From Clostridioides sp. ES-S-0054-01 (GTDB taxonomy: Bacteria > Bacillota > Clostridia > Peptostreptococcales > Peptostreptococcaceae), in the NCBI GenBank assembly GCA_021561035.1, contig CP067346.1, positions 1,147,001-1,211,000 on the forward strand: DNA of 64,000 nt, in the 5' to 3' direction. This document shows, piece by piece, positions 1 to 64,000 of this stretch (the stretch's first letter is position 1; each line of letters starts with the position of its first letter). Below the pieces are notes generated by a model that did no database searches, had not been told where the DNA came from, and saw only the letters and a program-made list of their open reading frames with translations. The translations under genes and the position numbers were made by a program.

Positions 1-941
1 AGCAATCATATGATAATTTTCACTTCGAAAAGATAATGGATACATCAGATGAGTGGATAAGTACTAGAACTGGTATTAAGGAAAGAAGATTTGCCAAGGA
101 GTCTGAAGCAACTTCCGACCTAGCATCTAAAGCTGCCTTAAAAGCTATAGAATGTGCAAAGCTAAATGTAGAGGATATAGAGTTGATTATATTAGCGACA
201 ATTACTCCTGACATGTCTTTGCCTTCAACTGCATGTATAGTACAAGATGCAATAGGGGCAGTAAATGCTACTGCATTTGATATATCAGCAGCTTGTTCTG
301 GATTTGTATATGGAGTAACTATTGCAAAGCAATTTGTGGAAACTGGTTGCTATAAAAATGTACTTGTAATAGGAGCAGAAACCTGTTCTAAGTTTTTAAA
401 CTATGATGATAGAACAACAGCAGTATTATTTGGAGATGGTGCTGGAGCAGCTGTTATTGGTCCTGTAAGTGAAGGTGGAATACTATCTACACATATGGGT
501 TCTGATGGTAAAGGAAAAGATTGCTTAAAAGTACCTGCTGGGGGTTCAAGACTTAAAGCAAGTAAAGAGACTGTAGAAGCTAATCTACATACAATAGAAA
601 TGGCAGGTAGTGATGTGTTTAAATTTGCAGTTAGAAAGATGGCAGAAACTTCTTTAATAGCTCTTGAAAAAGCAAATTTAAATACAACTGATATAGACTA
701 TTTAGTACCACATCAAGCTAATATAAGAATCATACAAGCTTCTTCTAAAAGATTAGAACTTGATATGAAAAAAGTTTATGTAAATATAAACAAATATGGA
801 AATATGTCTGCTGCATCTATCCCAGTAGCGTTAGATGAGGCTTATAGAGAAGGCAAAATTAAAAAGGGTGATAATGTAGTTTTAGTTGGCTTTGGTGGAG
901 GTCTAACTTGGGGGGCTTCAGTTGTCAAGTGGACTTTATAG
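1..941 (+). CDS. fabH: 3-oxoacyl-ACP synthase III (5' truncated by window)
   Basis: Initiating condensing enzyme of type II fatty acid synthesis; it joins acetyl-CoA to malonyl-ACP in the cytosol. The reading frame is open from base 3, before the first ATG at 36, and the upstream residues already look like FabH, so that ATG is internal and the true start lies outside the window. Visible marks are the DTSDEWI/RTGIKERR N-terminal block, the nucleophile in SAACSGFVYG, the active-site His in VPHQAN, the Asn in NKYGNMSAAS, and the C-terminal GFGGGLTWGA. It leads the fabK-fabD-fabG-acpP-fabF series, with about 105 nt to fabK. The only uncertainty is the missing N-terminus. Confidence 0.96.
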   Translation, partial: QSYDNFHFEKIMDTSDEWISTRTGIKERRFAKESEATSDLASKAALKAIECAKLNVEDIELIILATITPDMSLPSTACIVQDAIGAVNATAFDISAACSGFVYGVTIAKQFVETGCYKNVLVIGAETCSKFLNYDDRTTAVLFGDGAGAAVIGPVSEGGILSTHMGSDGKGKDCLKVPAGGSRLKASKETVEANLHTIEMAGSDVFKFAVRKMAETSLIALEKANLNTTDIDYLVPHQANIRIIQASSKRLELDMKKVYVNINKYGNMSAASIPVALDEAYREGKIKKGDNVVLVGFGGGLTWGASVVKWTL

Positions 942-961
942 TATAAAATGTCTAAAATGCT

Positions 962-1002
962 TTAATCAACAAAATTAACTTTATATACGCAAAGTTGATT
1001 AA
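962..1002 (+). promoter_or_regulatory. Inverted repeat between fabH and fabK
   Basis: TTAATCAAC at 962-970 and GTTGATTAA at 994-1002 are perfect 9-bp inverted arms. Inside lies a competing stem of about 10 bp (973-982 with 991-1000, one G-U pair, 8-nt loop). There is no T-run, so it does not look like a plain terminator. It may be an operator, an RNA processing site or an attenuator between the two genes. The function is inferred only. Confidence 0.4.
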
Positions 1003-1046
1003 TAATAAAAAGTTTACTTTTATGATTTCAAGTGAAGGAGAATTGT

Positions 1047-1976
1047 ATGAATAAAATTTGCGAAATATTAAATATAAAATACCCAGTTATCCAAGGGGGA
1101 ATGGCATGGGTAGCTACTGCATCATTAGCAAGTGCTGTATCTAATGCAGGAGGGCTTGGAGTAATAGCAGCAGGAAACGCACCAAAAGAAGCTATAAAGA
1201 AAGAAATTGTTGAATGCAAAAAATTAACAGATAAACCTTTTGGGGTAAATGTAATGCTTATGTCACCATTTGTTGATGATATAATTGATTTAATTATAGA
1301 AGAAAAAGTTCAAGTTATTACTACTGGTGCTGGAAACCCTGCAAAGTATATGGATAGATTAAAGGAAGCTGGAACAAAGGTTATTCCTGTAGTACCTACA
1401 ATAGCTTTGGCGCAAAGAATGGAAAAACTAGGAGCTACAGCAGTAATAGCAGAAGGTACTGAAGGTGGAGGACATATAGGAGAACTTACTACTATGGTCT
1501 TAGTTCCACAAGTTGCTGATGCTGTAAACATACCTGTAATAGCTGCTGGAGGAATTGTAGATGGTAGAGGAATTGCTGCATCATTTGCATTAGGTGCTAG
1601 TGCAGTTCAAGTAGGAACTAGATTTATTTGTAGTGAAGAGTGTTCTGTACATTCAAACTATAAAAACTTAGTACTAAAAGCAAAAGATAGAGATGCTATT
1701 GTAACAGGAAGAAGTACTGGTCATCCAGTAAGAACATTAAAAAATAAATTATCAAAAGAATTTTTAAAGATGGAACAAAATGGAGCTACTCCTGAAGAGT
1801 TGGATAAAAAAGGTACAGGAGCTTTAAGATTTGCAACAGTAGATGGAGACATAGAAAAAGGTTCATTTATGGCAGGTCAAAGTGCTGCTATGGTAAAAGA
1901 AATAACACCTTGTAAAGAAATTATAGAAACTATGGTAAATCAAGCAAGAGAAATTATGCCAGCAATCAAACTGTAA
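1047..1976 (+). CDS. fabK: Enoyl-ACP reductase II (FabK), FMN-dependent
   Basis: Performs the last reduction of each fatty acid elongation cycle, using a flavin. FabK replaces FabI in many Firmicutes and is insensitive to triclosan. The 309-aa protein has the nitronate monooxygenase-like TIM-barrel signatures: VIQGGMAW, SNAGGLGVIAAGN near the N-terminus, the EGTEGGGHIG loop, then AAGGIVDGRG and GASAVQVGTRF for flavin phosphate binding. I chose ATG 1047 because AAGGAG lies 6-7 nt upstream. A GTG in frame at 1032 sits before that SD and would place it inside the gene. It lies between fabH and fabD in one operon. Confidence 0.95.
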   Translation: MNKICEILNIKYPVIQGGMAWVATASLASAVSNAGGLGVIAAGNAPKEAIKKEIVECKKLTDKPFGVNVMLMSPFVDDIIDLIIEEKVQVITTGAGNPAKYMDRLKEAGTKVIPVVPTIALAQRMEKLGATAVIAEGTEGGGHIGELTTMVLVPQVADAVNIPVIAAGGIVDGRGIAASFALGASAVQVGTRFICSEECSVHSNYKNLVLKAKDRDAIVTGRSTGHPVRTLKNKLSKEFLKMEQNGATPEELDKKGTGALRFATVDGDIEKGSFMAGQSAAMVKEITPCKEIIETMVNQAREIMPAIKL

Positions 1977-1991
1977 ATCAGGAGGAGCAAG

Positions 1992-2942
1992 ATGGGAAAA
2001 GTTGCACTAGTATTTCCTGGTCAAGGAGCTCAATATGTGGGTATGGCCAAGGATTTATATGAAAATAATGATGTTGCTAAAAGTGTAATAGATGAGGCTA
2101 GTGATGCCTTAAAAATGGACTTAAAAAAACTTATGTTTAATGGGAATGAAGAAGAGCTTTCTAAAACTGAAAATACTCAACCTGCTATGGTTACACATAG
2201 TGTAGCAGTATTAAAAGCAGTACAAGCTCAAATAGATTTAAAATATAATGCATGCTTAGGATTATCTTTAGGAGAATATAGTGCATTGGTTGCAGCAGAT
2301 GCAATTGACTTTAAGGATGCTGTATGTTTAGTAAAAAAAAGAGGTAAATTTATGCAGGAAACAGTTCCAACAGGTATTGGAGCTATGGCAGCAATTTTAG
2401 GTCTAGATAGAAGTGTACTTGAAAATGTAGTTAAGGATATACGAGGAGGTATTGTAGAAGTAGCAAATTACAATTCTCCTGGACAAATAGTTATATCTGG
2501 TGAAAATGAAAAGATAGAAGAAGCAATGGTAAAATGTAAAGAAGCAGGAGCAAAAAGAGCAGTTAAATTAAATGTAAGTGGACCTTTTCACTCATCGATG
2601 TTAAAAGAAGCAGGAGTAAAATTAGCTGGTGAGTTAGAAAAAGTTAACATAACTAAACCTAAAGTTGATGTGGTGGCAAATGTAAATGCAGATTACTATA
2701 AAAATGAAGGTAAAGACCTGCTTATAAAACAAGTAAGTTCATCTGTTCTTTGGGAAGATTCTATAGAAAGACTTTTAAATGATGGATATGATACTTTTAT
2801 AGAAATGGGACCTGGAAAAACTTTAAAAGCGTTTATTAAGAAGATAGCTTCTAATAAAAAAGCAAATGTAAATATTTATAATATAGATGGCATAGATTCT
2901 CTTAATGAATTTGTACAAAATTATAGAAATGGAGAGATATAA
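1992..2942 (+). CDS. fabD: Malonyl-CoA:ACP transacylase
   Basis: Transfers malonyl from CoA to ACP to supply the extender unit for FabH and FabF. The 316-aa protein shows FPGQGAQYVGM at the N-terminus, the nucleophilic serine in GLSLGEYSAL, the catalytic histidine in SGPFHSSM, and a C-terminal EMGPGKTL. AGGAGG precedes the ATG at 1992. The stop codon overlaps the fabG start by one base (TAATG), which suggests translational coupling. Length and motifs are normal for the family. Confidence 0.97.
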   Translation: MGKVALVFPGQGAQYVGMAKDLYENNDVAKSVIDEASDALKMDLKKLMFNGNEEELSKTENTQPAMVTHSVAVLKAVQAQIDLKYNACLGLSLGEYSALVAADAIDFKDAVCLVKKRGKFMQETVPTGIGAMAAILGLDRSVLENVVKDIRGGIVEVANYNSPGQIVISGENEKIEEAMVKCKEAGAKRAVKLNVSGPFHSSMLKEAGVKLAGELEKVNITKPKVDVVANVNADYYKNEGKDLLIKQVSSSVLWEDSIERLLNDGYDTFIEMGPGKTLKAFIKKIASNKKANVNIYNIDGIDSLNEFVQNYRNGEI

Positions 2943-3691
2943 TGATAAATCTTACAGGACAAGTAGCAGTTGTTACTGGTGGGTCTCGAGGTATAGGGAA
3001 AGAAATAGCAAAAAAACTAGCATTTTTCGGGGCTGATATAGTAATCAACTATACTTCTAGAGAAGATGAAGCACTAAAAACTAAAAATGAAATAGAAGGC
3101 ATGAATGTAAAATGTACTTCTATAAAATGTGATGTGTCTAAATCTGATGAAGTAAATCAAATGATAGATTCTGTTGTAAAAGAATTTGGAAAAGTTGATA
3201 TATTGGTTAATAATGCAGGTATAACTAAAGATGGTTTGCTTATGAGAATGAAAGAAGAAGATTTTGATAGAGTTATAGATATAAACTTAAAAGGTGTGTT
3301 TAATTGTACAAAAGCAGTTACTAAGCCTATGATGAAAAAGAAGTATGGAAGAATAATAAATATGACTTCAGTAGTTGGAATTATGGGTAATGCAGGTCAA
3401 ACTAATTATTGTGCATCAAAAGCAGGTGTAATTGGATTTACAAAAGCTTCTGCAAGAGAGTTAGCATCAAGAAACATAAATATAAATGCAGTAGCACCTG
3501 GATTTATAGAAACAGATATGACTAAAGTACTAAGTGATGACGTAAAAGAATCAACACTAGCAAACATACCAAAGAAATCTTATGGTAAACCAGAAGATGT
3601 AGCCAATGCTGTAGCATTTTTAGTTAGTGATATGTCAAGTTATATAACAGGACAAGTAATAAATGTAGATGGTGGAATGGTAATGCAATAA
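2942..3691 (+). CDS. fabG: 3-oxoacyl-ACP reductase
   Basis: NADPH-dependent short-chain dehydrogenase that reduces 3-oxoacyl-ACP to 3-hydroxyacyl-ACP. The 249-aa protein has the Rossmann TGGSRGIGKE motif at residues about 12-21, NNAG, the catalytic Ser of the MTSVVG segment, and YCASK (the Tyr-x-x-x-Lys pair). The C-terminus has GQVINVDGG. It starts inside the fabD stop codon, so it is probably translationally coupled. Operon position between fabD and acpP separates it from the many generic SDR enzymes. Confidence 0.96.
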   Translation: MINLTGQVAVVTGGSRGIGKEIAKKLAFFGADIVINYTSREDEALKTKNEIEGMNVKCTSIKCDVSKSDEVNQMIDSVVKEFGKVDILVNNAGITKDGLLMRMKEEDFDRVIDINLKGVFNCTKAVTKPMMKKKYGRIINMTSVVGIMGNAGQTNYCASKAGVIGFTKASARELASRNININAVAPGFIETDMTKVLSDDVKESTLANIPKKSYGKPEDVANAVAFLVSDMSSYITGQVINVDGGMVMQ

Positions 3692-3753
3692 TCAAAATAA
3701 TAATTTAAAAAGTAGAGAAATCTATTAAAATAAAAAATCTTAGGAGGAACACA

Positions 3754-3978
3754 ATGTTTAATAAAGTTGTAGAAATAATAATAGAGCAATTAGGAGTAGA
3801 AGATAAAGAAATAACTATGGAGACATCATTAATGAAGGATTTAGAAGCAGATTCATTAGATGCAGTAGAAATAATAATGGCACTTGAAGATGAATTTGGT
3901 ATAGAAATACCAGATACAGAAGCAGAAAACTTCAAATCTATAGGTGATATAGTTAACTATATAGAAGCTAATAAATAG
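3754..3978 (+). CDS. acpP: Acyl carrier protein
   Basis: Small acidic 74-aa carrier that holds growing acyl chains on 4'-phosphopantetheine. The attachment serine is in the [10 protein letters not shown] motif. The rest is the usual four-helix, Glu/Asp-rich ACP. AGGAGG lies 6-7 nt before the ATG. It is placed in the fab operon between fabG and fabF, whereas in Bacillus acpP sits beside rnc; here rnc is at 58.5 kb with no acpP next to it. Confidence 0.97.
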
Positions 3979-4006
3979 TCGAGCTTTAAAAAAGTGGAGG
4001 TATCCG

Positions 4007-5245
4007 ATGAAGAGAAGAGTAGTGATAACGGGACTTGGATGTGTTACACCGTTGGGAACGGGAAAAGATGAGTTCTGGAGCAACATAAAATCTGGAGTAT
4101 CTGGTATAGATACAATAACTAATTTTGATGCTAGCACATATCAAACTCAGATAGCAGGAGAAGTTAAAAATTTTCATCCAGAAGAATATATAAGCAAAAA
4201 AGAATTAAAGAGATTAGATAAATTTGCTCAATTTGCAGTAGTATCTGCAAAATTAGCAGTTGAAGATGCAAATCTTGATTTAGATAAAGTTGATAGAGAG
4301 CGTGTTGGTGTTATAATAGGCTCTGGAATAGGTGGAGTTGAAGCAATAGAAACTCAACATAAAATTCTTTTAGAAAAAGGAAATAAAAGAGTAAGTTCAC
4401 TTTTTGTACCTATGATGATTGGAAATATGGCAGCTGGTCAAGTTTCAATATTTTTAGGAGCAAAAGGACCTAACACCAATGTATGTACAGCTTGTGCATC
4501 AGGAACTCATTCAATAGGTGATGCTTTTAAGGTAATACAAAGAGGCGATGCAGATATTATGGTATCAGGAGGTTCTGAAGCTGCTGTAACAGGTCTTGCT
4601 TTTGCTGGATTCTGTAATATGAAGGCTATGTCAACTAGAAATGATGACCCTAAAACTGCATCACGACCATTTGATAAAGACAGAGATGGTTTTGTAATGG
4701 GGGAAGGGGCAGGAATCGTTATCTTAGAAGACCTAGAACATGCTTTAGCAAGAGGTGCTAAAATATATGCAGAAGTAGTTGGATATGGTTTAACTGCTGA
4801 TGCATATCATATGACAACTCCAGCTGAAAATGGAGAAGGAGCAGCTAGGTCTATGAATATGGCTTTGAAAGATGGAAATGTTCCATTAGAAGAAGTAGAT
4901 TATATAAATGCTCATGGAACTTCAACTTATTACAATGATTTATACGAAACTATGGCTATAAAAACTGTATTTGGAGAAAAGGCATATGATTTATGTGTAT
5001 CATCAACAAAATCTATGACGGGTCACTTATTAGGAGCATCCGGTGCTATAGAAGCTGTTGTTTGTGCGATGAGTATAGAAGATAGTTTTGTGCCTCCAAC
5101 TATAAACATACAAGAAGTTGGTGAAGATTTGGATTTAGATTATGTTCCAAATCGAGGTAAAGAAAAAAATGTTAGATATGCACTATCAAATTCTTTAGGG
5201 TTTGGTGGGCATAATGCCACAATAGTACTAAAAAAATATGTATAA
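4007..5245 (+). CDS. fabF: 3-oxoacyl-ACP synthase II
   Basis: Elongating condensing enzyme that adds malonyl-ACP to acyl-ACP and ends the fab operon. The 412-aa protein has the nucleophilic cysteine in [13 protein letters not shown], the first active-site His in [11 protein letters not shown], the Lys/His in [15 protein letters not shown], and a C-terminal [15 protein letters not shown] precedes the ATG. A clear rho-independent terminator follows at 5310, so transcription probably stops here. No fabZ or acc genes are in this cluster, so the dehydratase and the carboxylase must be encoded elsewhere. Confidence 0.97.
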
Positions 5246-5309
5246 ATATAAAATTAAAAGATAAGTACTTGTTTCAACTTTATGAATTTACATTGGCTTA
5301 AATTTAAAG

Positions 5310-5338
5310 TCTCCTAAATTATTTTAGGAGATTTTTTT
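5310..5338 (+). terminator. Rho-independent terminator of the fab operon
   Basis: A perfect 9-bp stem (TCTCCTAAA at 5310-5318 with TTTAGGAGA at 5323-5331), a 4-nt loop and a run of seven T. The rest of the 5340-5459 gap holds only the SD of the next gene and no strong promoter that I can name. Confidence 0.9.
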
Positions 5339-5459
5339 GTTAAGATTTAATTCTAGCATATGTTGTAAATCATTTTGATATATTGTATTATTAATTATTA
5401 AGAGGTTATTTATATATGCAAGTTTTCATTTTACAATATACAAAAGGAGGACTAAAATT

Positions 5460-7178
5460 TTGAATTTTAGACTACCAAGGAAGAGGTTACCTAAAAAGTT
5501 AATTTTTATATGCATAATACTTATTAGTATTATTTTGTTTGTAAAGTATGACCAAAATGGACTGAAAGAAAGAGAAATTATAAATAAGGGAAAATCTATG
5601 TCTGAAAGTCTTGTGGCAGATAAGAAGTATGATGAAGCAAAAAAAGTGGTTAAGGCTTCTTTTGAATCTATCCCAGAAAAAAAATACAATAAAGTATATA
5701 ATGAAGTTTGGGATATGTTAAAGACTATTTCATATATTCCAGATGGAACGAAGATAGTTATTGATTCTTTAGAAAAGATGAGAGAATCAGATGTAAAGTT
5801 ATCTGATGAGTGTAGATTTAATATAGAAAAAAGATTAGCATCAGTTTATATAATGGATAATAATTATTCTAAAGCAGTAGATTTAACTGTAAAGTCTATA
5901 AAATTGGCTGAAAAATTGGGGGATAATTATGAAAAAGCAAGACTAGATGTTGATTTGGCGAGCATATTTTTAAAGGTAGGTAGCTATGAAACAGGAGAGA
6001 AATTAATAAAAGATTCTTTTAAGATAGATATTGATGAAGGTGAAAAAAATGGGATGGTTAGATTATATGCTCTTATAAATCTATCAGAAGTATACGTAGA
6101 GTTGGGAGAATATGATAAAGCTATTGAAACAGCTGATAGAGTAAAAGATTATAAAAAATTTGTAAATGCGGATGATTACAATGATTTTGAGATAATAGCT
6201 TCTATAATGCAGGCAAATGCATATGTAGGAAAAAATAATGTACAAAAGGCAAAGACTTTTTTAGAAAGAGCTGATTATCTTATAAAATCTGATAGAACAG
6301 TTCATATATTAGATAAAGATATGTATTATTATATGGCAATGGGAAATTTAGAGTATAAAAGCGAAAATTATGATTCTGCAATAGATAATTATAAAAAAAG
6401 CTTAGAGATATCCACCGAAAGAAAGTTAACTCAAGAGAAAATAAAAAATTTAAATAAGATATTAAATATATATGAAAAACAAGGAAATGTAAAATCTTTA
6501 AATAAGTATCAAAAGATGTTAATAAATGAATATAAAGAGAACAAAAGTATAAGAGATTCAGAGACTAGTTTCTATATAATTGATAAAGTATCAAATGAAA
6601 GTGAGTTATTTGAAAAAACTAAAAAAGAAATGAAATATTATAAAATATTATTTACAGTAATTTTAATTGCTATATTAGGGTCTACTTTTTTATATAATAG
6701 ACTGAATTATTTTAAAACACAAAACTTACATGATGGGCTTACAAATATTTATAATAGAAAAAGTTTTGATATTATGTATAAAAAGTACAGAGAGAAAGAT
6801 GATAATTTTGCACTTGTAATGATAGATATTGACAATTTTAAACTCATAAATGATAATTATGGTCATAAATTTGGTGATATTGTTATAAAAGGTATAACAA
6901 ATACTATTTGTGCTATGTTGGAGAAAGGAGACAAAATCTTTAGGTATGGAGGAGAAGAGTTTTCTGTGTTAATAAGAAATAAGTCTGGAGAAGAGGTAGT
7001 AGATATCATTGACAATATAAGGATTGAAATTGCTAATAAAAAATGGAATGAAGATGTGACTGTGACTATAAGTGCAGGTGTAGCTCATATTTCGGATAGC
7101 AAAAATATACTAGAAGAAGCTGACAAAAATCTATATAAAGCAAAACAACTGGGTAGGAATAAAGTGGTATATAAGTAA
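5460..7178 (+). CDS. Membrane TPR-GGDEF diguanylate cyclase
   Basis: Predicted to make cyclic di-GMP at the membrane. The 572-aa protein has a first membrane segment at about residues 13-29, a long helical region with TPR-like repeats (about 60-380), a second membrane segment at about 396-413, then a GGDEF domain beginning at DGLTNIYNR (about 425). The signature is GGEEF at about 497-501, so the active site is intact. The upstream inhibitory RxxD is EKGD here, lacking the arginine. TTG at 5460 is the start, with AAAGGAGG 9 nt before. The TPR part is expected outside or at the membrane face as a protein or peptide sensor. It is followed at 30 nt by a sigma-54 activator gene. Confidence 0.9.
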   Translation: MNFRLPRKRLPKKLIFICIILISIILFVKYDQNGLKEREIINKGKSMSESLVADKKYDEAKKVVKASFESIPEKKYNKVYNEVWDMLKTISYIPDGTKIVIDSLEKMRESDVKLSDECRFNIEKRLASVYIMDNNYSKAVDLTVKSIKLAEKLGDNYEKARLDVDLASIFLKVGSYETGEKLIKDSFKIDIDEGEKNGMVRLYALINLSEVYVELGEYDKAIETADRVKDYKKFVNADDYNDFEIIASIMQANAYVGKNNVQKAKTFLERADYLIKSDRTVHILDKDMYYYMAMGNLEYKSENYDSAIDNYKKSLEISTERKLTQEKIKNLNKILNIYEKQGNVKSLNKYQKMLINEYKENKSIRDSETSFYIIDKVSNESELFEKTKKEMKYYKILFTVILIAILGSTFLYNRLNYFKTQNLHDGLTNIYNRKSFDIMYKKYREKDDNFALVMIDIDNFKLINDNYGHKFGDIVIKGITNTICAMLEKGDKIFRYGGEEFSVLIRNKSGEEVVDIIDNIRIEIANKKWNEDVTVTISAGVAHISDSKNILEEADKNLYKAKQLGRNKVVYK

Positions 7179-7208
7179 TTGTATGCTGTATAAATAAGAG
7201 GTATAAAT

Positions 7209-9209
7209 ATGAAACAATCAATAGCTATAGTAACTGATAAAATAACCAAATTGTCATCTTTTTTAGAAGAAAATATACGCTTGGTTTTAGGTGATTATAT
7301 TGATATAAACCATTATTATTTAGAAAATTTAAAAGAGGATGATAAAATACAAGGTGATTTTGTATTAGTAATGAATGATGATAGGTTAAATAGCATGAGA
7401 AAGCATTTAGTACAAGATAGTAAGATTATAGTGGTAAGGAGAACTCTTAAGGAAAATGAAATATATGGATTATTTTCAATACCCAATGGAACAGAGGTAT
7501 TGGTTGTAAATGATACAAAAGAAACTACCTTAGAAACGATAAGCTTATTTTACAAGATAGGAGTAAAAAATTTAAAGTTTACTCCCTATATTGAAGGAAA
7601 AATTTATAAAAATATAGATATAGCTATAACGCCTGGAGTAAAAGAAAAAGTACCAAGTTATATAAATAAAGTAATTGACCTTGGTAATAGATATATTGAT
7701 ATATCTACTTTTATAGAAATAATAAATGGTCTTAGAATTGATGTTAAAGAAATACGTAAAAACTTAATGGCATATTCTGAGAGCTTAATAAGCCTAGATA
7801 ATGGAGTTAAAGATAATTATAGACAATTGTTTCTAAAAATAGAAGAACAAGATGTTATATTAAATCTATCCAAAGATGGAATAATATTTACTTCAGCAGA
7901 TGGTGTTATAAACACGTTTAATAAAGAAGCTTTAAAAATTTTAGGTATAAATGAGAATCCACAAGGTAAAAACATAGAAGAAGTTATTTCTAAAGATTTA
8001 AACATTCTACTTGGAGACAAAGAAATAATTGATGAAGTCGTATTTACAAATAAAAAATATATAAATGTAAATAAAAAAAGTATTTTTTCTATGGGAAATA
8101 AAGCTGGTGTATATTATAATCTACAAGAAATAACGTATATAAAAAAATTAGAACAAAACCTTACTAATAAATTAAGAGAACAAGGGCAAATAGCAAAATA
8201 TACATTTAAAGATATAAAAACTAAAAATAAAAATATGATAAAGTGTATAGAATTGGCTAAAAAAATATCTAAATCAGACCTTTCTGTGTTAATAATAGGA
8301 GAAAGTGGTACTGGTAAAGAATTGTTATCACAATCAATTCATAATGCTTCTAATAGAAGAAATCAACCATTTATAGCAGTCAATTGTGCAGCAGTTCCAG
8401 ATAGTCTATTAGAAAGTCAACTATTTGGATATGAGAAAGGTTCTTTTACAGGAGCTTTAAGAGAAGGAAAGAAGGGCTTATTTGAACTTGCTAACAATGG
8501 AACTATATTTTTAGATGAAATTGGAGATATGCCTCCATTATTACAGACAAAGTTACTAAGAGTACTCCAAGAGAAGCAAGTTATGCCTGTAGGCTCTCAT
8601 AATATTATAAATATAGATGTTAGGATAATAGCAGCAACAAACAAAAATTTACCTAAGATGATTAGAGAAGGAAAATTTAGAGAAGATTTGTATTATAGAC
8701 TAAATGTATTGCCAATAGATGTACCATCACTAAGTAATCGAAGAGAAGATATAATAACACTTATGAATTTCTTTTTGAAAAATAATATAAGACTTTCACC
8801 TGAGGTTATAACTGTTTTAGAAAAATATAATTGGCCAGGAAATATAAGAGAGTTGCAAAACGTTGCTTCTTATGTAAGTCTAATGTGTGACAGTATGGTT
8901 TTTAGAGATGACTTGCCACCATATATAAAGGTAGAATGTGCTACTAATTATGAAGATGGATTTGGCTATACAAAAAAAGAATTTGAGGAAATACTAAGGA
9001 TTCTATATGAAAGAAGGGAGTCATCTTCTGGAATTGGAAGAGGATTTATAATCGAAAAACTTTTGGAGGAAGGGATTGAGATTTCTGAAAGTAAAGTTAG
9101 AAAGGTGCTATCTTATTTGAGTGAATGTGGATATATATCATCTAAATCTGGTAGGTGTGGAAGTCAAATAACTTCAGAGGGTATAAAACTTTATAATAGC
9201 ATAAATTAA
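7209..9209 (+). CDS. Sigma-54-dependent transcriptional activator
   Basis: Bacterial enhancer-binding protein of 666 aa. The N-terminal ~200 residues are a sensory region I do not recognise. A PAS-like domain follows (about 208-330), then the AAA+ domain with Walker A GESGTGKE (about 365-372), the sigma-54 contact loop as GSFTGA (about 411-416; the variant of GAFTGA), LDEIGDM (Walker B), and NWPGNIREL. The last ~85 residues do not look like the usual Fis-type HTH and instead resemble a winged helix. A near-consensus -24/-12 promoter lies directly downstream at 9499, so the likely target is the 9558-11899 operon. It may be cotranscribed with the cyclase. Confidence 0.93.
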
Positions 9210-9233
9210 ATTAAGTATACAGATATTGAAATG

Positions 9234-9250
9234 ATATATTCTGAATATAT
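9234..9250. promoter_or_regulatory. Dyad, candidate activator binding site
   Basis: ATATATTC and GAATATAT are separated by one base. With the palindrome at 9306-9315 it shares the GAATAT/ATATTC half-site. It lies about 250 bp upstream of the sigma-54 promoter, a distance that enhancer-binding proteins can bridge by looping. AT-rich dyads are common in this genome, so support is modest. Confidence 0.3.
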
Positions 9251-9305
9251 ATACTTAAATAATAGATTTTTACATCTGTAGAATTTGATTTGTATTATGT
9301 CAGAA

Positions 9306-9315
9306 AGAATATTCT
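9306..9315. promoter_or_regulatory. Palindrome AGAATATTCT, candidate activator site
   Basis: A perfect 10-bp palindrome about 185 bp upstream of the -24 element. It shares half-site bases with the dyad at 9234-9250. Binding by the adjacent sigma-54 activator is inferred from position only. Confidence 0.3.
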
Positions 9316-9358
9316 ATATTTAAGATTAAATATTAATAGGTTTTAAAAATAGGATTAG

Positions 9359-9403
9359 ATAGGTAATAGGTTAAAATAAAATAACCCATTACCTATTTTT
9401 TTT
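9359..9403 (+). terminator. Terminator after the sigma-54 activator gene
   Basis: Long stem (9359-9373 with 9382-9396, one mismatch) with an 8-nt loop and eight T. It separates the activator transcript from the sigma-54 operon. The 9210-9557 gap therefore holds two dyads, this terminator and the -24/-12 promoter. Confidence 0.85.
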
Positions 9404-9498
9404 GTAAGAAAAGTGCAAATAGAATTAAAAATAAAAAATACAATTAATAAAACTGCTGAAAATACTAAATAAATAATAAATAAAAATAATTATAAATT

Positions 9499-9515
9499 TT
9501 GGCATGTATATTGCT
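9499..9515 (+). promoter_or_regulatory. Sigma-54 (-24/-12) promoter
   Basis: TTGGCATG-N4-TTGCT. The invariant GG (9501-9502) and GC (9513-9514) are exactly 10 nt apart, and the only departure from the usual TGGCACG-N4-TTGCW is T for C. Transcription would start near 9526, about 32 nt before the TSCPD gene. A sigma-54 activator gene ends 290 bp upstream. Confidence 0.88.
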
Positions 9516-9557
9516 ATTTATAAAGATAAGACGACAAAATAATTGGGAGGTTTAATT

Positions 9558-9803
9558 ATGAAATACAAAACAACAGGGACTTGTGCTACAGAAATTGAAT
9601 TTGAGGTAAAGGAAAATAAAGTTACAAATGTAAACTTCATAGGTGGATGTGATGGAAATTTAAAAGGGATAAAGGTATTAGTTGAAGGTATGAATATAGA
9701 AGATGTAATTCAAAAGTTAAAAGGAATAGAGTGTAAAACAAAGCCAACATCTTGCCCAGACCAGCTTTCTCTAGCATTGGAAAATTATATAAATATAAAA
9801 TAA
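9558..9803 (+). CDS. TSCPD domain protein
   Basis: Small 81-aa protein whose C-terminal part carries the TSCPDQL motif that names the family. Such domains occur alone and at the end of some class II ribonucleotide reductases. The molecular role of the stand-alone form is not established. Cysteines are in GTCATE, GGCDGN, IECK and TSCPD, so metal binding is possible. I chose ATG 9558 because GGGAGG lies 7 nt before it; the upstream in-frame start would place that SD inside the gene. It is the first gene behind the sigma-54 promoter. Confidence 0.85.
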   Translation: MKYKTTGTCATEIEFEVKENKVTNVNFIGGCDGNLKGIKVLVEGMNIEDVIQKLKGIECKTKPTSCPDQLSLALENYINIK

Positions 9804-9838
9804 ATACATAAAACAATCGATTAGTTAGGAGTTTAATT

Positions 9839-10564
9839 ATGAAACCAATAATAGGGATTTTAGGAAATTTAATAATAATGGAAAATGGTATGTTTCCAGG
9901 TCTTGAAAGGTCATATGTAAATAATGATTATATAAATGCAGTACTAAAAGGTGGAGGTAGCCCAGTCATCATTCCAGTAAATACAGATAAAGAAGTTATA
10001 AGAAAACAGATTGAGATGGTTGATGGAGTCTTAATATCTGGAGGATGGGATGTCAATCCTCAGTTATATGGAGAAGAAATAAGAGAAGAAACGACATTTA
10101 TATATCCAGAAGTGGATGAATTTGATTTAATTGCAATAAGTATAGCATTAGAACTTAAAAAGCCTATATTAGGTATATGTAGGGGACTACAAATTTTAAA
10201 TGTAAGTTTAGGAGGAACTTTATATCAAGATAATAATCTTATAGAAGGAAGTTATATAAAACATACACAATCTTCCAAAAGACATGTAGCTACTCATAAA
10301 GTAGATGTTAAAGAAGGAAGCATTTTAGAAGGAATCTTAGGAAAACAATTACTTACAAATAGTTATCATCATCAAAGTATCAATCAACTTGGAAAAGGAT
10401 TAAAAGCCATAGCATACTCAAAAGATGGTATAATAGAAGCTATTGAAAAAGAGAATGAAAATTTTGTAGTAGGAATACAGTGGCATCCAGAAATGATGGT
10501 AGATTACTGTAATAAAATGGAAAATTTATTTAAATATTTTATAAGTATTTGTTCGAATTTATAA
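9839..10564 (+). CDS. Class I glutamine amidotransferase-like hydrolase (PuuD/peptidase C26 type)
   Basis: Predicted gamma-glutamyl hydrolase of 241 aa. The triad is visible: nucleophile Cys in GICRGLQIL and the His-Glu pair in IQWHPEMM. The N-terminal GGGSPVIIPV and the ISGGWDVNPQLYGEE loop are typical of the gamma-glutamyl-GABA hydrolase family, which frees GABA or amines from gamma-glutamyl conjugates. It is second in the sigma-54 operon, next to an amino acid or amine permease, so a catabolic role for an imported gamma-glutamyl compound is a reasonable inference. The exact substrate cannot be read from the sequence. Confidence 0.88.
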   Translation: MKPIIGILGNLIIMENGMFPGLERSYVNNDYINAVLKGGGSPVIIPVNTDKEVIRKQIEMVDGVLISGGWDVNPQLYGEEIREETTFIYPEVDEFDLIAISIALELKKPILGICRGLQILNVSLGGTLYQDNNLIEGSYIKHTQSSKRHVATHKVDVKEGSILEGILGKQLLTNSYHHQSINQLGKGLKAIAYSKDGIIEAIEKENENFVVGIQWHPEMMVDYCNKMENLFKYFISICSNL

Positions 10565-10585
10565 TATACCTTGGGGGGATTGAGC

Positions 10586-11899
10586 ATGAATGAAAAGAAT
10601 AAAATGGGATTGATAAGTATTATACTTTTAGGTATTAATGCAGTAGTAGGAGCTGGAGTTTTCCTATTACCAGGAGATGCAATGAAAGCATTTGGTGTAG
10701 CAAGTATATTTGTATACATGTTTGATATGTTATTAGTTTTATCTATGGCATTCTGTTTTGCTGAGGTGGCAGGTAAATTTAACAAAAACGGTGCTGCCTA
10801 TGTATATACTAAGGAAGCTTTTGGAGATTTTTGTGGTTTTGAAGTAGGTCTTATGAAATGGGTAATAGGATGTATCTCCTGGGGAGCTTTGATAGTAGGT
10901 TTTCCTACATCATTATCAGCAGTATGGGCTCCAGCAGGTGACCCATATATACAAAAAATTATAATTGTAGCCATGATAGTTGGACTTACAATTATAAACT
11001 TATTAGGTGTATCTCTATCAAAAATTGTACAAAATGTTATAACTGTAGGTAAACTAATTCCATTAATATTATTTATAGGAATAGGAATATTTTTTATAAA
11101 AGGAGTTAATTTTACTACTTCAACAATGGTACCTCCAGGAGCTGGAGCAACAGAGTTTGGAGCAGCAGCACTTTTAATGTTTTATTCATTTACAGGGTTT
11201 GAATCTATAGCAGTTGCAGCAGAAGATATGGAAAATCCCAAAAAGAATATACCAATAGCAATTATAAGTGTAATAGTAATTGCATCAATAATATATATAT
11301 TAAATCAAGTTGTATGTGTTGGTATACTAGGAGATTCATTATCTAATACATCTACACCAGTTGCAGATGCTGCAAGAATATGTTTTGGAAATATGGGTGC
11401 TGGATTGGTTACTTTTGGAACATTGGTTTCTGTTGGTGGAATTTGTATGTGTGGTGCTTTCGTAAATCCAAGAAGTTGTGTGGCTTTAGCTGATGATAAA
11501 ATGTTACCAAGAATATTTGCAAGAAAAGATAAAAAAGGTACACCATATGTAGCGATAATAGCTACTATGCTAATCACTATACCAATAGCTTTATCTGGAA
11601 GCTTTGCTGAATTAGCAGCGATAAGTGCAGTTGCTAGATTTATACAGTATATACCAACATCGTTATCAGTATTAGTATTTAGAAAGAAAAGACCAGAATT
11701 AGTAGGTACTTTTAAAACTCCTTTTGGAGCAGTAATCCCTCTAATTGCAGTATGTGTTGGTACATGGTTATTGTTCCAAGCATCTATGCATCAGTTAATT
11801 ATGGGATTAGGAGCTTTAGCAATCGGAGTACCATTATACTTTATAATGAAGTCTTATAATAGAAAGGTTTATGGTGAAGATTTAAAGAAAATAGTTTAA
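10586..11899 (+). CDS. APC superfamily amino acid/amine permease
   Basis: Integral membrane transporter of 437 aa with about 12 hydrophobic segments. The first helix has the APC pattern NAVVGAGVFLLPG, and EDMENPKKNIP follows the YSFTGFESIAVAAE segment typical of the family. I chose ATG 10586, 7 nt after a GGGGGG SD; a TTG upstream overlaps that SD. It is the last gene of the sigma-54 operon and probably supplies substrate to the PuuD-like hydrolase. The substrate (amino acid, polyamine or GABA-like) is not determined. Confidence 0.88.
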   Translation: MNEKNKMGLISIILLGINAVVGAGVFLLPGDAMKAFGVASIFVYMFDMLLVLSMAFCFAEVAGKFNKNGAAYVYTKEAFGDFCGFEVGLMKWVIGCISWGALIVGFPTSLSAVWAPAGDPYIQKIIIVAMIVGLTIINLLGVSLSKIVQNVITVGKLIPLILFIGIGIFFIKGVNFTTSTMVPPGAGATEFGAAALLMFYSFTGFESIAVAAEDMENPKKNIPIAIISVIVIASIIYILNQVVCVGILGDSLSNTSTPVADAARICFGNMGAGLVTFGTLVSVGGICMCGAFVNPRSCVALADDKMLPRIFARKDKKGTPYVAIIATMLITIPIALSGSFAELAAISAVARFIQYIPTSLSVLVFRKKRPELVGTFKTPFGAVIPLIAVCVGTWLLFQASMHQLIMGLGALAIGVPLYFIMKSYNRKVYGEDLKKIV

Positions 11900-11964
11900 T
11901 TATATTATAATAGTTTATTAAGCTAAAGTTAAATATTGGCAGAAAATTAAATACAAATAAGTAC

Positions 11965-12018
11965 ATATAAGGTTATATTAAAATATTATTAGTTTTTTAT
12001 TTTAGTATAGCCTTATAT
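11965..12018 (+). terminator. Long hairpin after the permease gene
   Basis: A 20-bp stem (11965-11984 with 11999-12018) in which two positions are G-U pairs, with a 14-nt T-rich loop. There is no T-run after it, so it may be a weak terminator or a 3'-end stabiliser. I see no other feature in 11900-12105 apart from the SD of the next gene. Confidence 0.5.
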
Positions 12019-12105
12019 TGTTATTAATACATGAAAAATATTGTAACAACATAAAAACAATAGTATCATGTTTATAGATAAAAAAACTTATTAGGAGGTA
12101 AATTT

Positions 12106-12645
12106 ATGCCAACAATAACATTAAAAAATGGTGTAGACGTGATTATTAGAGAAGGAGTAAAAGAAGATGCTCAAAGTATTATAAATTTTTATAATGAAGT
12201 AGGTGGAGAAACTCATTTTCTCTCATTTGGGAAGAATGAATATAAAATATCTTTGGAGGAACAAGAAAATGCTATAGAAGCAGCAAAAGCGTCTGATAAT
12301 TCAATAAAATTGATTGCATTTATAGAAGGTGAAATAGTTGGTATTGCGACGATTGATTCTAATCAAAAAGCGAAAGGAAAGCATGTCGGAGTATTAGGAA
12401 TTGTTGTAAAAGAAAAATATTGGGGCATTGGATTAGGTAAGAGGCTTATGTTAGACCTTATAGAATGGTGTAAATCAAATGGAATAACTAAGAAAATAAC
12501 TCTTGTCACTAATGAAGAAAATTATAATGCTATAGAATTATACAAAAAAGTTGGATTTGAAGTAGAGAGTATACTAAAAAAAGAATGTTATTATAATGGT
12601 ATTTATACTAATTTAATAGGAATGTCACTTTTATTGGGAATATAA
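12106..12645 (+). CDS. GNAT family N-acetyltransferase
   Basis: Predicted acetyl-CoA-dependent acetyltransferase, 179 aa. The acetyl-CoA loop is seen in VKEKYWGIGLGKRLM (a QxxGxG/A-type motif A) and the C-terminal NEENYNAIELYKKVGFE is the classic motif B. AGGAGG precedes ATG 12106. It stands alone between the permease operon and fbp. The acceptor substrate is unknown. Confidence 0.88.
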   Translation: MPTITLKNGVDVIIREGVKEDAQSIINFYNEVGGETHFLSFGKNEYKISLEEQENAIEAAKASDNSIKLIAFIEGEIVGIATIDSNQKAKGKHVGVLGIVVKEKYWGIGLGKRLMLDLIEWCKSNGITKKITLVTNEENYNAIELYKKVGFEVESILKKECYYNGIYTNLIGMSLLLGI

Positions 12646-12683
12646 TTAGTGTATATTTTATCTCGGAAAAAGTATATTAAGTA

Positions 12684-12692
12684 TGGTATAAT
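12684..12692 (+). promoter_or_regulatory. Extended -10 SigA-type promoter for fbp
   Basis: TGGTATAAT is a perfect extended -10 (TGnTATAAT) 41 nt before the fbp start. The -35 region is weak, as is common with extended -10 promoters. Confidence 0.55.
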
Positions 12693-12733
12693 TAAAAAAG
12701 AATATAACTTAATATAATTTTGGAGGACGAATT

Positions 12734-14719
12734 ATGAAAAATCTGTGTAAAATATCAGATGATTATTTAAACAGCAAGCTTAAGTATTTAAAGTTATTGT
12801 CAAAACAATATCCAAGTATATCAAAAGCAAGTACAGAAATAATAAATTTAGAGGCTATATTAAATCTTCCAAAGGGAACAGAACATTTTATAACAGATGT
12901 ACATGGTGAATATGAACCATTTGTCCATGTATTAAAAAATGGTTCTGGTGTAATAAAGAGAAAAATAGAAGAATTGTTTTCAAATACAATAAGAGACAGT
13001 GAAAAAAAAATGTTAGCAACTCTTGTATATTATCCTGAACAAAAACTAGATTTAATAATTAAGCAAGAGGAAAATATAGATGATTTTTATAGAATAAATA
13101 TTTATAGGCTTATAGAACTTTGTAAGTATGCTTCTAGCAAATATACTAGGTCTAAAGTCAGAAAGCTTTTACCAGAAAATTTTAAATACATAATAGAAGA
13201 ACTTTTGCACGAGCATGTTAAAAGTGAGCATAAAGAAGAGTACTATAAAAGTATAGTTGAAACAGTAGTTGATATAGGAATAGCTAAAGAGTTTATAATT
13301 GCTATTTCTACAGTTATACAAAAATTAGTTGTGGATAGACTGCATGTAATAGGAGACATTTATGATAGAGGTCCAAGACCAGATATAATTGTCGACAAGC
13401 TTATTGAGCATCATTGTGTAGATATTCAATGGGGAAATCATGATATATTATGGATGGGTGCAGCATCAGGTGAAAAAACTTGTATAGCAAATGCACTTAG
13501 GATATCAGCTAGATATGCGAATTTAGACATTGTAGAAGACATATATGGAATAAATCTATTGCCTTTAGCCACTTTTGCTATAGAGATGTATAAAGATGAC
13601 CCTTGTAAAGAATTTATTCCAAAGATTAATGACCAAAGTGTAACAACAACAGAAAAATCTTTAATGGCGAAAATGCATAAAGCAATAAGTATAATTCAAT
13701 TTAAGCTTGAAGGTGAAGTTATAAGACGAAGACCTGAGTTTGAGATGGAACATAGACTTTTGCTCAACATGATAAATTATGATGAAGGTACGATTACTTT
13801 AAAAGGGAAAACATATAAATTAAAAGATACCTATTTGCCTACAATAGACAAAAAAGACCCATATAAATTAACAATAGAAGAAAAAAACGTTATGGATAAA
13901 TTAGTATCTTCATTTAGAGGCAGTGAAAAATTACAAAAACATGTTTCATTTTTATTTTCTAAAGGAAGTATATATTTAAAAGCAAACTCAAATTTACTGA
14001 TTCATGGATGTGTACCATTAAATGAAGATGGAAGTTTTATGTCTATGAATATAATGGGAAAAGAGTATAAAGGTAAAGCTCTTATGGATAAAATGGAATC
14101 TCTAGCAAGAGAAGGGTTTTTCTTTAAAGATAAAGCAGAAGAAAAACTATATGGTATGGATATTATGTGGTATTTGTGGACTGGAAAATGTTCATCATTA
14201 TTTGGAAAAGATGATATGACTACATTTGAAAGGTATTTTATAGCAGAAAAAGAGACTCATAAAGAAAATAAGAATCCATATTTTAAGCTTAGAGAAAATG
14301 AGATGGCTTGTGAAAAAATATTTGAAGAATTTGATTTAGAACTTGATGAATCACATATAATAAATGGTCATGTTCCTGTGGAAAGTAAAAATGGGGAGAG
14401 TCCAATAAAAGCTAATGGTAAAATTCTCGTTATAGATGGTGGTTTTTCTAGAGCTTACCAAAAAACTACTGGTATAGCTGGATACACTTTGATATACAAT
14501 TCTAGAACCTTACAATTAGTATCACATGAACCATTTAATTCTGCAGAAGAAGCCATTGCAAATGAAAGCGATATTTTATCTACAACCGTTGTAGTAGAGC
14601 ATAAAACAGAGAGAAAAATGGTGAGGGATACTGATGAAGGAGTAAAAATACAAGAAGAAATAGAAGATTTAAAACTACTTTTGATGGCTTATAAGAAAGG
14701 TATGATAAAAGAAATGTAG
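12734..14719 (+). CDS. fbp: Fructose-1,6-bisphosphatase, class III
   Basis: Gluconeogenic enzyme that removes the 1-phosphate of fructose-1,6-bisphosphate. The 661-aa length fits the large Firmicutes FBPase III family. Metallophosphatase motifs are visible: [20 protein letters not shown] and [10 protein letters not shown] in the N-terminal half, and HIINGHVPV plus [10 protein letters not shown] near the C-terminus. GGAGG precedes the ATG, with an extended -10 promoter upstream and a terminator at 14744 downstream, so it is monocistronic. Confidence 0.95.
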
Positions 14720-14743
14720 ATATTATAGGAGGTTTTCGTTCGA

Positions 14744-14791
14744 GACTGTAAGTAGGTTTGTGTAAATACAAACTTACCTATAGTCTTTTTT
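14744..14791 (+). terminator. Terminator after fbp
   Basis: An 18-position stem (14744-14761 with about 14768-14785, two G-U pairs and one mismatch) followed by six T. An AGGAGG at 14727-14732 between the fbp stop and this hairpin has no gene behind it. Confidence 0.85.
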
Positions 14792-14849
14792 GAATGTAAA
14801 ATTGGTAAGATTGGAATAATATTCATATTAAACTTTTGGAGGTAAAGAA

Positions 14850-15257
14850 ATGGAAGAATTATATGGTATTGACGTATCTCCTGCAATGATATCTAAGATA
14901 AAAGAAGTTAAAAGATTAAATAAGAAACTTAAAAAACTTCAAAGGTAAGTTTCAAGGAAATGTGATATGTTAAAAAGTGGTAATACCTTTCAAAAAGGTG
15001 AAAAACTTATAAAAACTTAAAATATCATAAAGGTTGAAACGCAGATAAAACTTGTCTATAAAAAACTTTCTGATATTAAATTAAATCATATACACCAAAC
15101 TACTAATACAATAGTGAAAACCAAGCCTTGTAGAGTAGTAGTAGAAAATTTAAATGTAAGAGGTTTATTAAAACATAAACACTTGTCTAAATCAATTTTA
15201 CAATGTAAACCCAGTTGGGTATCCAAAATGACCAGTTGGAGAGATTATGTTGAATAA
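14850..15257 (+). pseudogene. Transposase remnant: IS256-like start fused to TnpB (IS605 OrfB) fragment
   Basis: Codons 1-16 after an SD and ATG read like the IS256/Mutator transposase segment LYGIDVSPAMISKI. From about codon 18 the same frame reads as TnpB: RLNKKLKKLQR, then VSRKCDMLKSGN, then LNHIHQTTNTIVKTKPC and VVVENLNVRGLLKHKHLSK. Two in-frame TAA codons (14946-14948 and 15018-15020) break it, and the zinc-finger and catalytic C-terminal part is missing. It is therefore a dead chimera of two insertion-sequence families. It marks the left edge of the decayed island between fbp and spoIIIAA. I saw no intact IS ends around it. Confidence 0.8.
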
Positions 15258-15308
15258 TAGAATAAGGTGTGTTATTTTTTAAGTATAGAAGGTTTGGAGG
15301 CGATTTAT

Positions 15309-15600
15309 ATGACCGAATCTTGTGTTAATAAGATAACATCCTTTTTAATTTGTAATAAAACAGTAAACGAAAAGGAATATGATTTATACTTATATGGATT
15401 TAAAACATTAATAGCATTTATAGTTAATATAATTGTTATATTATTATAGGATATATACTAAATCGATTTAAGGAAACTGCATTATTTTTATATGACACTG
15501 TCCAATACGATAATTTACAGGTGGATATCATGCAGATAATTACAAAAAATGTTTATTATCATTTATTTCAATCTATTTAGTTAATGTGTATTTGATATAG
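15309..15600 (+). pseudogene. agrB-like pseudogene (accessory gene regulator B)
   Basis: A good SD and ATG 15309 open a frame reading MTESCVNKITSF, then IYxYG-like LYLYGFKTLIAF, typical of the AgrB N-terminus. The frame stops at 15449. One base earlier in another frame the homology goes on (IGYILNRFKETALF). After a second shift near 15505-15517 it continues as TGGYHADNYKKC, holding the conserved AgrB His and Cys protease residues, then SIYLVNVYLI and a TAG at 15598. Two frameshifts and a short length mean it is inactive. AgrB normally cleaves and cyclises the AgrD peptide; a small peptide ORF follows 6 nt later. Confidence 0.8.
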
Positions 15601-15606
15601 GAATTA

Positions 15607-15834
15607 ATGAGTAAAAAAGCAGACTATCATAGTTATATCGTTAATGGTTTAGATGAGACGAATACTATGGAAAAATTAACAATTAGCGCAATAGCTGGTA
15701 AGGTTGAAATTGAAGAGGTTGAGGTACAAGTAGATTCATGTAGATATAATCCAAGTGCAGAAACTTACTACTGTTATACAGATTGTGAACCAATAGATGG
15801 TAGACCATCGCCATTTGGATTAACAGCGTATTAA
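15607..15834 (+). CDS. Small Cys-containing peptide of unknown function
   Basis: 75 codons from ATG 15607, or 55 from the internal ATG at 15667; neither has a strong SD. I do not recognise a family. The C-terminal part has three cysteines (in DSCRY, YYCYTDCEP), several tyrosines and prolines, and ends in SPFGLTAY. The middle is acidic and Val/Glu-rich. This leader-like front and Cys/Tyr/Pro-rich tail resembles a precursor peptide, though no modification enzyme is adjacent. It occupies the place of agrD after agrB, but it does not match the AgrD pattern I know. An intact large permease follows. It may be a real peptide gene or a stranded fragment. Confidence 0.5.
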   Translation: MSKKADYHSYIVNGLDETNTMEKLTISAIAGKVEIEEVEVQVDSCRYNPSAETYYCYTDCEPIDGRPSPFGLTAY

Positions 15835-15952
15835 GAATTAGATAAAAAGTAAGAGTAACTTTATGTGACAGAGTTTTGAAGCAGGAAATCTATATTTTTT
15901 ATATGAGATTTACTGATTTAATACTTTTTAATAAATATAGGGGAGAATGATT

Positions 15953-18523
15953 ATGAATAATACATGGAAACTAGCAGTTTCTTACATGAAAAAACAAAAA
16001 GGAAAAACAATAGCACTATTATCATGTATAGTTCTTGCTGTGATGCTTATTTTCTCAATGAGTGTGATTAGGAATTCTGGATATGATTCTCAAATAACAG
16101 AGGCGAAGGATTTACAGGGTGACTATCACGTAGAGTTTAAGGAGTTAGATAAGGATAAAGTACAGAATCTTATAAATGAAAATGATATATCAAAGTCGAA
16201 TACCTCAAAAGAACTATGTGAAATAGTCGATAAAAAAAGCGGCGTTAAGCTTGATTTAAATTCATTTGACAAAAAATTTATAAATTTTTTGAGATATAAG
16301 ATAGATGGAAGAGAACCAATAAAAGATGGAGAAATAGTAATAGAAAAAGAGGCTACAAATCAGATGGGAATATCTGCTCCATTAAATAAAAGTATAGACT
16401 TAATGCTTTTGAACAAGTACTTAGATGACAATGGAATTAATCAGATAGACAGTGCAAATAAAACATTCAAAATCGTTGGTTTGATAGAAAAACCAGCTAA
16501 ATATTATGACACATCTAGCTATGGTTCCATATTTAGAGCCTTTGTGTATAATGACTCTAAGTTACCAATAAAAGTAAACGATACATATACTGGAACAATA
16601 TATCTTAAGTCAGAGAAAAATGTATCTCAATTTATAACTAAAATGACAAAAAAGCTAGATACTAATCTATCTAAGTTGCATGAAAATGGGGAGGTTGATT
16701 TAGCAAAACATCAAAGACAAACTTCAAAATTTAGTAAAGAAAATATTATAAACTCAGTCCTTTTAGTTTTTGTATCAACTATTGTGATATACAATATATT
16801 TAATATTATTTTTCAGGATATGACTAGTCAAATAGGTCTTATGAGATCTATTGGTATGTCAAATAAAAAAGTAAAAAGCATGCTTATTACTATGGGCTTT
16901 ATTTATATAATTTTAGGAACCCTAATAGGAATAGTATTTGGAATGATTTTTTCATATGTTGGGTTAAGAGTAGTGTATGGATACAGTTCGGTACTAACAA
17001 TACAAATATCTAGTATAATATGTTCTTTTGTAGTTTCAATCATATCAGTATCTCTTTCTAGTTTTATAGTAATTAAAAAGTCTATGAAAATGTCTATAAT
17101 CGAAGCTATAATGACAAGTGAAAAGTATGAGAGAAAATCAAAAAACAAAAATAAAAAGAGAGATGAAAAAAGTAAAAATTTACTTATAAGTATAGCAACT
17201 AGAAATATATGGAGAAATAAACCTAGAACAATATTGACAATATTAGCAATTACTTTTATTGGAACAATGTTTATATTAAATTTAGGTACTAAAAGTTTTG
17301 TAAAATCCAATATGGCAGAAGGAATAACAGGTGGTTCCTGGTCGATGTCATATGGAAGTGTGGATAAAACTATTGAGGGTTATTCTGGAAATTCAGAATC
17401 TTTATTTTATAAATTAGACAATAATTTAATACAAAAAGTAAATGATACAAAAGGAGTAAGGTATGTAGAACCACATTTTTATAATCATCGTGCCCATATT
17501 TTGCTTTCTAAAGATAAGTTGTCAAAAGCATATCAAGACGAATTGGACAGAAAGAAATCCTCTTATCAAGATGAATATATCAATGAATATCCACTTTTAA
17601 TAAGAGGATATAGCGATGATATGTTAAAGCAACGACAAGGATTTATTGAAAAAGGTAAAAATATACTAAGTCCTATATATGGTGAGTATAAGAAAGTAAT
17701 CTTAGTTAACAATACAAATTCGCAAGTTACACATTCTTTTGCTACAAAGGTGATTGATGATGTGAAAATAGGAGATATTATAGAAATAAAACTACCTGTA
17801 TATAGAGATGGAATTGAAAAATATGAAAACTTCAAGGTGGAGGTTAGCGCTATCATGAAAGAATCATATGCAGCAGGTCAGGATGGGAATACACAAGCTC
17901 AAGGGGCTCAAATAATATTTAGAGAAAATGATTATAAAGAATTAACAGGTCAAAAAGAGTACAATAAACTTTTTATAACAGCTGAAAAAGGACAGTTATA
18001 TTCTGTAGAAAGAAGAGTAGAAGAATTAACCAAGAATTATGGAGCTACAGAAATCAATGGAAAAGGTGAAGAACTAAAACTTATGGGAGCTCAACAAAGT
18101 TCAGAAGAAAGGCTTTCTATAATATATCAGATTTTGATTCTATTAATACTTTCAGTGAATATCATTTTCATTATGAGAAGTAATATTATTGCAAGAAGAA
18201 AAGAGTTGGCAACCTTAAGAGCAATTGGTATGAGTACAAAAGGTATTAAAAAAATTCTAATTATTGAAAGTCAACTATATGGAATTATAGCTTCTATAAT
18301 CGGATCTGTGATTGCAACAGTTAATTACAATTATAATATAGTAAATCTAAATAAATCTCTTTTAGAAGGTGGATATACTAGGACAGCAGAACTCAATATT
18401 CCTTGGACTCAAATAATTATACTATTTGCAATTTTTGTTGCTATGGGATTTATTTCTGTATATATATCGAAAGATAAAATTGAAGGAGAATCTATTGTTG
18501 AGTGTTTTTCACAAAATGATTAA
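15953..18523 (+). CDS. FtsX/MacB-type ABC transporter permease
   Basis: Large 856-aa membrane protein of the type that works with a separate ABC ATPase to export or extract peptides or lipids. An N-terminal membrane anchor (about 20-42) is followed by an extracytoplasmic domain, three helices around residues 265-390 (MTSQIGLMRSIGMSNKKV is the FtsX coupling region), a second anchor near 430, a second large external domain, and a last three-helix bundle with the coupling stretch ARRKELATLRAIGMS. It thus holds two FtsX domains. ATG 15953 is 7 nt after GGGGAG; an ATG at 15947 is too close. No intact ATPase gene is adjacent. The frame is intact although its neighbours are broken. Confidence 0.85.
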   Translation: MNNTWKLAVSYMKKQKGKTIALLSCIVLAVMLIFSMSVIRNSGYDSQITEAKDLQGDYHVEFKELDKDKVQNLINENDISKSNTSKELCEIVDKKSGVKLDLNSFDKKFINFLRYKIDGREPIKDGEIVIEKEATNQMGISAPLNKSIDLMLLNKYLDDNGINQIDSANKTFKIVGLIEKPAKYYDTSSYGSIFRAFVYNDSKLPIKVNDTYTGTIYLKSEKNVSQFITKMTKKLDTNLSKLHENGEVDLAKHQRQTSKFSKENIINSVLLVFVSTIVIYNIFNIIFQDMTSQIGLMRSIGMSNKKVKSMLITMGFIYIILGTLIGIVFGMIFSYVGLRVVYGYSSVLTIQISSIICSFVVSIISVSLSSFIVIKKSMKMSIIEAIMTSEKYERKSKNKNKKRDEKSKNLLISIATRNIWRNKPRTILTILAITFIGTMFILNLGTKSFVKSNMAEGITGGSWSMSYGSVDKTIEGYSGNSESLFYKLDNNLIQKVNDTKGVRYVEPHFYNHRAHILLSKDKLSKAYQDELDRKKSSYQDEYINEYPLLIRGYSDDMLKQRQGFIEKGKNILSPIYGEYKKVILVNNTNSQVTHSFATKVIDDVKIGDIIEIKLPVYRDGIEKYENFKVEVSAIMKESYAAGQDGNTQAQGAQIIFRENDYKELTGQKEYNKLFITAEKGQLYSVERRVEELTKNYGATEINGKGEELKLMGAQQSSEERLSIIYQILILLILSVNIIFIMRSNIIARRKELATLRAIGMSTKGIKKILIIESQLYGIIASIIGSVIATVNYNYNIVNLNKSLLEGGYTRTAELNIPWTQIIILFAIFVAMGFISVYISKDKIEGESIVECFSQND

Positions 18524-18660
18524 GCATAACTATATAAAATAAAATGTAGAGCAAAAATGACTGATAAAAAAATGATTGATAATATAAAAATAGAGTTTAA
18601 AGTTGAAGATTTACTGATAAGCAAAAGATTATTTGGATACTAATGAGATTATGAGATATA

Positions 18661-18855
18661 TCTCAGAAAATAATAACAGAAAATATAAGTAACTTGCTAG
18701 AGAATAAAACCGTTATTGTTATATCCCATAGATTATCTACTATAAAAAATGCAGATAAAATATATGTTATAGACAAAGGTAGAGTTATTGAATCAGGTAA
18801 TCATGAGGAACTTATATTAAATGAAAATACATATTATAGTTTAGTAAATGAGTAA
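18661..18855 (+). pseudogene. ABC exporter ATPase, C-terminal remnant
   Basis: About 64 codons without a start codon match the end of an exporter-type ABC ATPase: ENKTVIVISHRLSTIKNADK holds the H-loop histidine, followed by VIDKGRVIESGNHEEL. In frame upstream is a TGA at 18652. A degraded signature/Walker B stretch may be present around 18610-18650 in shifted frames. The Walker A and membrane domains are gone. It was probably an ABC peptide exporter of the island. It cannot be the working ATPase of the intact permease upstream. Confidence 0.75.
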
Positions 18856-18880
18856 AGACATAGTTTAACATTAGCTTAAA

Positions 18881-19155
18881 GGGGGTGTTGCAAAATGATT
18901 AAAATTAATCATGAGTGACAGCTCTTTTTTTGACATGAATTTTTTAAAAGGCAAAAGCACAGGTTAGTTTACAGTCTCAATTTATTACTTATAATCAAAT
19001 ATTATTTGAAAAATGGTATTTTTATACCTTTATTTGTCATGCATAATTTTACTTAGAACATAAATTTTATATAAAATAATTAAAAATACACCTATTAAGA
19101 TAAGTAAAAAAGAGCTCTCACAGAACAAATTTAATTTGCTCATGTGACAGCCCCT
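18881..19155. mobile_element. About 275-bp non-coding element with inverted ends (MITE-like)
   Basis: The left end (18881-18930) and the reverse complement of the right end (19105-19154) align over about 50 bp: GGGG, TGT, an AT-rich loop, GTGA, then AGCTC and a T-run. Each end can fold by itself, the right end with an 11-bp stem (GAGCTCTCACA with TGTGACAGCCC). No coding capacity is seen inside; a small palindrome GGTATTTTTATACC lies near the middle. No clear target duplication was found. It may be a non-autonomous element, or two related terminator hairpins facing each other. Confidence 0.55.
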
Positions 19156-19285
19156 TTTTATTGAGTAATATATTATAAAGATTAATAATAGTAATTTAAC
19201 AGAACCTACTTACTAAATGAATCCTAAATAAATAGATTTACTTTTTTTATTGATAAACATTATTTAAAAAATATATATGTTTTGG

Positions 19286-19314
19286 TAATATTCCTTGTCC
19301 TTTATAAATAGAAT
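19286..19314 (+). promoter_or_regulatory. SigE-like promoter of spoIIIA
   Basis: TAATATT (19286-19292) matches the SigE -35 KMATATT fully. After 14 nt comes AATAGAAT (19307-19314), 6 of 8 with CATACAMT. spoIIIA is a mother-cell SigE operon in spore formers. The start would fall near 19321. Confidence 0.5.
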
Positions 19315-19339
19315 TATATAAACAAAGGAGGAGGACAAG
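19294..19339. promoter_or_regulatory. Inverted GGACAAG boxes, candidate SpoIIID sites
   Basis: CTTGTCCT at 19294-19301 and AGGACAAG at 19332-19339 flank the SigE-like -10 and touch the SD of spoIIIAA. GGACAAG is the core of the Bacillus SpoIIID binding sequence. SpoIIID is known to turn down early SigE genes such as spoIIIA. Binding here is inferred. Confidence 0.45.
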
Positions 19340-19341
19340 AA

Positions 19342-20310
19342 ATGAATAAACTTTCTGATGAAATAATAAACTCTCTTTCTACAACTATAAGAGAAAAGGT
19401 AGAAAAAATCTCAAACAATAATCTAAACATAGAAGAAATTAGGTTACGCTCAGAAAAACCATTGATACTAAATGCAAACTCTAAAGATTATTTTTACAAT
19501 CAAAAAACTATGACCCTTGATTTAAATCAACAAAACTCATATATAGTAACAAGAGAAGATGTAGAGCAAACTTTTCAAATAATATGTAAATATTCAATAC
19601 ATTCATTTATGGACGATATAAAAAAAGGATTTATAACTTTGAGAGGTGGTCATAGAGTAGGATTAGTTGGAAAAGTAATAGTAGAAGATGGACAAGTCAA
19701 AAACATAAAGCATATATCATCTTTAAATATAAGAGTATCAAGGGAAATTATTGGATGCTCTAATAAGATTTTAAGTCATATCATAAAGGGAAAAAATCAG
19801 ATTAATAATACATTGATAATATCACCACCTCAATGTGGAAAAACAACTTTAATAAGGGATATAGTAAGAAATTTAAGTAATGGTAATGAGGATTATGGAT
19901 TTAAAGGTTTGAAAGTAGCTCTGGTAGATGAGCGTAATGAGATAGCAGGTGCTTATCTAGGTGTTCCACAAATGGATGTTGGAATAAGGACTGATATAAT
20001 AGAAACTTGCCCAAAAGACTTGGGTATTACGATGCTTTTAAGGTCTATGTCGCCAAATGTTATTGTGACAGATGAGATTGGAAGTGAAAAAGAAATAAAG
20101 GCATTATACACAGCATTAAATGGAGGGATAGGATTAATAACTACTGTGCATGGGGATTCAATAGATGATATACAAAATAGAAAAGAGTTAAGTAGACTTC
20201 TAGATAAAGAATTATTTAAAAAAGTTATAATTCTTTCTGCAAAAAGAGGAGCAGGAACGATTGAGAAAATTTATGATTTAGAAGAAAAGAGATGGTATTT
20301 TGCAAATTAA
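19342..20310 (+). CDS. spoIIIAA: Stage III sporulation protein AA, ATPase
   Basis: Cytoplasmic secretion-type ATPase that powers the mother-cell side of the SpoIIIA-SpoIIQ feeding channel. The 322-aa protein shows an N-terminal EEIRLRSEKPL block, Walker A PPQCGKTTLIRD (about residues 165-176), VDERNEIAG, and the Walker B-like VIVTDEIGSEKE, followed by TVHGDS. A strong SD (AGGAGGAGG) precedes the ATG. First gene of the eight-gene operon, in the same order as in Bacillus subtilis. Confidence 0.96.
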   Translation: MNKLSDEIINSLSTTIREKVEKISNNNLNIEEIRLRSEKPLILNANSKDYFYNQKTMTLDLNQQNSYIVTREDVEQTFQIICKYSIHSFMDDIKKGFITLRGGHRVGLVGKVIVEDGQVKNIKHISSLNIRVSREIIGCSNKILSHIIKGKNQINNTLIISPPQCGKTTLIRDIVRNLSNGNEDYGFKGLKVALVDERNEIAGAYLGVPQMDVGIRTDIIETCPKDLGITMLLRSMSPNVIVTDEIGSEKEIKALYTALNGGIGLITTVHGDSIDDIQNRKELSRLLDKELFKKVIILSAKRGAGTIEKIYDLEEKRWYFAN

Positions 20311-20821
20311 AATAATTATTATAGCTCTTTTAATAGGAAGTAGTTATTTAATAGGTGAACATATATACAAAACTTATACTCGTAGACATAAACAATTAAA
20401 CGATTTAATAAGAGTTTTAGAAATTTTGAGGATGGATTTATCTTTCGGGCTTTATACATTAGAAGAAATTTTTAATAGAATAGGTGGAAATAAAGAGTTT
20501 TGTTTTTGGAAATTTTTCTATCAAATATCAGAAGGGCTTCACAATGAACAAAGTAAAACTTTGGAAATGATAATATCAGAAAATATTGATGTCTTAAATA
20601 AAGAAACTTATCTAGGTAATAGAGAAATCGAGGAACTGAAAAATCTAATACTTACTTTAGGGAAAAGTGATATAGAGTCACAACAAAGAATGATAGATTT
20701 ATCTATAGAAAATTTGAAAAAACAAACCTATGAGACAAAGGAAGATATAAACAAAAAAGGCGTATTGTATAAAAAATTAGTGACGTTTATAGGTATAGGT
20801 ATATGTATTATATTGATTTAA
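20300..20821 (+). CDS. spoIIIAB: Stage III sporulation protein AB
   Basis: 173-aa membrane protein with one hydrophobic segment at each end and a helical cytoplasmic middle, related to the platform proteins of type II secretion. The frame starts at TTG 20300 and overlaps the end of spoIIIAA by 11 nt; no better ATG exists in frame, so the TTG is accepted with some doubt. LRMDLSFGLYTLEEIFNRIG matches the conserved middle of the family. Translation is probably coupled to spoIIIAA. Confidence 0.92.
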   Translation: MQIKIIIIALLIGSSYLIGEHIYKTYTRRHKQLNDLIRVLEILRMDLSFGLYTLEEIFNRIGGNKEFCFWKFFYQISEGLHNEQSKTLEMIISENIDVLNKETYLGNREIEELKNLILTLGKSDIESQQRMIDLSIENLKKQTYETKEDINKKGVLYKKLVTFIGIGICIILI

Positions 20822-20837
20822 TATGGGGAGGTTTATT

Positions 20838-21035
20838 ATGGAAATATCATTGATATTAAAGGTTGCAGGTGTCGGTATTCTAATATCAGTATTGAATATG
20901 ATATTGGAAAAAACAGATAGAAAAGATTGGGCAGGTCTTACTACATTAGCAGGTGTAATAATCGTATTGGGCATGGTAATAACAGAAATAAGTGATTTGT
21001 TTAATACTGTAAGAACAATGTTTCAACTTTACTAA
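20838..21035 (+). CDS. spoIIIAC: Stage III sporulation protein AC
   Basis: Short 65-aa membrane protein with two hydrophobic helices (VAGVGILISVLNMIL and LTTLAGVIIVLGMVI). ATG 20838 is chosen because GGGGAGG is 6-7 nt upstream; an ATG at 20823 lies before that SD. Part of the mother-cell SpoIIIA channel assembly; it follows spoIIIAB closely. Confidence 0.94.
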   Translation: MEISLILKVAGVGILISVLNMILEKTDRKDWAGLTTLAGVIIVLGMVITEISDLFNTVRTMFQLY

Positions 21036-21050
21036 AGAGGAGGGAGTAAT

Positions 21051-21437
21051 TTGGAAATAATGCAATTAATAGGAATTGCAATCATTTCAACTACACTCTG
21101 TTTAGTAATTAAAAAAGATAGACCAGAGATAGCAAATTTCATAGCAATAATAACTGGAGTAATAATACTACTATCAGTTATGTTTAAGCTAAATTTCATA
21201 GTAGATAGTATACAAGATTTAGCTAATAAGGCTAATATCCCGACTATGTATATATCATTAATAATAAAATTAATTGGGATAGCATACTTAATGGAATTTG
21301 CGATACAACTTTGTAAAGATTGTGGGGAAGGAAACATTGCTTCAAAACTAGAGTTTGGAGGTAAGATAATAGTTATGTCAATGTCTTTCCCTATACTTTT
21401 ATCCATTGTAGAAATGGTGGTAAACATAATTCCATAG
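21051..21437 (+). CDS. spoIIIAD: Stage III sporulation protein AD
   Basis: 128-aa membrane protein with about four helices, related to SpoIIIAC by its second half. TTG 21051 follows a strong AGGAGGG SD, and no ATG fits as well. Located between spoIIIAC and spoIIIAE in the conserved order. Confidence 0.94.
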   Translation: MEIMQLIGIAIISTTLCLVIKKDRPEIANFIAIITGVIILLSVMFKLNFIVDSIQDLANKANIPTMYISLIIKLIGIAYLMEFAIQLCKDCGEGNIASKLEFGGKIIVMSMSFPILLSIVEMVVNIIP

Positions 21438-21515
21438 TTGTATATCTTGGAATGACTATGGGTATATTAGAGAGCTTTAGTTGTATTGAGGTTTATAGAG
21501 TGAAGAGAGGCATGG

Positions 21516-22727
21516 TTGCTTATGAAAAAAAGATTTTTACCAATGATTATAGGTTTTTTATTTACTTTCTTTTTTATAAATATCTTTGCTATTATGATAT
21601 TTGCTAATGAAGTACCAAGTAGTGAAGATAAAGAATATGGTGAAACAAAAAATAGCATAGATAAATATATAGATGGTCAGTTAGATAAGCTGGACATAAA
21701 TGAAATTCAAGACTATATAAATAAAGAAATAGTTATTAATGATGTTAATTTAAAATCGTTTGTAAAAGATTTAATTAGTGGAGAAAAAAATATCTTAGAT
21801 TTATTCAATAAAGATGGATTGAAGATATTGATGTTTGATGAATTTAAAGCAAGTTTAAAAGTAGTAGCAGTGATTTTGGTACTGGCTCTGTTATCATCCA
21901 TTTTAAAGAGTCTAGAAAACTCTTTTTCATCAGGTGCAGTAAGTCAAATAGCAACATATATAATATTTATCACAATGGTATCACTTACACTTGTTGGTTT
22001 CAAAGATGTATTACAGATTTGCTATAATGCAATAGACCATACTGTAGGTCTTATGCAAGTCATAATGCCAATATTAATAACATTTTTACTTTTAATTGGA
22101 TTCCCAATAACATCTACCACTTTGAATCCTATCTTCATAGGAGGAGTAACATTTATAAATGTATTTTTTAAAAACTTCCTATTTGTATCTATTACTGTTG
22201 CATTTGGAATTTTAATAATAAACAATTTATCAAAAAATATAAGGCTAAAGAGATTTTTCTCCTTTGTAAAACAAATAAATTATGTTTCTATTGGAGCGAT
22301 GTTTACAGTTTATTTGGGTCTTGTATCTATACAAGGCTTGTATGTAACTAGTTTTGATAAATTCAGTGTAAAAACTGCTAAATTTGCTATAGGTAATTTT
22401 ATTCCTGTTGTCGGTGGATTTGTATCCGATTCTGTGGATATTTTATTATCTTCATCTCAGCTTATAAAAAATATATTTGGAGGAATAGGACTTATCTTAC
22501 TTGTTGGAATTTGTTTGCTTCCAGTGATAAAAATTTTATCAGTGATAGTAGTATACAAATTAGCGGCAATAATTGTAGAGCCTGTTGGAGAAGATGGAAT
22601 ATCTAATTTTTTAAATGAAGTTGCAAATTTAATGATAATAATGCTAGCATCAGTAATTGCTATAACAGTAATGTTCTTTGTAACTGTAGCTATTTTGACC
22701 TCGATAAGTGTCGTAAGTCAAGGATAA
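21516..22727 (+). CDS. spoIIIAE: Stage III sporulation protein AE
   Basis: 403-aa polytopic membrane protein with an N-terminal signal-like helix (about 8-28), a soluble stretch, and seven or so further helices. It is the largest membrane subunit of the SpoIIIA complex. The start is either TTG 21516 (5 nt after AGAGAGG) or ATG 21522 (11 nt after it), a difference of two residues. The C-terminal EPVGEDGISNFLNEVANLM is typical of the family. Confidence 0.94.
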   Translation: MLMKKRFLPMIIGFLFTFFFINIFAIMIFANEVPSSEDKEYGETKNSIDKYIDGQLDKLDINEIQDYINKEIVINDVNLKSFVKDLISGEKNILDLFNKDGLKILMFDEFKASLKVVAVILVLALLSSILKSLENSFSSGAVSQIATYIIFITMVSLTLVGFKDVLQICYNAIDHTVGLMQVIMPILITFLLLIGFPITSTTLNPIFIGGVTFINVFFKNFLFVSITVAFGILIINNLSKNIRLKRFFSFVKQINYVSIGAMFTVYLGLVSIQGLYVTSFDKFSVKTAKFAIGNFIPVVGGFVSDSVDILLSSSQLIKNIFGGIGLILLVGICLLPVIKILSVIVVYKLAAIIVEPVGEDGISNFLNEVANLMIIMLASVIAITVMFFVTVAILTSISVVSQG

Positions 22728-22786
22728 TTCATATATCAATGAAAAATGATTACGTTTAATCTAAAGTTTTTAGAGAGGAGGATGCT

Positions 22787-23404
22787 ATGTTAGAGGGCAT
22801 AAAGGCATGGATAGTTAGTGTTTTGATAGGAGCTTTTATAGTAAATATAGTAGACATGATTTTACCAAATTCTAAGATAAAACCTTATGTCAACTTAGTT
22901 TTAAACTTTATGTTTGTATTTATTGTAATAACTCCAGTAGTAGGTTTTTTTTCAAAAGATATGAGTTTAGAAGACAGAATCTTGAAATCTATGGGAAACT
23001 ACAACAAACAGTATGTAGATAGCACAAATGCTTTGGCAAAAGAGACTGGAAATAATAGTCTATCTAAGGGATATGAGGATGGTTTAAAAGAAGTACTTAA
23101 ATTAAAGCTTGACGAATATGGTTATGATTTAGAAGATATAGAGCTTAATGGAGCAAATATAAATAATATAAAAATAAAAGAAAAGAATAATGATACAAAA
23201 AATAATGGCAGTATTAATGAAGAAAATAAAAATAATAGTACTAAAAGAGATGAAGAAAACATAAACTCTAATGACAAAGAAAATTCTAAACAAGTCTTTA
23301 AAAAAGGTACAGAATATGGACTGAATCTAAATGAAGAAAAATTAAAAAATGACTTAATAAAGGTGCTTGATGTTTCTATAGAAGATATACAAATTGATAA
23401 ATAG
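22787..23404 (+). CDS. spoIIIAF: Stage III sporulation protein AF
   Basis: 205-aa protein with two N-terminal membrane segments (about 4-25 and 34-55) and a hydrophilic, Asn/Lys-rich C-terminal domain facing the intermembrane space. The low-complexity N/K/E stretch at about 125-165 is longer than the rest of the domain would need and is probably a linker. Good SD before ATG 22787. Twelve nt separate it from spoIIIAG. Confidence 0.93.
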   Translation: MLEGIKAWIVSVLIGAFIVNIVDMILPNSKIKPYVNLVLNFMFVFIVITPVVGFFSKDMSLEDRILKSMGNYNKQYVDSTNALAKETGNNSLSKGYEDGLKEVLKLKLDEYGYDLEDIELNGANINNIKIKEKNNDTKNNGSINEENKNNSTKRDEENINSNDKENSKQVFKKGTEYGLNLNEEKLKNDLIKVLDVSIEDIQIDK

Positions 23405-23415
23405 GAGTTGGGAGA

Positions 23416-23970
23416 ATGTTGAAAAACTTAAATGACAAAGATAAGAGAAAGGTATATTCACTAATAACTATAGCTGGAATATGTGTGGTTTCATTAGTAT
23501 TATTATCTTGTTTTCCTAGTAGCAATAATGATAAACAAGTTGGAAAAACAGAGGCTAACAAAAGTACTGAAAAGCAAGTCACTAAAGAACAAGAAAAAGA
23601 TGATTTGGAATCAAAATTAACAACAATACTATCTAAAATTGATGGTGCAGGAGATGTTGATGTAATGGTTACATTTGAATCAAGTGAAGAGATACAACCT
23701 GCCTTTAATTCAAATAATACAACAGAAACAACGGAGGAAAAAGATGCACAAGGTGGAGAAAGAACAGTTACGACTTCTAGTGAAAATAAAACAATGATAA
23801 CTTCAAATTCAAGTGACCCTGTAGTTATAAAAACTACAGAGCCAAAGATAAAGGGAGTGATAGTGGTAGCAAGTGGAGCAAATGACCCAAGTGTTAAAGA
23901 AACACTTTATAGTGCAGTACAAACATCATTACAAGTAGCTGGTCATCAAGTAGAAATATATTCTAAATAA
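23416..23970 (+). CDS. spoIIIAG: Stage III sporulation protein AG
   Basis: 184-aa single-pass protein. The hydrophobic segment at about 14-33 is followed by a Lys/Glu linker and a ring-building-motif domain (LTTILSKIDGAGDVDVMVTFESS, later KIKGVIVVASGANDPSVK). SpoIIIAG homologues form a large ring in the space between mother cell and forespore. GGGAG precedes the ATG. Confidence 0.94.
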   Translation: MLKNLNDKDKRKVYSLITIAGICVVSLVLLSCFPSSNNDKQVGKTEANKSTEKQVTKEQEKDDLESKLTTILSKIDGAGDVDVMVTFESSEEIQPAFNSNNTTETTEEKDAQGGERTVTTSSENKTMITSNSSDPVVIKTTEPKIKGVIVVASGANDPSVKETLYSAVQTSLQVAGHQVEIYSK

Positions 23971-23996
23971 ATACATATAACCGGGGGGATAAATGA

Positions 23997-24677
23997 ATGA
24001 AGTTTAATTATAAGGGAAGAGGATTTGTAATAATAACTTTAACTGCAATGTTAGTTGTAGTAGGAACAGTGAATTATCAATTAAGTAAGAAATCCTTATT
24101 GGAAACATCAAAAGAGTTTAAGGCATATGAAGAAGCACAGTTGCAAAAAAATACTGATGATAGTAGTAAGACAGAGGATTCTAGTAATGTAGATAAACAA
24201 GATGGAAAGGAAAGTGCTGATATTGACATAGTTGATAGCAAAGCTAGTAAAGTAAAAGAAAAAGCAACTGAGACAAGTAAGGAAATAAAAGCTCAATTAT
24301 CATCTGAGAAAAACATGAAAAAGGCATCTTATATTTTAGATATGAAAATGAACAGAGAAAAACAAAGAAATGAGTTAGTTCAAGATTTAAATGAAATGAT
24401 AAATAATCCATCTACAACAGAAGAATCTAGAAAAGAAGCTTCTAATATGAAATTAAATATAGTTAAAATTCAAGAAAAAGAACTTCAAATAGAAAATCTT
24501 TTGAGTACAAAAGGATATGAGGAAGCATTAGTTTATATAAGCGATAACAAAGTTAATGTAGTTGTGAACGAAGCTAAATTAGAAAAGAAAGATGCAGCAA
24601 AAATATTTGATTTAGTTGCAGAACAAGCCAATGTAAAGTATGAAAATATTAAACTTACAAATAATAATAATAAGTAA
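23997..24677 (+). CDS. spoIIIAH: Stage III sporulation protein AH
   Basis: 226-aa single-pass protein that pairs with forespore SpoIIQ to join the two membranes during engulfment. Membrane helix at about 10-28; the C-terminal half has the YscJ-like ring fold with SEKNMKKASYILDMKMNREKQRNEL and NNPSTTEESRKEAS, followed by GYEEALVYISDNKVNVVV. ATG 23997 is used because an overlapping ATG at 23993 runs into a stop after four codons. A small terminator follows, so the operon ends here. Confidence 0.94.
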   Translation: MKFNYKGRGFVIITLTAMLVVVGTVNYQLSKKSLLETSKEFKAYEEAQLQKNTDDSSKTEDSSNVDKQDGKESADIDIVDSKASKVKEKATETSKEIKAQLSSEKNMKKASYILDMKMNREKQRNELVQDLNEMINNPSTTEESRKEASNMKLNIVKIQEKELQIENLLSTKGYEEALVYISDNKVNVVVNEAKLEKKDAAKIFDLVAEQANVKYENIKLTNNNNK

Positions 24678-24683
24678 AGTATA

Positions 24684-24709
24684 AACCTCAGAATTAACTG
24701 AGGTTATTT
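24684..24709 (+). terminator. Terminator of the spoIIIA operon
   Basis: A 7-bp stem AACCTCA/TGAGGTT (24684-24690 with 24699-24705), an 8-nt loop and a short T-run interrupted by one A. Weak but well placed. Confidence 0.65.
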
Positions 24710-24786
24710 TCTTGCAAAGTAGACTTGTATTTGGTATTATTATACTTATAAAAATAGTTCCTTAAAATCAGGAGGTAAGTTTTAAT

Positions 24787-25149
24787 ATGGAAGATAATAA
24801 ATTTGGACAAGTAAAAATATCTAATGATGTAATAGCTACAATAGCTGGTCTAGCAGCATTAGAAGTTGAAGGCATAGAAACTACAGCAACATTAACAGAT
24901 AAGTTGTTAAAAAATAACGGGGTAAAAATACAAATAGAAGAAGAGGATGTTAATTTAGATGTAATGGTTACGATAAAGTATGGAATGTCAATACCAGATA
25001 CAGCTTTTAAAGTTCAAGAAAATGTAAAAAATACTGTTGAGACAATGACAGGACTGAAGGTTTCTCAAGTAAATATACACATTCAAGGAATCAGCTTTAA
25101 AAAAGATAAAGTTGATAAAGAAGAAGCAAAAGCAACTAAGAAAAATTAA
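24787..25149 (+). CDS. Asp23/Gls24 family envelope stress protein (YqhY-like)
   Basis: 120-aa protein of the Asp23/Gls24 family with KISNDVIATIAGLAALEVEGIE at the N-terminus and NVKNTVETMTGLKVSQVNIHIQG at the C-terminus. In Bacillus, yqhY lies between accC and nusB; here it sits between spoIIIAH and nusB with acc genes absent, so it is the positional match. In Bacillus this family has been linked to control of acetyl-CoA carboxylase. It is followed by its own strong terminator. Confidence 0.9.
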   Translation: MEDNKFGQVKISNDVIATIAGLAALEVEGIETTATLTDKLLKNNGVKIQIEEEDVNLDVMVTIKYGMSIPDTAFKVQENVKNTVETMTGLKVSQVNIHIQGISFKKDKVDKEEAKATKKN

Positions 25150-25153
25150 TATT

Positions 25154-25181
25154 AGCCCTCTGAAAAGTCAGAGGGCTTTTT
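25154..25181 (+). terminator. Terminator after the yqhY-like gene
   Basis: A perfect 10-bp GC-containing stem (AGCCCTCTGA with TCAGAGGGCT), a 4-nt loop and five T. Confidence 0.93.
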
Positions 25182-25233
25182 GCTGAAAATTGATTTTATA
25201 TGGATAATTAAACTTAAAGGAGAATTTTAATTG

Positions 25234-25740
25234 ATGAAAAAAGATAGGGCGCAAAAGAGTACAACAAGAGAATATATAATGAAATTTATATATCAAATAA
25301 ATATTAATAAAGAAGATTTTGAAGCTTTAGAGGATAAGGTAGATACTTTTCTAAAAGATAATTCAGAACATATTATAAATAGATATGAAGAGCTTGCTCT
25401 TCAATATTCAAGTAACTCAAATTTAAAGTTAGAAGATAATAAGCTTGAAGATGTTATAGACAGAACATATATAAATTCAGTATGCAAAGTACTAAAAGAA
25501 AATCATGATAAGATAGATGAGTTAATAAATAAGCATGCTAAAAACTGGACAGTAGATAGAATGCCAAAGGTAGATGTGTCTATACTTAGATTGTCTGTGT
25601 GTGAAATACTTTATTTAGATACTCCTAATAAAGTATCAATAAATGAAGCTGTAGAACTTGCAAAGATATATTGTGATGATAAATCTCCTAAATTTATAAA
25701 TGGTATATTGGGAAGTGTTGTTGATGAAATTGCGAAATAA
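25234..25740 (+). CDS. nusB: Transcription antitermination factor NusB
   Basis: 168-aa all-helical protein that binds boxA RNA with NusE and keeps rRNA transcription processive. The C-terminal half has [50 protein letters not shown], typical of NusB. The N-terminal part is a little longer than in Bacillus. Start: TTG 25231 (8 nt from GGAG) or ATG 25234 (11 nt); the ATG is reported. It overlaps the next gene. Confidence 0.94.
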
Positions 25741-26794
25741 TATAATAATTGGAATTGATACTAGCTGCTATACTACTTCTATAGCAGCTATCTCTTTAGA
25801 TAAGAAAGTTATATTCAATGAAAAAATAATGTTAGAAGTAAGAGAGAATGCAAAAGGTCTAAGACAAAGTGAAGCTGTATTCCAACATATCAATAATTTA
25901 GGGATTCTTAGTGATAGGATAAAATCTTTTAAAGATAGGTTTAATGTAGAAGGGGTTTGTTCATCTACAAAACCTAGACCCGTTGAAAACTCATATATGC
26001 CTGTATTCAATGTAGGGCATAATTTTGGAAAGCTATTATCCAGTATATATGGTTGTGGGTTTTATGAGACTACTCATCAAGAAAATCACATTGAAGCAAG
26101 TTTATTAAATAGTAAATTAAAAAATAATAATAGATTTATTTCTGTTCACATGTCTGGTGGCACTACAGAGATACTTTTAATAAGCAAATTGGATAGTAAT
26201 GATAATATATCGGATACTAATTTAGATAGAATTAGCAAAATAAGTAATAAAAAAGATGATAAAAGTAAGTTATACAATAATTTTGGATATAATATAGATA
26301 TAATTGGAGGAAGTAAAGATATTAGCTTTGGTCAACTTATAGATAGGGTAGGAGTTAAGCTTGGATATAAGTTTCCTTCAGGAAAATATTTAGATGAAAA
26401 TGCTTTAAATTGTAATCTTAAAATAGAAAGTGGTCTGAAAACCTCTGTAAGAGATGGATATATGAATTTATCTGGTTTAGAAAATCAGGTAAATAAGATT
26501 ATAGAGGATAATGGATACAATACTAATCAAAAAGAATACATATCTAAGTTAGTATTAGATTCAGTAGTTAGAAATATGTTTAAATCTTTAGTATATTTAT
26601 GTGAAACTTATAATGTAAATGAAGTAGTATTTGCAGGTGGAGTTTCTGCAAGTAAGTATATTCTTAGAGAATTAAGCATGAAATTAAGAAAAAAGCATAT
26701 AGAAGCTTACTTTACAGAACCACAATATTCAACTGATAATGCTGTTGGGTGTGCTATAATAGGATTGAATAACTTTTTAGGAGAAAGAGTATGA
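25724..26794 (+). CDS. TsaD/Kae1-family protein, second copy type
   Basis: 356-aa ASKHA-fold protein of the TsaD (t6A tRNA modification) superfamily. It has [15 protein letters not shown] at the N-terminus, the metal-binding H-x3-H in [19 protein letters not shown], and FAGGVSAS near the end. Differences from canonical TsaD in the first motif and in the middle suggest a clostridial paralogue, not the main t6A enzyme, but the substrate is unknown. ATG 25724 overlaps nusB by 17 nt, and the gene overlaps xseA by 4 nt (ATGA), so all three are probably coupled. Confidence 0.82.
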
Positions 26795-27996
26795 AACTAA
26801 GAGCTTTAGATATAAGTGAAGCAAATTCATATATTAAAAGAATTTTAATAAACGACCCAATACTTTCTAACCTCAAAGTCAAAGGAGAAATTTCTAACTT
26901 TAAGGTTCATAGTAGTGGAAATGTATATTTATCACTTAAAGACGAAACATCAAAGTTAAACTGTGTAATTTTTAAAAGTAATTTTAATCGCAATCTAAAA
27001 TTAGATAATGGTGTGAAAGTTATAGCTAATGGATATATATCAGTTTATGAAAGAGATGGTGCGTATCAGTTATACATTAATGAAATTGAAATAGAGGGAA
27101 TAGGAAATTTACACATAGAATTTAATAGACTAAAGGAAAAACTTAATAAAGAAGGATTATTTGACCCTAAATACAAGATACCTATACCCAAAATGCCAAA
27201 CTCAATTGGTGTTATAACATCTCCAACAGGTGCTGTTATAAGAGATATAATAAATGTGATAAAAAGAAGATATCCGAAAGTTAATATAAAGCTTTATCCA
27301 GTAACAGTTCAAGGAGATAAATCAGCTGAAGAAATCTGTGAAGCAATTAGATTTTTCAATCATATGAAGAATGTTGATACACTTATAATTGGTAGAGGTG
27401 GGGGTTCGATAGAAGAACTTTGGTCTTTTAATGATGAAATGGTGGCAAGAGAGATTTTTAATTCTCAAATTCCAATAATATCAGCAGTTGGGCATGAAAC
27501 TGACTTTACTATTTGTGACTTTGTATCTGACATGAGAGCACCGACACCGTCAGCAGCAGCTGAGATTGCCACTCCATCATTAGATGATATAAACTATAAA
27601 CTTGGAAACATAAAAAGCAGAATGAGTAAGTCTCTTACAAATCAAATTGAGATAGACCAATATAGGTTAGAGGCAGTATTTAATAAGATAAATAACTATT
27701 TAGATTCTTACACAATAAAAGATAAAGTTATACAATTGGATAAAATATATGATAAAATAATTTTTGGAATAGAAAATAATTTAAAATTAGAAGATGAAAA
27801 ACTAGTAAAAATTGGAGCATTACTCCATAATCTAAGTCCATTAGCTACTATGGACAGAGGTTATAGTATAGCTCAAAAAAATGGAAAGGTAATAAATAGT
27901 ATAAAAGGATTAAAAATAAAGGATAGTATAGATATAGTATTAAAAGATGGAAATTTAGAATGTATAATAGATAAAATTGAAAATAAAGAGGGATAG
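26791..27996 (+). CDS. xseA: Exodeoxyribonuclease VII large subunit
   Basis: Catalytic subunit of ExoVII, which degrades single-stranded DNA from both ends. The 401-aa protein has an N-terminal OB-fold ([22 protein letters not shown]), then the nuclease core with [57 protein letters not shown], and a C-terminal [12 protein letters not shown]. Overlaps the upstream gene at ATGA and is followed directly by xseB. Confidence 0.96.
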
Positions 27997-27997
27997 T

Positions 27998-28213
27998 ATG
28001 AATTTAACCTATGAAGAAGCTTATAAAAGATTAGAGAGCATTTTAAATGATTTAGAATCTAAAAATGCTAGCTTAGATGAATCTTTAAGCTTGTATGAAG
28101 AAGGTATAAGCCTTTATAAACATTGTAATAAGCTTTTAGATGATGCTAAATTGAAAATAAGTAAATTTAATCAATTAGGAATAGAAGAAGACTTTAGAGT
28201 AGAGGAGGAATAA
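27998..28213 (+). CDS. xseB: Exodeoxyribonuclease VII small subunit
   Basis: 71-aa helical subunit of ExoVII with the family pattern [18 protein letters not shown] and [21 protein letters not shown] 27998 immediately follows the xseA stop; an upstream TTG in frame is inside xseA and lacks an SD. Confidence 0.95.
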
Positions 28214-28215
28214 AA

Positions 28216-29103
28216 TTGGAATTTAAACAATGCCTGAAAGAAAAAGCGAGTTTTATAGAAAATATACTTAAAGAATATATGCCTAAAGAAGAGGGGTATC
28301 AAAAAACTGTTATTGAAGCTATGAACTACAGTTTGAGTGCTGGAGGTAAGAGATTAAGACCAATACTTACATTAGAGGCCTGTAAAATAGTTGGAGGGAA
28401 TGAAGAAGACGCTATTCCTTTTGCTATTGCAATTGAAATGATACATACATACTCACTAATACATGATGATTTGCCAGCTCTTGACAATGATGACTTAAGA
28501 AGAGGAAGACCAACAAATCATAAAGTATATGGAGAAGCTATGGGCATTTTAGCAGGAGATGCGCTACTAAATTATGCTTTTGAAGTAATGCTTGCAGGTT
28601 CAATCAATAAAGAAAACCCGGAAAAATATCTAAAAGCTATAAATGAGATAGCTAAAGGTGCTGGTATATATGGAATGATAGGCGGTCAAGTAGTAGATGT
28701 AGAAAGTGAAAATAAACAAATTGAAAAAGAAAAATTAGACTATATACATATGAATAAAACTGCTGCAATGATGGTAGGCTGTATGAGGGCAGGAGCTACT
28801 ATAGGTGGAGCAAATTCAGAACAAATGGAAGATATAACTAAATATGCAAAAAATATCGGATTATCATTCCAGATAGTAGATGATATACTAGACATAGTAG
28901 GAGATGAAGCTAAGTTAGGGAAAAAGGTTGGAAGTGATATAGAAAATCATAAGTCAACGTATCCATCTATTTTAGGTTTAAATAAATCTAAAGAAATTGC
29001 ACATAATCTGATTGATGAAGCAAAGAAGAGTATAGAAAAATTATCTGACGATGTAGATTTTTTAAAGGGATTGGCTGAATATATAATAGATAGAGAATAC
29101 TAA
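28216..29103 (+). CDS. ispA: Geranyl/farnesyl diphosphate synthase
   Basis: Polyprenyl synthase that condenses DMAPP and IPP to C10/C15 diphosphates. The 295-aa protein shows GGKRLRP, the first Asp-rich motif in HDDLPALDNDDLRRG, GGQVVD, and the second Asp-rich motif in DDILDIVGD. TTG 28216 is the start, 7 nt after AGGAGG. It lies between xseB and an isoprenoid gene pair ending in dxs, as in Bacillus yqiD. Confidence 0.94.
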   Translation: MEFKQCLKEKASFIENILKEYMPKEEGYQKTVIEAMNYSLSAGGKRLRPILTLEACKIVGGNEEDAIPFAIAIEMIHTYSLIHDDLPALDNDDLRRGRPTNHKVYGEAMGILAGDALLNYAFEVMLAGSINKENPEKYLKAINEIAKGAGIYGMIGGQVVDVESENKQIEKEKLDYIHMNKTAAMMVGCMRAGATIGGANSEQMEDITKYAKNIGLSFQIVDDILDIVGDEAKLGKKVGSDIENHKSTYPSILGLNKSKEIAHNLIDEAKKSIEKLSDDVDFLKGLAEYIIDREY

Positions 29104-29132
29104 AATATACAGCTAAAATCGAGGAGGGAAAA

Positions 29133-29570
29133 ATGGACTTTTTTTCGGAGATTTTTAACAATGGGGCTTTGGGAATAAGTCTGATTGCTTGTTTCTTAGC
29201 ACAATTTATAAAAATATTTACTGGCAAAGAAAAAAGAATTGAGTTATCAAGAATACTTATTTCAGGAGGTATGCCTAGTTCCCATAGTTCTTTTGTTACA
29301 AGTTTAGCCACAGTGGTAGGTATTGAAAAAGGGTTTAATTCTACTGATTTTGCTATAATTACCGTGCTTGCCTTGATTATAATGTACGATGCAGCAGGTG
29401 TTAGACGGGCTGTTGGTAAACAAGCCACTATATTAAATCAAATGGTAGCAGATATACAACATGGAAAGCATATAGAGCAGAAGAAATTAAAAGAATTAAT
29501 AGGTCATACACCACTAGAAGTTTGGTTTGGAGCTTTACTTGGGATAGTAACAGCTTTAATATTGATGTAA
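29133..29570 (+). CDS. Divergent PAP2 family membrane protein (YuiD/DUF212)
   Basis: 145-aa membrane protein with the GGMPSSHSSFVTSLATVVG motif, distantly like the PAP2 phosphatase His loop, and a basic YDAAGVRRAVGKQA stretch. Such proteins are annotated as divergent PAP2 phosphatases, and their substrate is not proven. Position between ispA and dxs suggests a role near isoprenoid diphosphates; this is inference. Confidence 0.85.
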   Translation: MDFFSEIFNNGALGISLIACFLAQFIKIFTGKEKRIELSRILISGGMPSSHSSFVTSLATVVGIEKGFNSTDFAIITVLALIIMYDAAGVRRAVGKQATILNQMVADIQHGKHIEQKKLKELIGHTPLEVWFGALLGIVTALILM

Positions 29571-29603
29571 ATTGAAAATTTACAAAATAAAGGTGAGGAT
29601 AAT

Positions 29604-31469
29604 ATGTATAAATATTTAGATAAAGTAAATTCTCCAAAGGATATAAAAAATATGAGTATAGAAGAAATGGATTTACTTGCAAAGGATATAAGAAAGTTCT
29701 TAGTAAAATCTGTTTCAAAGACAGGAGGACACTTAGCCTCTAATTTAGGAGTAGTTGAGTTAACATTAGCACTTCATAAAGTATTTAATAGTCCTAAAGA
29801 TAAGATTGTATGGGATGTAGGACATCAATCTTATGTTCATAAAATAGTTACTGGAAGAAAAGATTGTTTTGTATCTTTGAGACAATTTAATGGACTAAGT
29901 GGTTTTCCAAAGGAGAGTGAAAGTCCTCATGATATTTTTGACACAGGACATAGCAGTACATCTATTTCTATAGCTACAGGTATTGCCTGTGCTAGGGATA
30001 TAAAAAAAGAAAACTATAGTGTTATATCTGTAATAGGAGATGGTTCTATAACTGGAGGTATGGCACTTGAAGCTTTAAACCAATTAGGATATATAAATAC
30101 CAATATGATAGTAATCCTTAATGATAATGAGATGTCCATAGATAAAAATGTTGGTGGAATGTCTAAATATCTGTCAAGTATTATAAGAAACTCAACAGTT
30201 GAGAAAATGACAGATGAAGTTGATAAAATTTTAAATGTTACACAAACAGGTGAAATTTTATCTAAGACTGCACATAGATTTAAAGATAAACTAATGTGTA
30301 GCTTTTCTCCTCAGGACTGTTCATTTTTTGATTCATTAGGTATAAGATATTATGGACCTATAGATGGTCATAATACTAAAGACTTAATAGATATATTGAG
30401 AAAGGCTAAACACAAAAAAGGGACTGTTCTTTTACATGTAATTACGAAAAAAGGAAAAGGGTATAGATTTGCAGAAGTACAACCTGATAAATATCATGGA
30501 GTATCTAAGTTTGATATAAAGACAGGTGTTACAACTTCAAAAGTTAAGTCTATGTCAACTAGTGTTGGAGAAAAACTGGTTGATATGGCTAATGATAATG
30601 AAGAGATAGTAGCAATAACTGCTGCTATGCCATCTGGTACTGGGTTAAATTTATTTGAAAGTGCATACCCGAAAAGATATTATGATGTTGGTATAGCTGA
30701 ACAACATGCAACAGGATTTGCAGCAGGTCTTGCAAAAAGTGGTATGAAACCTTACTTTGCTGTGTATTCATCATTTTTGCAAAGGGCATATGACCAGGTT
30801 ATTCACGATGTATGTATAACAAAAAAGCCAGTTACCTTTCTTATAGATAGAGCTGGGTTAGTTGGAAATGATGGAGAAACTCATCATGGTATGTTTGATT
30901 TAAGTTACTTGAATTCTATTCCAAATATTGTAGTAATGGCACCAAAAGACACAAAAGAGATGGAACTTATGATGGATTTGTCATTGAAAGTAGATTGCCC
31001 ATTAGCGATTAGATACCCAAGAGGAAATAGTTATTACCTAAATAAGGGAGAATATAAAGAAATTATATTAGGTAAGTTTGAGGTATTAGATAATGGACAA
31101 GATACAGTTATATTTTCTATTGGAAGTATGGTGAAACATGCTTTAGAAGCTAAAGAACTGTTATTAAAAGAAGGAATAAATCCCACAATAGTTAATGCTA
31201 GGTTTCTAAAACCGATGGATGAAGATATGCTGAGTGTTTTATTAAAAACTCATAAAAATGTAGTTACTATAGAGGATAACATTGTAACTGGAGGGTTTGG
31301 AAGTAGAATAAATAAGTTTATTATAGATAATAAGTATAAGGTAAATATACTTAATATAGCAATACCAGAAGAATTTATAAAACATGGCAATGCAGATGAA
31401 TTATATGATTTTGTAGGATTATCGCCAAAGAGTATTGCTGATAAAATAAGGAAACTAGTCATTGAGTAA
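29604..31469 (+). CDS. dxs: 1-deoxy-D-xylulose-5-phosphate synthase
   Basis: First enzyme of the MEP isoprenoid pathway; joins pyruvate and glyceraldehyde 3-phosphate with thiamine diphosphate. The 621-aa protein has the N-terminal [14 protein letters not shown], the ThDP motif [15 protein letters not shown] ending in ILNDNEMSI, the pyrimidine-domain [32 protein letters not shown], and RYPRGN. Length and order of domains are normal. Clustered with ispA. Confidence 0.97.
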
Positions 31470-31552
31470 AAGATTAGTTTGAATATTATAAATTAAAAAC
31501 TATATAAAATATAAAGTTTATCAATTAGAATAAATATCAAGTGTGTTACTTC

Positions 31553-31584
31553 AAGCTACTTTAGTTATTATTAAAGTAGCTTTT
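31553..31584 (+). terminator. Hairpin between dxs and tlyA
   Basis: An 11-bp perfect stem (31553-31563 with 31572-31582), an 8-nt loop and only four T. Probably a leaky terminator; the tlyA SD follows closely. Confidence 0.7.
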
Positions 31585-31601
31585 AACAGAAAGGTAATTG
31601 T

Positions 31602-32414
31602 ATGAAAAAAAGAATAGATTTATTGTTAGTAGAACAAGGGCATTTTGAAAGTAGGGAAAGAGCTAAAAAAGCAATAATGGCTGGATTAGTTTTTGTTGAT
31701 AATCAAAGGTGTGATAAGGCTGGTACAGAAGTAAAAGAGGACTGCAATATAGAAGTAAAAGGAAATCCAATACCATATGTAAGTAGGGGTGGTTTAAAGC
31801 TTGAAAAAGCAATGAAAAACTTTGATTTAACTATTGATGGAAAAGTATGTATGGATATTGGTGCATCTACAGGTGGTTTTACAGATTGTATGCTCAAAAA
31901 TGGAGCAATAAAAGTATTTTCTATAGATGTTGGTTATGGTCAACTTGCATGGAAATTGAGACAAGATGATAGAGTTGTGTGTATGGAAAGGACCAATATA
32001 AGAAATGTGACAATAGAAGATACAAAGCAGTTTGCAGATTTTGCATCGATTGATGTGTCTTTCATATCATTAAAGTTGGTACTTCCAAAAGCAAAGGAGC
32101 TAGTACGTCATGATGGAGAAATTGTAGCTTTAATTAAACCTCAATTTGAAGCAGGAAGAGAAAAAGTGGGTAAAAAAGGAGTAGTTAGAGAGAAATCTAC
32201 ACATATAGAAGTTATAAAAATGATTTCTGACTTTTCAGTCGAAAATGGATTTGAGATTTTAGGGTTAGATTTTTCTCCTATTAAAGGACCAGAAGGAAAT
32301 ATAGAATATCTAATTCATTTGAGAAATGGAAATGAAGGATATGAATTTGATGGTGAGACATATAATAATAAAATAGTAGAAGTTGTTGAAGCTTCTCATA
32401 ATTTAGACAAATAG
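31602..32414 (+). CDS. TlyA family rRNA 2'-O-methyltransferase (YqxC-like)
   Basis: 270-aa protein with an N-terminal S4 RNA-binding domain (RIDLLLVEQGHFESRERAKKA) and an FtsJ-type methyltransferase domain with the SAM loop DIGASTGGFTDCML, IDVGYGQLAW, and the catalytic-region IKPQFEAGREKVGKKGVVRE. TlyA methylates rRNA ribose in other bacteria; older annotation as hemolysin is less likely to be right. In Bacillus ahrC/argR separates it from recN; here recN follows directly. Confidence 0.92.
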   Translation: MKKRIDLLLVEQGHFESRERAKKAIMAGLVFVDNQRCDKAGTEVKEDCNIEVKGNPIPYVSRGGLKLEKAMKNFDLTIDGKVCMDIGASTGGFTDCMLKNGAIKVFSIDVGYGQLAWKLRQDDRVVCMERTNIRNVTIEDTKQFADFASIDVSFISLKLVLPKAKELVRHDGEIVALIKPQFEAGREKVGKKGVVREKSTHIEVIKMISDFSVENGFEILGLDFSPIKGPEGNIEYLIHLRNGNEGYEFDGETYNNKIVEVVEASHNLDK

Positions 32415-32433
32415 GTTAAAAGGGGGCTTAGAT

Positions 32434-34113
32434 TTGATCCTCGAATTATATATGAAAAATTGTGCTTTAGTTGAAGAGCTAAGGTTGAATATCGATAAAA
32501 ATTTAAATATACTTACAGGTGAAACTGGTTCAGGAAAATCTATAATAATAGATGCACTTGGACTTTGTCTAGGTGATAAATATGATAGGTCTTTTCTAAG
32601 AAAGGGAACAGATAAGGGACTTGTTGAGGCTGTATTTTTTTCGGATAATATATCTCTTAAAAAAATATTAGAAGAAAATGATATAAGTATGGAAGATGAT
32701 AATTTATTGGTGATAACTAGGTTGATATACTCAGATGGAAAGAGTACTGCTAGAGTAAATGGAAGGACTGTTAAAGTGTCTCTTCTTAAAGAAATTGCAT
32801 CTACACTTATAGATATACATGGTCAACATCAAAATCAAGCTTTATTTAATAAAGACACTCATTTAAAATTTCTAGACCTTTTTGGAGAAAATGAATTGGA
32901 AAAGTTTAAAGTTGCCTATAGAAAAGTGTACTGTAAATATAGTGAAGTAAAAAAAGCTTTGAATTGCTTGATGGAAAATAAAGATGAGATGCAAATTCAA
33001 CGAGAAATAGATTTATTAAGATTTCAAATAAATGAAATTGAAGCTGCAAATCTAAATAAGAATGAATATGAAGATTTATTAAAACAAAGAGAAGTTTATA
33101 GAAATAGTGAAAAGATATATAATAATCTAAATTCGAGTTATAGCAAGTTACATAATGGCGAGTATAGTGTTATTGACCTAATAGGTCTTGCATCTAAAGA
33201 ACTTAATGACATATCTAAATATGACAGTGTTTTAAATGAATATAGTGATACTGTAGAAAGGATTATGTATGAGTTGCAAGATATATCTGCTGATATAAGA
33301 AATTACAAAGATAATATAGATTTTGAACCTTATGAACTAGAGCAGATTGAGCTTAGAATTGATGAGATTAACAATTTAAGAAGAAAATATGGAGATAGCA
33401 TAGACGATATATTTGAGTATTATGGAAAAATTAAAGATAGATTAGATGAAATATTAAATAGAGATGAAAGAGTTGAACAGTTAAAAAGTCAACTGATGAA
33501 GATAGAAGAAGATTTAAAAATAAAAGCTAATAAATTGACTAAAGCAAGAATAGAAGTAGCCACTACTTTAGAAAAAATACTTCTTGATGAATTAAAAAGC
33601 CTAAATATGAAAAATGTAATGTTCAAGGTTAATTTTGAAGAAGGTCCATTTACTTTAAACGGAATAGATGATGTTGAATTTATGATATCTTTTAACTTAG
33701 GAGAAGATATTAAACCTATATATAAAGTTGCGTCAGGTGGGGAGATGTCTAGATTTATGTTAGCATTTAAGACAATATTGGCTGATATAGATGATATTGA
33801 TACATTAGTGTTTGATGAAATAGATACAGGGATAAGTGGCATAGCAGCACAGATTGTTGGAGAAAAATTGAGTGATATAGCAAAGAAAAAACAGATAATA
33901 TGTATAACTCACTTACCTCAAATTGCTGCAAATGCAAATACTCATTATTGTATAGAGAAAGATACCTCAAACAATAGGACATTCACTAATGTCAGTAAAT
34001 TAAATGAGTCTCAACGAAAAAATGAAATTGCCAGACTTATAGCAGGTAATAATATAACAGAAAAAACTATTGAGCATGCAAGTGAAATCATTGAACTGGC
34101 TAAAAAATATTAG
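32434..34113 (+). CDS. recN: DNA repair protein RecN
   Basis: SMC-like ATPase that gathers DNA ends during double-strand break repair. The 559-aa protein has Walker A TGETGSGKSIIIDALGL, IHGQHQNQALF, a central coiled coil (about 150-375), the signature ASGGEMSRFMLAFK, and DEIDTGISGIAAQIV, ITHLPQIAANANTHY. TTG 32434 follows a strong AGGGGG SD. A good terminator is just downstream. Confidence 0.95.
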   Translation: MILELYMKNCALVEELRLNIDKNLNILTGETGSGKSIIIDALGLCLGDKYDRSFLRKGTDKGLVEAVFFSDNISLKKILEENDISMEDDNLLVITRLIYSDGKSTARVNGRTVKVSLLKEIASTLIDIHGQHQNQALFNKDTHLKFLDLFGENELEKFKVAYRKVYCKYSEVKKALNCLMENKDEMQIQREIDLLRFQINEIEAANLNKNEYEDLLKQREVYRNSEKIYNNLNSSYSKLHNGEYSVIDLIGLASKELNDISKYDSVLNEYSDTVERIMYELQDISADIRNYKDNIDFEPYELEQIELRIDEINNLRRKYGDSIDDIFEYYGKIKDRLDEILNRDERVEQLKSQLMKIEEDLKIKANKLTKARIEVATTLEKILLDELKSLNMKNVMFKVNFEEGPFTLNGIDDVEFMISFNLGEDIKPIYKVASGGEMSRFMLAFKTILADIDDIDTLVFDEIDTGISGIAAQIVGEKLSDIAKKKQIICITHLPQIAANANTHYCIEKDTSNNRTFTNVSKLNESQRKNEIARLIAGNNITEKTIEHASEIIELAKKY

Positions 34114-34130
34114 TGAAAAATGGATATTTT

Positions 34131-34176
34131 AATAGGTGTAAAGAATTTTTAGATAAATGCTTTACACTTATTTTTT
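34131..34176 (+). terminator. Terminator after recN
   Basis: A 13-bp stem with one G-U pair (34131-34143 with 34160-34172), a 16-nt loop and six T at 34171-34176. Confidence 0.85.
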
Positions 34177-34417
34177 ATGTATTAAAGAAGATAGTGATAA
34201 ATGGAATGAAATTGAAATGACAAAACATGGAAAATTATCATATACCTGTGAAATAAAGATAAATACAGGCAGTGAATATGACTATAAAGTAGTTACAAGT
34301 GGAGTTATATCTGAAAGTTCTGATGTGCAAAAATTGACTAAGTCTGATTATATGACTGAACAACCTGTATTTAATTCTGGAATAAGGGATAATAGAGAAT
34401 ACTTTATTGAAATATAA
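34157..34417 (+). pseudogene. Doubtful 86-codon frame, probable gene remnant
   Basis: An open frame whose first ATG lies in the loop of the recN terminator and lacks an SD, so that start is not credible. No other good start is present. The middle reads like a beta-rich domain (SDKWNEIEMTKHGKLSYTC, EYDYKVV), similar in feel to carbohydrate-binding or immunoglobulin-like folds, but I cannot name a family. It is probably the tail of a lost gene. Possible promoter-like bases within the terminator are not convincing. Confidence 0.35.
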
Positions 34418-34430
34418 GTTTGTTCAATAA

Positions 34431-34475
34431 AATAGAGTATAAATAAAACTGTAGTAGTTCTATTTATACTCTATT
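34431..34475 (-). terminator. Terminator for the minus-strand acetyltransferase genes
   Basis: A perfect 15-bp stem (34431-34445 with 34461-34475) and a 15-nt loop. On the minus strand it is followed by TTTTATTG; on the plus strand there is no T-run, so it serves the minus-strand genes. Confidence 0.8.
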
Positions 34476-34481
34476 AAAAAA

Positions 34482-34970
34482 TTATAATTTTAATTCCATA
34501 TATCTAGCCCCTTCAATCGGATTATAAGTATAAGGTTCTATATCATAAAAACCAAGCTTTTCATATAATCCTTGTGCACTTTTCATGCTTGGAAGAGTGT
34601 CTAATCTCATATGTGTATATCCAATTTTTTTAGCTTCTTCAATGATTTCTTCTAATAATATTTTTCCTATCTTTAATCCTCTAAATTGATTTCTTACATA
34701 TAATCTTTTTAATTCACATATTTTACCTTCAAGTTTTTTTAAAGCAACACAACCTGCTAAATTTTCATCAACAAATGCCACTATCAATGAACCTGAAGGT
34801 TTTATATATTTTCCTGGAAGTGTTTTTAATTCATTATTAAAGTCTTGAAAACATAAGTCTATATTTAGAGAATTTGAATATTCAGTAAATAAAATTTTTA
34901 CGTTTTCAAGGTTTTCTAAATCTTTTTCTTCAACAAATTCTAAAGTTATATTTTGAGCCATTTTATCCAT
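34482..34970 (-). CDS. GNAT family N-acetyltransferase
   Basis: About 162-aa acetyltransferase with motif A in [20 protein letters not shown] and motif B in [17 protein letters not shown], ending GARYMEL. The acceptor is unknown. The start is unusual: the SD AAGGAGG (35003-35009) is 32-35 nt from the ATG codons at 34973 and 34970, and the gap is filled by a perfect hairpin. Folding it would leave 6 nt between SD and ATG 34970. A GTG at 35003 overlaps the SD and is rejected. Convergent with recN and upstream of a strong terminator. Confidence 0.82.
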
Positions 34971-34996
34971 CATTATATAAATATGTTTATATAATG
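34971..34996 (-). promoter_or_regulatory. Perfect hairpin between SD and start codon
   Basis: Eleven-base arms (CATTATATAAA/TTTATATAATG) with a 4-nt loop. In the mRNA it begins 6 nt after the SD and ends at the start codons. It may shorten the SD-start distance by folding, block initiation, or act as a DNA operator. Confidence 0.55.
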
Positions 34997-35033
34997 ACTT
35001 CACCTCCTTGATATATGTATATTTTTATTAATA

Positions 35034-35474
35034 TCAATTAGATTTTAATACCATTACTTTTTCTCCACCATAGTCAAGCTCTCCATTAAACTCAAATCCA
35101 AAATCTTTATAAAGCTTAATAGCCATTTTATTATCATCGAATATACTAAGATATAGTTCATCACAGTTATATTCCTTTTTAAGATGATTTATAAGAAAAT
35201 CTAATGATGCTTTTCCGTATCCTCTACCTTGATATTTTGAATCAATCATAAATCTGTCAAGCCAAACTCTATCATCTTCTAAGCGACCGTACATAGCAAA
35301 TCCTATTAAAGAATTTTCATCATATATTCCAACAGGTATCCAAGCTGTTATAAATTTAGATTCAGCAATAGAAAGTGCATTGCTTTCTATATAATCTAAC
35401 TGACTTTTATCTACAGACAAATCAACTAAATCACGCCAATTATTTATGTCTGCGATTCTTACATTTAATTTCAA
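35034..35474 (-). CDS. GNAT acetyltransferase, BltD/PaiA-like (polyamine type)
   Basis: 146-aa acetyltransferase. The N-terminal NNWRDLVDLSVDKSQLDYIESNALSIAES region and WIPVGIYDENSLIGFAMYG resemble Bacillus BltD-type spermidine/spermine acetyltransferases; motif A is FMIDSKYQGRGYGKASL. TTG 35474 is chosen as start since AAGGGCGG lies 7 nt before; a TTG at 35492 has no SD. Reads toward the other GNAT gene and may share its transcript. Substrate by similarity only. Confidence 0.8.
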   Translation of the reverse strand: MKLNVRIADINNWRDLVDLSVDKSQLDYIESNALSIAESKFITAWIPVGIYDENSLIGFAMYGRLEDDRVWLDRFMIDSKYQGRGYGKASLDFLINHLKKEYNCDELYLSIFDDNKMAIKLYKDFGFEFNGELDYGGEKVMVLKSN

Positions 35475-35580
35475 GATATTACCGCCCTTCAAACTTTTTG
35501 TTACAATATAATACTATCATATTATATATTAAAAATCACTTATTAAGATTTTAAATGAGGTTTTTGAATGAATAAATTCT

Positions 35581-35609
35581 CTATAAAAAGGAATTATAAA
35601 TACATAATA
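35581..35609 (+). promoter_or_regulatory. Possible SigG/SigF-type promoter of spoIVB
   Basis: CATAATA (35603-35609) matches the forespore -10 CATNMTA. CTATA 17 nt upstream is a poor -35. spoIVB is forespore-expressed in Bacillus. Weak evidence. Confidence 0.3.
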
Positions 35610-35634
35610 ATACAGCATAGGAGTAGATGAATAT

Positions 35635-36693
35635 ATGAACAAAACAAATAAAAATTTCAAAAATATTTGGATAATATTAGGAGCTGTATCGATTTTTACC
35701 ATGGTTATAATTTTTTATAAAAATTGTAATGTGAATAAAGAGACCCAAATAGAAGCTTTTACAATTAAGAATCATGATAAAAAATTTGTATATCCTATGG
35801 GAAATATAATTGGAGTAAAAGCAAATACAGACGGTGTATTGGTCTTAGGATATGAGGAAGAAGATGTAGACTATATTGGAGGCATACAAATTGGTGATAA
35901 TATAGTAAAAATAGATAATAAAAGGATAAAAAATAGTCAAGATGTATCAGAGATTTTGAATAAGATTAAAAAAAGTAAAGTTGAAGTGACTTTTGAGAGA
36001 AAAAATAAGTATAAAACAGAAGTAATAGATACTAAAAAAGAAAATGGCAAGTATAAGCTTGGATTATGGGTAAGAGATAAAATTTCTGGAATTGGAACTA
36101 TGACTTTTTATGACCCTAGTATGGAAAAGTTCAAAGCAATTGGTCATGCTATAAAAGATTCGGACACTAATGAACTATTAAAAATAAAACAAGGATATAT
36201 ATATAAGCCAGAACAGTTAAAAATAGTAAAAGCTAGTAATGAAAAAGTAGGTAAAATAAAAGGAGATTTTAATGACAGTAATTTAATGGGTAATTTCTCA
36301 AATAATTCAGAGCTAGGTATAAGTGGTAATATTACAGAAAAACATAATAAAGAATTTAATTTAGCAAATAAAGAAATGCAGTTAATAGAGGTTGGAAGAG
36401 CACAAGATGTAAAAATAGGAGATGCAGTAATTCTTTTTGAGGACAAAAACAAAAATATAACAAGCTATGATATAAAAATAGAAAGTATAGTATATGATAA
36501 AGGAAATTATAGAGATATGGTAATAAAAGTAGTAGATGATAAGTTATTGGAATACACAGGAGGTATTGTACAGGGCATGAGTGGAGCTCCAATAATACAA
36601 AATAATAAAATTATTGGTGCAATAACTCATGTTTTTAGAGATAATCCGAAAAAAGGATATGGTATTTTTATAGATGAAATGATAAAATTATAG
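35635..36693 (+). CDS. spoIVB: SpoIVB signalling serine protease (S55)
   Basis: Forespore protease that signals across the intermembrane space late in sporulation. The 352-aa protein has an N-terminal membrane anchor (about 10-28), a PDZ domain (about 60-125, with GGIQIGDNIVKIDNKRI) and the S55 catalytic domain: His171 in AIGHAIKD and Ser316 in QGMSGAPIIQ, then YGIFIDEM. In Bacillus it triggers pro-SigK processing; here SigK has no pro-sequence, so its downstream role must differ. It lies next to spo0A as in other spore formers. Confidence 0.95.
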   Translation: MNKTNKNFKNIWIILGAVSIFTMVIIFYKNCNVNKETQIEAFTIKNHDKKFVYPMGNIIGVKANTDGVLVLGYEEEDVDYIGGIQIGDNIVKIDNKRIKNSQDVSEILNKIKKSKVEVTFERKNKYKTEVIDTKKENGKYKLGLWVRDKISGIGTMTFYDPSMEKFKAIGHAIKDSDTNELLKIKQGYIYKPEQLKIVKASNEKVGKIKGDFNDSNLMGNFSNNSELGISGNITEKHNKEFNLANKEMQLIEVGRAQDVKIGDAVILFEDKNKNITSYDIKIESIVYDKGNYRDMVIKVVDDKLLEYTGGIVQGMSGAPIIQNNKIIGAITHVFRDNPKKGYGIFIDEMIKL

Positions 36694-36732
36694 GTAAGGC
36701 ATTAAAAATTTTATTATTTTATCAATTATCTA

Positions 36733-36760
36733 GGAGGAATATAATTTTGGAGTGTCGAAT
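36733..36760 (+). promoter_or_regulatory. SigH promoter of spo0A with overlapping 0A box
   Basis: GGAGGAATA (36733-36741), 12 nt, then GTCGAAT (36754-36760) fits the SigH consensus RNAGGAWWW-N11/12-RNNGAAT at every defined position. TGTCGAA, the exact Spo0A-binding box, lies at 36753-36759 over the -10. The start would fall near 36767, leaving a leader of about 80 nt. Confidence 0.8.
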
Positions 36761-36848
36761 ATGCTTTAGAGTAGATAATTAGGAAGCAATTGTGTAAAAA
36801 GTTTAGTTTTCTGTAATAAGAAGATGTTTTTTAATGGGGGGATTTTTA

Positions 36849-37658
36849 GTGGAAAAAATCAAAATAGTTTTAGCAGATGACAATAAGGATTTTTGTCAGG
36901 TATTAAAAGAGTATTTGTCTAATGAGGATGATATCGATATATTAGGCATAGCTAAGGATGGAATTGAAGCATTAGACTTAGTAAAAAAGACACAACCGGA
37001 TTTATTAATACTAGATGTAATAATGCCACATCTAGATGGATTAGGTGTAATTGAAAAATTGAATACTATGGATATACCTAAAATGCCAAAGATAATAGTA
37101 CTATCAGCAGTAGGTCAGGATAAGATAACTCAAAGCGCAATAAATCTAGGAGCAGATTACTACATAGTAAAGCCGTTTGATTTTGTTGTGTTTATAAACA
37201 GAATTAGAGAATTAGTTTCTAATAGAGTTACTCAAGTTGAGCCAAAGCCTAGACCTGTTCAAGAAACTCAAATGACTAGAAGTGATTTTGTTAAGAATGT
37301 AGGAAATATAGAAACAGAAATCACAAACATAATACATGAAATAGGAGTACCAGCTCATATAAAAGGATATTTATATTTAAGAGAAGCAATAAAGATGGTT
37401 ATTGATAATGTTGAGCTTTTAGGTGCAGTAACGAAAGAGTTATATCCAAGTATAGCTAAAAAATTCAATACAACACCAAGTAGAGTTGAGAGAGCAATAA
37501 GACATGCGATAGAGGTTGCATGGAGTAGAGGAAAAGTTGACACAATAAATCAACTATTTGGATATACGGTACACAATACTAAAGGAAAACCAACTAACTC
37601 AGAATTTATAGCAATGATTGCTGATAAATTAAGACTAGAACATAGTATGGTTAAATAA
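36849..37658 (+). CDS. spo0A: Sporulation master regulator Spo0A
   Basis: Response regulator that starts sporulation. The 269-aa protein has a receiver domain (acidic pair D10/D11, phosphoacceptor D56 in [10 protein letters not shown] in IVKPFD) and a C-terminal DNA-binding domain with the recognition helix [21 protein letters not shown] 36849 follows a GGGGGG SD and puts the phosphoacceptor at the familiar number 56; the in-frame ATG 36834 lies before the SD. A SigH promoter with an 0A box is upstream. A strong terminator follows. Confidence 0.98.
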
Positions 37659-37718
37659 ACAGACATAAAAAGTAAGCCTTTTTAATTAAGGCATTGGCTA
37701 TAAATGCGTATTACAAGC

Positions 37719-37761
37719 AGCGAAACGGTATAACCAGTAGGGTTATACCGTTTCGCTATTT
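37719..37761 (+). terminator. Terminator after spo0A
   Basis: A perfect 17-bp stem (37719-37735 with 37741-37757), a 5-nt loop and a short T-run. The gap 37762-38020 is AT-rich; it holds a small dyad ATACTAT/ATAGTAT (37821-37838) and nothing else I can support. Confidence 0.85.
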
Positions 37762-38023
37762 TAATAAATATAAAATTTTTCTTTATTATTTGCTTAATAT
37801 ATCAATATAATTACTTTATTATACTATGGTTATAGTATGTGTCTTTACAAGTTGTAAATTGACAATGGTTTATTTTTTAATGTAAATATTAATTTTAGCA
37901 TAGATAAAACTTGTATTTTTAAGTGTATTATGGAATATATTAAATAAAAAAATGATGAAATATAGTATTGTGAATTCCAAAGATGCAAAACAAACTTAAA
38001 ACATTTATTTTATTGTTAAGTAA

Positions 38024-38032
38024 TGCTATAAT
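38024..38032 (+). promoter_or_regulatory. Extended -10 promoter for the steA cluster
   Basis: TGCTATAAT is a perfect extended -10, 38 nt before the steA ATG. The -35 region (TTTATT-like) is weak. Confidence 0.5.
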
Positions 38033-38069
38033 ATAATGTGATTTTAATAATGATAGTGGAGGTTTAAAA

Positions 38070-39191
38070 ATGAGAGTCGAGGCCCCTATAAAAGTAGATC
38101 GAAAAACTAAAAAGCTTGCTAAAAGAGTTGAGAGTGGGGAAATAGCAGTTGTAAATCATATCGATATAGATGAAGTTGCTGCAAACTCTTTAGTAGAAGC
38201 TAAAATAAAACTTGTCATAAATGCGGCTCCTTCTATAAGTGGTAGGTATCCCAATAAAGGTCCAGGAATATTAACTGAAAATAATATACTAATAATTGAT
38301 AATGTTGGAGAAGAGTTATTTGAAGAATTAAAAGAAGGACAGATTATAGAAGTTGTAGATGGAAAGATATATAGAAAAGGAAAATTTTTAGGTGCTGGCG
38401 AAGTTTTAGACAAGTATGAAGTTTCGCATCTAATAAAGGCTGCCTATGAGAATTTAGCTGTAGAATTGGATAGATTTATAGATAATACTATAGATTATGC
38501 TAAAAAAGAAAAAGGATTTATACTTGGAGAAGTAGAAATTCCAAAAGTGAAAACTAATTATGCTAATAAACATGTATTGATAGTTGTGAGAGGTCAGGAC
38601 TACAAAGAAGATTTGAGTACTATGCTTTCTTATATAGAAGAGGTAAAGCCAGTCTTGGTTGGTGTTGATGGAGGAGCAGATGCTTTAATTGAGTTTGGAT
38701 ATACTCCTGATGTAATCGTAGGAGATATGGATAGCGTGAGTGATGAAGCTTTAAAAAAGGCTAGTGAAATAGTAGTACATGCTTATACGGATGGAAGAGC
38801 ACCAGGTCTTGAAAGAGTTCAGGAATTAGGCTTAGATGCAGTTGTATTTCCTGCACCAGGAACTAGTGAAGATATAGCTATGCTTATCGCTTATGAGTAT
38901 AAAGCTGAGCTAATAGTAGCAGTTGGCACACATTCAAATATGATTGATTTCCTTGAAAAAGGAAGAAAAGGTATGGCAAGTACTTTTTTAGTTAGACTTA
39001 AAATAGGTTCAAAGCTTATAGATGCTAAAGGAGTTAATTTGTTATATAGAAGTAAATTAAAAATAAAGTACATATGGGCATTAATAGCAACAGCATTATT
39101 TCCTGTGTTGGTAGTTGCATCATTATCACCAGGAGTTCAACAATTTGTACAACTAATGCAATTGAAGTTTAGAGTATTATTACAGATGTAA
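38070..39191 (+). CDS. SteA-like protein (thiamin pyrophosphokinase-like fold)
   Basis: 373-aa protein of the SteA family. The central part has VGVDGGADALIEFGYTPDVIVGDMDSVSDEAL, typical of the thiamin pyrophosphokinase-like catalytic fold, and VFPAPGTSEDIAMLIAYEY. The C-terminus has one membrane helix (about 333-352). SteA was described in corynebacteria as a cell-separation protein acting with SteB. The next gene encodes a SteB/MctB-like protein, which supports the assignment. The biochemical activity is not known. GGAGG precedes ATG 38070. Confidence 0.85.
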   Translation: MRVEAPIKVDRKTKKLAKRVESGEIAVVNHIDIDEVAANSLVEAKIKLVINAAPSISGRYPNKGPGILTENNILIIDNVGEELFEELKEGQIIEVVDGKIYRKGKFLGAGEVLDKYEVSHLIKAAYENLAVELDRFIDNTIDYAKKEKGFILGEVEIPKVKTNYANKHVLIVVRGQDYKEDLSTMLSYIEEVKPVLVGVDGGADALIEFGYTPDVIVGDMDSVSDEALKKASEIVVHAYTDGRAPGLERVQELGLDAVVFPAPGTSEDIAMLIAYEYKAELIVAVGTHSNMIDFLEKGRKGMASTFLVRLKIGSKLIDAKGVNLLYRSKLKIKYIWALIATALFPVLVVASLSPGVQQFVQLMQLKFRVLLQM

Positions 39192-39208
39192 ATTTTAGGA
39201 GGATAAAT

Positions 39209-40084
39209 ATGCATATTAATATGAAATATTATATAGTCACTATAGGTGCTATATTTATAGCTTTGGGTATAGGCATGTTAGTAGGATTTAATTTAAATAA
39301 TAATCAACAATTAAGTGAACAACAAGCAAATATAATAAATGATTTGGATGATAAGTTTAATATCTTAAAAGAAAAAAATGATAAACTTGATAGTGACCTA
39401 GCAAATGTAAATAGAGATTATGAAGAGTCAGTTAATTTTATAAATAAAAATGTAGATAAGATTTTAGCTGGCTCGTTGAATGGTAAAAGTATAGGAATAA
39501 TATCAGCTAATGAAAATGACGATTATACAAAGAATATAGAAGACATAATAAATAAATCTAATGGAAGTATTGCATTTAATATAGTATTAAAAGAAAATAT
39601 AACAAATCCAGAAAAGTTAAAAGAAATCTCAACTAAATTAGGTATAGAGGTAAAAAATGCAAATGATGCAATTAATTATATAATTGATACTCTTAAAAAG
39701 GAAGATGCAAGTGATATTCTAACATATCTTCAAGAACTAGATGTAATAAAATTTAACTCTCTTGGAAATACATATCTAAAATATGATTCTGTTGTAATAG
39801 CTGGTGGAAATGATGCAAAAGACAGTACAAAACAGTTTGAAAAGATAGAAAAATTTGTAGTTTCAAAACTTAAATCAGAAAATAAATATTTAGTAGAAGT
39901 TCAAAATACAGGAGTTAAAACTTCTTATGTAGAACTATATTCTAAAAACAAGGTTGCAACTGTAGATAATATTGATGAAGGTATAGGAAGTATATCTCTA
40001 GCTATTCTTCTACAACAAGGTAATATAGTTGGTAATTTTGGTAGATTAGATACTGCAACTTCATTGTTGCCATCTATTAAATAG
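39209..40084 (+). CDS. SteB/MctB-like membrane-anchored coiled-coil protein
   Basis: 291-aa protein with one N-terminal membrane helix (IVTIGAIFIALGIGMLVGF), a coiled coil rich in Asn/Asp/Lys (about 32-75) and a C-terminal globular domain outside the membrane. The arrangement matches the family annotated as copper transporter MctB, whose members beside steA are called SteB. With only one helix, a transporter role is doubtful. AGGAGG precedes the ATG. It is between steA and a glycosyltransferase gene. Confidence 0.8.
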   Translation: MHINMKYYIVTIGAIFIALGIGMLVGFNLNNNQQLSEQQANIINDLDDKFNILKEKNDKLDSDLANVNRDYEESVNFINKNVDKILAGSLNGKSIGIISANENDDYTKNIEDIINKSNGSIAFNIVLKENITNPEKLKEISTKLGIEVKNANDAINYIIDTLKKEDASDILTYLQELDVIKFNSLGNTYLKYDSVVIAGGNDAKDSTKQFEKIEKFVVSKLKSENKYLVEVQNTGVKTSYVELYSKNKVATVDNIDEGIGSISLAILLQQGNIVGNFGRLDTATSLLPSIK

Positions 40085-40107
40085 AAATAATTTTAAGGAG
40101 AGAAAAA

Positions 40108-40800
40108 ATGGATTCTTATATAAGTATAATAATACCAGCTTATAATGAAGAAAGTAGAATAAAATATACATTAGATAGTATAGTTGATATTAAACAAATA
40201 AATGAAATAATAGTTGTCGATGATGGTTCAACTGATAATACTACTAAAGTTGTATCTGAACTAGAAAGTGAAAAGATTAAATTTTTTAAGTTAGATAAAA
40301 ATAGAGGTAAAGGATATGCTTTAAATTATGGTATCAAGTTAGCAATGAAAAATGCAGATATTATAGGTTTTTTAGATGGAGATTTAGGAAATTCTGCTAA
40401 AGAAGTTGAAAAATTAATAGTACCTATATTAAATGGTGATGCTGATGTTACTATAGCCAAGTTTCCTCCTGCGAAGAAAAAAGGAGGTTTGGGATTTGTA
40501 AAGGGTTTAGCTAAGAATTCTGTATTTGAGATGACTGGTGTTGAGTTAGATGCAACTTTATCAGGTCAAAGAGTATTTAAAAGAGAAGTTTTAGAAAAAT
40601 TTGATGAAATACCTTTTGGATATGGAGTAGAAGTTGGAATGACCATTGATATCTTAAAGCATGGATTTAAAATTAAAGAAGTACTAGTAAATATGACTCA
40701 TAATGAAACAGGAAGAAATTTAAAAGGTTTTATTCATAGAGGGAAACAGTATTATCATATAAAAAAGGTTTTGGGACAAAAAAAGAAAGAATGGAGGTAA
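40108..40800 (+). CDS. Family 2 glycosyltransferase
   Basis: 230-aa GT-A enzyme. The N-terminus has IIIPAYNEESRI, IVVDDGSTDNT, and FLDGDLGNS as the metal-binding DxD-like motif; the acceptor side shows SGQRVFKREVLE. It resembles dolichyl-phosphate-glucose or polyprenyl-phosphate glycosyltransferases in its length and order. The adjacent membrane GT4-like gene suggests that both act on a polyprenyl phosphate carrier; this is inference. Confidence 0.88.
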   Translation: MDSYISIIIPAYNEESRIKYTLDSIVDIKQINEIIVVDDGSTDNTTKVVSELESEKIKFFKLDKNRGKGYALNYGIKLAMKNADIIGFLDGDLGNSAKEVEKLIVPILNGDADVTIAKFPPAKKKGGLGFVKGLAKNSVFEMTGVELDATLSGQRVFKREVLEKFDEIPFGYGVEVGMTIDILKHGFKIKEVLVNMTHNETGRNLKGFIHRGKQYYHIKKVLGQKKKEWR

Positions 40801-40807
40801 TATCTTA

Positions 40808-41632
40808 GTGAAAGATTATATACTTTATACCATTTTATTATTAACTGGATTATTTGGAACCTATGCTGTAATTCCACTATTTAAAAATTTATTGATAAAT
40901 GGAAATGTACTTAGACCAAACTATAAAAAAGATATGATACCAGTAAGTATGGGAATTGTGTTTTTACCTATGATTGTAATTAATGGAATAATACTTGCTT
41001 TCTTTACTACAGAATTTAAGGATTTAGCGTATATATTTATGTTTATGTTTGGTATGATATCCATGTTTTTTGCAGGGATACTAGACGATGTCATTGGAAA
41101 TAGAGATGTAAGTGGTTTAAAGGGGCATTTTAAGAGTTTATTTAAAGGAAGTCTTACAACAGGAGGTTTTAAAGCCTTATTTGGTGGATTTGTAGGACTT
41201 ATAGTTTCTGTTGCTATATCAAAGGATATAATTGATATAATAATAAATACACTGATAATAGCTCTATCAACTAATTTAATGAATCTTTTGGACTTAAGAC
41301 CAGGAAGAGCAATAAAAGCATATTTATTCATAATGGTAATTATATTTTTAACACTGACAGGATTTGTTCAAGTTCTTCCATTACTTATAGTACCAAATGT
41401 ACTTGCATATTTTAACTATGATTTAAAGGCAAGAGCCATGATGGGAGATACTGGTTCAAATGTCCTTGGAATATCTATTGGGATGCTCATTTCTTTTGGG
41501 TATCCATTTAATGTTAGATTAGGATGGTTAATATTTATAGTTATTATGCATATATTCACTGAGAAATACTCATTAACTAAGATAATAGAAAAAAATAAAC
41601 TATTAAATTTTATAGATAAATTGGGAAGGTAG
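40808..41632 (+). CDS. MraY/WecA-like phosphoglycosyl transferase family membrane protein
   Basis: 274-aa polytopic protein with about eight helices. Motifs of the MraY/WecA superfamily are present: GILDDVIGNRD (DD pair), NLMNLLDLRPGRA, and MMGDTGSNVLG. It is shorter than MraY (about 320 aa), and the NxDG-type motif is changed to NLLDLRPG, so the substrate may differ. GTG 40808 starts the gene after an SD in the end of the previous one. It belongs to the steA cluster. Confidence 0.82.
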   Translation: MKDYILYTILLLTGLFGTYAVIPLFKNLLINGNVLRPNYKKDMIPVSMGIVFLPMIVINGIILAFFTTEFKDLAYIFMFMFGMISMFFAGILDDVIGNRDVSGLKGHFKSLFKGSLTTGGFKALFGGFVGLIVSVAISKDIIDIIINTLIIALSTNLMNLLDLRPGRAIKAYLFIMVIIFLTLTGFVQVLPLLIVPNVLAYFNYDLKARAMMGDTGSNVLGISIGMLISFGYPFNVRLGWLIFIVIMHIFTEKYSLTKIIEKNKLLNFIDKLGR

Positions 41633-41636
41633 TATT

Positions 41637-42704
41637 ATGATAAGCAAAAGAGTGGGGATTGTTGAATCAATAGTAAGTCAAACTGAAACTCTAGATGATA
41701 TAAGAGTAAATGTAAATGGAGAAATACAAAGGGCATATAATTATCCCAAAATATCTGGAACTATAAATATAGGAGATGAAGTAGTTTTAAATACAACAGC
41801 AGTAGAACTAAGCTTAGGTACAGGTGGATACCATTTTGTAATAACTAATTTAAATAATTTAGAATCTACTTTAACTGAAGGTGGTCATATAATGAAACTT
41901 AGATATACACCTCTTCAAATAAAAGTGGATTCTGTTGAAGAACAAGAAAGTATTTATCATGATGAATTTGAGAATTTTAAAGGATTAGAAAGTCTTTCTG
42001 TTGTAGTGGGGACTCTTCATAGTATGTTGACTCCATTTGCAGCTTCATTTAAAAGAAATAATCCAAATAAAAAATTAGTATATATAATGACTGATGGGGC
42101 TTCTCTTTCAATTTATTTAAGTAAAAATGTGGATACTTTAAAAGAAAAAAAATTAATAGATAGTACGATAACTATAGGAAATGCTTTTGGTGGAGATTAT
42201 GAATGTATAAATATATATACTGCACTAATTACAGCAAAAGAAATACTAAAGGCAGATGTAGTATTTGTAAGCATGGGACCAGGAATTGCTGGAACAGGAA
42301 CAAAATATGGATTTACAGGGATTGAACAAGGTCCAATTCTTGATGCTGTAAAAAAACTTGGTGGAAGAGCAATAGCAATTCCAAGAGTTAGTTTTGCTGA
42401 TAAACGGGAAAGACATCAAGGCATTTCACACCATAGTATGACTGTATTTAAAGATATTGTAAATGTAAATGTAGACATACCGATAACTATATATGATGAT
42501 GAAAAATTAAAATTTATAAAAGAGCAAGTCGATTCAAATGGTTTAGACAAAAAGCATAATATAATTTATATAGATAATAATAAAACGAAAGAGGATTTAG
42601 ACTATTTTAATCTAAAAGTAAAGAGTATGGGAAGAAATTATGAACAAGATGAGGCATTTTTCAAAGCTGCAAGCACAGCAGCATATTACTTAATGGAGGT
42701 TTAA
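41637..42704 (+). CDS. DUF3866 family protein
   Basis: 355-aa cytoplasmic protein of a family with no proven function. Seen in the sequence are an N-terminal beta-rich region (GTINIGDEVVLNTTAVELSLGTGGYHFV), a middle FGGDYECINIYTALI, and GPGIAGTGTKYGFTGIEQG, then SFADKRERHQGISHHS. It is tightly spaced (4 nt upstream, 1 nt downstream) between the membrane transferase and the Nudix gene, so it is a member of that transcript. I do not assign an activity. Confidence 0.85.
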   Translation: MISKRVGIVESIVSQTETLDDIRVNVNGEIQRAYNYPKISGTINIGDEVVLNTTAVELSLGTGGYHFVITNLNNLESTLTEGGHIMKLRYTPLQIKVDSVEEQESIYHDEFENFKGLESLSVVVGTLHSMLTPFAASFKRNNPNKKLVYIMTDGASLSIYLSKNVDTLKEKKLIDSTITIGNAFGGDYECINIYTALITAKEILKADVVFVSMGPGIAGTGTKYGFTGIEQGPILDAVKKLGGRAIAIPRVSFADKRERHQGISHHSMTVFKDIVNVNVDIPITIYDDEKLKFIKEQVDSNGLDKKHNIIYIDNNKTKEDLDYFNLKVKSMGRNYEQDEAFFKAASTAAYYLMEV

Positions 42705-42705
42705 G

Positions 42706-43242
42706 ATGGTATTAGAAGAAAAAACTATTAGTAGTGATAGGGTTTATACAGGTAAAGTAATTACTTTAAAGGTTGATACTGTTGAAATTCCAGGGCAAGG
42801 ATATCAAAAAAGGGAATTAGTAGAAGTTGGTGGAGCAGTAGGAATAGTTGCAATTACAGATGATAATAAAGTTGTACTAGTTAAGCAATTTAGAAAACCT
42901 ATAGAAAAGCCAATATTTGAAATTCCAGCTGGTAAACTAGAAAAAAATGAAAGTCCAAAAGAATGTGCTGAAAGAGAATTAAAAGAAGAAACTGGGTATA
43001 GTGCAAAAAATATTAAACTAATACATAAATTTTTCACTTCAGCAGGTTTTTCTAATGAGATAATGTTTGTATATTTAGCAACGGGTCTTACTCCAGGAGA
43101 GAATAATCTAGATGCAGATGAGTTTTTAGATGTCTATGAAATTGAGCTTGAAGAAGCATATAATATGGTATTAAAAAATGATATTGAGGATGCAAAAACT
43201 TCTATTGGATTGTTATTAGTAAAAGATATGTTTAAAAATTAA
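42706..43242 (+). CDS. Nudix hydrolase, ADP-ribose pyrophosphatase type
   Basis: 178-aa Nudix enzyme. The full box is present: G at GKLEKNE, then SPKECAE, REL and KEETGY (GX5EX7REUXEEXGU). The N-terminal DRVYTGKVITLKVDTVEIPG and AVGIVAIT, and the C-terminal acidic segment, fit the NudF/ADP-ribose pyrophosphatase subgroup. In Bacillus nudF also lies close to spoIIM and xerD, so synteny agrees. Confidence 0.9.
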   Translation: MVLEEKTISSDRVYTGKVITLKVDTVEIPGQGYQKRELVEVGGAVGIVAITDDNKVVLVKQFRKPIEKPIFEIPAGKLEKNESPKECAERELKEETGYSAKNIKLIHKFFTSAGFSNEIMFVYLATGLTPGENNLDADEFLDVYEIELEEAYNMVLKNDIEDAKTSIGLLLVKDMFKN

Positions 43243-43260
43243 TATTTATAAGATGAATAA

Positions 43261-43301
43261 CCCCTTGTCCTAAAGCATATTATTTTATAAAGGACAAGGG
43301 G
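43261..43301 (+). promoter_or_regulatory. Stem that covers the spoIIM SD; contains GGACAAG box
   Basis: CCCCTTGTCCT (43261-43271) pairs perfectly with AGGACAAGGGG (43291-43301) across a 19-nt loop. The right arm contains most of the spoIIM SD (AAGGGGG). There is no T-run. As DNA, the two arms are inverted GGACAAG boxes, the core of a SpoIIID site. Both readings are inference. Confidence 0.6.
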
Positions 43302-43309
43302 GAATAAAA

Positions 43310-43915
43310 TTGAGAAGAACATATAGAAAAAATGATTTTAGAGAATTGAATAGACAAATAATTATTATAGGATTGTTGTTTATGATGTCTATTGTTGTTG
43401 GGTCTTATATAAATAAAGTATTGCCTGGTTCTAGTAACAATATATTAAACAATATAAATCCTGCTGTAGAGTATTATAATTTAAATATAAGCATAAAAGA
43501 TACAGTTATACAGAATTTAAAATCAGATGCAATTTTTATGGGCTCAATAGCTCTATTAAGCCTGTTTGTAGTAACAATTCCGGCAGTTCTGGTAGCTTTT
43601 GTGTTAAAAGGTATGTCAATCGGTTATACAATAAATAGTTGTATACTGGCATTAAAATTTAAAAGTATAAAAATGATTTTAATAATATTATTTAAAAATT
43701 TGATTATTATTCCATGTGCAATCATATTAGCATTAATTAGTTTAAGCTATTTTAAAGAGATGGTTTATGAATTTAAAAAGAAAAATAGAAAAAATATGCA
43801 ATTTTTAATTAAGAGGTATATACTAAATATTATAATTATAATAGCACTATCATTGGGGTTGCAATTAATATTAAATACTGCAAGTATTGGTATTATTAAG
43901 TTCCTAGTTAAATAA
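43310..43915 (+). CDS. spoIIM: Stage II sporulation protein M
   Basis: 201-aa membrane protein of the DMP engulfment complex (SpoIID-SpoIIM-SpoIIP), made in the mother cell. About five hydrophobic segments; the family region with GSYINKVLPGSSNN, FVLKGMSIGYTI and NLIIIPCAIILAL is visible. TTG 43310 is the start, 7 nt after AAGGGGG. That SD is inside a perfect stem. Gene order Nudix-spoIIM-xerD-deoB follows Bacillus except that fur is absent. Confidence 0.92.
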   Translation: MRRTYRKNDFRELNRQIIIIGLLFMMSIVVGSYINKVLPGSSNNILNNINPAVEYYNLNISIKDTVIQNLKSDAIFMGSIALLSLFVVTIPAVLVAFVLKGMSIGYTINSCILALKFKSIKMILIILFKNLIIIPCAIILALISLSYFKEMVYEFKKKNRKNMQFLIKRYILNIIIIIALSLGLQLILNTASIGIIKFLVK

Positions 43916-43926
43916 AGGAGTTTATA

Positions 43927-44841
43927 ATGGATATTATAGAGGGATATATAGATTACATAAAAGATAAAAAGCGATTATCAGAAAATACAGTGGCATCATA
44001 CTTTATGGATATAAAAAAATATATGGAATATATAAATCAAAAGAGTATTAAACTAGTAGATATAGTGGAAAATGATATTATAAGTTACTTAATAAAGTTG
44101 GAAAAAGATAATGTATCAATAGCTACAATAGCGAGGATGATATCCTCTATAAAATCTTTTCATGATTATTTATTTTTAAATCATATATGTACAAATAATC
44201 CTGCAAAAGATATAAAAAAACCTAAAATAAAAAAAGAAAATATAAATATACTTACAGAAGAAGAAATTGAAAGACTATTAAATTTTCCAAAGCTAACAAC
44301 TCCTAAGTTGATTAGGGACAAGGCTATTTTTGAAGTACTATATGGTACTGGTATAAAAGTATCTGAATTAGTAGAGATGAATATAGAAGATGTTGACCTA
44401 GACATTGATTATATATATTGTAATTCATGTTGTAAAAGTCAAAGAGTGATACCACTTTGTGATATTACAAAACTTTATTTAGAAAAGTATATAAAAGAAG
44501 CAAGACCTAAAATGGCTGTAGAAGGTGAAAAATCATTATTCGTAAGCTCATTAGGTCAAAGATTTACACGACAAGGTCTTTGGAAAGTCATAAAAAAATA
44601 TTCTAATTTAGCCAATATAGATAAAAATATAAATCCTACAATGCTTAGACATTCATTTGCAATTCATTTATTAAATGAAGGTGCTAACATTGCTGTTGTA
44701 AGTAAAATTTTAGGAAATGTTAATTTATCTAGTTTGCAAGTATATTTAAATCATATAGATAAAAACGTGAGAAGAGAAATAAAGGAAAAACATCCTAGAA
44801 ATGATATTGATATAGAATTACAAAAAGCAGAGGCTAAATAA
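43927..44841 (+). CDS. XerD-like tyrosine recombinase with degenerate active site
   Basis: 304-aa phage-integrase-fold protein in the position of Bacillus xerD/ripX. The SAM-like N-terminal domain (ENTVASYFMDIKKYMEY) and the catalytic domain are complete. Aligning to XerD motifs, Arg I is Lys144 (GTGIKVSEL), His II is Thr238 (NPTMLRHSF), and the third His is Asn264 (ILGNVNL), while Lys170, Arg241 and nucleophile Tyr273 remain. Three of six catalytic positions are thus changed, so strand exchange activity is doubtful. It could be a partner subunit or a DNA-binding relic; another Xer would then resolve dimers. Confidence 0.85.
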   Translation: MDIIEGYIDYIKDKKRLSENTVASYFMDIKKYMEYINQKSIKLVDIVENDIISYLIKLEKDNVSIATIARMISSIKSFHDYLFLNHICTNNPAKDIKKPKIKKENINILTEEEIERLLNFPKLTTPKLIRDKAIFEVLYGTGIKVSELVEMNIEDVDLDIDYIYCNSCCKSQRVIPLCDITKLYLEKYIKEARPKMAVEGEKSLFVSSLGQRFTRQGLWKVIKKYSNLANIDKNINPTMLRHSFAIHLLNEGANIAVVSKILGNVNLSSLQVYLNHIDKNVRREIKEKHPRNDIDIELQKAEAK

Positions 44842-44882
44842 ACTGTATAGCAAATTTTATAACTTAGAAGGAGCATATTTAT

Positions 44883-46055
44883 ATGAGCAGAGTAATTTGG
44901 ATTGTAATTGATAGTGTTGGGATAGGAGCATTACCTGATGCTGAAAAATTTGGTGATAGCAAGGATGTAAGTACCCTTGGAAATATATTTAAGGAATATC
45001 CAGATATTCAGATTCCTAATATGAGAAATTTAGGTATAGGCAATATAGATGGTATAGATTTTTTTGAAAGTATAAAAGAACCAATAGGTTGTTTTGGAAA
45101 GTGTAAGGAAATGTCTCAGGGAAAAGATACTACTACAGGTCATTGGGAAATGACTGGTATAATAGTTGACAAACCCTTTAAGACATTTGAACATGGATTC
45201 TCTAAGGAGATAATAGAAGAGTTTGAGAAAAAAACTGGAAGAAAAGTAGTAGGAAATAAACCAGCTTCAGGAACTGTAATAATAGATGAGTATGGAGAGC
45301 ATCAAATAAAAACTGGTAATGTAATAGTATATACATCAGCTGATAGTGTATTTCAGATAGCTGCTAATGAAGAAGTAATTCCCCTAGAAGAACTCTATAA
45401 TATGTGCAAAATCGCTAGGGAAATAATGATGGGGGATAATGCAGTAGCTAGAGTAATTGCTAGACCATTCATAGGTAAGAAAAAAGGTGAGTTTGTGAGG
45501 ACTTCAAATAGAAGAGATTATTCATTAGACCCATTTGAACCAACAGTTCTTGACAATATAAAAGAATCAGGGCTTGACGTTTTAGCAGTTGGAAAAATAG
45601 AAGATATTTTTAATGGAAAAGGAATTACAGATGCTATCCACACTAAAAGTAATATGGATGGAGTGGATGAAACTTTAAATTATATGAAACAAGATAATAA
45701 AGGTCTGATATATTCAAATCTTGTTGATTTTGATTCTAAATATGGTCATAGAAGAGACCCAGAGGGATATAAGAAAGCACTTGAAGAGTTTGATAGTAGA
45801 CTTCCTGAAATAATGGCTAATATGAGAGAAGATGATATTTTAATAATCAATGCAGACCATGGAAATGACCCAACATATAAAGGTACAGACCATACAAGAG
45901 AATATATACCAGTTATGATTTATGGCAATAAGATTAAAAAAGGTTTTAATTTAGGAGTAAAAGATACTTTTGCTGATATTGGAGCAACTGTTGCAGATAT
46001 ACTAAATGTAAAATTGCCTAAACATGGGTCAAGCTTTAAAGAAGATTTATTTTAA
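44883..46055 (+). CDS. deoB: Phosphopentomutase
   Basis: Interconverts ribose or deoxyribose 1- and 5-phosphates, linking nucleoside breakdown to the pentose pathway. The 390-aa protein has WIVIDSVGIGALPDA, the active Thr region QGKDTTTGHWEMTG, ASGTVIIDEYG, and the metal motifs NLVDFDSKYGHRRDP, NADHGNDPTYKGTDHTRE. Typical alkaline-phosphatase fold length. First of deoB-punA-pdp. Confidence 0.97.
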   Translation: MSRVIWIVIDSVGIGALPDAEKFGDSKDVSTLGNIFKEYPDIQIPNMRNLGIGNIDGIDFFESIKEPIGCFGKCKEMSQGKDTTTGHWEMTGIIVDKPFKTFEHGFSKEIIEEFEKKTGRKVVGNKPASGTVIIDEYGEHQIKTGNVIVYTSADSVFQIAANEEVIPLEELYNMCKIAREIMMGDNAVARVIARPFIGKKKGEFVRTSNRRDYSLDPFEPTVLDNIKESGLDVLAVGKIEDIFNGKGITDAIHTKSNMDGVDETLNYMKQDNKGLIYSNLVDFDSKYGHRRDPEGYKKALEEFDSRLPEIMANMREDDILIINADHGNDPTYKGTDHTREYIPVMIYGNKIKKGFNLGVKDTFADIGATVADILNVKLPKHGSSFKEDLF

Positions 46056-46110
46056 ATTAGAAAATGATAAAATGTTAAAAAACTTAACTTAATAGGATGG
46101 AGAGATGGGA

Positions 46111-46923
46111 ATGTTTGAAAAGATAGCACAAAGCAGTAAATTTATAAATTCTAAAATTAATATAAAACCTAAAATTGGTTTGATACTAGGTTCTGGACTA
46201 GGTGATTTAGCAAATGATATAGAAGATTCTGTCACAATTAAATATAGTGAAATTCCAAATTTCCCTGTATCAACAGTAGAAGGACATGCTGGACAACTTG
46301 TCATTGGAAAACTTGAAGGAAAAGAAGTAATTGCTATGCAAGGTAGATTTCATTATTATGAAGGATATTCTCAGAAAGAAGCTACTTTTCCTGTAAGAGT
46401 TATGAAAGCCTTAGGAGTTGAGGTTCTTATAGTAACCAATGCTGCTGGAGGCGTAAATAAAGAGTTTAAAGCAGGAGATTTGATGCTTATAAGAGACCAT
46501 ATAAACTTTAGTGGAAATAATCCATTAGTAGGAAAAAATGATGATAGATTTGGAGCTAGATTTCCAGATATGTCGGATGCCTATTCTTTTAAATATGTAG
46601 ATATAGTTAAAAACTGTGCTAAAGAATGTAATATAGATGTAAAAGAAGGCGTTTATATGTTTTTTAGCGGACCAAACTATGAGACACCAGCCGAAGTGAG
46701 AATGGCTCAAATTTTAGGAGCTGATGCTGTAGGTATGTCTACTGTTCCAGAAGTCATAGTAGCGGCACATTCTAATATTAGTGTTATTGGTATATCTTGT
46801 ATAACAAATATGGCTGCTGGTATCTTAAATCAGCCACTAAGTCATGAGGAAGTAATACAAACCACTCAAAAAGTTAAATCAGAATTTATGAATTTAGTTA
46901 AAAGAACAGTTAAAAATTTATAA
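46111..46923 (+). CDS. punA: Purine nucleoside phosphorylase (trimeric PNP)
   Basis: Phosphorolysis of guanosine/inosine type nucleosides. The 270-aa protein has GLILGSGLGDLA, VEGHAGQLVIG, MQGRFHYYEGYS, TNAAGGVN, and GPNYETPAEVRM, DAVGMSTVPEVI. ATG 46111 is chosen: GGAG is 8 nt upstream; ATG 46105 is only 2 nt away from it. Product ribose-1-phosphate feeds DeoB. A terminator follows at 47003. Confidence 0.95.
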   Translation: MFEKIAQSSKFINSKINIKPKIGLILGSGLGDLANDIEDSVTIKYSEIPNFPVSTVEGHAGQLVIGKLEGKEVIAMQGRFHYYEGYSQKEATFPVRVMKALGVEVLIVTNAAGGVNKEFKAGDLMLIRDHINFSGNNPLVGKNDDRFGARFPDMSDAYSFKYVDIVKNCAKECNIDVKEGVYMFFSGPNYETPAEVRMAQILGADAVGMSTVPEVIVAAHSNISVIGISCITNMAAGILNQPLSHEEVIQTTQKVKSEFMNLVKRTVKNL

Positions 46924-47002
46924 ATTAAAGATTATTATAAATTTTTTGAGTAAATTTATAATAAAATAATCAGTGTTTGATTTGAAAAGAATTAATAAGG
47001 AG

Positions 47003-47047
47003 CTGTCTTGATATAGAAAGTTATTTCTAATAAAAGACAGTTTTTTT
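47003..47047 (+). terminator. Terminator after punA
   Basis: Outer stem CTGTCTT/AAGACAG (47003-47009 with 47034-47040) with an inner TAGAAA/TTTCTA stem, then seven T. Confidence 0.85.
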
Positions 47048-47127
47048 ATAATACTATCACGTTTAAAAATGTTTTCAAATTTAAAGATTGATTTAAATTA
47101 TTACAGATTAGAATGGAGATTTGAAGT

Positions 47128-48453
47128 ATGAGAATGTATGATATTATAAAAAAAAAGAGAGATAAGCTAGAACTTAGTAAAAAAGAAATAAACTACTTTA
47201 TAGAAAACTATTCAAAAGGGGATATACCTGACTATCAAGCTTCTGCACTATTAATGTCTATTTATTTAAATAAGATGAATAAACAAGAAACAGTGCATCT
47301 TACAGAAGCAATGATGAACTCTGGTGATATGATAAACCTATCTGATATAGATGGAATAAAGGTAGATAAGCATAGTACTGGTGGTGTTGGAGATAAGACT
47401 ACTATAGCTCTTATACCTTTGGTTGCTTCATGTGGAGCACCAGTTGCAAAGATGTCTGGTAGAGGGCTTGGTCATACTGGTGGGACTATTGATAAACTGG
47501 AGTCTATACCAGGTTTTTCGACAGAAATGGAGATAAGTAAGTTTATTGACTCTGTAAATAAGTACAAAATTGCAGTTTGTGGTCAAAGTGCAAAGGTAGC
47601 AATTGCAGATAAGAAAATATATGCTCTTAGAGATGTTACAGCGACTGTTGATAATATATCATTGATAGCATCAAGTGTAATGTCTAAAAAGTTAGCTTCA
47701 GGAGCTGATGCAATTGTGTTAGATGTAAAAACTGGTGATGGAGCATTTATGAAGACCTTAGAAGAGTCTTTTGAGCTAGCTAAATCTATGGTTGATATAG
47801 GTACTGATATGAATAGAGATACAATAGGAATTGTAACAGATATGGATGAACCTTTGGGGTTTGCAGTGGGAAACTCTTTAGAAGTTATAGAAGCAATTGA
47901 GACTTTAAAAGGAAATGGTCCTAAAGACCTTGTTGAGCTATGTGAAGTACTGGGAGCATATATGTTGGTTTTATCAAAGGTAGCACGTGATTTTGATGAT
48001 GGTATTGAAAAAATAAGAGAATCAATAAAATCTGGTAGTGCTATACATAAACTCAAAGAGTTTATAGAAAATCAAGGTGGTAATAAAGATGTAGTAGATA
48101 ATTATTCTTTATTCAAAAAATCAAAGTACAAATATCCAGTTAAATCAACTAAATCAGGTTATATAAGTAAAATTAAAGCTGAAGATGTTGGTGTATCAGC
48201 TATGATTCTTGGAGCAGGTAGAGAAACTAAGGATGATATTTTAGATTTATCAGCAGGGATAATTTTAGAAAAAAAAGTTGGAGATTATGTAAATGAAGGT
48301 GAAGTTTTAGCCTATATGTATTATAATGATGAACAAAAGCTTTCATTGGCAAAAGACAGATTTGTTGATTCCTATTCTATTGTAGATGTAAAAATAGACA
48401 AAAATAAATTAATATATGGTATTGTAACTAAAGATGAGATTAAAAAGTTTTAG
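47128..48453 (+). CDS. pdp: Pyrimidine-nucleoside phosphorylase
   Basis: Phosphorolysis of uridine, deoxyuridine and thymidine. The 441-aa protein has MYDIIKKKRDKLELSKKEI, DKHSTGGVGDKTT, the phosphate-binding SGRGLGHTGGTIDKLESIPG, DKKIYALRDVTATV, VLDVKTGDGAFMK and a C-terminal biotinyl-like domain. It completes the deoB-punA-pdp salvage group but may have its own transcript because of the terminator after punA. Confidence 0.94.
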   Translation: MRMYDIIKKKRDKLELSKKEINYFIENYSKGDIPDYQASALLMSIYLNKMNKQETVHLTEAMMNSGDMINLSDIDGIKVDKHSTGGVGDKTTIALIPLVASCGAPVAKMSGRGLGHTGGTIDKLESIPGFSTEMEISKFIDSVNKYKIAVCGQSAKVAIADKKIYALRDVTATVDNISLIASSVMSKKLASGADAIVLDVKTGDGAFMKTLEESFELAKSMVDIGTDMNRDTIGIVTDMDEPLGFAVGNSLEVIEAIETLKGNGPKDLVELCEVLGAYMLVLSKVARDFDDGIEKIRESIKSGSAIHKLKEFIENQGGNKDVVDNYSLFKKSKYKYPVKSTKSGYISKIKAEDVGVSAMILGAGRETKDDILDLSAGIILEKKVGDYVNEGEVLAYMYYNDEQKLSLAKDRFVDSYSIVDVKIDKNKLIYGIVTKDEIKKF

Positions 48454-48480
48454 AAAATTTTAGAAAAGTGATTATAAAAG

Positions 48481-48512
48481 ACCTAACATGTCAAAAATAA
48501 TGTTAGGTTTTT
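48481..48512 (+). terminator. Terminator after pdp
   Basis: A perfect 9-bp stem ACCTAACAT/ATGTTAGGT (48481-48489 with 48500-48508) and a T-run. The surrounding ~45 bases are related to those of the terminator at 49761. Confidence 0.85.
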
Positions 48513-48665
48513 TATTTTTTGATAAGTTGTAAATTATAGCAAAAAGATATATTTTAAAACATTTTTTACAATATAAATAAGTTTATTCTACAAGATGATT
48601 GAAAATTAAAGCATCTAGTTTTATAATAGAAAATGGGTAAATATACATAAGGAGTAGATTATATT

Positions 48666-49745
48666 ATGAACTTTAAAGAAAATAGATTAAAAATAGCAGT
48701 ATTAATAATTGTTATTTTAATTATCTTAGGAGGTATATTTGTGTTTATGCAAATAGGTCCTTATGATAAAAATAACAAAAAAGATGTAATTATTGACATT
48801 CCAAGTGGAGCATCTGTTGGAAAAATATCTGACATATTATATGAAAATAAACTAATAAAAAATGAACTATTATTTAAACTTTTGGTAAAAGTTAGTAATA
48901 AAGCTCCATCTATAAAATCAGGAACATACTTACTTAATCAATCGTATTCAAATAATGATATAATAAGTCTTTTAGTTTCAGGTAAAGTATATCAGGATGG
49001 TTTAAAAGTAACTATTCCAGAGGGTGCTACATCTAAAGAAATTATAGCAATGTTAGTAAATAAAAATTTAGGAGATAAAGCCACTTTTGAAAAACTAATA
49101 AAAGAACCTCGAGAATTTTATAATAAATTTCCATACTTAAAGGAAGATGGAATAACTTCTTTAGAAGGGTTCTTGTATCCAGAAACGTATTATTTTAATT
49201 CAAAGAAACAATCAGAAGAAGATATTTTAAGCGAAATGTTAAAGGTATTTGACAGTAAATACGCGGACAAGTTTAAAAAGAAACAAAAAGAATCAAAGAT
49301 GACTCTTCAAGAAGTAATGGAAATGGCATCAATAATTGAGAAAGAAGCTGTTCTTGACAAAGATAGACCAATAATAGCAAGTGTGTTTTATAATAGACTT
49401 AAGGTAGGTATGCCTCTTCAATCAGATGCAACAATACAATATATATTTGAAGAGAGAAAGAAAATTGTAACGTATGATGATTTAAAAATTGATTCACCAT
49501 ATAATAGTTATAAAAATAAAGGATTGCCTCCTACGCCAATATCAAATCCTGGTATAAAATCTATTGAAGCAGCACTATATCCAGATAAAACAGACTATTT
49601 ATATTTTGTAGCTAAGATTGATGGTGGAAATAATTATAGTACAAACTATCAAGACCATTTAAAATATGTTAAAGAATATAAAGAAGCAAGGGATAAGCAA
49701 TCAAAAGATACAAAAGCAACAAATAAAGAAAATACAAAAAAATAA
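48666..49745 (+). CDS. mltG: Endolytic murein transglycosylase MltG (YceG-like)
   Basis: Membrane-bound lytic enzyme that cuts nascent glycan strands. The 359-aa protein has an N-terminal membrane helix (about 9-29), a LysM-like part (IDIPSGASVGKISDILYENKLI), and the YceG catalytic domain with LEGFLYPETYYF, MASIIEKEAVLDKDRPIIASVFYNRL (catalytic Glu in IEKEA), and LPPTPISNPGIKSIEAALYP. In Bacillus yrrL also precedes yrrM and the U32 genes, as here. Confidence 0.95.
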   Translation: MNFKENRLKIAVLIIVILIILGGIFVFMQIGPYDKNNKKDVIIDIPSGASVGKISDILYENKLIKNELLFKLLVKVSNKAPSIKSGTYLLNQSYSNNDIISLLVSGKVYQDGLKVTIPEGATSKEIIAMLVNKNLGDKATFEKLIKEPREFYNKFPYLKEDGITSLEGFLYPETYYFNSKKQSEEDILSEMLKVFDSKYADKFKKKQKESKMTLQEVMEMASIIEKEAVLDKDRPIIASVFYNRLKVGMPLQSDATIQYIFEERKKIVTYDDLKIDSPYNSYKNKGLPPTPISNPGIKSIEAALYPDKTDYLYFVAKIDGGNNYSTNYQDHLKYVKEYKEARDKQSKDTKATNKENTKK

Positions 49746-49760
49746 ACAGTGATTATAAAA

Positions 49761-49795
49761 AGTCTGACAGGGTAAAAATAATGTTGGGCTTTTTT
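49761..49795 (+). terminator. Terminator after mltG
   Basis: A 9-bp stem with three G-U pairs (49761-49769 with 49782-49790) and six T. Sequence around it resembles the pdp terminator region. Confidence 0.75.
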
Positions 49796-49916
49796 ATTGA
49801 AAATTGTTATTCTTAGATTTATAATAAAGAAAGTGTAAATATATATAACAATATGAATTTAAAAAATAATAAATTAAGACAAAACTTGAATGTTTATTAT
49901 TTTAGGGAGTGTTTTT

Positions 49917-50591
49917 ATGAGTAATATAGTTAATGACTTAGTTGAAGATTATATAAGGGTGACATTAAAAGAAAAAGAAGGATTTTTAAAAGATTTGGAA
50001 ATTTATGCAGAGGAAAATAGTGTTCCTATAATACATAAAGAAGTTTCAGATTTGTTAAAAGTATTATTAAAGGTTCAAAAGCCAAAGAGAGTTTTAGAAG
50101 TAGGATGTGCAATTGGTTATTCTTCTATTTTTTTTGCAAGTATTATAGGAAAAGATGCAGATATAATAACTGTTGAGAGAAATGAAAAAATGATAGAAAA
50201 AGCAAAAGAAAATATAAAATTAGCTGGATTTGACAATAACATAACCATACTAGAAGGAGATGCAGAAGAAAAACTTAGTCAAGTCCAAGGTGAATTTGAC
50301 CTTATATTTATAGATGCAGCTAAAGGTCAATACAAGCTATTTTTTGATTTAGTTATAGATAAATTAAAAGATGGTGGACTTTTGGTATCTGATAATATTT
50401 TATATAAAGGTATGGTTGCTCATGATGATTTTGTTGTAAGAAGAAAAAAAACTATAGTTAAAAGAATGAGAAGTTATTTAGATTATATATGTAATTGTGA
50501 CTATTTAAGTACATCATTGATACCAATAGGTGATGGTGTAGCACTAAGTTATAAAGAAAGTAAAAGAGGTGACGTAGATGGAATTAAATAA
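49917..50591 (+). CDS. SAM-dependent O-methyltransferase (YrrM/TrmR-like)
   Basis: 224-aa class I methyltransferase of the catechol O-methyltransferase-like family. SAM loop VLEVGCAIGYSSIFFA, acidic ITVERN, and metal-binding IFIDAAKGQY, VSDNILYKGMV are visible. The Bacillus homologue YrrM (TrmR) methylates 5-hydroxyuridine at tRNA position 34. The next gene encodes the U32 protein that makes that hydroxyuridine, so the same tRNA role is well supported. ATG 49917 follows AGGGAG; its end overlaps the U32 gene by 14 nt. Confidence 0.9.
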   Translation: MSNIVNDLVEDYIRVTLKEKEGFLKDLEIYAEENSVPIIHKEVSDLLKVLLKVQKPKRVLEVGCAIGYSSIFFASIIGKDADIITVERNEKMIEKAKENIKLAGFDNNITILEGDAEEKLSQVQGEFDLIFIDAAKGQYKLFFDLVIDKLKDGGLLVSDNILYKGMVAHDDFVVRRKKTIVKRMRSYLDYICNCDYLSTSLIPIGDGVALSYKESKRGDVDGIK

Positions 50592-51825
50592 GGTTGAACT
50601 TTTAGCTCCAGCAGGCGATTTGGAGAGATTGAAAATAGCTATAACGTATGGAGCAGATGCTGTTTATATAGGTGGAGAAATTTTTGGAATGAGGTCCGCT
50701 GCAAAGAACTTTAGTAAGGAAGATATGGCAGAAGGAGTAGCTTTTGCACATGAAAGAGGTAAAAAAGTATTTGTAACAGTAAATATAATACCTCATAATG
50801 AAGATTTTCTACAATTAGAAGATTATTTGTTGGAGTTAGAAGAGATAGGAATAGATGCAGTTATAATAGCTGACCCAGGAGTGCTTAGTGTTATTAAAAA
50901 AGTAATTCCGAATATGGAAATACATTTAAGTACACAAGCAAATACAACTAATTATTTAAGTGCAAATTTCTGGTATGAGCATGGAATAAAAAGGGTTGTA
51001 GTGGCAAGAGAGTTATCTTTTGATGAAATATCTGAAATAAGAGCAAAAACACCTTTAGATATGGATATAGAAGCGTTTATGCACGGAGCTATGTGTATCT
51101 CTTATTCTGGTAGATGTTTAATAAGCAACTATATGACTGGAAGGGATGCAAACAAAGGTTCTTGTGCTCAATCTTGTAGATGGCAATATCACTTAGTTGA
51201 AGAAAAAAGACCTGGTGAGTATTTCCCAATATATGAAGATGAAAGGGGTACATTCTTTTTTAACTCAAAAGATTTATGTATGATAGAGTATATACCTGAA
51301 TTAATCAAATCTGGTATAACAAGTTTAAAAATAGAAGGTAGAATGAAAACTTCATACTATGTAGCTACTGTTGTAAGAGCATACAGAATGGCAATAGATG
51401 AATTTTACAAAGACCCAGAAAACTGGAAGTTCAACCCAATGTGGATGGAAGAGTTAAAAAAAGGTAGCCATAGACATTTTACATCAGGATTTTACTTGAA
51501 TAAACCAACAACAGAAGACCAAAATTATCAGTCAGCATCATATGTTAGAAACTATGATTTTATAGGTATAGTTAGGGAAACAGAAGATGAAGATGGTCTT
51601 ATTGTAGTTGAGCAAAGAAATAAAATGTGCGTTGGTGATGAAATAGAAGTTATGGGACCATATAAAGAAACTATGTTTACTAAAATTGAAGAAATGTATA
51701 ATGAAGAAGGAGAAGCTATAGAGTCAGCTCCCCATCCTAGACAAATAGTGAAATTAAAGTTGTCAGTAAAAGTTGGTAAAGATTATATGCTTAGAAAAGC
51801 TATAGAAGAAAAGGTTGAAGAATAA
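50578..51825 (+). CDS. U32 family protein, TrhP-like tRNA hydroxylation enzyme
   Basis: 415-aa protein of peptidase family U32, now known to work as prephenate-dependent tRNA uridine-34 hydroxylation enzymes in Bacillus and E. coli (TrhP). Conserved parts: ELLAPAGDLERLKIAITYGADAVYIGG, STQANTTN, the cysteines in GAMCISYSGRCLIS and GSCAQSCRW, and SLKIEGRMKTSYYVATVVRAYR. Overlap with the methyltransferase gene suggests coupled production of two successive steps. Bacillus has two U32 genes here; this window has one. Confidence 0.92.
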   Translation: MELNKVELLAPAGDLERLKIAITYGADAVYIGGEIFGMRSAAKNFSKEDMAEGVAFAHERGKKVFVTVNIIPHNEDFLQLEDYLLELEEIGIDAVIIADPGVLSVIKKVIPNMEIHLSTQANTTNYLSANFWYEHGIKRVVVARELSFDEISEIRAKTPLDMDIEAFMHGAMCISYSGRCLISNYMTGRDANKGSCAQSCRWQYHLVEEKRPGEYFPIYEDERGTFFFNSKDLCMIEYIPELIKSGITSLKIEGRMKTSYYVATVVRAYRMAIDEFYKDPENWKFNPMWMEELKKGSHRHFTSGFYLNKPTTEDQNYQSASYVRNYDFIGIVRETEDEDGLIVVEQRNKMCVGDEIEVMGPYKETMFTKIEEMYNEEGEAIESAPHPRQIVKLKLSVKVGKDYMLRKAIEEKVEE

Positions 51826-51850
51826 TAAAAATTTGATAAAGATAGTATTA

Positions 51851-51890
51851 GCCCCTTAGAAATTGTCAATAATGAAATTATCTAAGGGGT
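51851..51890 (+). promoter_or_regulatory. Stem that covers the SD of the PBP gene
   Basis: CCCCTTAGA (51852-51860) pairs perfectly with TCTAAGGGG (51881-51889), extended by a G-T pair, across a 20-nt loop. The right arm contains the SD AAGGGG of the gene starting at 51897. No T-run follows. Confidence 0.6.
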
Positions 51891-51896
51891 GATTTC

Positions 51897-53561
51897 ATGT
51901 CAAAAAAGAAGACTTCATTTTTGAAAAAAGTGGGAAAGAGAAGCTGGTGTATATTTACTATAGTTTTAATAATTTATAGTGCTTTAATTTATAGGCTAGT
52001 TGATATACAAGTGTTAAAAGGTGATAAATACAAACAAAGTGTTGAATCACAAAGTATTGAGAAAGTAGAGTTAAATAGTGGAAGAGGAATAATCTACGAT
52101 AGAAACAACAAGAAGCTTACAGATATAAGTAAGTCTCAGGTATTGGTTGTTGAAAAGGAAAAATTAAATAATAACTATAGAATCTTAGAGCTTATTAAGA
52201 AAGCTACTGAGATGGATGATTTAGATATATATAAAGCCGTACAAGAGCAATTAACACGCCCTATAATACAGATTCAGACCAAAAATATTGATAAGAGTAT
52301 GAAAAAAGAACTTGAGAAAAATGGAATAATGGTAGAAGAAAAAACTATGAGATACGCAAAAGATGGTTTATTATCACACACAATAGGATATATAAAAGAA
52401 GATGATAAATCAGGTCAATCAGGAATTGAAAAAAGTATGGACAGTGTGCTTAGAAATTCAAATGAAAAGTATATAAGTGCTTTTAAAGCTGGAGATGCAG
52501 GAAATGAAAAATCCCTAAATATACTAAAGGGAAGTGTAAAAACTGTTGATAATAAGGATAAAGATATACATCTAAAAACTACCATTGATTATGATATTCA
52601 AAAAAAATTAGAACAGATACTAAATAAAGAAGAAAACCCTACAGCAGTAGTAATATCGGAAGCTTCTACAGGTGAAATTCTTGCAATGTGTTCTAGACCT
52701 AATTTTGACCAAAATGACATATCAAAAAGTTTAAAAGGAAAAAATGGGGAATTTGAAAATAGAGTTATAAAGGCGACATATCCACCAGGGTCTGTATTTA
52801 AAATGGTAGTTTTATTTTCTGCACTTGAAAATGGTGTTGTAGATGAGAACTATACTTATAGTTGTACAGGAAAGACTAAAGTTGGGAATACTAATGAAAT
52901 ACTAAGATGTAATAAAAGAGATGGTCATGGTTTCCAAAACTTAAGACAAGCTTTTTCTAATTCATGCAATCCTGCATTTTTAGATATAGCCATGAAACTT
53001 GGAAAAGAAAAGATACTTAAATCTGCTGAAAAATTACATTTATTTGAAAAGGTTAATATTGGTCTTGATGAAGAAAAAATTAGAGAAGCTCCAAAAAACA
53101 TATCAATAAGAAATTTAGCTATAGGTCAAGAGAATATAGAATTTACACCACTTCAAATAAATCAAATGACTCAAATAATGGCTAATAATGGGACATTCAA
53201 ACCATTATACCTGTATAAAAGTCTTGTGGACAATGATATGAATACAATAAAAACTTATAAGTCTGCAAAAAAGGAAGAACTTATTTCTCCTTATGTATGT
53301 ACACTAGTTAAAGAATATATGAAGTCTGTGTCTAGAGTTGGTACAGCTAAAGACTTGAAAGATATTGAGGGTGGATGTGGAGTTAAAACTGGTACAGCTC
53401 AAAGTAGTTTGAATAAAAAAGCAATAGACCATGGATGGATAACTGGATTTTATCCTGAAGAAAGACCTAAATATGTAATAACTGTATTAGTAGAAGGAAC
53501 TCAAAAAGGAAATAAATCTGCAGTACCTATATTTAAGGAAATATGTGAAAGTATACAATAA
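51897..53561 (+). CDS. Class B penicillin-binding protein (transpeptidase)
   Basis: 554-aa bitopic transpeptidase that cross-links peptidoglycan. Membrane helix at about 17-36, a dimerisation domain with GRGIIYDRNNKKL, then the transpeptidase domain with Ser299 in PPGSVFKMV, the SCN triad at about 356 in SNSCNPAF, and Lys497 in KTGTAQS. It is smaller than typical SpoVD or PBP2. The neighbouring sigK suggests a sporulation link, but the gene itself does not show this. ATG 51897 has an SD held in a stem. A bidirectional terminator separates it from sigK. Confidence 0.92.
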   Translation: MSKKKTSFLKKVGKRSWCIFTIVLIIYSALIYRLVDIQVLKGDKYKQSVESQSIEKVELNSGRGIIYDRNNKKLTDISKSQVLVVEKEKLNNNYRILELIKKATEMDDLDIYKAVQEQLTRPIIQIQTKNIDKSMKKELEKNGIMVEEKTMRYAKDGLLSHTIGYIKEDDKSGQSGIEKSMDSVLRNSNEKYISAFKAGDAGNEKSLNILKGSVKTVDNKDKDIHLKTTIDYDIQKKLEQILNKEENPTAVVISEASTGEILAMCSRPNFDQNDISKSLKGKNGEFENRVIKATYPPGSVFKMVVLFSALENGVVDENYTYSCTGKTKVGNTNEILRCNKRDGHGFQNLRQAFSNSCNPAFLDIAMKLGKEKILKSAEKLHLFEKVNIGLDEEKIREAPKNISIRNLAIGQENIEFTPLQINQMTQIMANNGTFKPLYLYKSLVDNDMNTIKTYKSAKKEELISPYVCTLVKEYMKSVSRVGTAKDLKDIEGGCGVKTGTAQSSLNKKAIDHGWITGFYPEERPKYVITVLVEGTQKGNKSAVPIFKEICESIQ

Positions 53562-53581
53562 AATTATGTACTATAAAATTT

Positions 53582-53646
53582 AAGGATATACCGTAACTTT
53601 GATTTTGAGATAGAAAGTTTTGTCTAATAATGTACGATATATCCTT
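53582..53646. terminator. Bidirectional terminator between the PBP gene and sigK
   Basis: Fourteen-base arms with one mismatch (53582-53595 with 53633-53646) and an inner ACTTT/AAAGT stem, flanked by T-rich sequence on both strands. It lies between two convergent genes. Confidence 0.75.
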
Positions 53647-53659
53647 TTAAAATATAGTA

Positions 53660-54301
53660 TTAACTTTCTTGAACAAGCTCTTTTTCTAGTTTTTTAAGAG
53701 CTTTTTTTTCGATTCTAGATACATATGACCTCGATATATCGAGTTTTTGTGCAATTTCTCTTTGCGTCTTATAGCCATAAGGAGTTAACCCATATCTTAA
53801 CTGGACAATTTCTCTTTCTCTAGGAGTAAGAATATTGTTTAGTTGTTCATAAAGTTTTCCAACTTGAACTTTTAGCTCAACTTCATCAAGAACATAGTTA
53901 GCTTCTGTACCAAGTATATCTAAAAGGCTTATTTCATTACCTTCTTTATCTGTTCCGATAGGGTCTTGTAGAGATACTTGAGTTTTATTTTTTTTGTTAG
54001 ACCTAATATTCATTAAAATCTCATTTTCAATACATCTAGAAGCATATGTTGCTAATCGAGTTCCTTTATCTATGTTATAAGTTTCTATAGCTTTAATTAA
54101 TCCTATTGTACCTATGGATATTAAATCATCTTGGTCTTCCGTCGAATTATTATATTTCTTTGCTATATAAGCTACTAATCTCATGTTTCTTTCAATTAAT
54201 GTATCTTTTGCACTTTTATCGTTTTCTATTTTAAATTTAGTTAAATACTCAATCTCTTCTTCAGGGGTTAAGGGTTTTTCAAAAGATTTAAGAGCTGCCA
54301 A
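53660..54301 (-). CDS. sigK: RNA polymerase sigma factor SigK, uninterrupted
   Basis: Late mother-cell sigma factor, 213 aa. Region 2 (NMRLVAYIAKKYNNSTEDQDDLISIGTIGLIKAIETY, GTRLATYASRCIENEILM) and region 4 (LTPREREIVQLRYGL, TQREIAQKLDISRSYVSRIEKKALKKLE) are complete. The N-terminus begins MAALKSFEKPLTPEEE and lacks the Bacillus pro-sequence, as is known for C. difficile. TTG 54301 is the start behind AGGGGGTGA. No skin element interrupts the gene, and no recombinase gene is nearby. Direct repeats GGTCAC (54304-54309 and 54322-54327) are in the leader. Confidence 0.96.
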   Translation of the reverse strand: MAALKSFEKPLTPEEEIEYLTKFKIENDKSAKDTLIERNMRLVAYIAKKYNNSTEDQDDLISIGTIGLIKAIETYNIDKGTRLATYASRCIENEILMNIRSNKKNKTQVSLQDPIGTDKEGNEISLLDILGTEANYVLDEVELKVQVGKLYEQLNNILTPREREIVQLRYGLTPYGYKTQREIAQKLDISRSYVSRIEKKALKKLEKELVQES

Positions 54302-54356
54302 TAGGTCACCCCCTTTTCAACGGTCACTTTAAATTATATGAAGGAGACTTATCCAA

Positions 54357-54385
54357 GTTGACTGTTATCTAATAAAATAATATGC
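54357..54385 (-). promoter_or_regulatory. SigE-like promoter of sigK
   Basis: On the minus strand GCATATT (54385-54379) is a full -35 KMATATT match. After 14 nt comes CAGTCAAC (54364-54357), 5 of 8 with CATACAMT. GGATAAG just downstream is one base from a SpoIIID core box. sigK needs SigE and SpoIIID in spore formers. Confidence 0.45.
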
Positions 54386-54555
54386 ATACTTTTAGAATTT
54401 AAAACATACATTTGCAAACTTTTGGATGTAATATAGCATAAAGAATGGAAAATTAAATTTTTGTTGTATATATATGAAACAAGGCGAAGGAATTATTAAT
54501 TTATAAAGTATAAATTGAAATTTAGGTGTCAATAAATATAAAGGAAATAATATTT

Positions 54556-54657
54556 ATGCATGTTTTGATGTTGGAGCCAAAAGATTCAGGAAAAGCATTA
54601 GAAATCATAAAAAATGTGCATATAGGAGGTGTAATCTTACAATACTTAAAAAGGTAA
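54556..54657 (+). CDS. Very short ORF, doubtful
   Basis: 33 codons from ATG 54556 behind a weak AAGGAA. The product has no recognisable features. It is listed only because the sigK-pilin gap (54302-54860) holds little else. Confidence 0.15.
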   Translation: MHVLMLEPKDSGKALEIIKNVHIGGVILQYLKR

Positions 54658-54777
54658 ATGTAATTAATTGTTTGGGTAAAGTTTATTACAAGTAAAAAGT
54701 ATTAGTCGTAGTTAATACTATTAAGAATGAAGGTGGTGTATTAATTTGTATATGGACAGGAGGAGATTTTGATTACA

Positions 54778-54864
54778 ATGAAAAAACTTACAAAAGATAT
54801 TTATGAAAAAACTTATAATTACACGTTTATATATAAAATATTACTTAGGAGTTTTTATTATTGA
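54778..54864 (+). CDS. Short upstream ORF coupled to the first pilin gene, doubtful
   Basis: 28 codons from ATG 54778, 12 nt after AGGAGGAG. Its TGA overlaps the TTG start of the pseudopilin gene (TTGA). It may be a leader peptide or chance. The peptide is basic and Tyr-rich. Confidence 0.25.
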   Translation: MKKLTKDIYEKTYNYTFIYKILLRSFYY

Positions 54865-55223
54865 AAACAAGAAAGAGTGGTTTTATATCAATCGAATGTA
54901 TAATAAGTATTACTATATTATATTTGATTGTTTATTTAGTTTCTACATCTTTGTATAGTTGTTATAGTTTTATTAGTAGAAATATATCTGATAGAGAAAT
55001 GTTAAATACAGCAAAAAAATATATAGAAGATGAGAAGTATCGAATACAAAATAGTAAATATGAGTCAATTGAAGATGAGACAGAAAAAAATTACATAAAT
55101 GGATATGAAATTAGCAGTACAGTAAAACAAGTTTTAGATTATTATCAATGTTATGAAATAAATATAGAAATAAAAAATAAAATTAAAAAATTGAGGTTTA
55201 ATAGCTATGTTACTAGAAAATAA
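54861..55223 (+). CDS. Prepilin-like protein 1 (minor pseudopilin)
   Basis: 120-aa protein with a type IV prepilin leader: short basic MKTRKSG, then FISIECIISITILYLIVYLVS with Glu at +5 after the Gly cleavage site. The rest is a small soluble domain. Start TTG 54861 after AGGAG. It resembles PilV/GspI minor pilins in size. First of four overlapping genes (17-nt overlap with the next). No pilus ATPase, platform or peptidase gene is near, so assembly must use machinery elsewhere. Confidence 0.8.
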   Translation: MKTRKSGFISIECIISITILYLIVYLVSTSLYSCYSFISRNISDREMLNTAKKYIEDEKYRIQNSKYESIEDETEKNYINGYEISSTVKQVLDYYQCYEINIEIKNKIKKLRFNSYVTRK

Positions 55224-55926
55224 AGGCTCTATATTAATAATAGCATTGATAATATTTTCTATTATAAGTACTGTGTGCATTATGTGCATAGGTTTAATTT
55301 ATACACATAATAATATGCTTGAGTTAGAATACAAAGACACTCAACTAAAAGAAATTTCTTTAAGTGGAATTGAAATATCAGTAAGCAATGTACTTTCTTG
55401 TGTTGAGGAAGCCATTAATGAAGCTAATAATGAAGACGAATTTAGAGAATATTTCTTAGGAAATAACATGATTGATTGTATAAAAAAAATAAAGGATACA
55501 TCTTATAGTAACTTAGAGGAGCTTTCTTTAAAGGTAGAAAATAATACTATCTATGATAGAGGTGACTTTTTTGAATTTGATATAGCAAGTACAGTTAGAG
55601 AAAAAGAATTTTTAAAAGTAATAAAAGTAAGAGTAAAAATTAAAAATCCATGGGTAGGAATTGACATTGAAGATTATATGGATAAATTTAATAACAATAA
55701 AATTAATGATAAAACATTCAATGATTATAAAGTCTCTAAAAAGGATGAAGTTCTAAATGAATTTAAAACTAAGAATGAAAATATCATTAATCAAGATGTT
55801 GTTGAACCCACAGACAAAGATATTGAAGAATATGAAGAAGAACTTAAACAAAACATAATTGAAAATATAAAGAAGAATTTTGATGAAAAAAAACTAGTAT
55901 GTGTATATAAGTATAGGGGTGTATAA
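55207..55926 (+). CDS. Prepilin-like protein 2 (PilX/GspK-like)
   Basis: 239-aa protein, the largest of the four. N-terminus MLLENKG then SILIIALIIFSIISTVCIM: a Gly-Ser processing site and hydrophobic stalk but no Glu at +5, as is typical of GspK/PilX tip pilins. The C-terminal part is acidic and Lys/Glu-rich. Overlaps both neighbours (17 and 26 nt), so the four genes are translationally linked. Confidence 0.75.
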   Translation: MLLENKGSILIIALIIFSIISTVCIMCIGLIYTHNNMLELEYKDTQLKEISLSGIEISVSNVLSCVEEAINEANNEDEFREYFLGNNMIDCIKKIKDTSYSNLEELSLKVENNTIYDRGDFFEFDIASTVREKEFLKVIKVRVKIKNPWVGIDIEDYMDKFNNNKINDKTFNDYKVSKKDEVLNEFKTKNENIINQDVVEPTDKDIEEYEEELKQNIIENIKKNFDEKKLVCVYKYRGV

Positions 55927-56365
55927 CTTTGAAAAAAGAAGGAATGTGACTGTAATAGAATTAATTGTATCTATCAGTATAATACTATTGATAGCTACAT
56001 TATCTTTTCCAAAAGATAATCTTGAAAATCATAAAATAAATTTATTTGCACGTCAACTTTGTTCAGATATAAGGTATGTTAGGCGGATTAATATGTTTAG
56101 CAATTACAATACATATATATACTATATAAATCAAGATAAACATGAAGGTTATGTATTGAGAAAAGATGGCAAAAATATTAAATCAATGATACTACCTAAA
56201 AATGTAAAAATAGCTAGAAGTATTGAAATAATAAAGTTTAAATCTGATGGCTCACCTCAAAAAGCATCTACAATAGAAATATATAATAATAGATTAAGAA
56301 AAACTATAACAATAACACCTGTAAGTGGAAGAGTACTTCTGAAAGAGGGAAAATATGAAACGTAA
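55901..56365 (+). CDS. Prepilin-like protein 3 (GspH/FimT-like)
   Basis: 154-aa protein with VTVIELIVSISIILLIATLSFP, a pilin stalk with Glu at +5, and a GspH-like small domain (NLFARQLCSDIRYVRRINMFSNYNTYIYY). The residue before the stalk is Asn, not Gly, so normal prepilin peptidase cleavage may fail. The start (GTG 55901) lies inside the previous gene; a start at the internal GTG or a frameshift in the A-run near 55932 could also explain the odd leader. Confidence 0.7.
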   Translation: MYISIGVYNFEKRRNVTVIELIVSISIILLIATLSFPKDNLENHKINLFARQLCSDIRYVRRINMFSNYNTYIYYINQDKHEGYVLRKDGKNIKSMILPKNVKIARSIEIIKFKSDGSPQKASTIEIYNNRLRKTITITPVSGRVLLKEGKYET

Positions 56366-56885
56366 ATATGGATACTTACTTTTAGAAAGTGTAATATCAT
56401 TAACTTCAATTGTAATACTGATAATAGTTCTATATTCTGTATTTGTATTTACAATAAACTTAAAACTAAGAATAGAAGATAAGATAGAACTACAACAACA
56501 AAGTCTTGAAATCATAAAATCTATGGAAGGAATTATTAGTAATTCTATGGGAATAATAAATGTATCTAATGATGAAGAAGCATTTAAAAAGACTACATCT
56601 ATAAAATGTAGATATGTAGATGAAAATATAACTAATAATGAAGAAAATATAACTAATAAAGAAATTATATTAAATGAAAGACGAAATAAGTTATTTGTGA
56701 ATTCTTTAAATGGTGAAAATAGTCAAGCTGGTGGTTATGAAATTGGAGATTATGTAGATGAAATGTATGTATCAATTACTAATGATGGTCAATATGTTAA
56801 TATTAAATTGAAATTATCAAAACGTAGTCAAAACTATGAAACCAAGTTTAAAATAAAAATATGGAATTTTAGTAAAAGTATATAA
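56355..56885 (+). CDS. Prepilin-like protein 4 (PilW/GspJ-like)
   Basis: 176-aa protein with leader MKRKYG and stalk YLLLESVISLTSIVILIIVLY, Glu at +5. The soluble domain is of PilW/GspJ size. A 7-residue in-frame duplication (ENITNNE/ENITNKE) is encoded by 56622-56663. It overlaps gene 3 by 11 nt and ends the cluster. Confidence 0.78.
   Translation: MKRKYGYLLLESVISLTSIVILIIVLYSVFVFTINLKLRIEDKIELQQQSLEIIKSMEGIISNSMGIINVSNDEEAFKKTTSIKCRYVDENITNNEENITNKEIILNERRNKLFVNSLNGENSQAGGYEIGDYVDEMYVSITNDGQYVNIKLKLSKRSQNYETKFKIKIWNFSKSI
56622..56659 (+). repeat. 17-bp direct repeat with 21-nt period
   Basis: GAAAATATAACTAATAA occurs at 56622-56638 and 56643-56659, in frame inside the fourth pseudopilin gene. 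It looks like a recent slippage duplication of seven codons. Confidence 0.8.
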
Positions 56886-57101
56886 AAATACATAAGTTTA
56901 AGAGCAAGAAATAACATCAATAAGTCATATAATATATAATTATTGAGAACTATATAACTAAATAATATCAATATATAAAATGTATAGATTAAGATTGTAG
57001 AGGAGAATAATAAAAATAATAGAATAAGTAATTTGCCAAATACTTGTTTATATTGTATAACTTATGATATTATGATAATAGTAAAAATTTGTAATCCTGA
57101 C

Positions 57102-57129
57102 TTGACAGAATTCAAGTAAGAGATATAAT
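57102..57129 (+). promoter_or_regulatory. SigA promoter of efp
   Basis: TTGACA (57102-57107), 16 nt, TATAAT (57124-57129): both hexamers are perfect. The start would be near 57136, with a leader of about 60 nt. Bases 56886-57100 hold no other feature that I can support. Confidence 0.88.
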
Positions 57130-57197
57130 TTTAAAGGCATAGTAATGTAAAATTTACTAAAAAATAAGAAATTTATTTTAATATGGAGGAACAAGAA

Positions 57198-57755
57198 ATG
57201 GTATCAGCAGGTGATTTTAGAAAAGGTGTTACATTTGAAAAAGATGGACAACCATGTTTAGTAGTTGATTTTCAACACGTTAAGCCAGGTAAAGGAGCTG
57301 CTTTCGTTAGAACTAAATACAGAAACTTAAAAACAGGAGCTATAAGAGAAGAAAGTTTCAATCCAAGTGAAAAATTCCCTAAGGCTGTTATAGATACAAG
57401 ACAAATGCAATATCTATACAATGATGGTGAGTTATATTATTTTATGGATCAAGAAAATTTTGAACAAATACCATTAAACTATGAGCAAGTTGAAGATGCA
57501 ATTAAGTTCTTAAAAGAAAATGAAGTTGCTACAATAAGATTTTACCAAGGACAACCATTCCAAGTGGAAGCTCCAAACTTTGCAGAGCTAGAAGTTACAG
57601 ATACAGAGCCAGGTATAAAAGGTGATACGGCAAGTAATGTAACTAAAGCAGCTACAGTTGAAACTGGAGCAGTTGTTCAAGTTCCATTATTTATAAATAC
57701 TGGAGATAAAGTAAAGATAGATACTAGAACAGGTGAATATTTATCAAGAGTATAA
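57198..57755 (+). CDS. efp: Elongation factor P
   Basis: Relieves ribosome stalling at proline runs. The 185-aa protein has the N-terminal [17 protein letters not shown], Lys32 at the tip loop ([10 protein letters not shown]), and a C-terminal [20 protein letters not shown] 57198 is chosen because GGAGGAA is 8 nt before it; ATG 57183 is inside the SD region. It has its own SigA promoter and terminator. Confidence 0.97.
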
Positions 57756-57769
57756 AAATTTATGTATAT

Positions 57770-57811
57770 AAAAGCTTATATATCTTAATAATATAAGATA
57801 TATGAGCTTTT
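57770..57811 (+). terminator. Terminator after efp
   Basis: An 18-bp stem with one G-U pair (57770-57787 with 57794-57811), a 6-nt loop and T-rich ending. Confidence 0.8.
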
Positions 57812-57846
57812 AGTTTATATATAAAAAAGAAAGCGAGGGGTGTTAC

Positions 57847-58296
57847 ATGAAACGTTTATATGAAGAAGTTGCATACTTAAAAGGCCTAGCAGAAGGATTA
57901 GAAATAAGTAATGAAAGTAAAGAAGGGAAAATGATACATAAAATAGTTGATGCATTAGAAGTATTTGCAGATGCTATTGTAACATTGGACGAAGAACAAG
58001 AAGAACTTCAAGATTTTGTTGAATCTATAGATGAAGATTTAGCAGATTTAGAAGAAAATATTGCTGATATGGAAGAAGATATTTATGAAGAAGATGACGA
58101 TGATGAGGACTTCAGCTATATAGAAATGGAATGCCCAAATTGTGGAGAGTTAGTAGAAATAGACGAAGATTTGTTATATGATGATGAGGTAGATGTTGTT
58201 TGTCCTGATTGCAAGGCTGTAATATTATCATCAGAAGATGATTGTGATGATGATTGTACATGTGGTGGTTGTTCAAGTTGTGATGATAGAGAATAA
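57847..58296 (+). CDS. Acidic CD1247-type protein with Cys clusters
   Basis: 149-aa very acidic protein. The N-terminal helix region (MKRLYEEVAYLKGLAEGLEI) is the part conserved in the family named after C. difficile CD1247. A zinc-ribbon follows: CPNCG, then CPDC about 25 residues later. The C-terminus has a second Cys-rich tail (DDCDDDCTCGGCSSCDD) that could bind metal. The function is unknown. It sits between efp and rnc, close to translation and RNA genes. GAGGGG SD precedes the ATG. Confidence 0.88.
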   Translation: MKRLYEEVAYLKGLAEGLEISNESKEGKMIHKIVDALEVFADAIVTLDEEQEELQDFVESIDEDLADLEENIADMEEDIYEEDDDDEDFSYIEMECPNCGELVEIDEDLLYDDEVDVVCPDCKAVILSSEDDCDDDCTCGGCSSCDDRE

Positions 58297-58311
58297 AAAT
58301 TCATAAGAATT

Positions 58312-58365
58312 AAAACTGCCTATGATGCCTATGAGATATTTTGTTTCATAGGTAGTTTTATTTTT
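58312..58365 (+). terminator. Terminator after the CD1247-type gene
   Basis: A 14-bp stem with one G-U pair (58312-58325 with 58346-58359), a 20-nt loop and a run of T interrupted by one A. Confidence 0.75.
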
Positions 58366-58458
58366 ATGAGGAAGATTATTACGGATTTTGGTTTTGCAAT
58401 ACTTGGACAAAAATAGTACACTAGAATTTATAGAATAGGATTTTGGAGGGATGTAAAT

Positions 58459-59175
58459 ATGAAAATAAGTAAAAAATTACTAGATAATATACAAAGATTT
58501 GAAAATGTTATAAATTATAAATTTAAAAATAAAGAATATATATTAGAAGCTCTTACTCATAGCTCATATTCTAATGAAAATAAAAAATATAATTTTAATG
58601 AAAGGTTGGAATTTTTAGGGGATTCGGTTTTAGGCATAGTGATAAGTGATTATTTATTTAATGAAGAAGCTAATCTGCCCGAAGGGGAACTAACTAAACT
58701 TAGAGCAAATATAGTTTGTGAAGATTCGTTAAGTGAAGTAGCTAATGATATAAATTTAGGTGTTCACATGTTATTAGGTAGAGGGGAAGAAGCAACTGGA
58801 GGAAGACATAGAACTTCAATATTAGCAGATGCATTTGAAGCTGTAATAGCAGCTATATATCTTGATGGAGGTTTTGAAAGTGCAAGACAGTTTATACTTC
58901 ATTATATGGAAAATATAATTTATGATTCAAGAAAAGGAAATATATTTAGAGACTACAAAACGCATCTTCAAGAAGTGTTACAAGGGAATGGAGAAAATAA
59001 TATCTGGTACAGGCTTATAGAAGAAAAAGGACCAGATCATAATAAAAGATTTATAATGGAAGTTGGAATTAATGAAGATGTACTGGGTATTGGAGAAGGC
59101 AAGAGTAAAAAAGAAGCTGAACAGTTAGCTGCTAAAGTAGCTTTAAAGAAAAAATTATGGGAAAAAGAAATATAA
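58459..59175 (+). CDS. rnc: Ribonuclease III
   Basis: Double-strand RNA endonuclease for rRNA and mRNA processing. The 238-aa protein has the catalytic signature NERLEFLGDSVLGIV, the second acidic site ADAFEAVIAAIYLDGG, and a C-terminal dsRNA-binding domain (DYKTHLQEVLQ, GEGKSKKEAEQLAAKVAL). GGAGG precedes ATG 58459. Order rnc-radical SAM-smc-ftsY. Confidence 0.96.
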   Translation: MKISKKLLDNIQRFENVINYKFKNKEYILEALTHSSYSNENKKYNFNERLEFLGDSVLGIVISDYLFNEEANLPEGELTKLRANIVCEDSLSEVANDINLGVHMLLGRGEEATGGRHRTSILADAFEAVIAAIYLDGGFESARQFILHYMENIIYDSRKGNIFRDYKTHLQEVLQGNGENNIWYRLIEEKGPDHNKRFIMEVGINEDVLGIGEGKSKKEAEQLAAKVALKKKLWEKEI

Positions 59176-59222
59176 TATGTAAAAATATAAAAAGAAATAT
59201 TTATATTAGAAGGATGTTGTAG

Positions 59223-60293
59223 ATGAAAAAGAGAATTATACCTATATTTGTTCCTCATAAAGGATGTCCCCATGATTGCATATTTTGTAATCAAAAAAAA
59301 ATAACAGGCGTGAGTACTGATGTTACTAGTGAAGATGCAAGAAATATAATTGAAGAATGTTTAGAGACTATAGATAAAGATGCTGATGTAGAAATAGCAT
59401 TTTTTGGTGGTAGCTTTACTGCTATAGATATTGATATACAAAAAAGTTTATTATCAGTTGCTAAAGAATATGTAGAAAAAGGTCTTGTAAAAGATATTAG
59501 AATGTCTACAAGACCAGATTGTATTGATGAAGACATATTAAGTATGTTAAAAGAATATAAGACAAGCATAATTGAACTTGGAGTACAATCTTTAGATGAA
59601 AAAGTACTATTAGATAGTATAAGAGGTCATAAGTCTGAAATTGTGTATAAGAGTTCAAAGATGATAAAAAATAGTGGAATTAAACTTGGCTTACAGATGA
59701 TGATTGGTCTTCCAGCGGATACAGAAGAAAAATGTATATTTACAGCAAAAAAATTTGTAGAGCTAAAACCAGATTGTGTTAGAGTTTATCCAACTTTAGT
59801 AGTAAAAGATACAGGTCTTGAAAAGTTAATGGAACAAAATGAATACAATCCATCTACCCTTGAAGATAGTGTAAACATAGTAAAAAAAGTTCTTGTATTG
59901 TTTTATGTTAATAATATTAATGTAATAAGAGTTGGACTTCAAGCTACTGATGATATACAAATTGGAAAAGCTGTTTTAGCAGGACCATATCATCCTGCAT
60001 TTAGAGAATTGGTAGAAGCTGATATGATAAAAGATTATTTAGAATTTATTATTTTACAAAATAAAAATATAAAACAGATGTTGGTGAAATCTAATAAAAA
60101 GAATATTTCTAAAATTATAGGAAATAAAAAAACAAATGTTAATTATATGGAAAAAAAACTTGGTGTGATTTTAAAAACACAAGAATCGGATTTAGATATA
60201 AATCAATTAGAAATTGTGTTAGATGGGAAAAGTTTAATTAGTGCTAATATGAGAGACATTCATAGAAAATTGTATGACATTTATGACTTTTAG
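59223..60293 (+). CDS. Radical SAM protein, Elp3-like
   Basis: 356-aa radical SAM enzyme. The cluster-binding cysteines are in HKGCPHDCIFCNQKK (CX3CX2C), followed by AFFGGSFTAID, STRPDCID, ELGVQSLDE and GLQMMIGLPAD, the typical TIM-barrel motifs of the oxygen-independent coproporphyrinogen/Elp3-like group. No acetyltransferase domain is present, so it is not full Elp3. A tRNA-related role is possible; the substrate is unknown. Between rnc and smc, as in many clostridia. Confidence 0.88.
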   Translation: MKKRIIPIFVPHKGCPHDCIFCNQKKITGVSTDVTSEDARNIIEECLETIDKDADVEIAFFGGSFTAIDIDIQKSLLSVAKEYVEKGLVKDIRMSTRPDCIDEDILSMLKEYKTSIIELGVQSLDEKVLLDSIRGHKSEIVYKSSKMIKNSGIKLGLQMMIGLPADTEEKCIFTAKKFVELKPDCVRVYPTLVVKDTGLEKLMEQNEYNPSTLEDSVNIVKKVLVLFYVNNINVIRVGLQATDDIQIGKAVLAGPYHPAFRELVEADMIKDYLEFIILQNKNIKQMLVKSNKKNISKIIGNKKTNVNYMEKKLGVILKTQESDLDINQLEIVLDGKSLISANMRDIHRKLYDIYDF

Positions 60294-60320
60294 TTTTAAT
60301 AATGAAGGGAGAGAAACTAT

Positions 60321-63300
60321 TTGTATTTAAAAAGACTAGAGTTAAAGGGATTTAAATCCTTTCCAGTAAAAACAGATATTATTTTTAAAGAAGGAATAAC
60401 AGCAATAGTGGGACCAAATGGAAGTGGAAAAAGTAATATATCTGATGCTGTAAGATGGGTATTAGGAGAACAGAGTATTAAGAGTCTTAGAGGTGATAAA
60501 CTTGAAGATGTAATATTTGCAGGTACAGATACAAAAAAACCTATGAATTATTGTGAGGTGGCCCTTACTATTGATAATTCTGAAAATCAATTAGAATTAG
60601 ATTTTACAGAAGTAACTATAAGAAGAAGAGCTTATAGAAATGGTGAAAGTGAATTTTTTCTAAATAATAAGAGTTGCAGATTAAAAGATATAAAAGAAGT
60701 CTTTTTAGATACTGGTATTGGAAAAGATGGTTATTCAATCATAGAACAAGGAAAAGTAGATGAAATATTAAGTAATAATCCTTTAAGCAGAAGAAAAGTT
60801 TTTGATGAAGCTTGTGGCATATCAAAATATAGATATAAAAAACAGGAAGCAGAAAGAAATCTAAGTAATACAAAGGAAAATTTAGAAAGAATAGATGATG
60901 TATATATAGAAATTGAAAATCAATTAAAGCCTCTTTTTAATCAACAGACAAAAGCAAAAAAGTACTTGGAAATAAGTGAAAAATTAAAGATATTTGAAGT
61001 AAATAGTTTTATAAGAGAAATTGAAGGAATAGAAAAAGAATTAAGCGAAGTTAATGAACATAGCAAGGTAATTGAAAAGGAACTCAATGAAAAAGAAGAA
61101 CAAAAAAGTGTTGTAGAGAAAAAGCAAGAAGATATTAATAAAGAGATAGAGGTATTACAGGATGTAATTGAAAAATCTGTAGATTATATAAACTCAATTA
61201 AAGGGGTTATATCAAAAAAAGAGTCCCAAATAAATTTAATTAAGGAAAGAATAATAAATTTTACGAATGAAATTAATAGAAAAAATATAGAAATAAATGA
61301 TATAAAAGAAAAACTAAATGAAAATAAGCAATACATAAAAGAGTTAGAAATTAATAAGTCATTAGGTAATGAAGAACTATCTACCTTGCAAGAAAATATA
61401 AAAGTATTGGAATCCAGTAAAGACAAACAAAAAGTTAAGTTAGAATCCTTAAATAATGAGATAGAATTATTTAAAGAAAGTATAATAGATATATTAAATA
61501 AAAAACAAGAGTTTAGTAATAAGTTGTCCACTTTAAATGCAAATAAAGAAAATATGAATATCAGAGATGAAAATATAAACTCAGAAATAGCAGAATTAAA
61601 CAGGAGTATTGAAATAAAGTCATCTGAATTAGATAGTATAAATAAAGAGTTTAATATGCAAAGTGAGAATTTAAAGAATGTAAATAATAGACATAAAGAA
61701 TTATCAACTAATTTGCAAGATTCAATTAGTGAATACAATAAACTAGAAGATGAAATACAGAAAAGTAAATATAATCTAAATGGATATAATTCAAAGTTAA
61801 ATGTCTATATAGATATGGAAAATCATTATGAAGGATTTAATAGAGGAGTAAAAGAAGTACTAAAAAATAAAAACTTAAAAGGGGTTCATGGAGCATTAGG
61901 TCAAATTATAAGTGTACCTGAAAAATATGAGAAATCTATAGAAGCAGCTCTTGGTGCTTATATGCAAAATATAATAACTGATGATGAGTTTAGTGCTAAA
62001 TCTGCAATAAACTATTTAAAGCAGAATAATTTAGGTAGAGTAACATTTCTTCCATTAAATATAATTAAATCAAATAAAATAAGTCTAGGAAACTTAAAAG
62101 CGAATACTAAGTTCATAGGAATAGCAAGTGATTTAATTACATTTGATGAAAAGTATAGAAATATACTTGAAAATATACTTGGAAGAACAATACTTATAAA
62201 TAATATAGATGAAGGTATAAAATTTGCAAAAGAAACTGGTCATAGGTTTAAAATAGTAACTTTAGACGGTGAAATCTTAAATCCAGGAGGTTCTTTGACT
62301 GGAGGAAGTCTAAAAACTAATGGGAATATACTATCGAGAAAAAGATACATTAATGAATATACAGAAAAGATAAATAATATCAAGAATGAGATTTCACATT
62401 TAGAATTAAAAAGAGAATCTCTAGACAAAGATGTAAAAAATATAAAAAATGAAATTAACTCACATGAAAGTAAAATAAAAGATTTAGAAAAAAGTATAAT
62501 AATAAAAAGTACCAGTATAAAGAATATTGAATCTGAAATTGAATCGTTAAAAGGTAGTATTACTAAATTAGAAAATGAGAAGAATGATTTAAACTCTAAT
62601 TTAAGTTATACACTCGAAAAAAGCGATGATGTTAGAAAAGATATGGAAGAGTTAAATAATATATACAATCAAAATAAAGAAAAAATTGATGCATTGAATG
62701 ATGAAATAAAAAGATATAATGATTTATATGATAAAGAAAAATCTGAATTTGATGAATTAAACTTAAGCTTAGTGAAGAAAACAGAAGCTTACAATAGTAT
62801 AGTTAGAGATATAAAGAGAATATCTAGTGAAAATTGTGAACTAGAAGAAAAGAATAAACAATTAGAAGAGTCATTGAATTATGAAAGACAAGAAATAGTT
62901 AAACTACAAGATTCTATAGCTACTGAAGAAAAAGAAAAAGAAAATTTAACAAAACAATTAGGAGATAGTAATAGAAATCTTGAAACTAGAAAAATAGCAA
63001 AAGATGATTTGAAAAATAGTTTTGATGAAATTAATAAAGAATTAAAAACTATAGATAGACAACATATAGAACTTAAAGAAAGTTTATTTAAAGTTGGTGG
63101 AAGATTAGAAAGATTAAAAACTAGTCAAGACACATATATAAATAAGTTATTTGAGCAATATGAGATGACTCTAGTACAAGCATTGGAAATTAAAGATGAA
63201 GATTTGGATATAGATAGAAAATTCTTAGAAAGTCTAAAGAGAGAAATAAGAAGTCTTGGAAATATAAATATAGACTCTATAAAGGAATATGAAGAAATAA

Positions 63301-63875
63301 AAGAAAGATACGATTTTTATAGTGAACAAAAACAAGATTTAGAGGAGTCTATGGAAGAGATAGAAAAACTTATACATACATTAGAAGAAAATATGAAGTC
63401 TGAATTTGAGATTAAATTTGAAGAAATAAGCAAAAACTTTAAATATGTGTATAAGAGATTATTTGGTGGAGGTTGTGGAGAATTAACTATTTTAGATAAA
63501 GAAAATTTATTAGAAAGTGATATACTAATAACAGCTCAACCACCAGGTAAAAAAATGAAAAACCTAAACCTATTGTCTGGTGGAGAAAAAGCTTTAACAG
63601 CAATAAGTATATTATTTGCTATATTGATTACAAAACCAACACCATTTTGTATATTAGATGAGATTGAAGCTCCACTTGATGATGCAAATATATTTAGATT
63701 TGGAGAATTTTTGAAGGATTTATCTAAAGAAACGCAGTTTATATCAGTAACTCATAGGAGAGGAACTATGGAAGCTGCTGATTATATCTATGGAGTTACA
63801 ATGCAGGAAAAAGCCATTTCAAAAGTTATTAGTTTAAAATTAAAAGAAGCTCAGGAAATAACAGATATTATATAA
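60321..63875 (+). CDS. smc: Chromosome segregation SMC ATPase
   Basis: Condensin ATPase that extrudes DNA loops and organises the origin region with ScpAB. The 1184-aa protein has Walker A VGPNGSGKSNISDAVRWVLGEQS, two long coiled coils (about 165-505 and 670-1020), the hinge between them (GVHGALGQIISVPEKYE, GRVTFLPLN, GGSLTGGS), and the C-terminal head with LLSGGEKALTAISILF and CILDEIEAPLDDANI. TTG 60321 follows AAGGGAGAG. Confidence 0.97.
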   Translation: MYLKRLELKGFKSFPVKTDIIFKEGITAIVGPNGSGKSNISDAVRWVLGEQSIKSLRGDKLEDVIFAGTDTKKPMNYCEVALTIDNSENQLELDFTEVTIRRRAYRNGESEFFLNNKSCRLKDIKEVFLDTGIGKDGYSIIEQGKVDEILSNNPLSRRKVFDEACGISKYRYKKQEAERNLSNTKENLERIDDVYIEIENQLKPLFNQQTKAKKYLEISEKLKIFEVNSFIREIEGIEKELSEVNEHSKVIEKELNEKEEQKSVVEKKQEDINKEIEVLQDVIEKSVDYINSIKGVISKKESQINLIKERIINFTNEINRKNIEINDIKEKLNENKQYIKELEINKSLGNEELSTLQENIKVLESSKDKQKVKLESLNNEIELFKESIIDILNKKQEFSNKLSTLNANKENMNIRDENINSEIAELNRSIEIKSSELDSINKEFNMQSENLKNVNNRHKELSTNLQDSISEYNKLEDEIQKSKYNLNGYNSKLNVYIDMENHYEGFNRGVKEVLKNKNLKGVHGALGQIISVPEKYEKSIEAALGAYMQNIITDDEFSAKSAINYLKQNNLGRVTFLPLNIIKSNKISLGNLKANTKFIGIASDLITFDEKYRNILENILGRTILINNIDEGIKFAKETGHRFKIVTLDGEILNPGGSLTGGSLKTNGNILSRKRYINEYTEKINNIKNEISHLELKRESLDKDVKNIKNEINSHESKIKDLEKSIIIKSTSIKNIESEIESLKGSITKLENEKNDLNSNLSYTLEKSDDVRKDMEELNNIYNQNKEKIDALNDEIKRYNDLYDKEKSEFDELNLSLVKKTEAYNSIVRDIKRISSENCELEEKNKQLEESLNYERQEIVKLQDSIATEEKEKENLTKQLGDSNRNLETRKIAKDDLKNSFDEINKELKTIDRQHIELKESLFKVGGRLERLKTSQDTYINKLFEQYEMTLVQALEIKDEDLDIDRKFLESLKREIRSLGNINIDSIKEYEEIKERYDFYSEQKQDLEESMEEIEKLIHTLEENMKSEFEIKFEEISKNFKYVYKRLFGGGCGELTILDKENLLESDILITAQPPGKKMKNLNLLSGGEKALTAISILFAILITKPTPFCILDEIEAPLDDANIFRFGEFLKDLSKETQFISVTHRRGTMEAADYIYGVTMQEKAISKVISLKLKEAQEITDII

Positions 63876-63901
63876 CTTAGATTGACATAGGAGGAAAAAC
63901 A

Positions 63902-64000
63902 GTGTTAAAAAAATTATTTGGTTTTGGAAAAGACAAGGAAAAGGAAATCGAAAAAAAAGATGCAGAAGAAGAAGTAGAAGGCAGTACAGATAGTCTAGAA
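63902..64000 (+). CDS. ftsY: Signal recognition particle receptor FtsY (5' part only)
   Basis: GTG 63902 behind AGGAGG opens a frame reading MLKKLFGFGKDKEKEI and then an acidic stretch, like the N-terminal A region of FtsY. The GTPase domain lies outside the window. The call rests on the start pattern and the usual smc-ftsY order. Confidence 0.8.
   Translation, partial: MLKKLFGFGKDKEKEIEKKDAEEEVEGSTDSLE

Follow-up and report, generated by a model that had tools for sequence, protein, structure and literature searches.

The question raised by this locus is what the broken island between fbp and spoIIIAA in Clostridioides sp. ES-S-0054-01 was, and whether the two genes that have kept open frames in it, a peptide gene and a membrane permease, are more than leftovers. 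Our analysis covered a stretch of 64,000 nucleotides of contig CP067346.1 (the window), and all coordinates refer to it. In seven of seven other Clostridioides genomes, the fbp and spoIIIAA flanks lie 0–63 bp apart and the site carries no insert, while here the flanks are about 4.4 kb apart; the genome sets used hold one genome per species. The original prediction listed a transposase chimera, agrB, a Cys peptide, a permease and an exporter tail, and all of these were indeed found between fbp and spoIIIAA, as follows:

12734-14719: fbp (FBPase_2 match)
14728..19153, no strand: insert between fbp and spoIIIAA, with matching flanks about 4.4 kb apart
14850..15257, + strand: broken transposase fragments, TnpB-like pieces (weak TnpB match, phage transposase DNA)
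15309..15443, + strand: agrB remnant, residues 1-45, 51% to plasmid AgrB
15496..15588, + strand: agrB remnant, residues 64-94, in another frame and with an in-frame TAG, 65% to plasmid AgrB
15589..15640, + strand: scar, where plasmid positions 11160-11965 have no counterpart
15667..15834, + strand: putative RiPP precursor, 55 aa, leader KVEIEEVEVQ, three-Cys core
15835..15952, + strand: precursor-permease spacer, with a predicted hairpin and, judged by eye, a favourable ribosome site ahead of the permease
15953..18523, + strand: intact FtsX-type (MacB/LolCE-like) permease, 856 aa (FtsX domains, plasmid match)
18557..18628, + strand: N-terminal remnant of rSAM1, an unbroken match to plasmid position 14949
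18629..18655, + strand: further scrap of rSAM1, around residues 108-119, from a match at 18619-18661 with 81% over 43 bp
18656..18855, + strand: C-terminal tail of an ABC exporter, 84% DNA identity to the plasmid exporter end, with the match running to 18880
18882..19153, no strand: non-coding stretch, likely the end of a mobile element
19342-20310: spoIIIAA (ORF seen; the name is that of the original prediction)

Two details of that prediction need correction. The fbp terminator was taken as the outer edge of the island; the hairpin (about 14745-14795, by eye) sits within the insert and is unlike the hairpins that follow fbp in relatives. The statement that all neighbours of the permease broke was inexact, as the precursor frame is open; open frames remain in the island for the peptide gene and the permease only.

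We consider the island, with a probability of about 85%, to be the relic, shortened by deletions, of an agr-linked radical-SAM RiPP cluster like the one on a Paraclostridium sordellii plasmid. This plasmid (strain C116, NZ_CP124296.1, our locus L153) carries a complete cluster of 12 genes in the order agrA-agrC-agrB-agrD-precursor-permease-three radical-SAM genes-S8 protease-ATPase-exporter. Window positions 15641-18628, from the precursor through the permease to the start of rSAM1, match plasmid DNA in one piece at 87%, and the agrB start, a short stretch of rSAM1 and the end of the exporter (84%) lie in the plasmid's order. Compared with the complete plasmid cluster, the window has lost agrA, agrC, agrD and half of agrB, as well as almost everything between the early part of the first radical-SAM gene and the exporter tail. 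Silent divergence between the two is 0.24 in the permease and 0.7-1.0 in the agrB and exporter remnants; the ancestor was therefore a mosaic and not simply the cluster of NZ_CP124296.1. Close relatives of the plasmid cluster are rare among plasmid records: in 72,556 of them, searches with its precursor at E 0.01 and with its permease at E 1e-40 matched their own record only, and its S8 protein matched one further record.

The scraps on both sides of the open pair are consistent with such losses. By tblastn, agrB is found as two pieces in different frames (15309-15443 and 15496-15588); the ORF at 15303-15446 matches AgrB at E = 1.3e-4 and 21.8 bits, where the cut-off is 23, and a genome search gave an AgrB match above cut-off at 15433-15618, with four stops. 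An intact AgrB is thus absent from the window, which holds half a gene with a frameshift and a stop. The scar marks a loss of about 0.8 kb of plasmid sequence, comprising the 3' half of agrB, the agrD gene and the DNA 5' of the precursor. On the other side, the window contains no radical-SAM/SPASM maturase but only the N-terminal and roughly 12-residue scraps of rSAM1, so that the locus is a relic and not a working member of the radical-SAM RiPP clusters. Of the protease and exporter, both complete in L019/L065 and in the plasmid cluster, only the exporter tail is left. This tail was also considered as the ATPase of the permease and rejected, as it is the end of a separate ABC exporter.

The outer parts of the insert point to mobile DNA. 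The transposase chimera comprises ORFs at 14850-14948 (32 aa) and 15114-15257 (47 aa), with a weak NCBIfam match (IS200_TnpB, E = 0.0094); its start at 14850 is presumably IS256-like, fused to TnpB-like pieces. About 14992-15196 matches phage DNA at 69-72%, mostly annotated as transposase in the best 20 of 58 records, with one Clostridioides record among the other 38. A phage origin of the island was nonetheless rejected, as these best 20 records match the transposase-like stretch only and viral contigs contained no relative of the permease. At the opposite end, 18975-19153 is a sequence repeated within the genus. The relic reading accounts for the odd broken island as what is left of a mobile peptide cluster.

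The peptide ORF spans 15607-15834 (75 aa), and its second in-frame ATG, at 15667, is close to the start in relatives. Eight precursor columns are invariant across 11 other rows and the window precursor matches all eight; as far as its sequence can tell, it is a short peptide with the conserved leader, and its leader block EIEEVEVQ is that of the precursor in a second, complete cluster of the same genome (the sister cluster, C1:632361-646583). Window and plasmid precursors share 51% protein identity overall and their cores differ, with 35 of 79 changed in the core as compared to 107 of 526 silent sites in the permease (p = 1e-5). No NCBIfam model matched the precursors and no Pfam model did so above cut-off. 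The Cys peptide is a RiPP precursor and not an autoinducer.

The island is not a simple duplicate of the sister cluster, since its permease is 63% identical to the sister permease and 83% to that of the plasmid. The search found 227 relatives, from which 80 loci were kept and 9 annotated; five more (L074, L075, L076, L078, L086) seem to duplicate stretches already in the set (L069, L068, L072, L070, L071). Relatives of the sister precursor occur in 7 of 71 family genomes, and all nine precursors of the other six genomes lie in stretches with radical-SAM, S8, exporter and permease genes (in L071, rSAM3 and the ATPase were not found within the 20 kb fetched). Complete clusters contain radical-SAM, SPASM, S8, ABC and AgrD domains by Pfam and NCBIfam, and agrB and agrD were seen in some clusters only (own genome, plasmid, L069 and L156). 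The sister S8 protein has the QhpE model as its best match (E=1e-24, below the model cut-off), and the NCBIfam matches listed for the three radical-SAM proteins all fall under their cut-offs: for rSAM2, the best is PapB with 214 bits against a cut-off of 340, and SCIFF is likewise below. Four loci (L073, L077, L079, L080) hold part of the gene set and yielded no precursor of the core pattern; no radical-SAM match was found near the S8 gene in three C. difficile loci (L081, L083, L084) or in L085 and L087. Members or related gene sets are present in Clostridioides, Paraclostridium, Peptacetobacter and Peptostreptococcus, and in Tepidibacter with no precursor found.

In a complete cluster, AgrB and AgrD would produce a cyclic autoinducer, which AgrC and AgrA would sense to switch on the precursor operon; no LytTR-box pairs were found 5' of precursors. 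The Cys- and Asp-bearing core would then be cross-linked by the three radical-SAM/SPASM enzymes, the leader cut off by the cytoplasmic QhpE-like S8 protease and the peptide released through the ABC exporter, while the FtsX permease, together with a LolD-type ATPase, may clear the producer's membrane of the peptide as self-protection. In the window, deletions have cut or removed the agr genes along with every gene for enzymes, protease, ATPase and exporter, so that precursor and permease are what is left. Precursor and permease usually adjoin in this RiPP family, although 2 of the 15 precursor settings looked at have no adjoining permease; judged by gene company, an immunity role of the permease is somewhat more likely than not.

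The permease itself has 858 aa if read from 15947 and 856 aa if read from 15953, the latter being the equivalent of the plasmid relative's start. As in MacB/LolCE/BceB-type proteins, it has two FtsX stretches (E = 8e-26) and large outside domains, with eight hydrophobic stretches on a crude scale and a LolF match at E = 1.3e-4. It aligns to the plasmid's 856 residues free of gaps, with no indel and no stop. The dN/dS comparison that the original prediction had called for, from which a broken relative (G005) was excluded, indicates constraint, with omega of 0.31 (95% CI 0.21-0.46) on the window branch and 0.43 on the plasmid branch. The permease has thus been under selection through most of its separate history. 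Faster change in its outside domains, which would hint at co-change with the core, was seen in one of four comparisons (p = 0.03) and is given no weight here.

What the pair does today may be explained, at roughly even odds, by plain recent decay, the first alternative of the original prediction, in which the inserted cluster lost its core by deletion, precursor and permease are still intact because of the event's youth, and nothing works. Plasmid DNA lying more than 26 bp 5' of the precursor ATG has no homologue here, a poorer stretch stands in place of the plasmid's ribosome site GAGAGGGG, the predicted spacer fold is weaker (-19.1 kcal/mol in the window and -30.5 in the plasmid relative) and agrB has its frameshift and stop. 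The exporter tail still has an omega of 0.09 over 66 codons, so that the exporter was lost recently. Against this, a wholly neutral permease branch should have gathered 13-25 stops where none is present, so that neutral time can make up no more than about 12-23% of the branch, depending on the mutation model; agrB, moreover, shows lesions already within 280 bp, whereas the 2.6 kb permease has none. Nonetheless, recent decay fits the lost upstream DNA, the altered ribosome site and the agrB decay at least as well as a pair working in trans.

Less likely, but possible, is the second alternative of the original prediction in the form of orphan immunity: the permease would be kept against peptides of this RiPP family and borrow its ATPase from the sister cluster or the 503-kb module. 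No cognate ATPase was found among the ORFs of 14.7-19.3 kb, and its absence from the island speaks against this reading; two ATPases elsewhere in the genome, however, are 78-80% identical to that of the plasmid cluster. ATPases are 72-83% alike between modules while the matching permeases reach only 35-38%, and in 40 kb of one relative (G031) a single cognate ATPase and a single enzyme set stand beside five permeases and four precursors. Modules of LytTR, kinase, permease and ATPase occur in G003, G005 and the own genome with no precursor match nearby, as expected of a protective pump, though in G005 the permease is broken. The window branch's omega is not above that of the plasmid branch, but the promoter scan gave 36 sites where chance alone gives 34.

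It is rather improbable that precursor and matched permease form a working satellite, relying on the sister cluster 0.5 Mb away, with two cores sharing one enzyme set. The shared leader block, the fast-changing core and the four precursors served by one enzyme set in G031 support it, and the frequent precursor-permease pairing, together with five permeases for one ATPase, makes it conceivable that the pair depends on the sister cluster. If so, a two-gene cassette would extend both peptide repertoire and self-protection, and the complete clusters render this idea testable. A working agr autoinducer locus with the Cys peptide as signal can be dismissed despite the agrB remnant directly 5' of the peptide, as agrB is broken, the peptide has no AgrD match, belongs to a separate precursor family and matches nothing in NCBIfam at E up to 1 where the sister AgrD matches TIGR04223 at 8e-11, and agrD in the intact plasmid order is a separate gene between agrB and precursor, within the stretch missing here. 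Of the original prediction of a former autoinducer or bacteriocin-like locus, the autoinducer reading of the peptide fails with it, and the bacteriocin-like half holds in kind, for a putative radical-SAM RiPP cluster with agr genes.

The RiPP family is unnamed by any family model used here, and in a search of one library, by titles and starts of abstracts, this agr-linked cluster is in none of the matches listed. A bacteriocin plasmid candidate of C. difficile (PMC6807378) is likewise an extrachromosomal radical-SAM cluster, but its source, in the portion available, describes a C39 peptidase and a ubiquitin-activating-type enzyme and mentions no agr. PapB-type ranthipeptide and sactipeptide clusters, as excerpted from PMC8172795, share SPASM radical-SAM maturases and a Cys-bearing core, whereas the radical-SAM matches given above stay below cut-offs and the precursors have no model; the sub-cut-off PapB and SCIFF matches of rSAM2 are a hint of the ranthipeptide class. 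In the excerpt of PMC7876137, QhpD, QhpE and QhpF mature the gamma subunit of quinohemoprotein amine dehydrogenase with a radical-SAM enzyme, a cytoplasmic subtilisin-like protease and ABC efflux, acting on a leader-bearing Cys/Asp substrate, as would be the case here. There, however, the substrate is an enzyme subunit, and here it is a 55-aa peptide; the island's family, whose matches are below the model cut-offs, further differs from that system by its three radical-SAM enzymes, agr genes and FtsX permease. Its hallmarks are these three enzymes, the QhpE-like protease, sensors of the agr type and a recurrent pairing of precursor and permease.

The original prediction took this interval for a former peptide-signalling and export locus. 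That observation stands, and comparison with a complete cluster on the Paraclostridium sordellii C116 plasmid (NZ_CP124296.1) narrows its reading to the remnant of a mobile RiPP cluster of the radical-SAM type with linked agr genes. The plasmid carries, in order, agrA, agrC, agrB, agrD, precursor, permease, three radical-SAM genes (rSAM1-3), S8 protease, ATPase and exporter. Relative to it, the window retains only residues 1-45 and 64-94 of AgrB, in two frames with one stop, followed by a scar from which about 0.8 kb of the plasmid order (the remaining agrB, agrD and the region upstream of the precursor) is absent. A single continuous match (15641-18628, 87%) spans the precursor, the FtsX-type permease and the start of rSAM1, of which a second piece is a 43-bp match deeper in the gene. 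The right part of the island has two gaps against the plasmid, the first of about 0.3 kb and the second of 6.6 kb; the final 225 bp of the exporter region are present (84%). The deletion joints, judged by eye, share few bases, and the right-hand gaps would fit illegitimate deletion.

The 4.4 kb between fbp and spoIIIAA is absent in all seven other Clostridioides genomes, in which the matching flanks, 90.6-95.8% identical to those here, are separated by just 0-63 bp. By eye, a terminator-like hairpin lies 3' of fbp in six of the seven relatives (locus L040 is the exception), and the left edge of the insert coincides with its site. Debris probably left by mobile elements sits at both edges, as transposase pieces at the left and a non-coding stretch at the right. 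A 179-bp part of this stretch (18975-19153) is a repeat that recurs in full or in part in 8/8 genus genomes searched, a count that includes genomes with short pieces only; 19 matches lie in one comparison genome, G003, and a C. difficile plasmid carries the repeat near a transposase gene.

The same genome also holds a complete copy of the cluster, outside the window:

C1:632361-646583 (L019 3361-15605 plus L065 730-2583): complete sister cluster

Its order is agrA, agrC, agrD, agrB, precursor, permease, rSAM1-3, S8, ATPase, exporter; its domains were checked, and CxxxCxxC is present in all three radical-SAM proteins. The sister cluster was rejected as parent of the window copy, whose permease is nearer to that of the plasmid (83%) than to the sister's (63%); the precursors share 47% identity over the matched part.

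Between window and plasmid, the permease aligns over 856 gap-free codons (dS 0.238, dN 0.085, omega 0.36). With the G003 permease as third sequence, branch omegas were 0.31 (0.21-0.46) for the window, 0.43 for the plasmid and 0.23 for G003; the window value reached 1 in 0/2000 bootstraps, and was the larger of the two in 13% when compared with the plasmid branch and in 86% when compared with G003. No stops were observed against 13-25 expected on a wholly neutral branch, and the neutral share is therefore at most 12-23%, by mutation model. Long neutral decay of the permease is excluded, and recent loss may be compatible. Two further permease relatives elsewhere in this genome are a stop-ridden fragment (C1:3249161-3249367, L015; 51% identity) and a copy with one in-frame TAG (C1:1466426-1468966, L011).

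The window precursor (15667-15834) keeps all eight columns invariant across 11 other precursors, and its leader shows few changes from the plasmid (5 nonsynonymous/53 sites). In the core, the nonsynonymous count is 35/79 in a short alignment with a gap, above the permease silent sites (107/526; Fisher p = 1e-5), which fits diversification or a swapped core. Counting against function are the absent upstream DNA, a ribosome site poorer than the plasmid's, a weaker predicted fold in the spacer behind the gene, and DSC where DPC is usual. The agrB pieces and the exporter tail have diverged more at silent sites than the permease has (p = 2e-5 and 1e-3), so the island combines parts that differ in history. 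For the exporter tail, an omega of 0.09 over 66 codons points to a late truncation. Decay and retention in trans may both be compatible with the sequence evidence.

The sister precursor matched in 7/71 family genomes, and a 12-precursor alignment, built from these same seven, in 11/393 order genomes at E <= 0.001; the four extra genomes (G010, G051, G054, G064) gave weaker matches, and a stop is present at 2/16 matched places. When 72,556 plasmid records were searched, the C116 precursor and permease matched their own record only, and the C116 S8 protein one further record; the exporter tail query reached a looser relative on a C. difficile plasmid. In 12 of the 15 precursors viewed in cluster context, the window's included, the FtsX permease is the next downstream gene; it lies directly upstream in one (L070) and on neither side in two (L156 and L154, the latter lacking the DxC...DC pattern and counted by position only). 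In G031, 40 kb made of two stretches, with rSAM1 straddling their border, holds four precursors and five permeases versus a single copy each of the cognate ATPase, rSAM1-3, S8 and exporter. The C. difficile TW11 plasmid (NZ_CP045225.1), typed mobilizable, carries two radical-SAM genes along with genes for an S8 protease, an exporter and a Cys peptide of 59 aa (L154 8875-14233). The P. sordellii C171 plasmid (NZ_CP124282.1; L156 3193-19100) carries an agr-linked three-radical-SAM cluster with typical precursor and, downstream, a separate LytTR-kinase-permease-ATPase module.

The occurrence of sensor-permease-ATPase modules that lack a precursor match, in G003, G005 and this genome, makes a protective function most likely for the FtsX permease with its LolD-type ATPase. 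One such module, at C1 ~0.5 Mb (L020 4852-10843), comprises agrA-agrC-permease-ATPase, with no precursor or enzymes seen there, and may serve by itself in sensing and protection. In G005 (L038 10652-13218), a relative of the window permease is split in two frames, and the adjoining agrA, agrC and ATPase frames are open.

The S8 proteins start near the catalytic domain, with no signal peptide evident by eye; that of the sister cluster best matched the QhpE model, and rSAM2 best matched PapB and also a quinohemoprotein maturase model, all below cut-offs. According to passages of PMC7876137, the quinohemoprotein radical-SAM enzyme forms Cys-Asp/Glu thioethers, the leader is cut by QhpE in the cytoplasm, and QhpF acts in export. 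Together with the D-x-C and DC motifs conserved among precursors, these matches and this chemistry suggest that the peptide would be a thioether-cross-linked product of the radical-SAM enzymes.

Another agr locus lies at C1 ~2.37 Mb (L021 6234-8320), with genes labelled agrC-agrB-agrD next to small genes of phage type and one resembling an amidase gene. This locus resembles the phage-borne agr of phiCDHM1 (PMC3901668).
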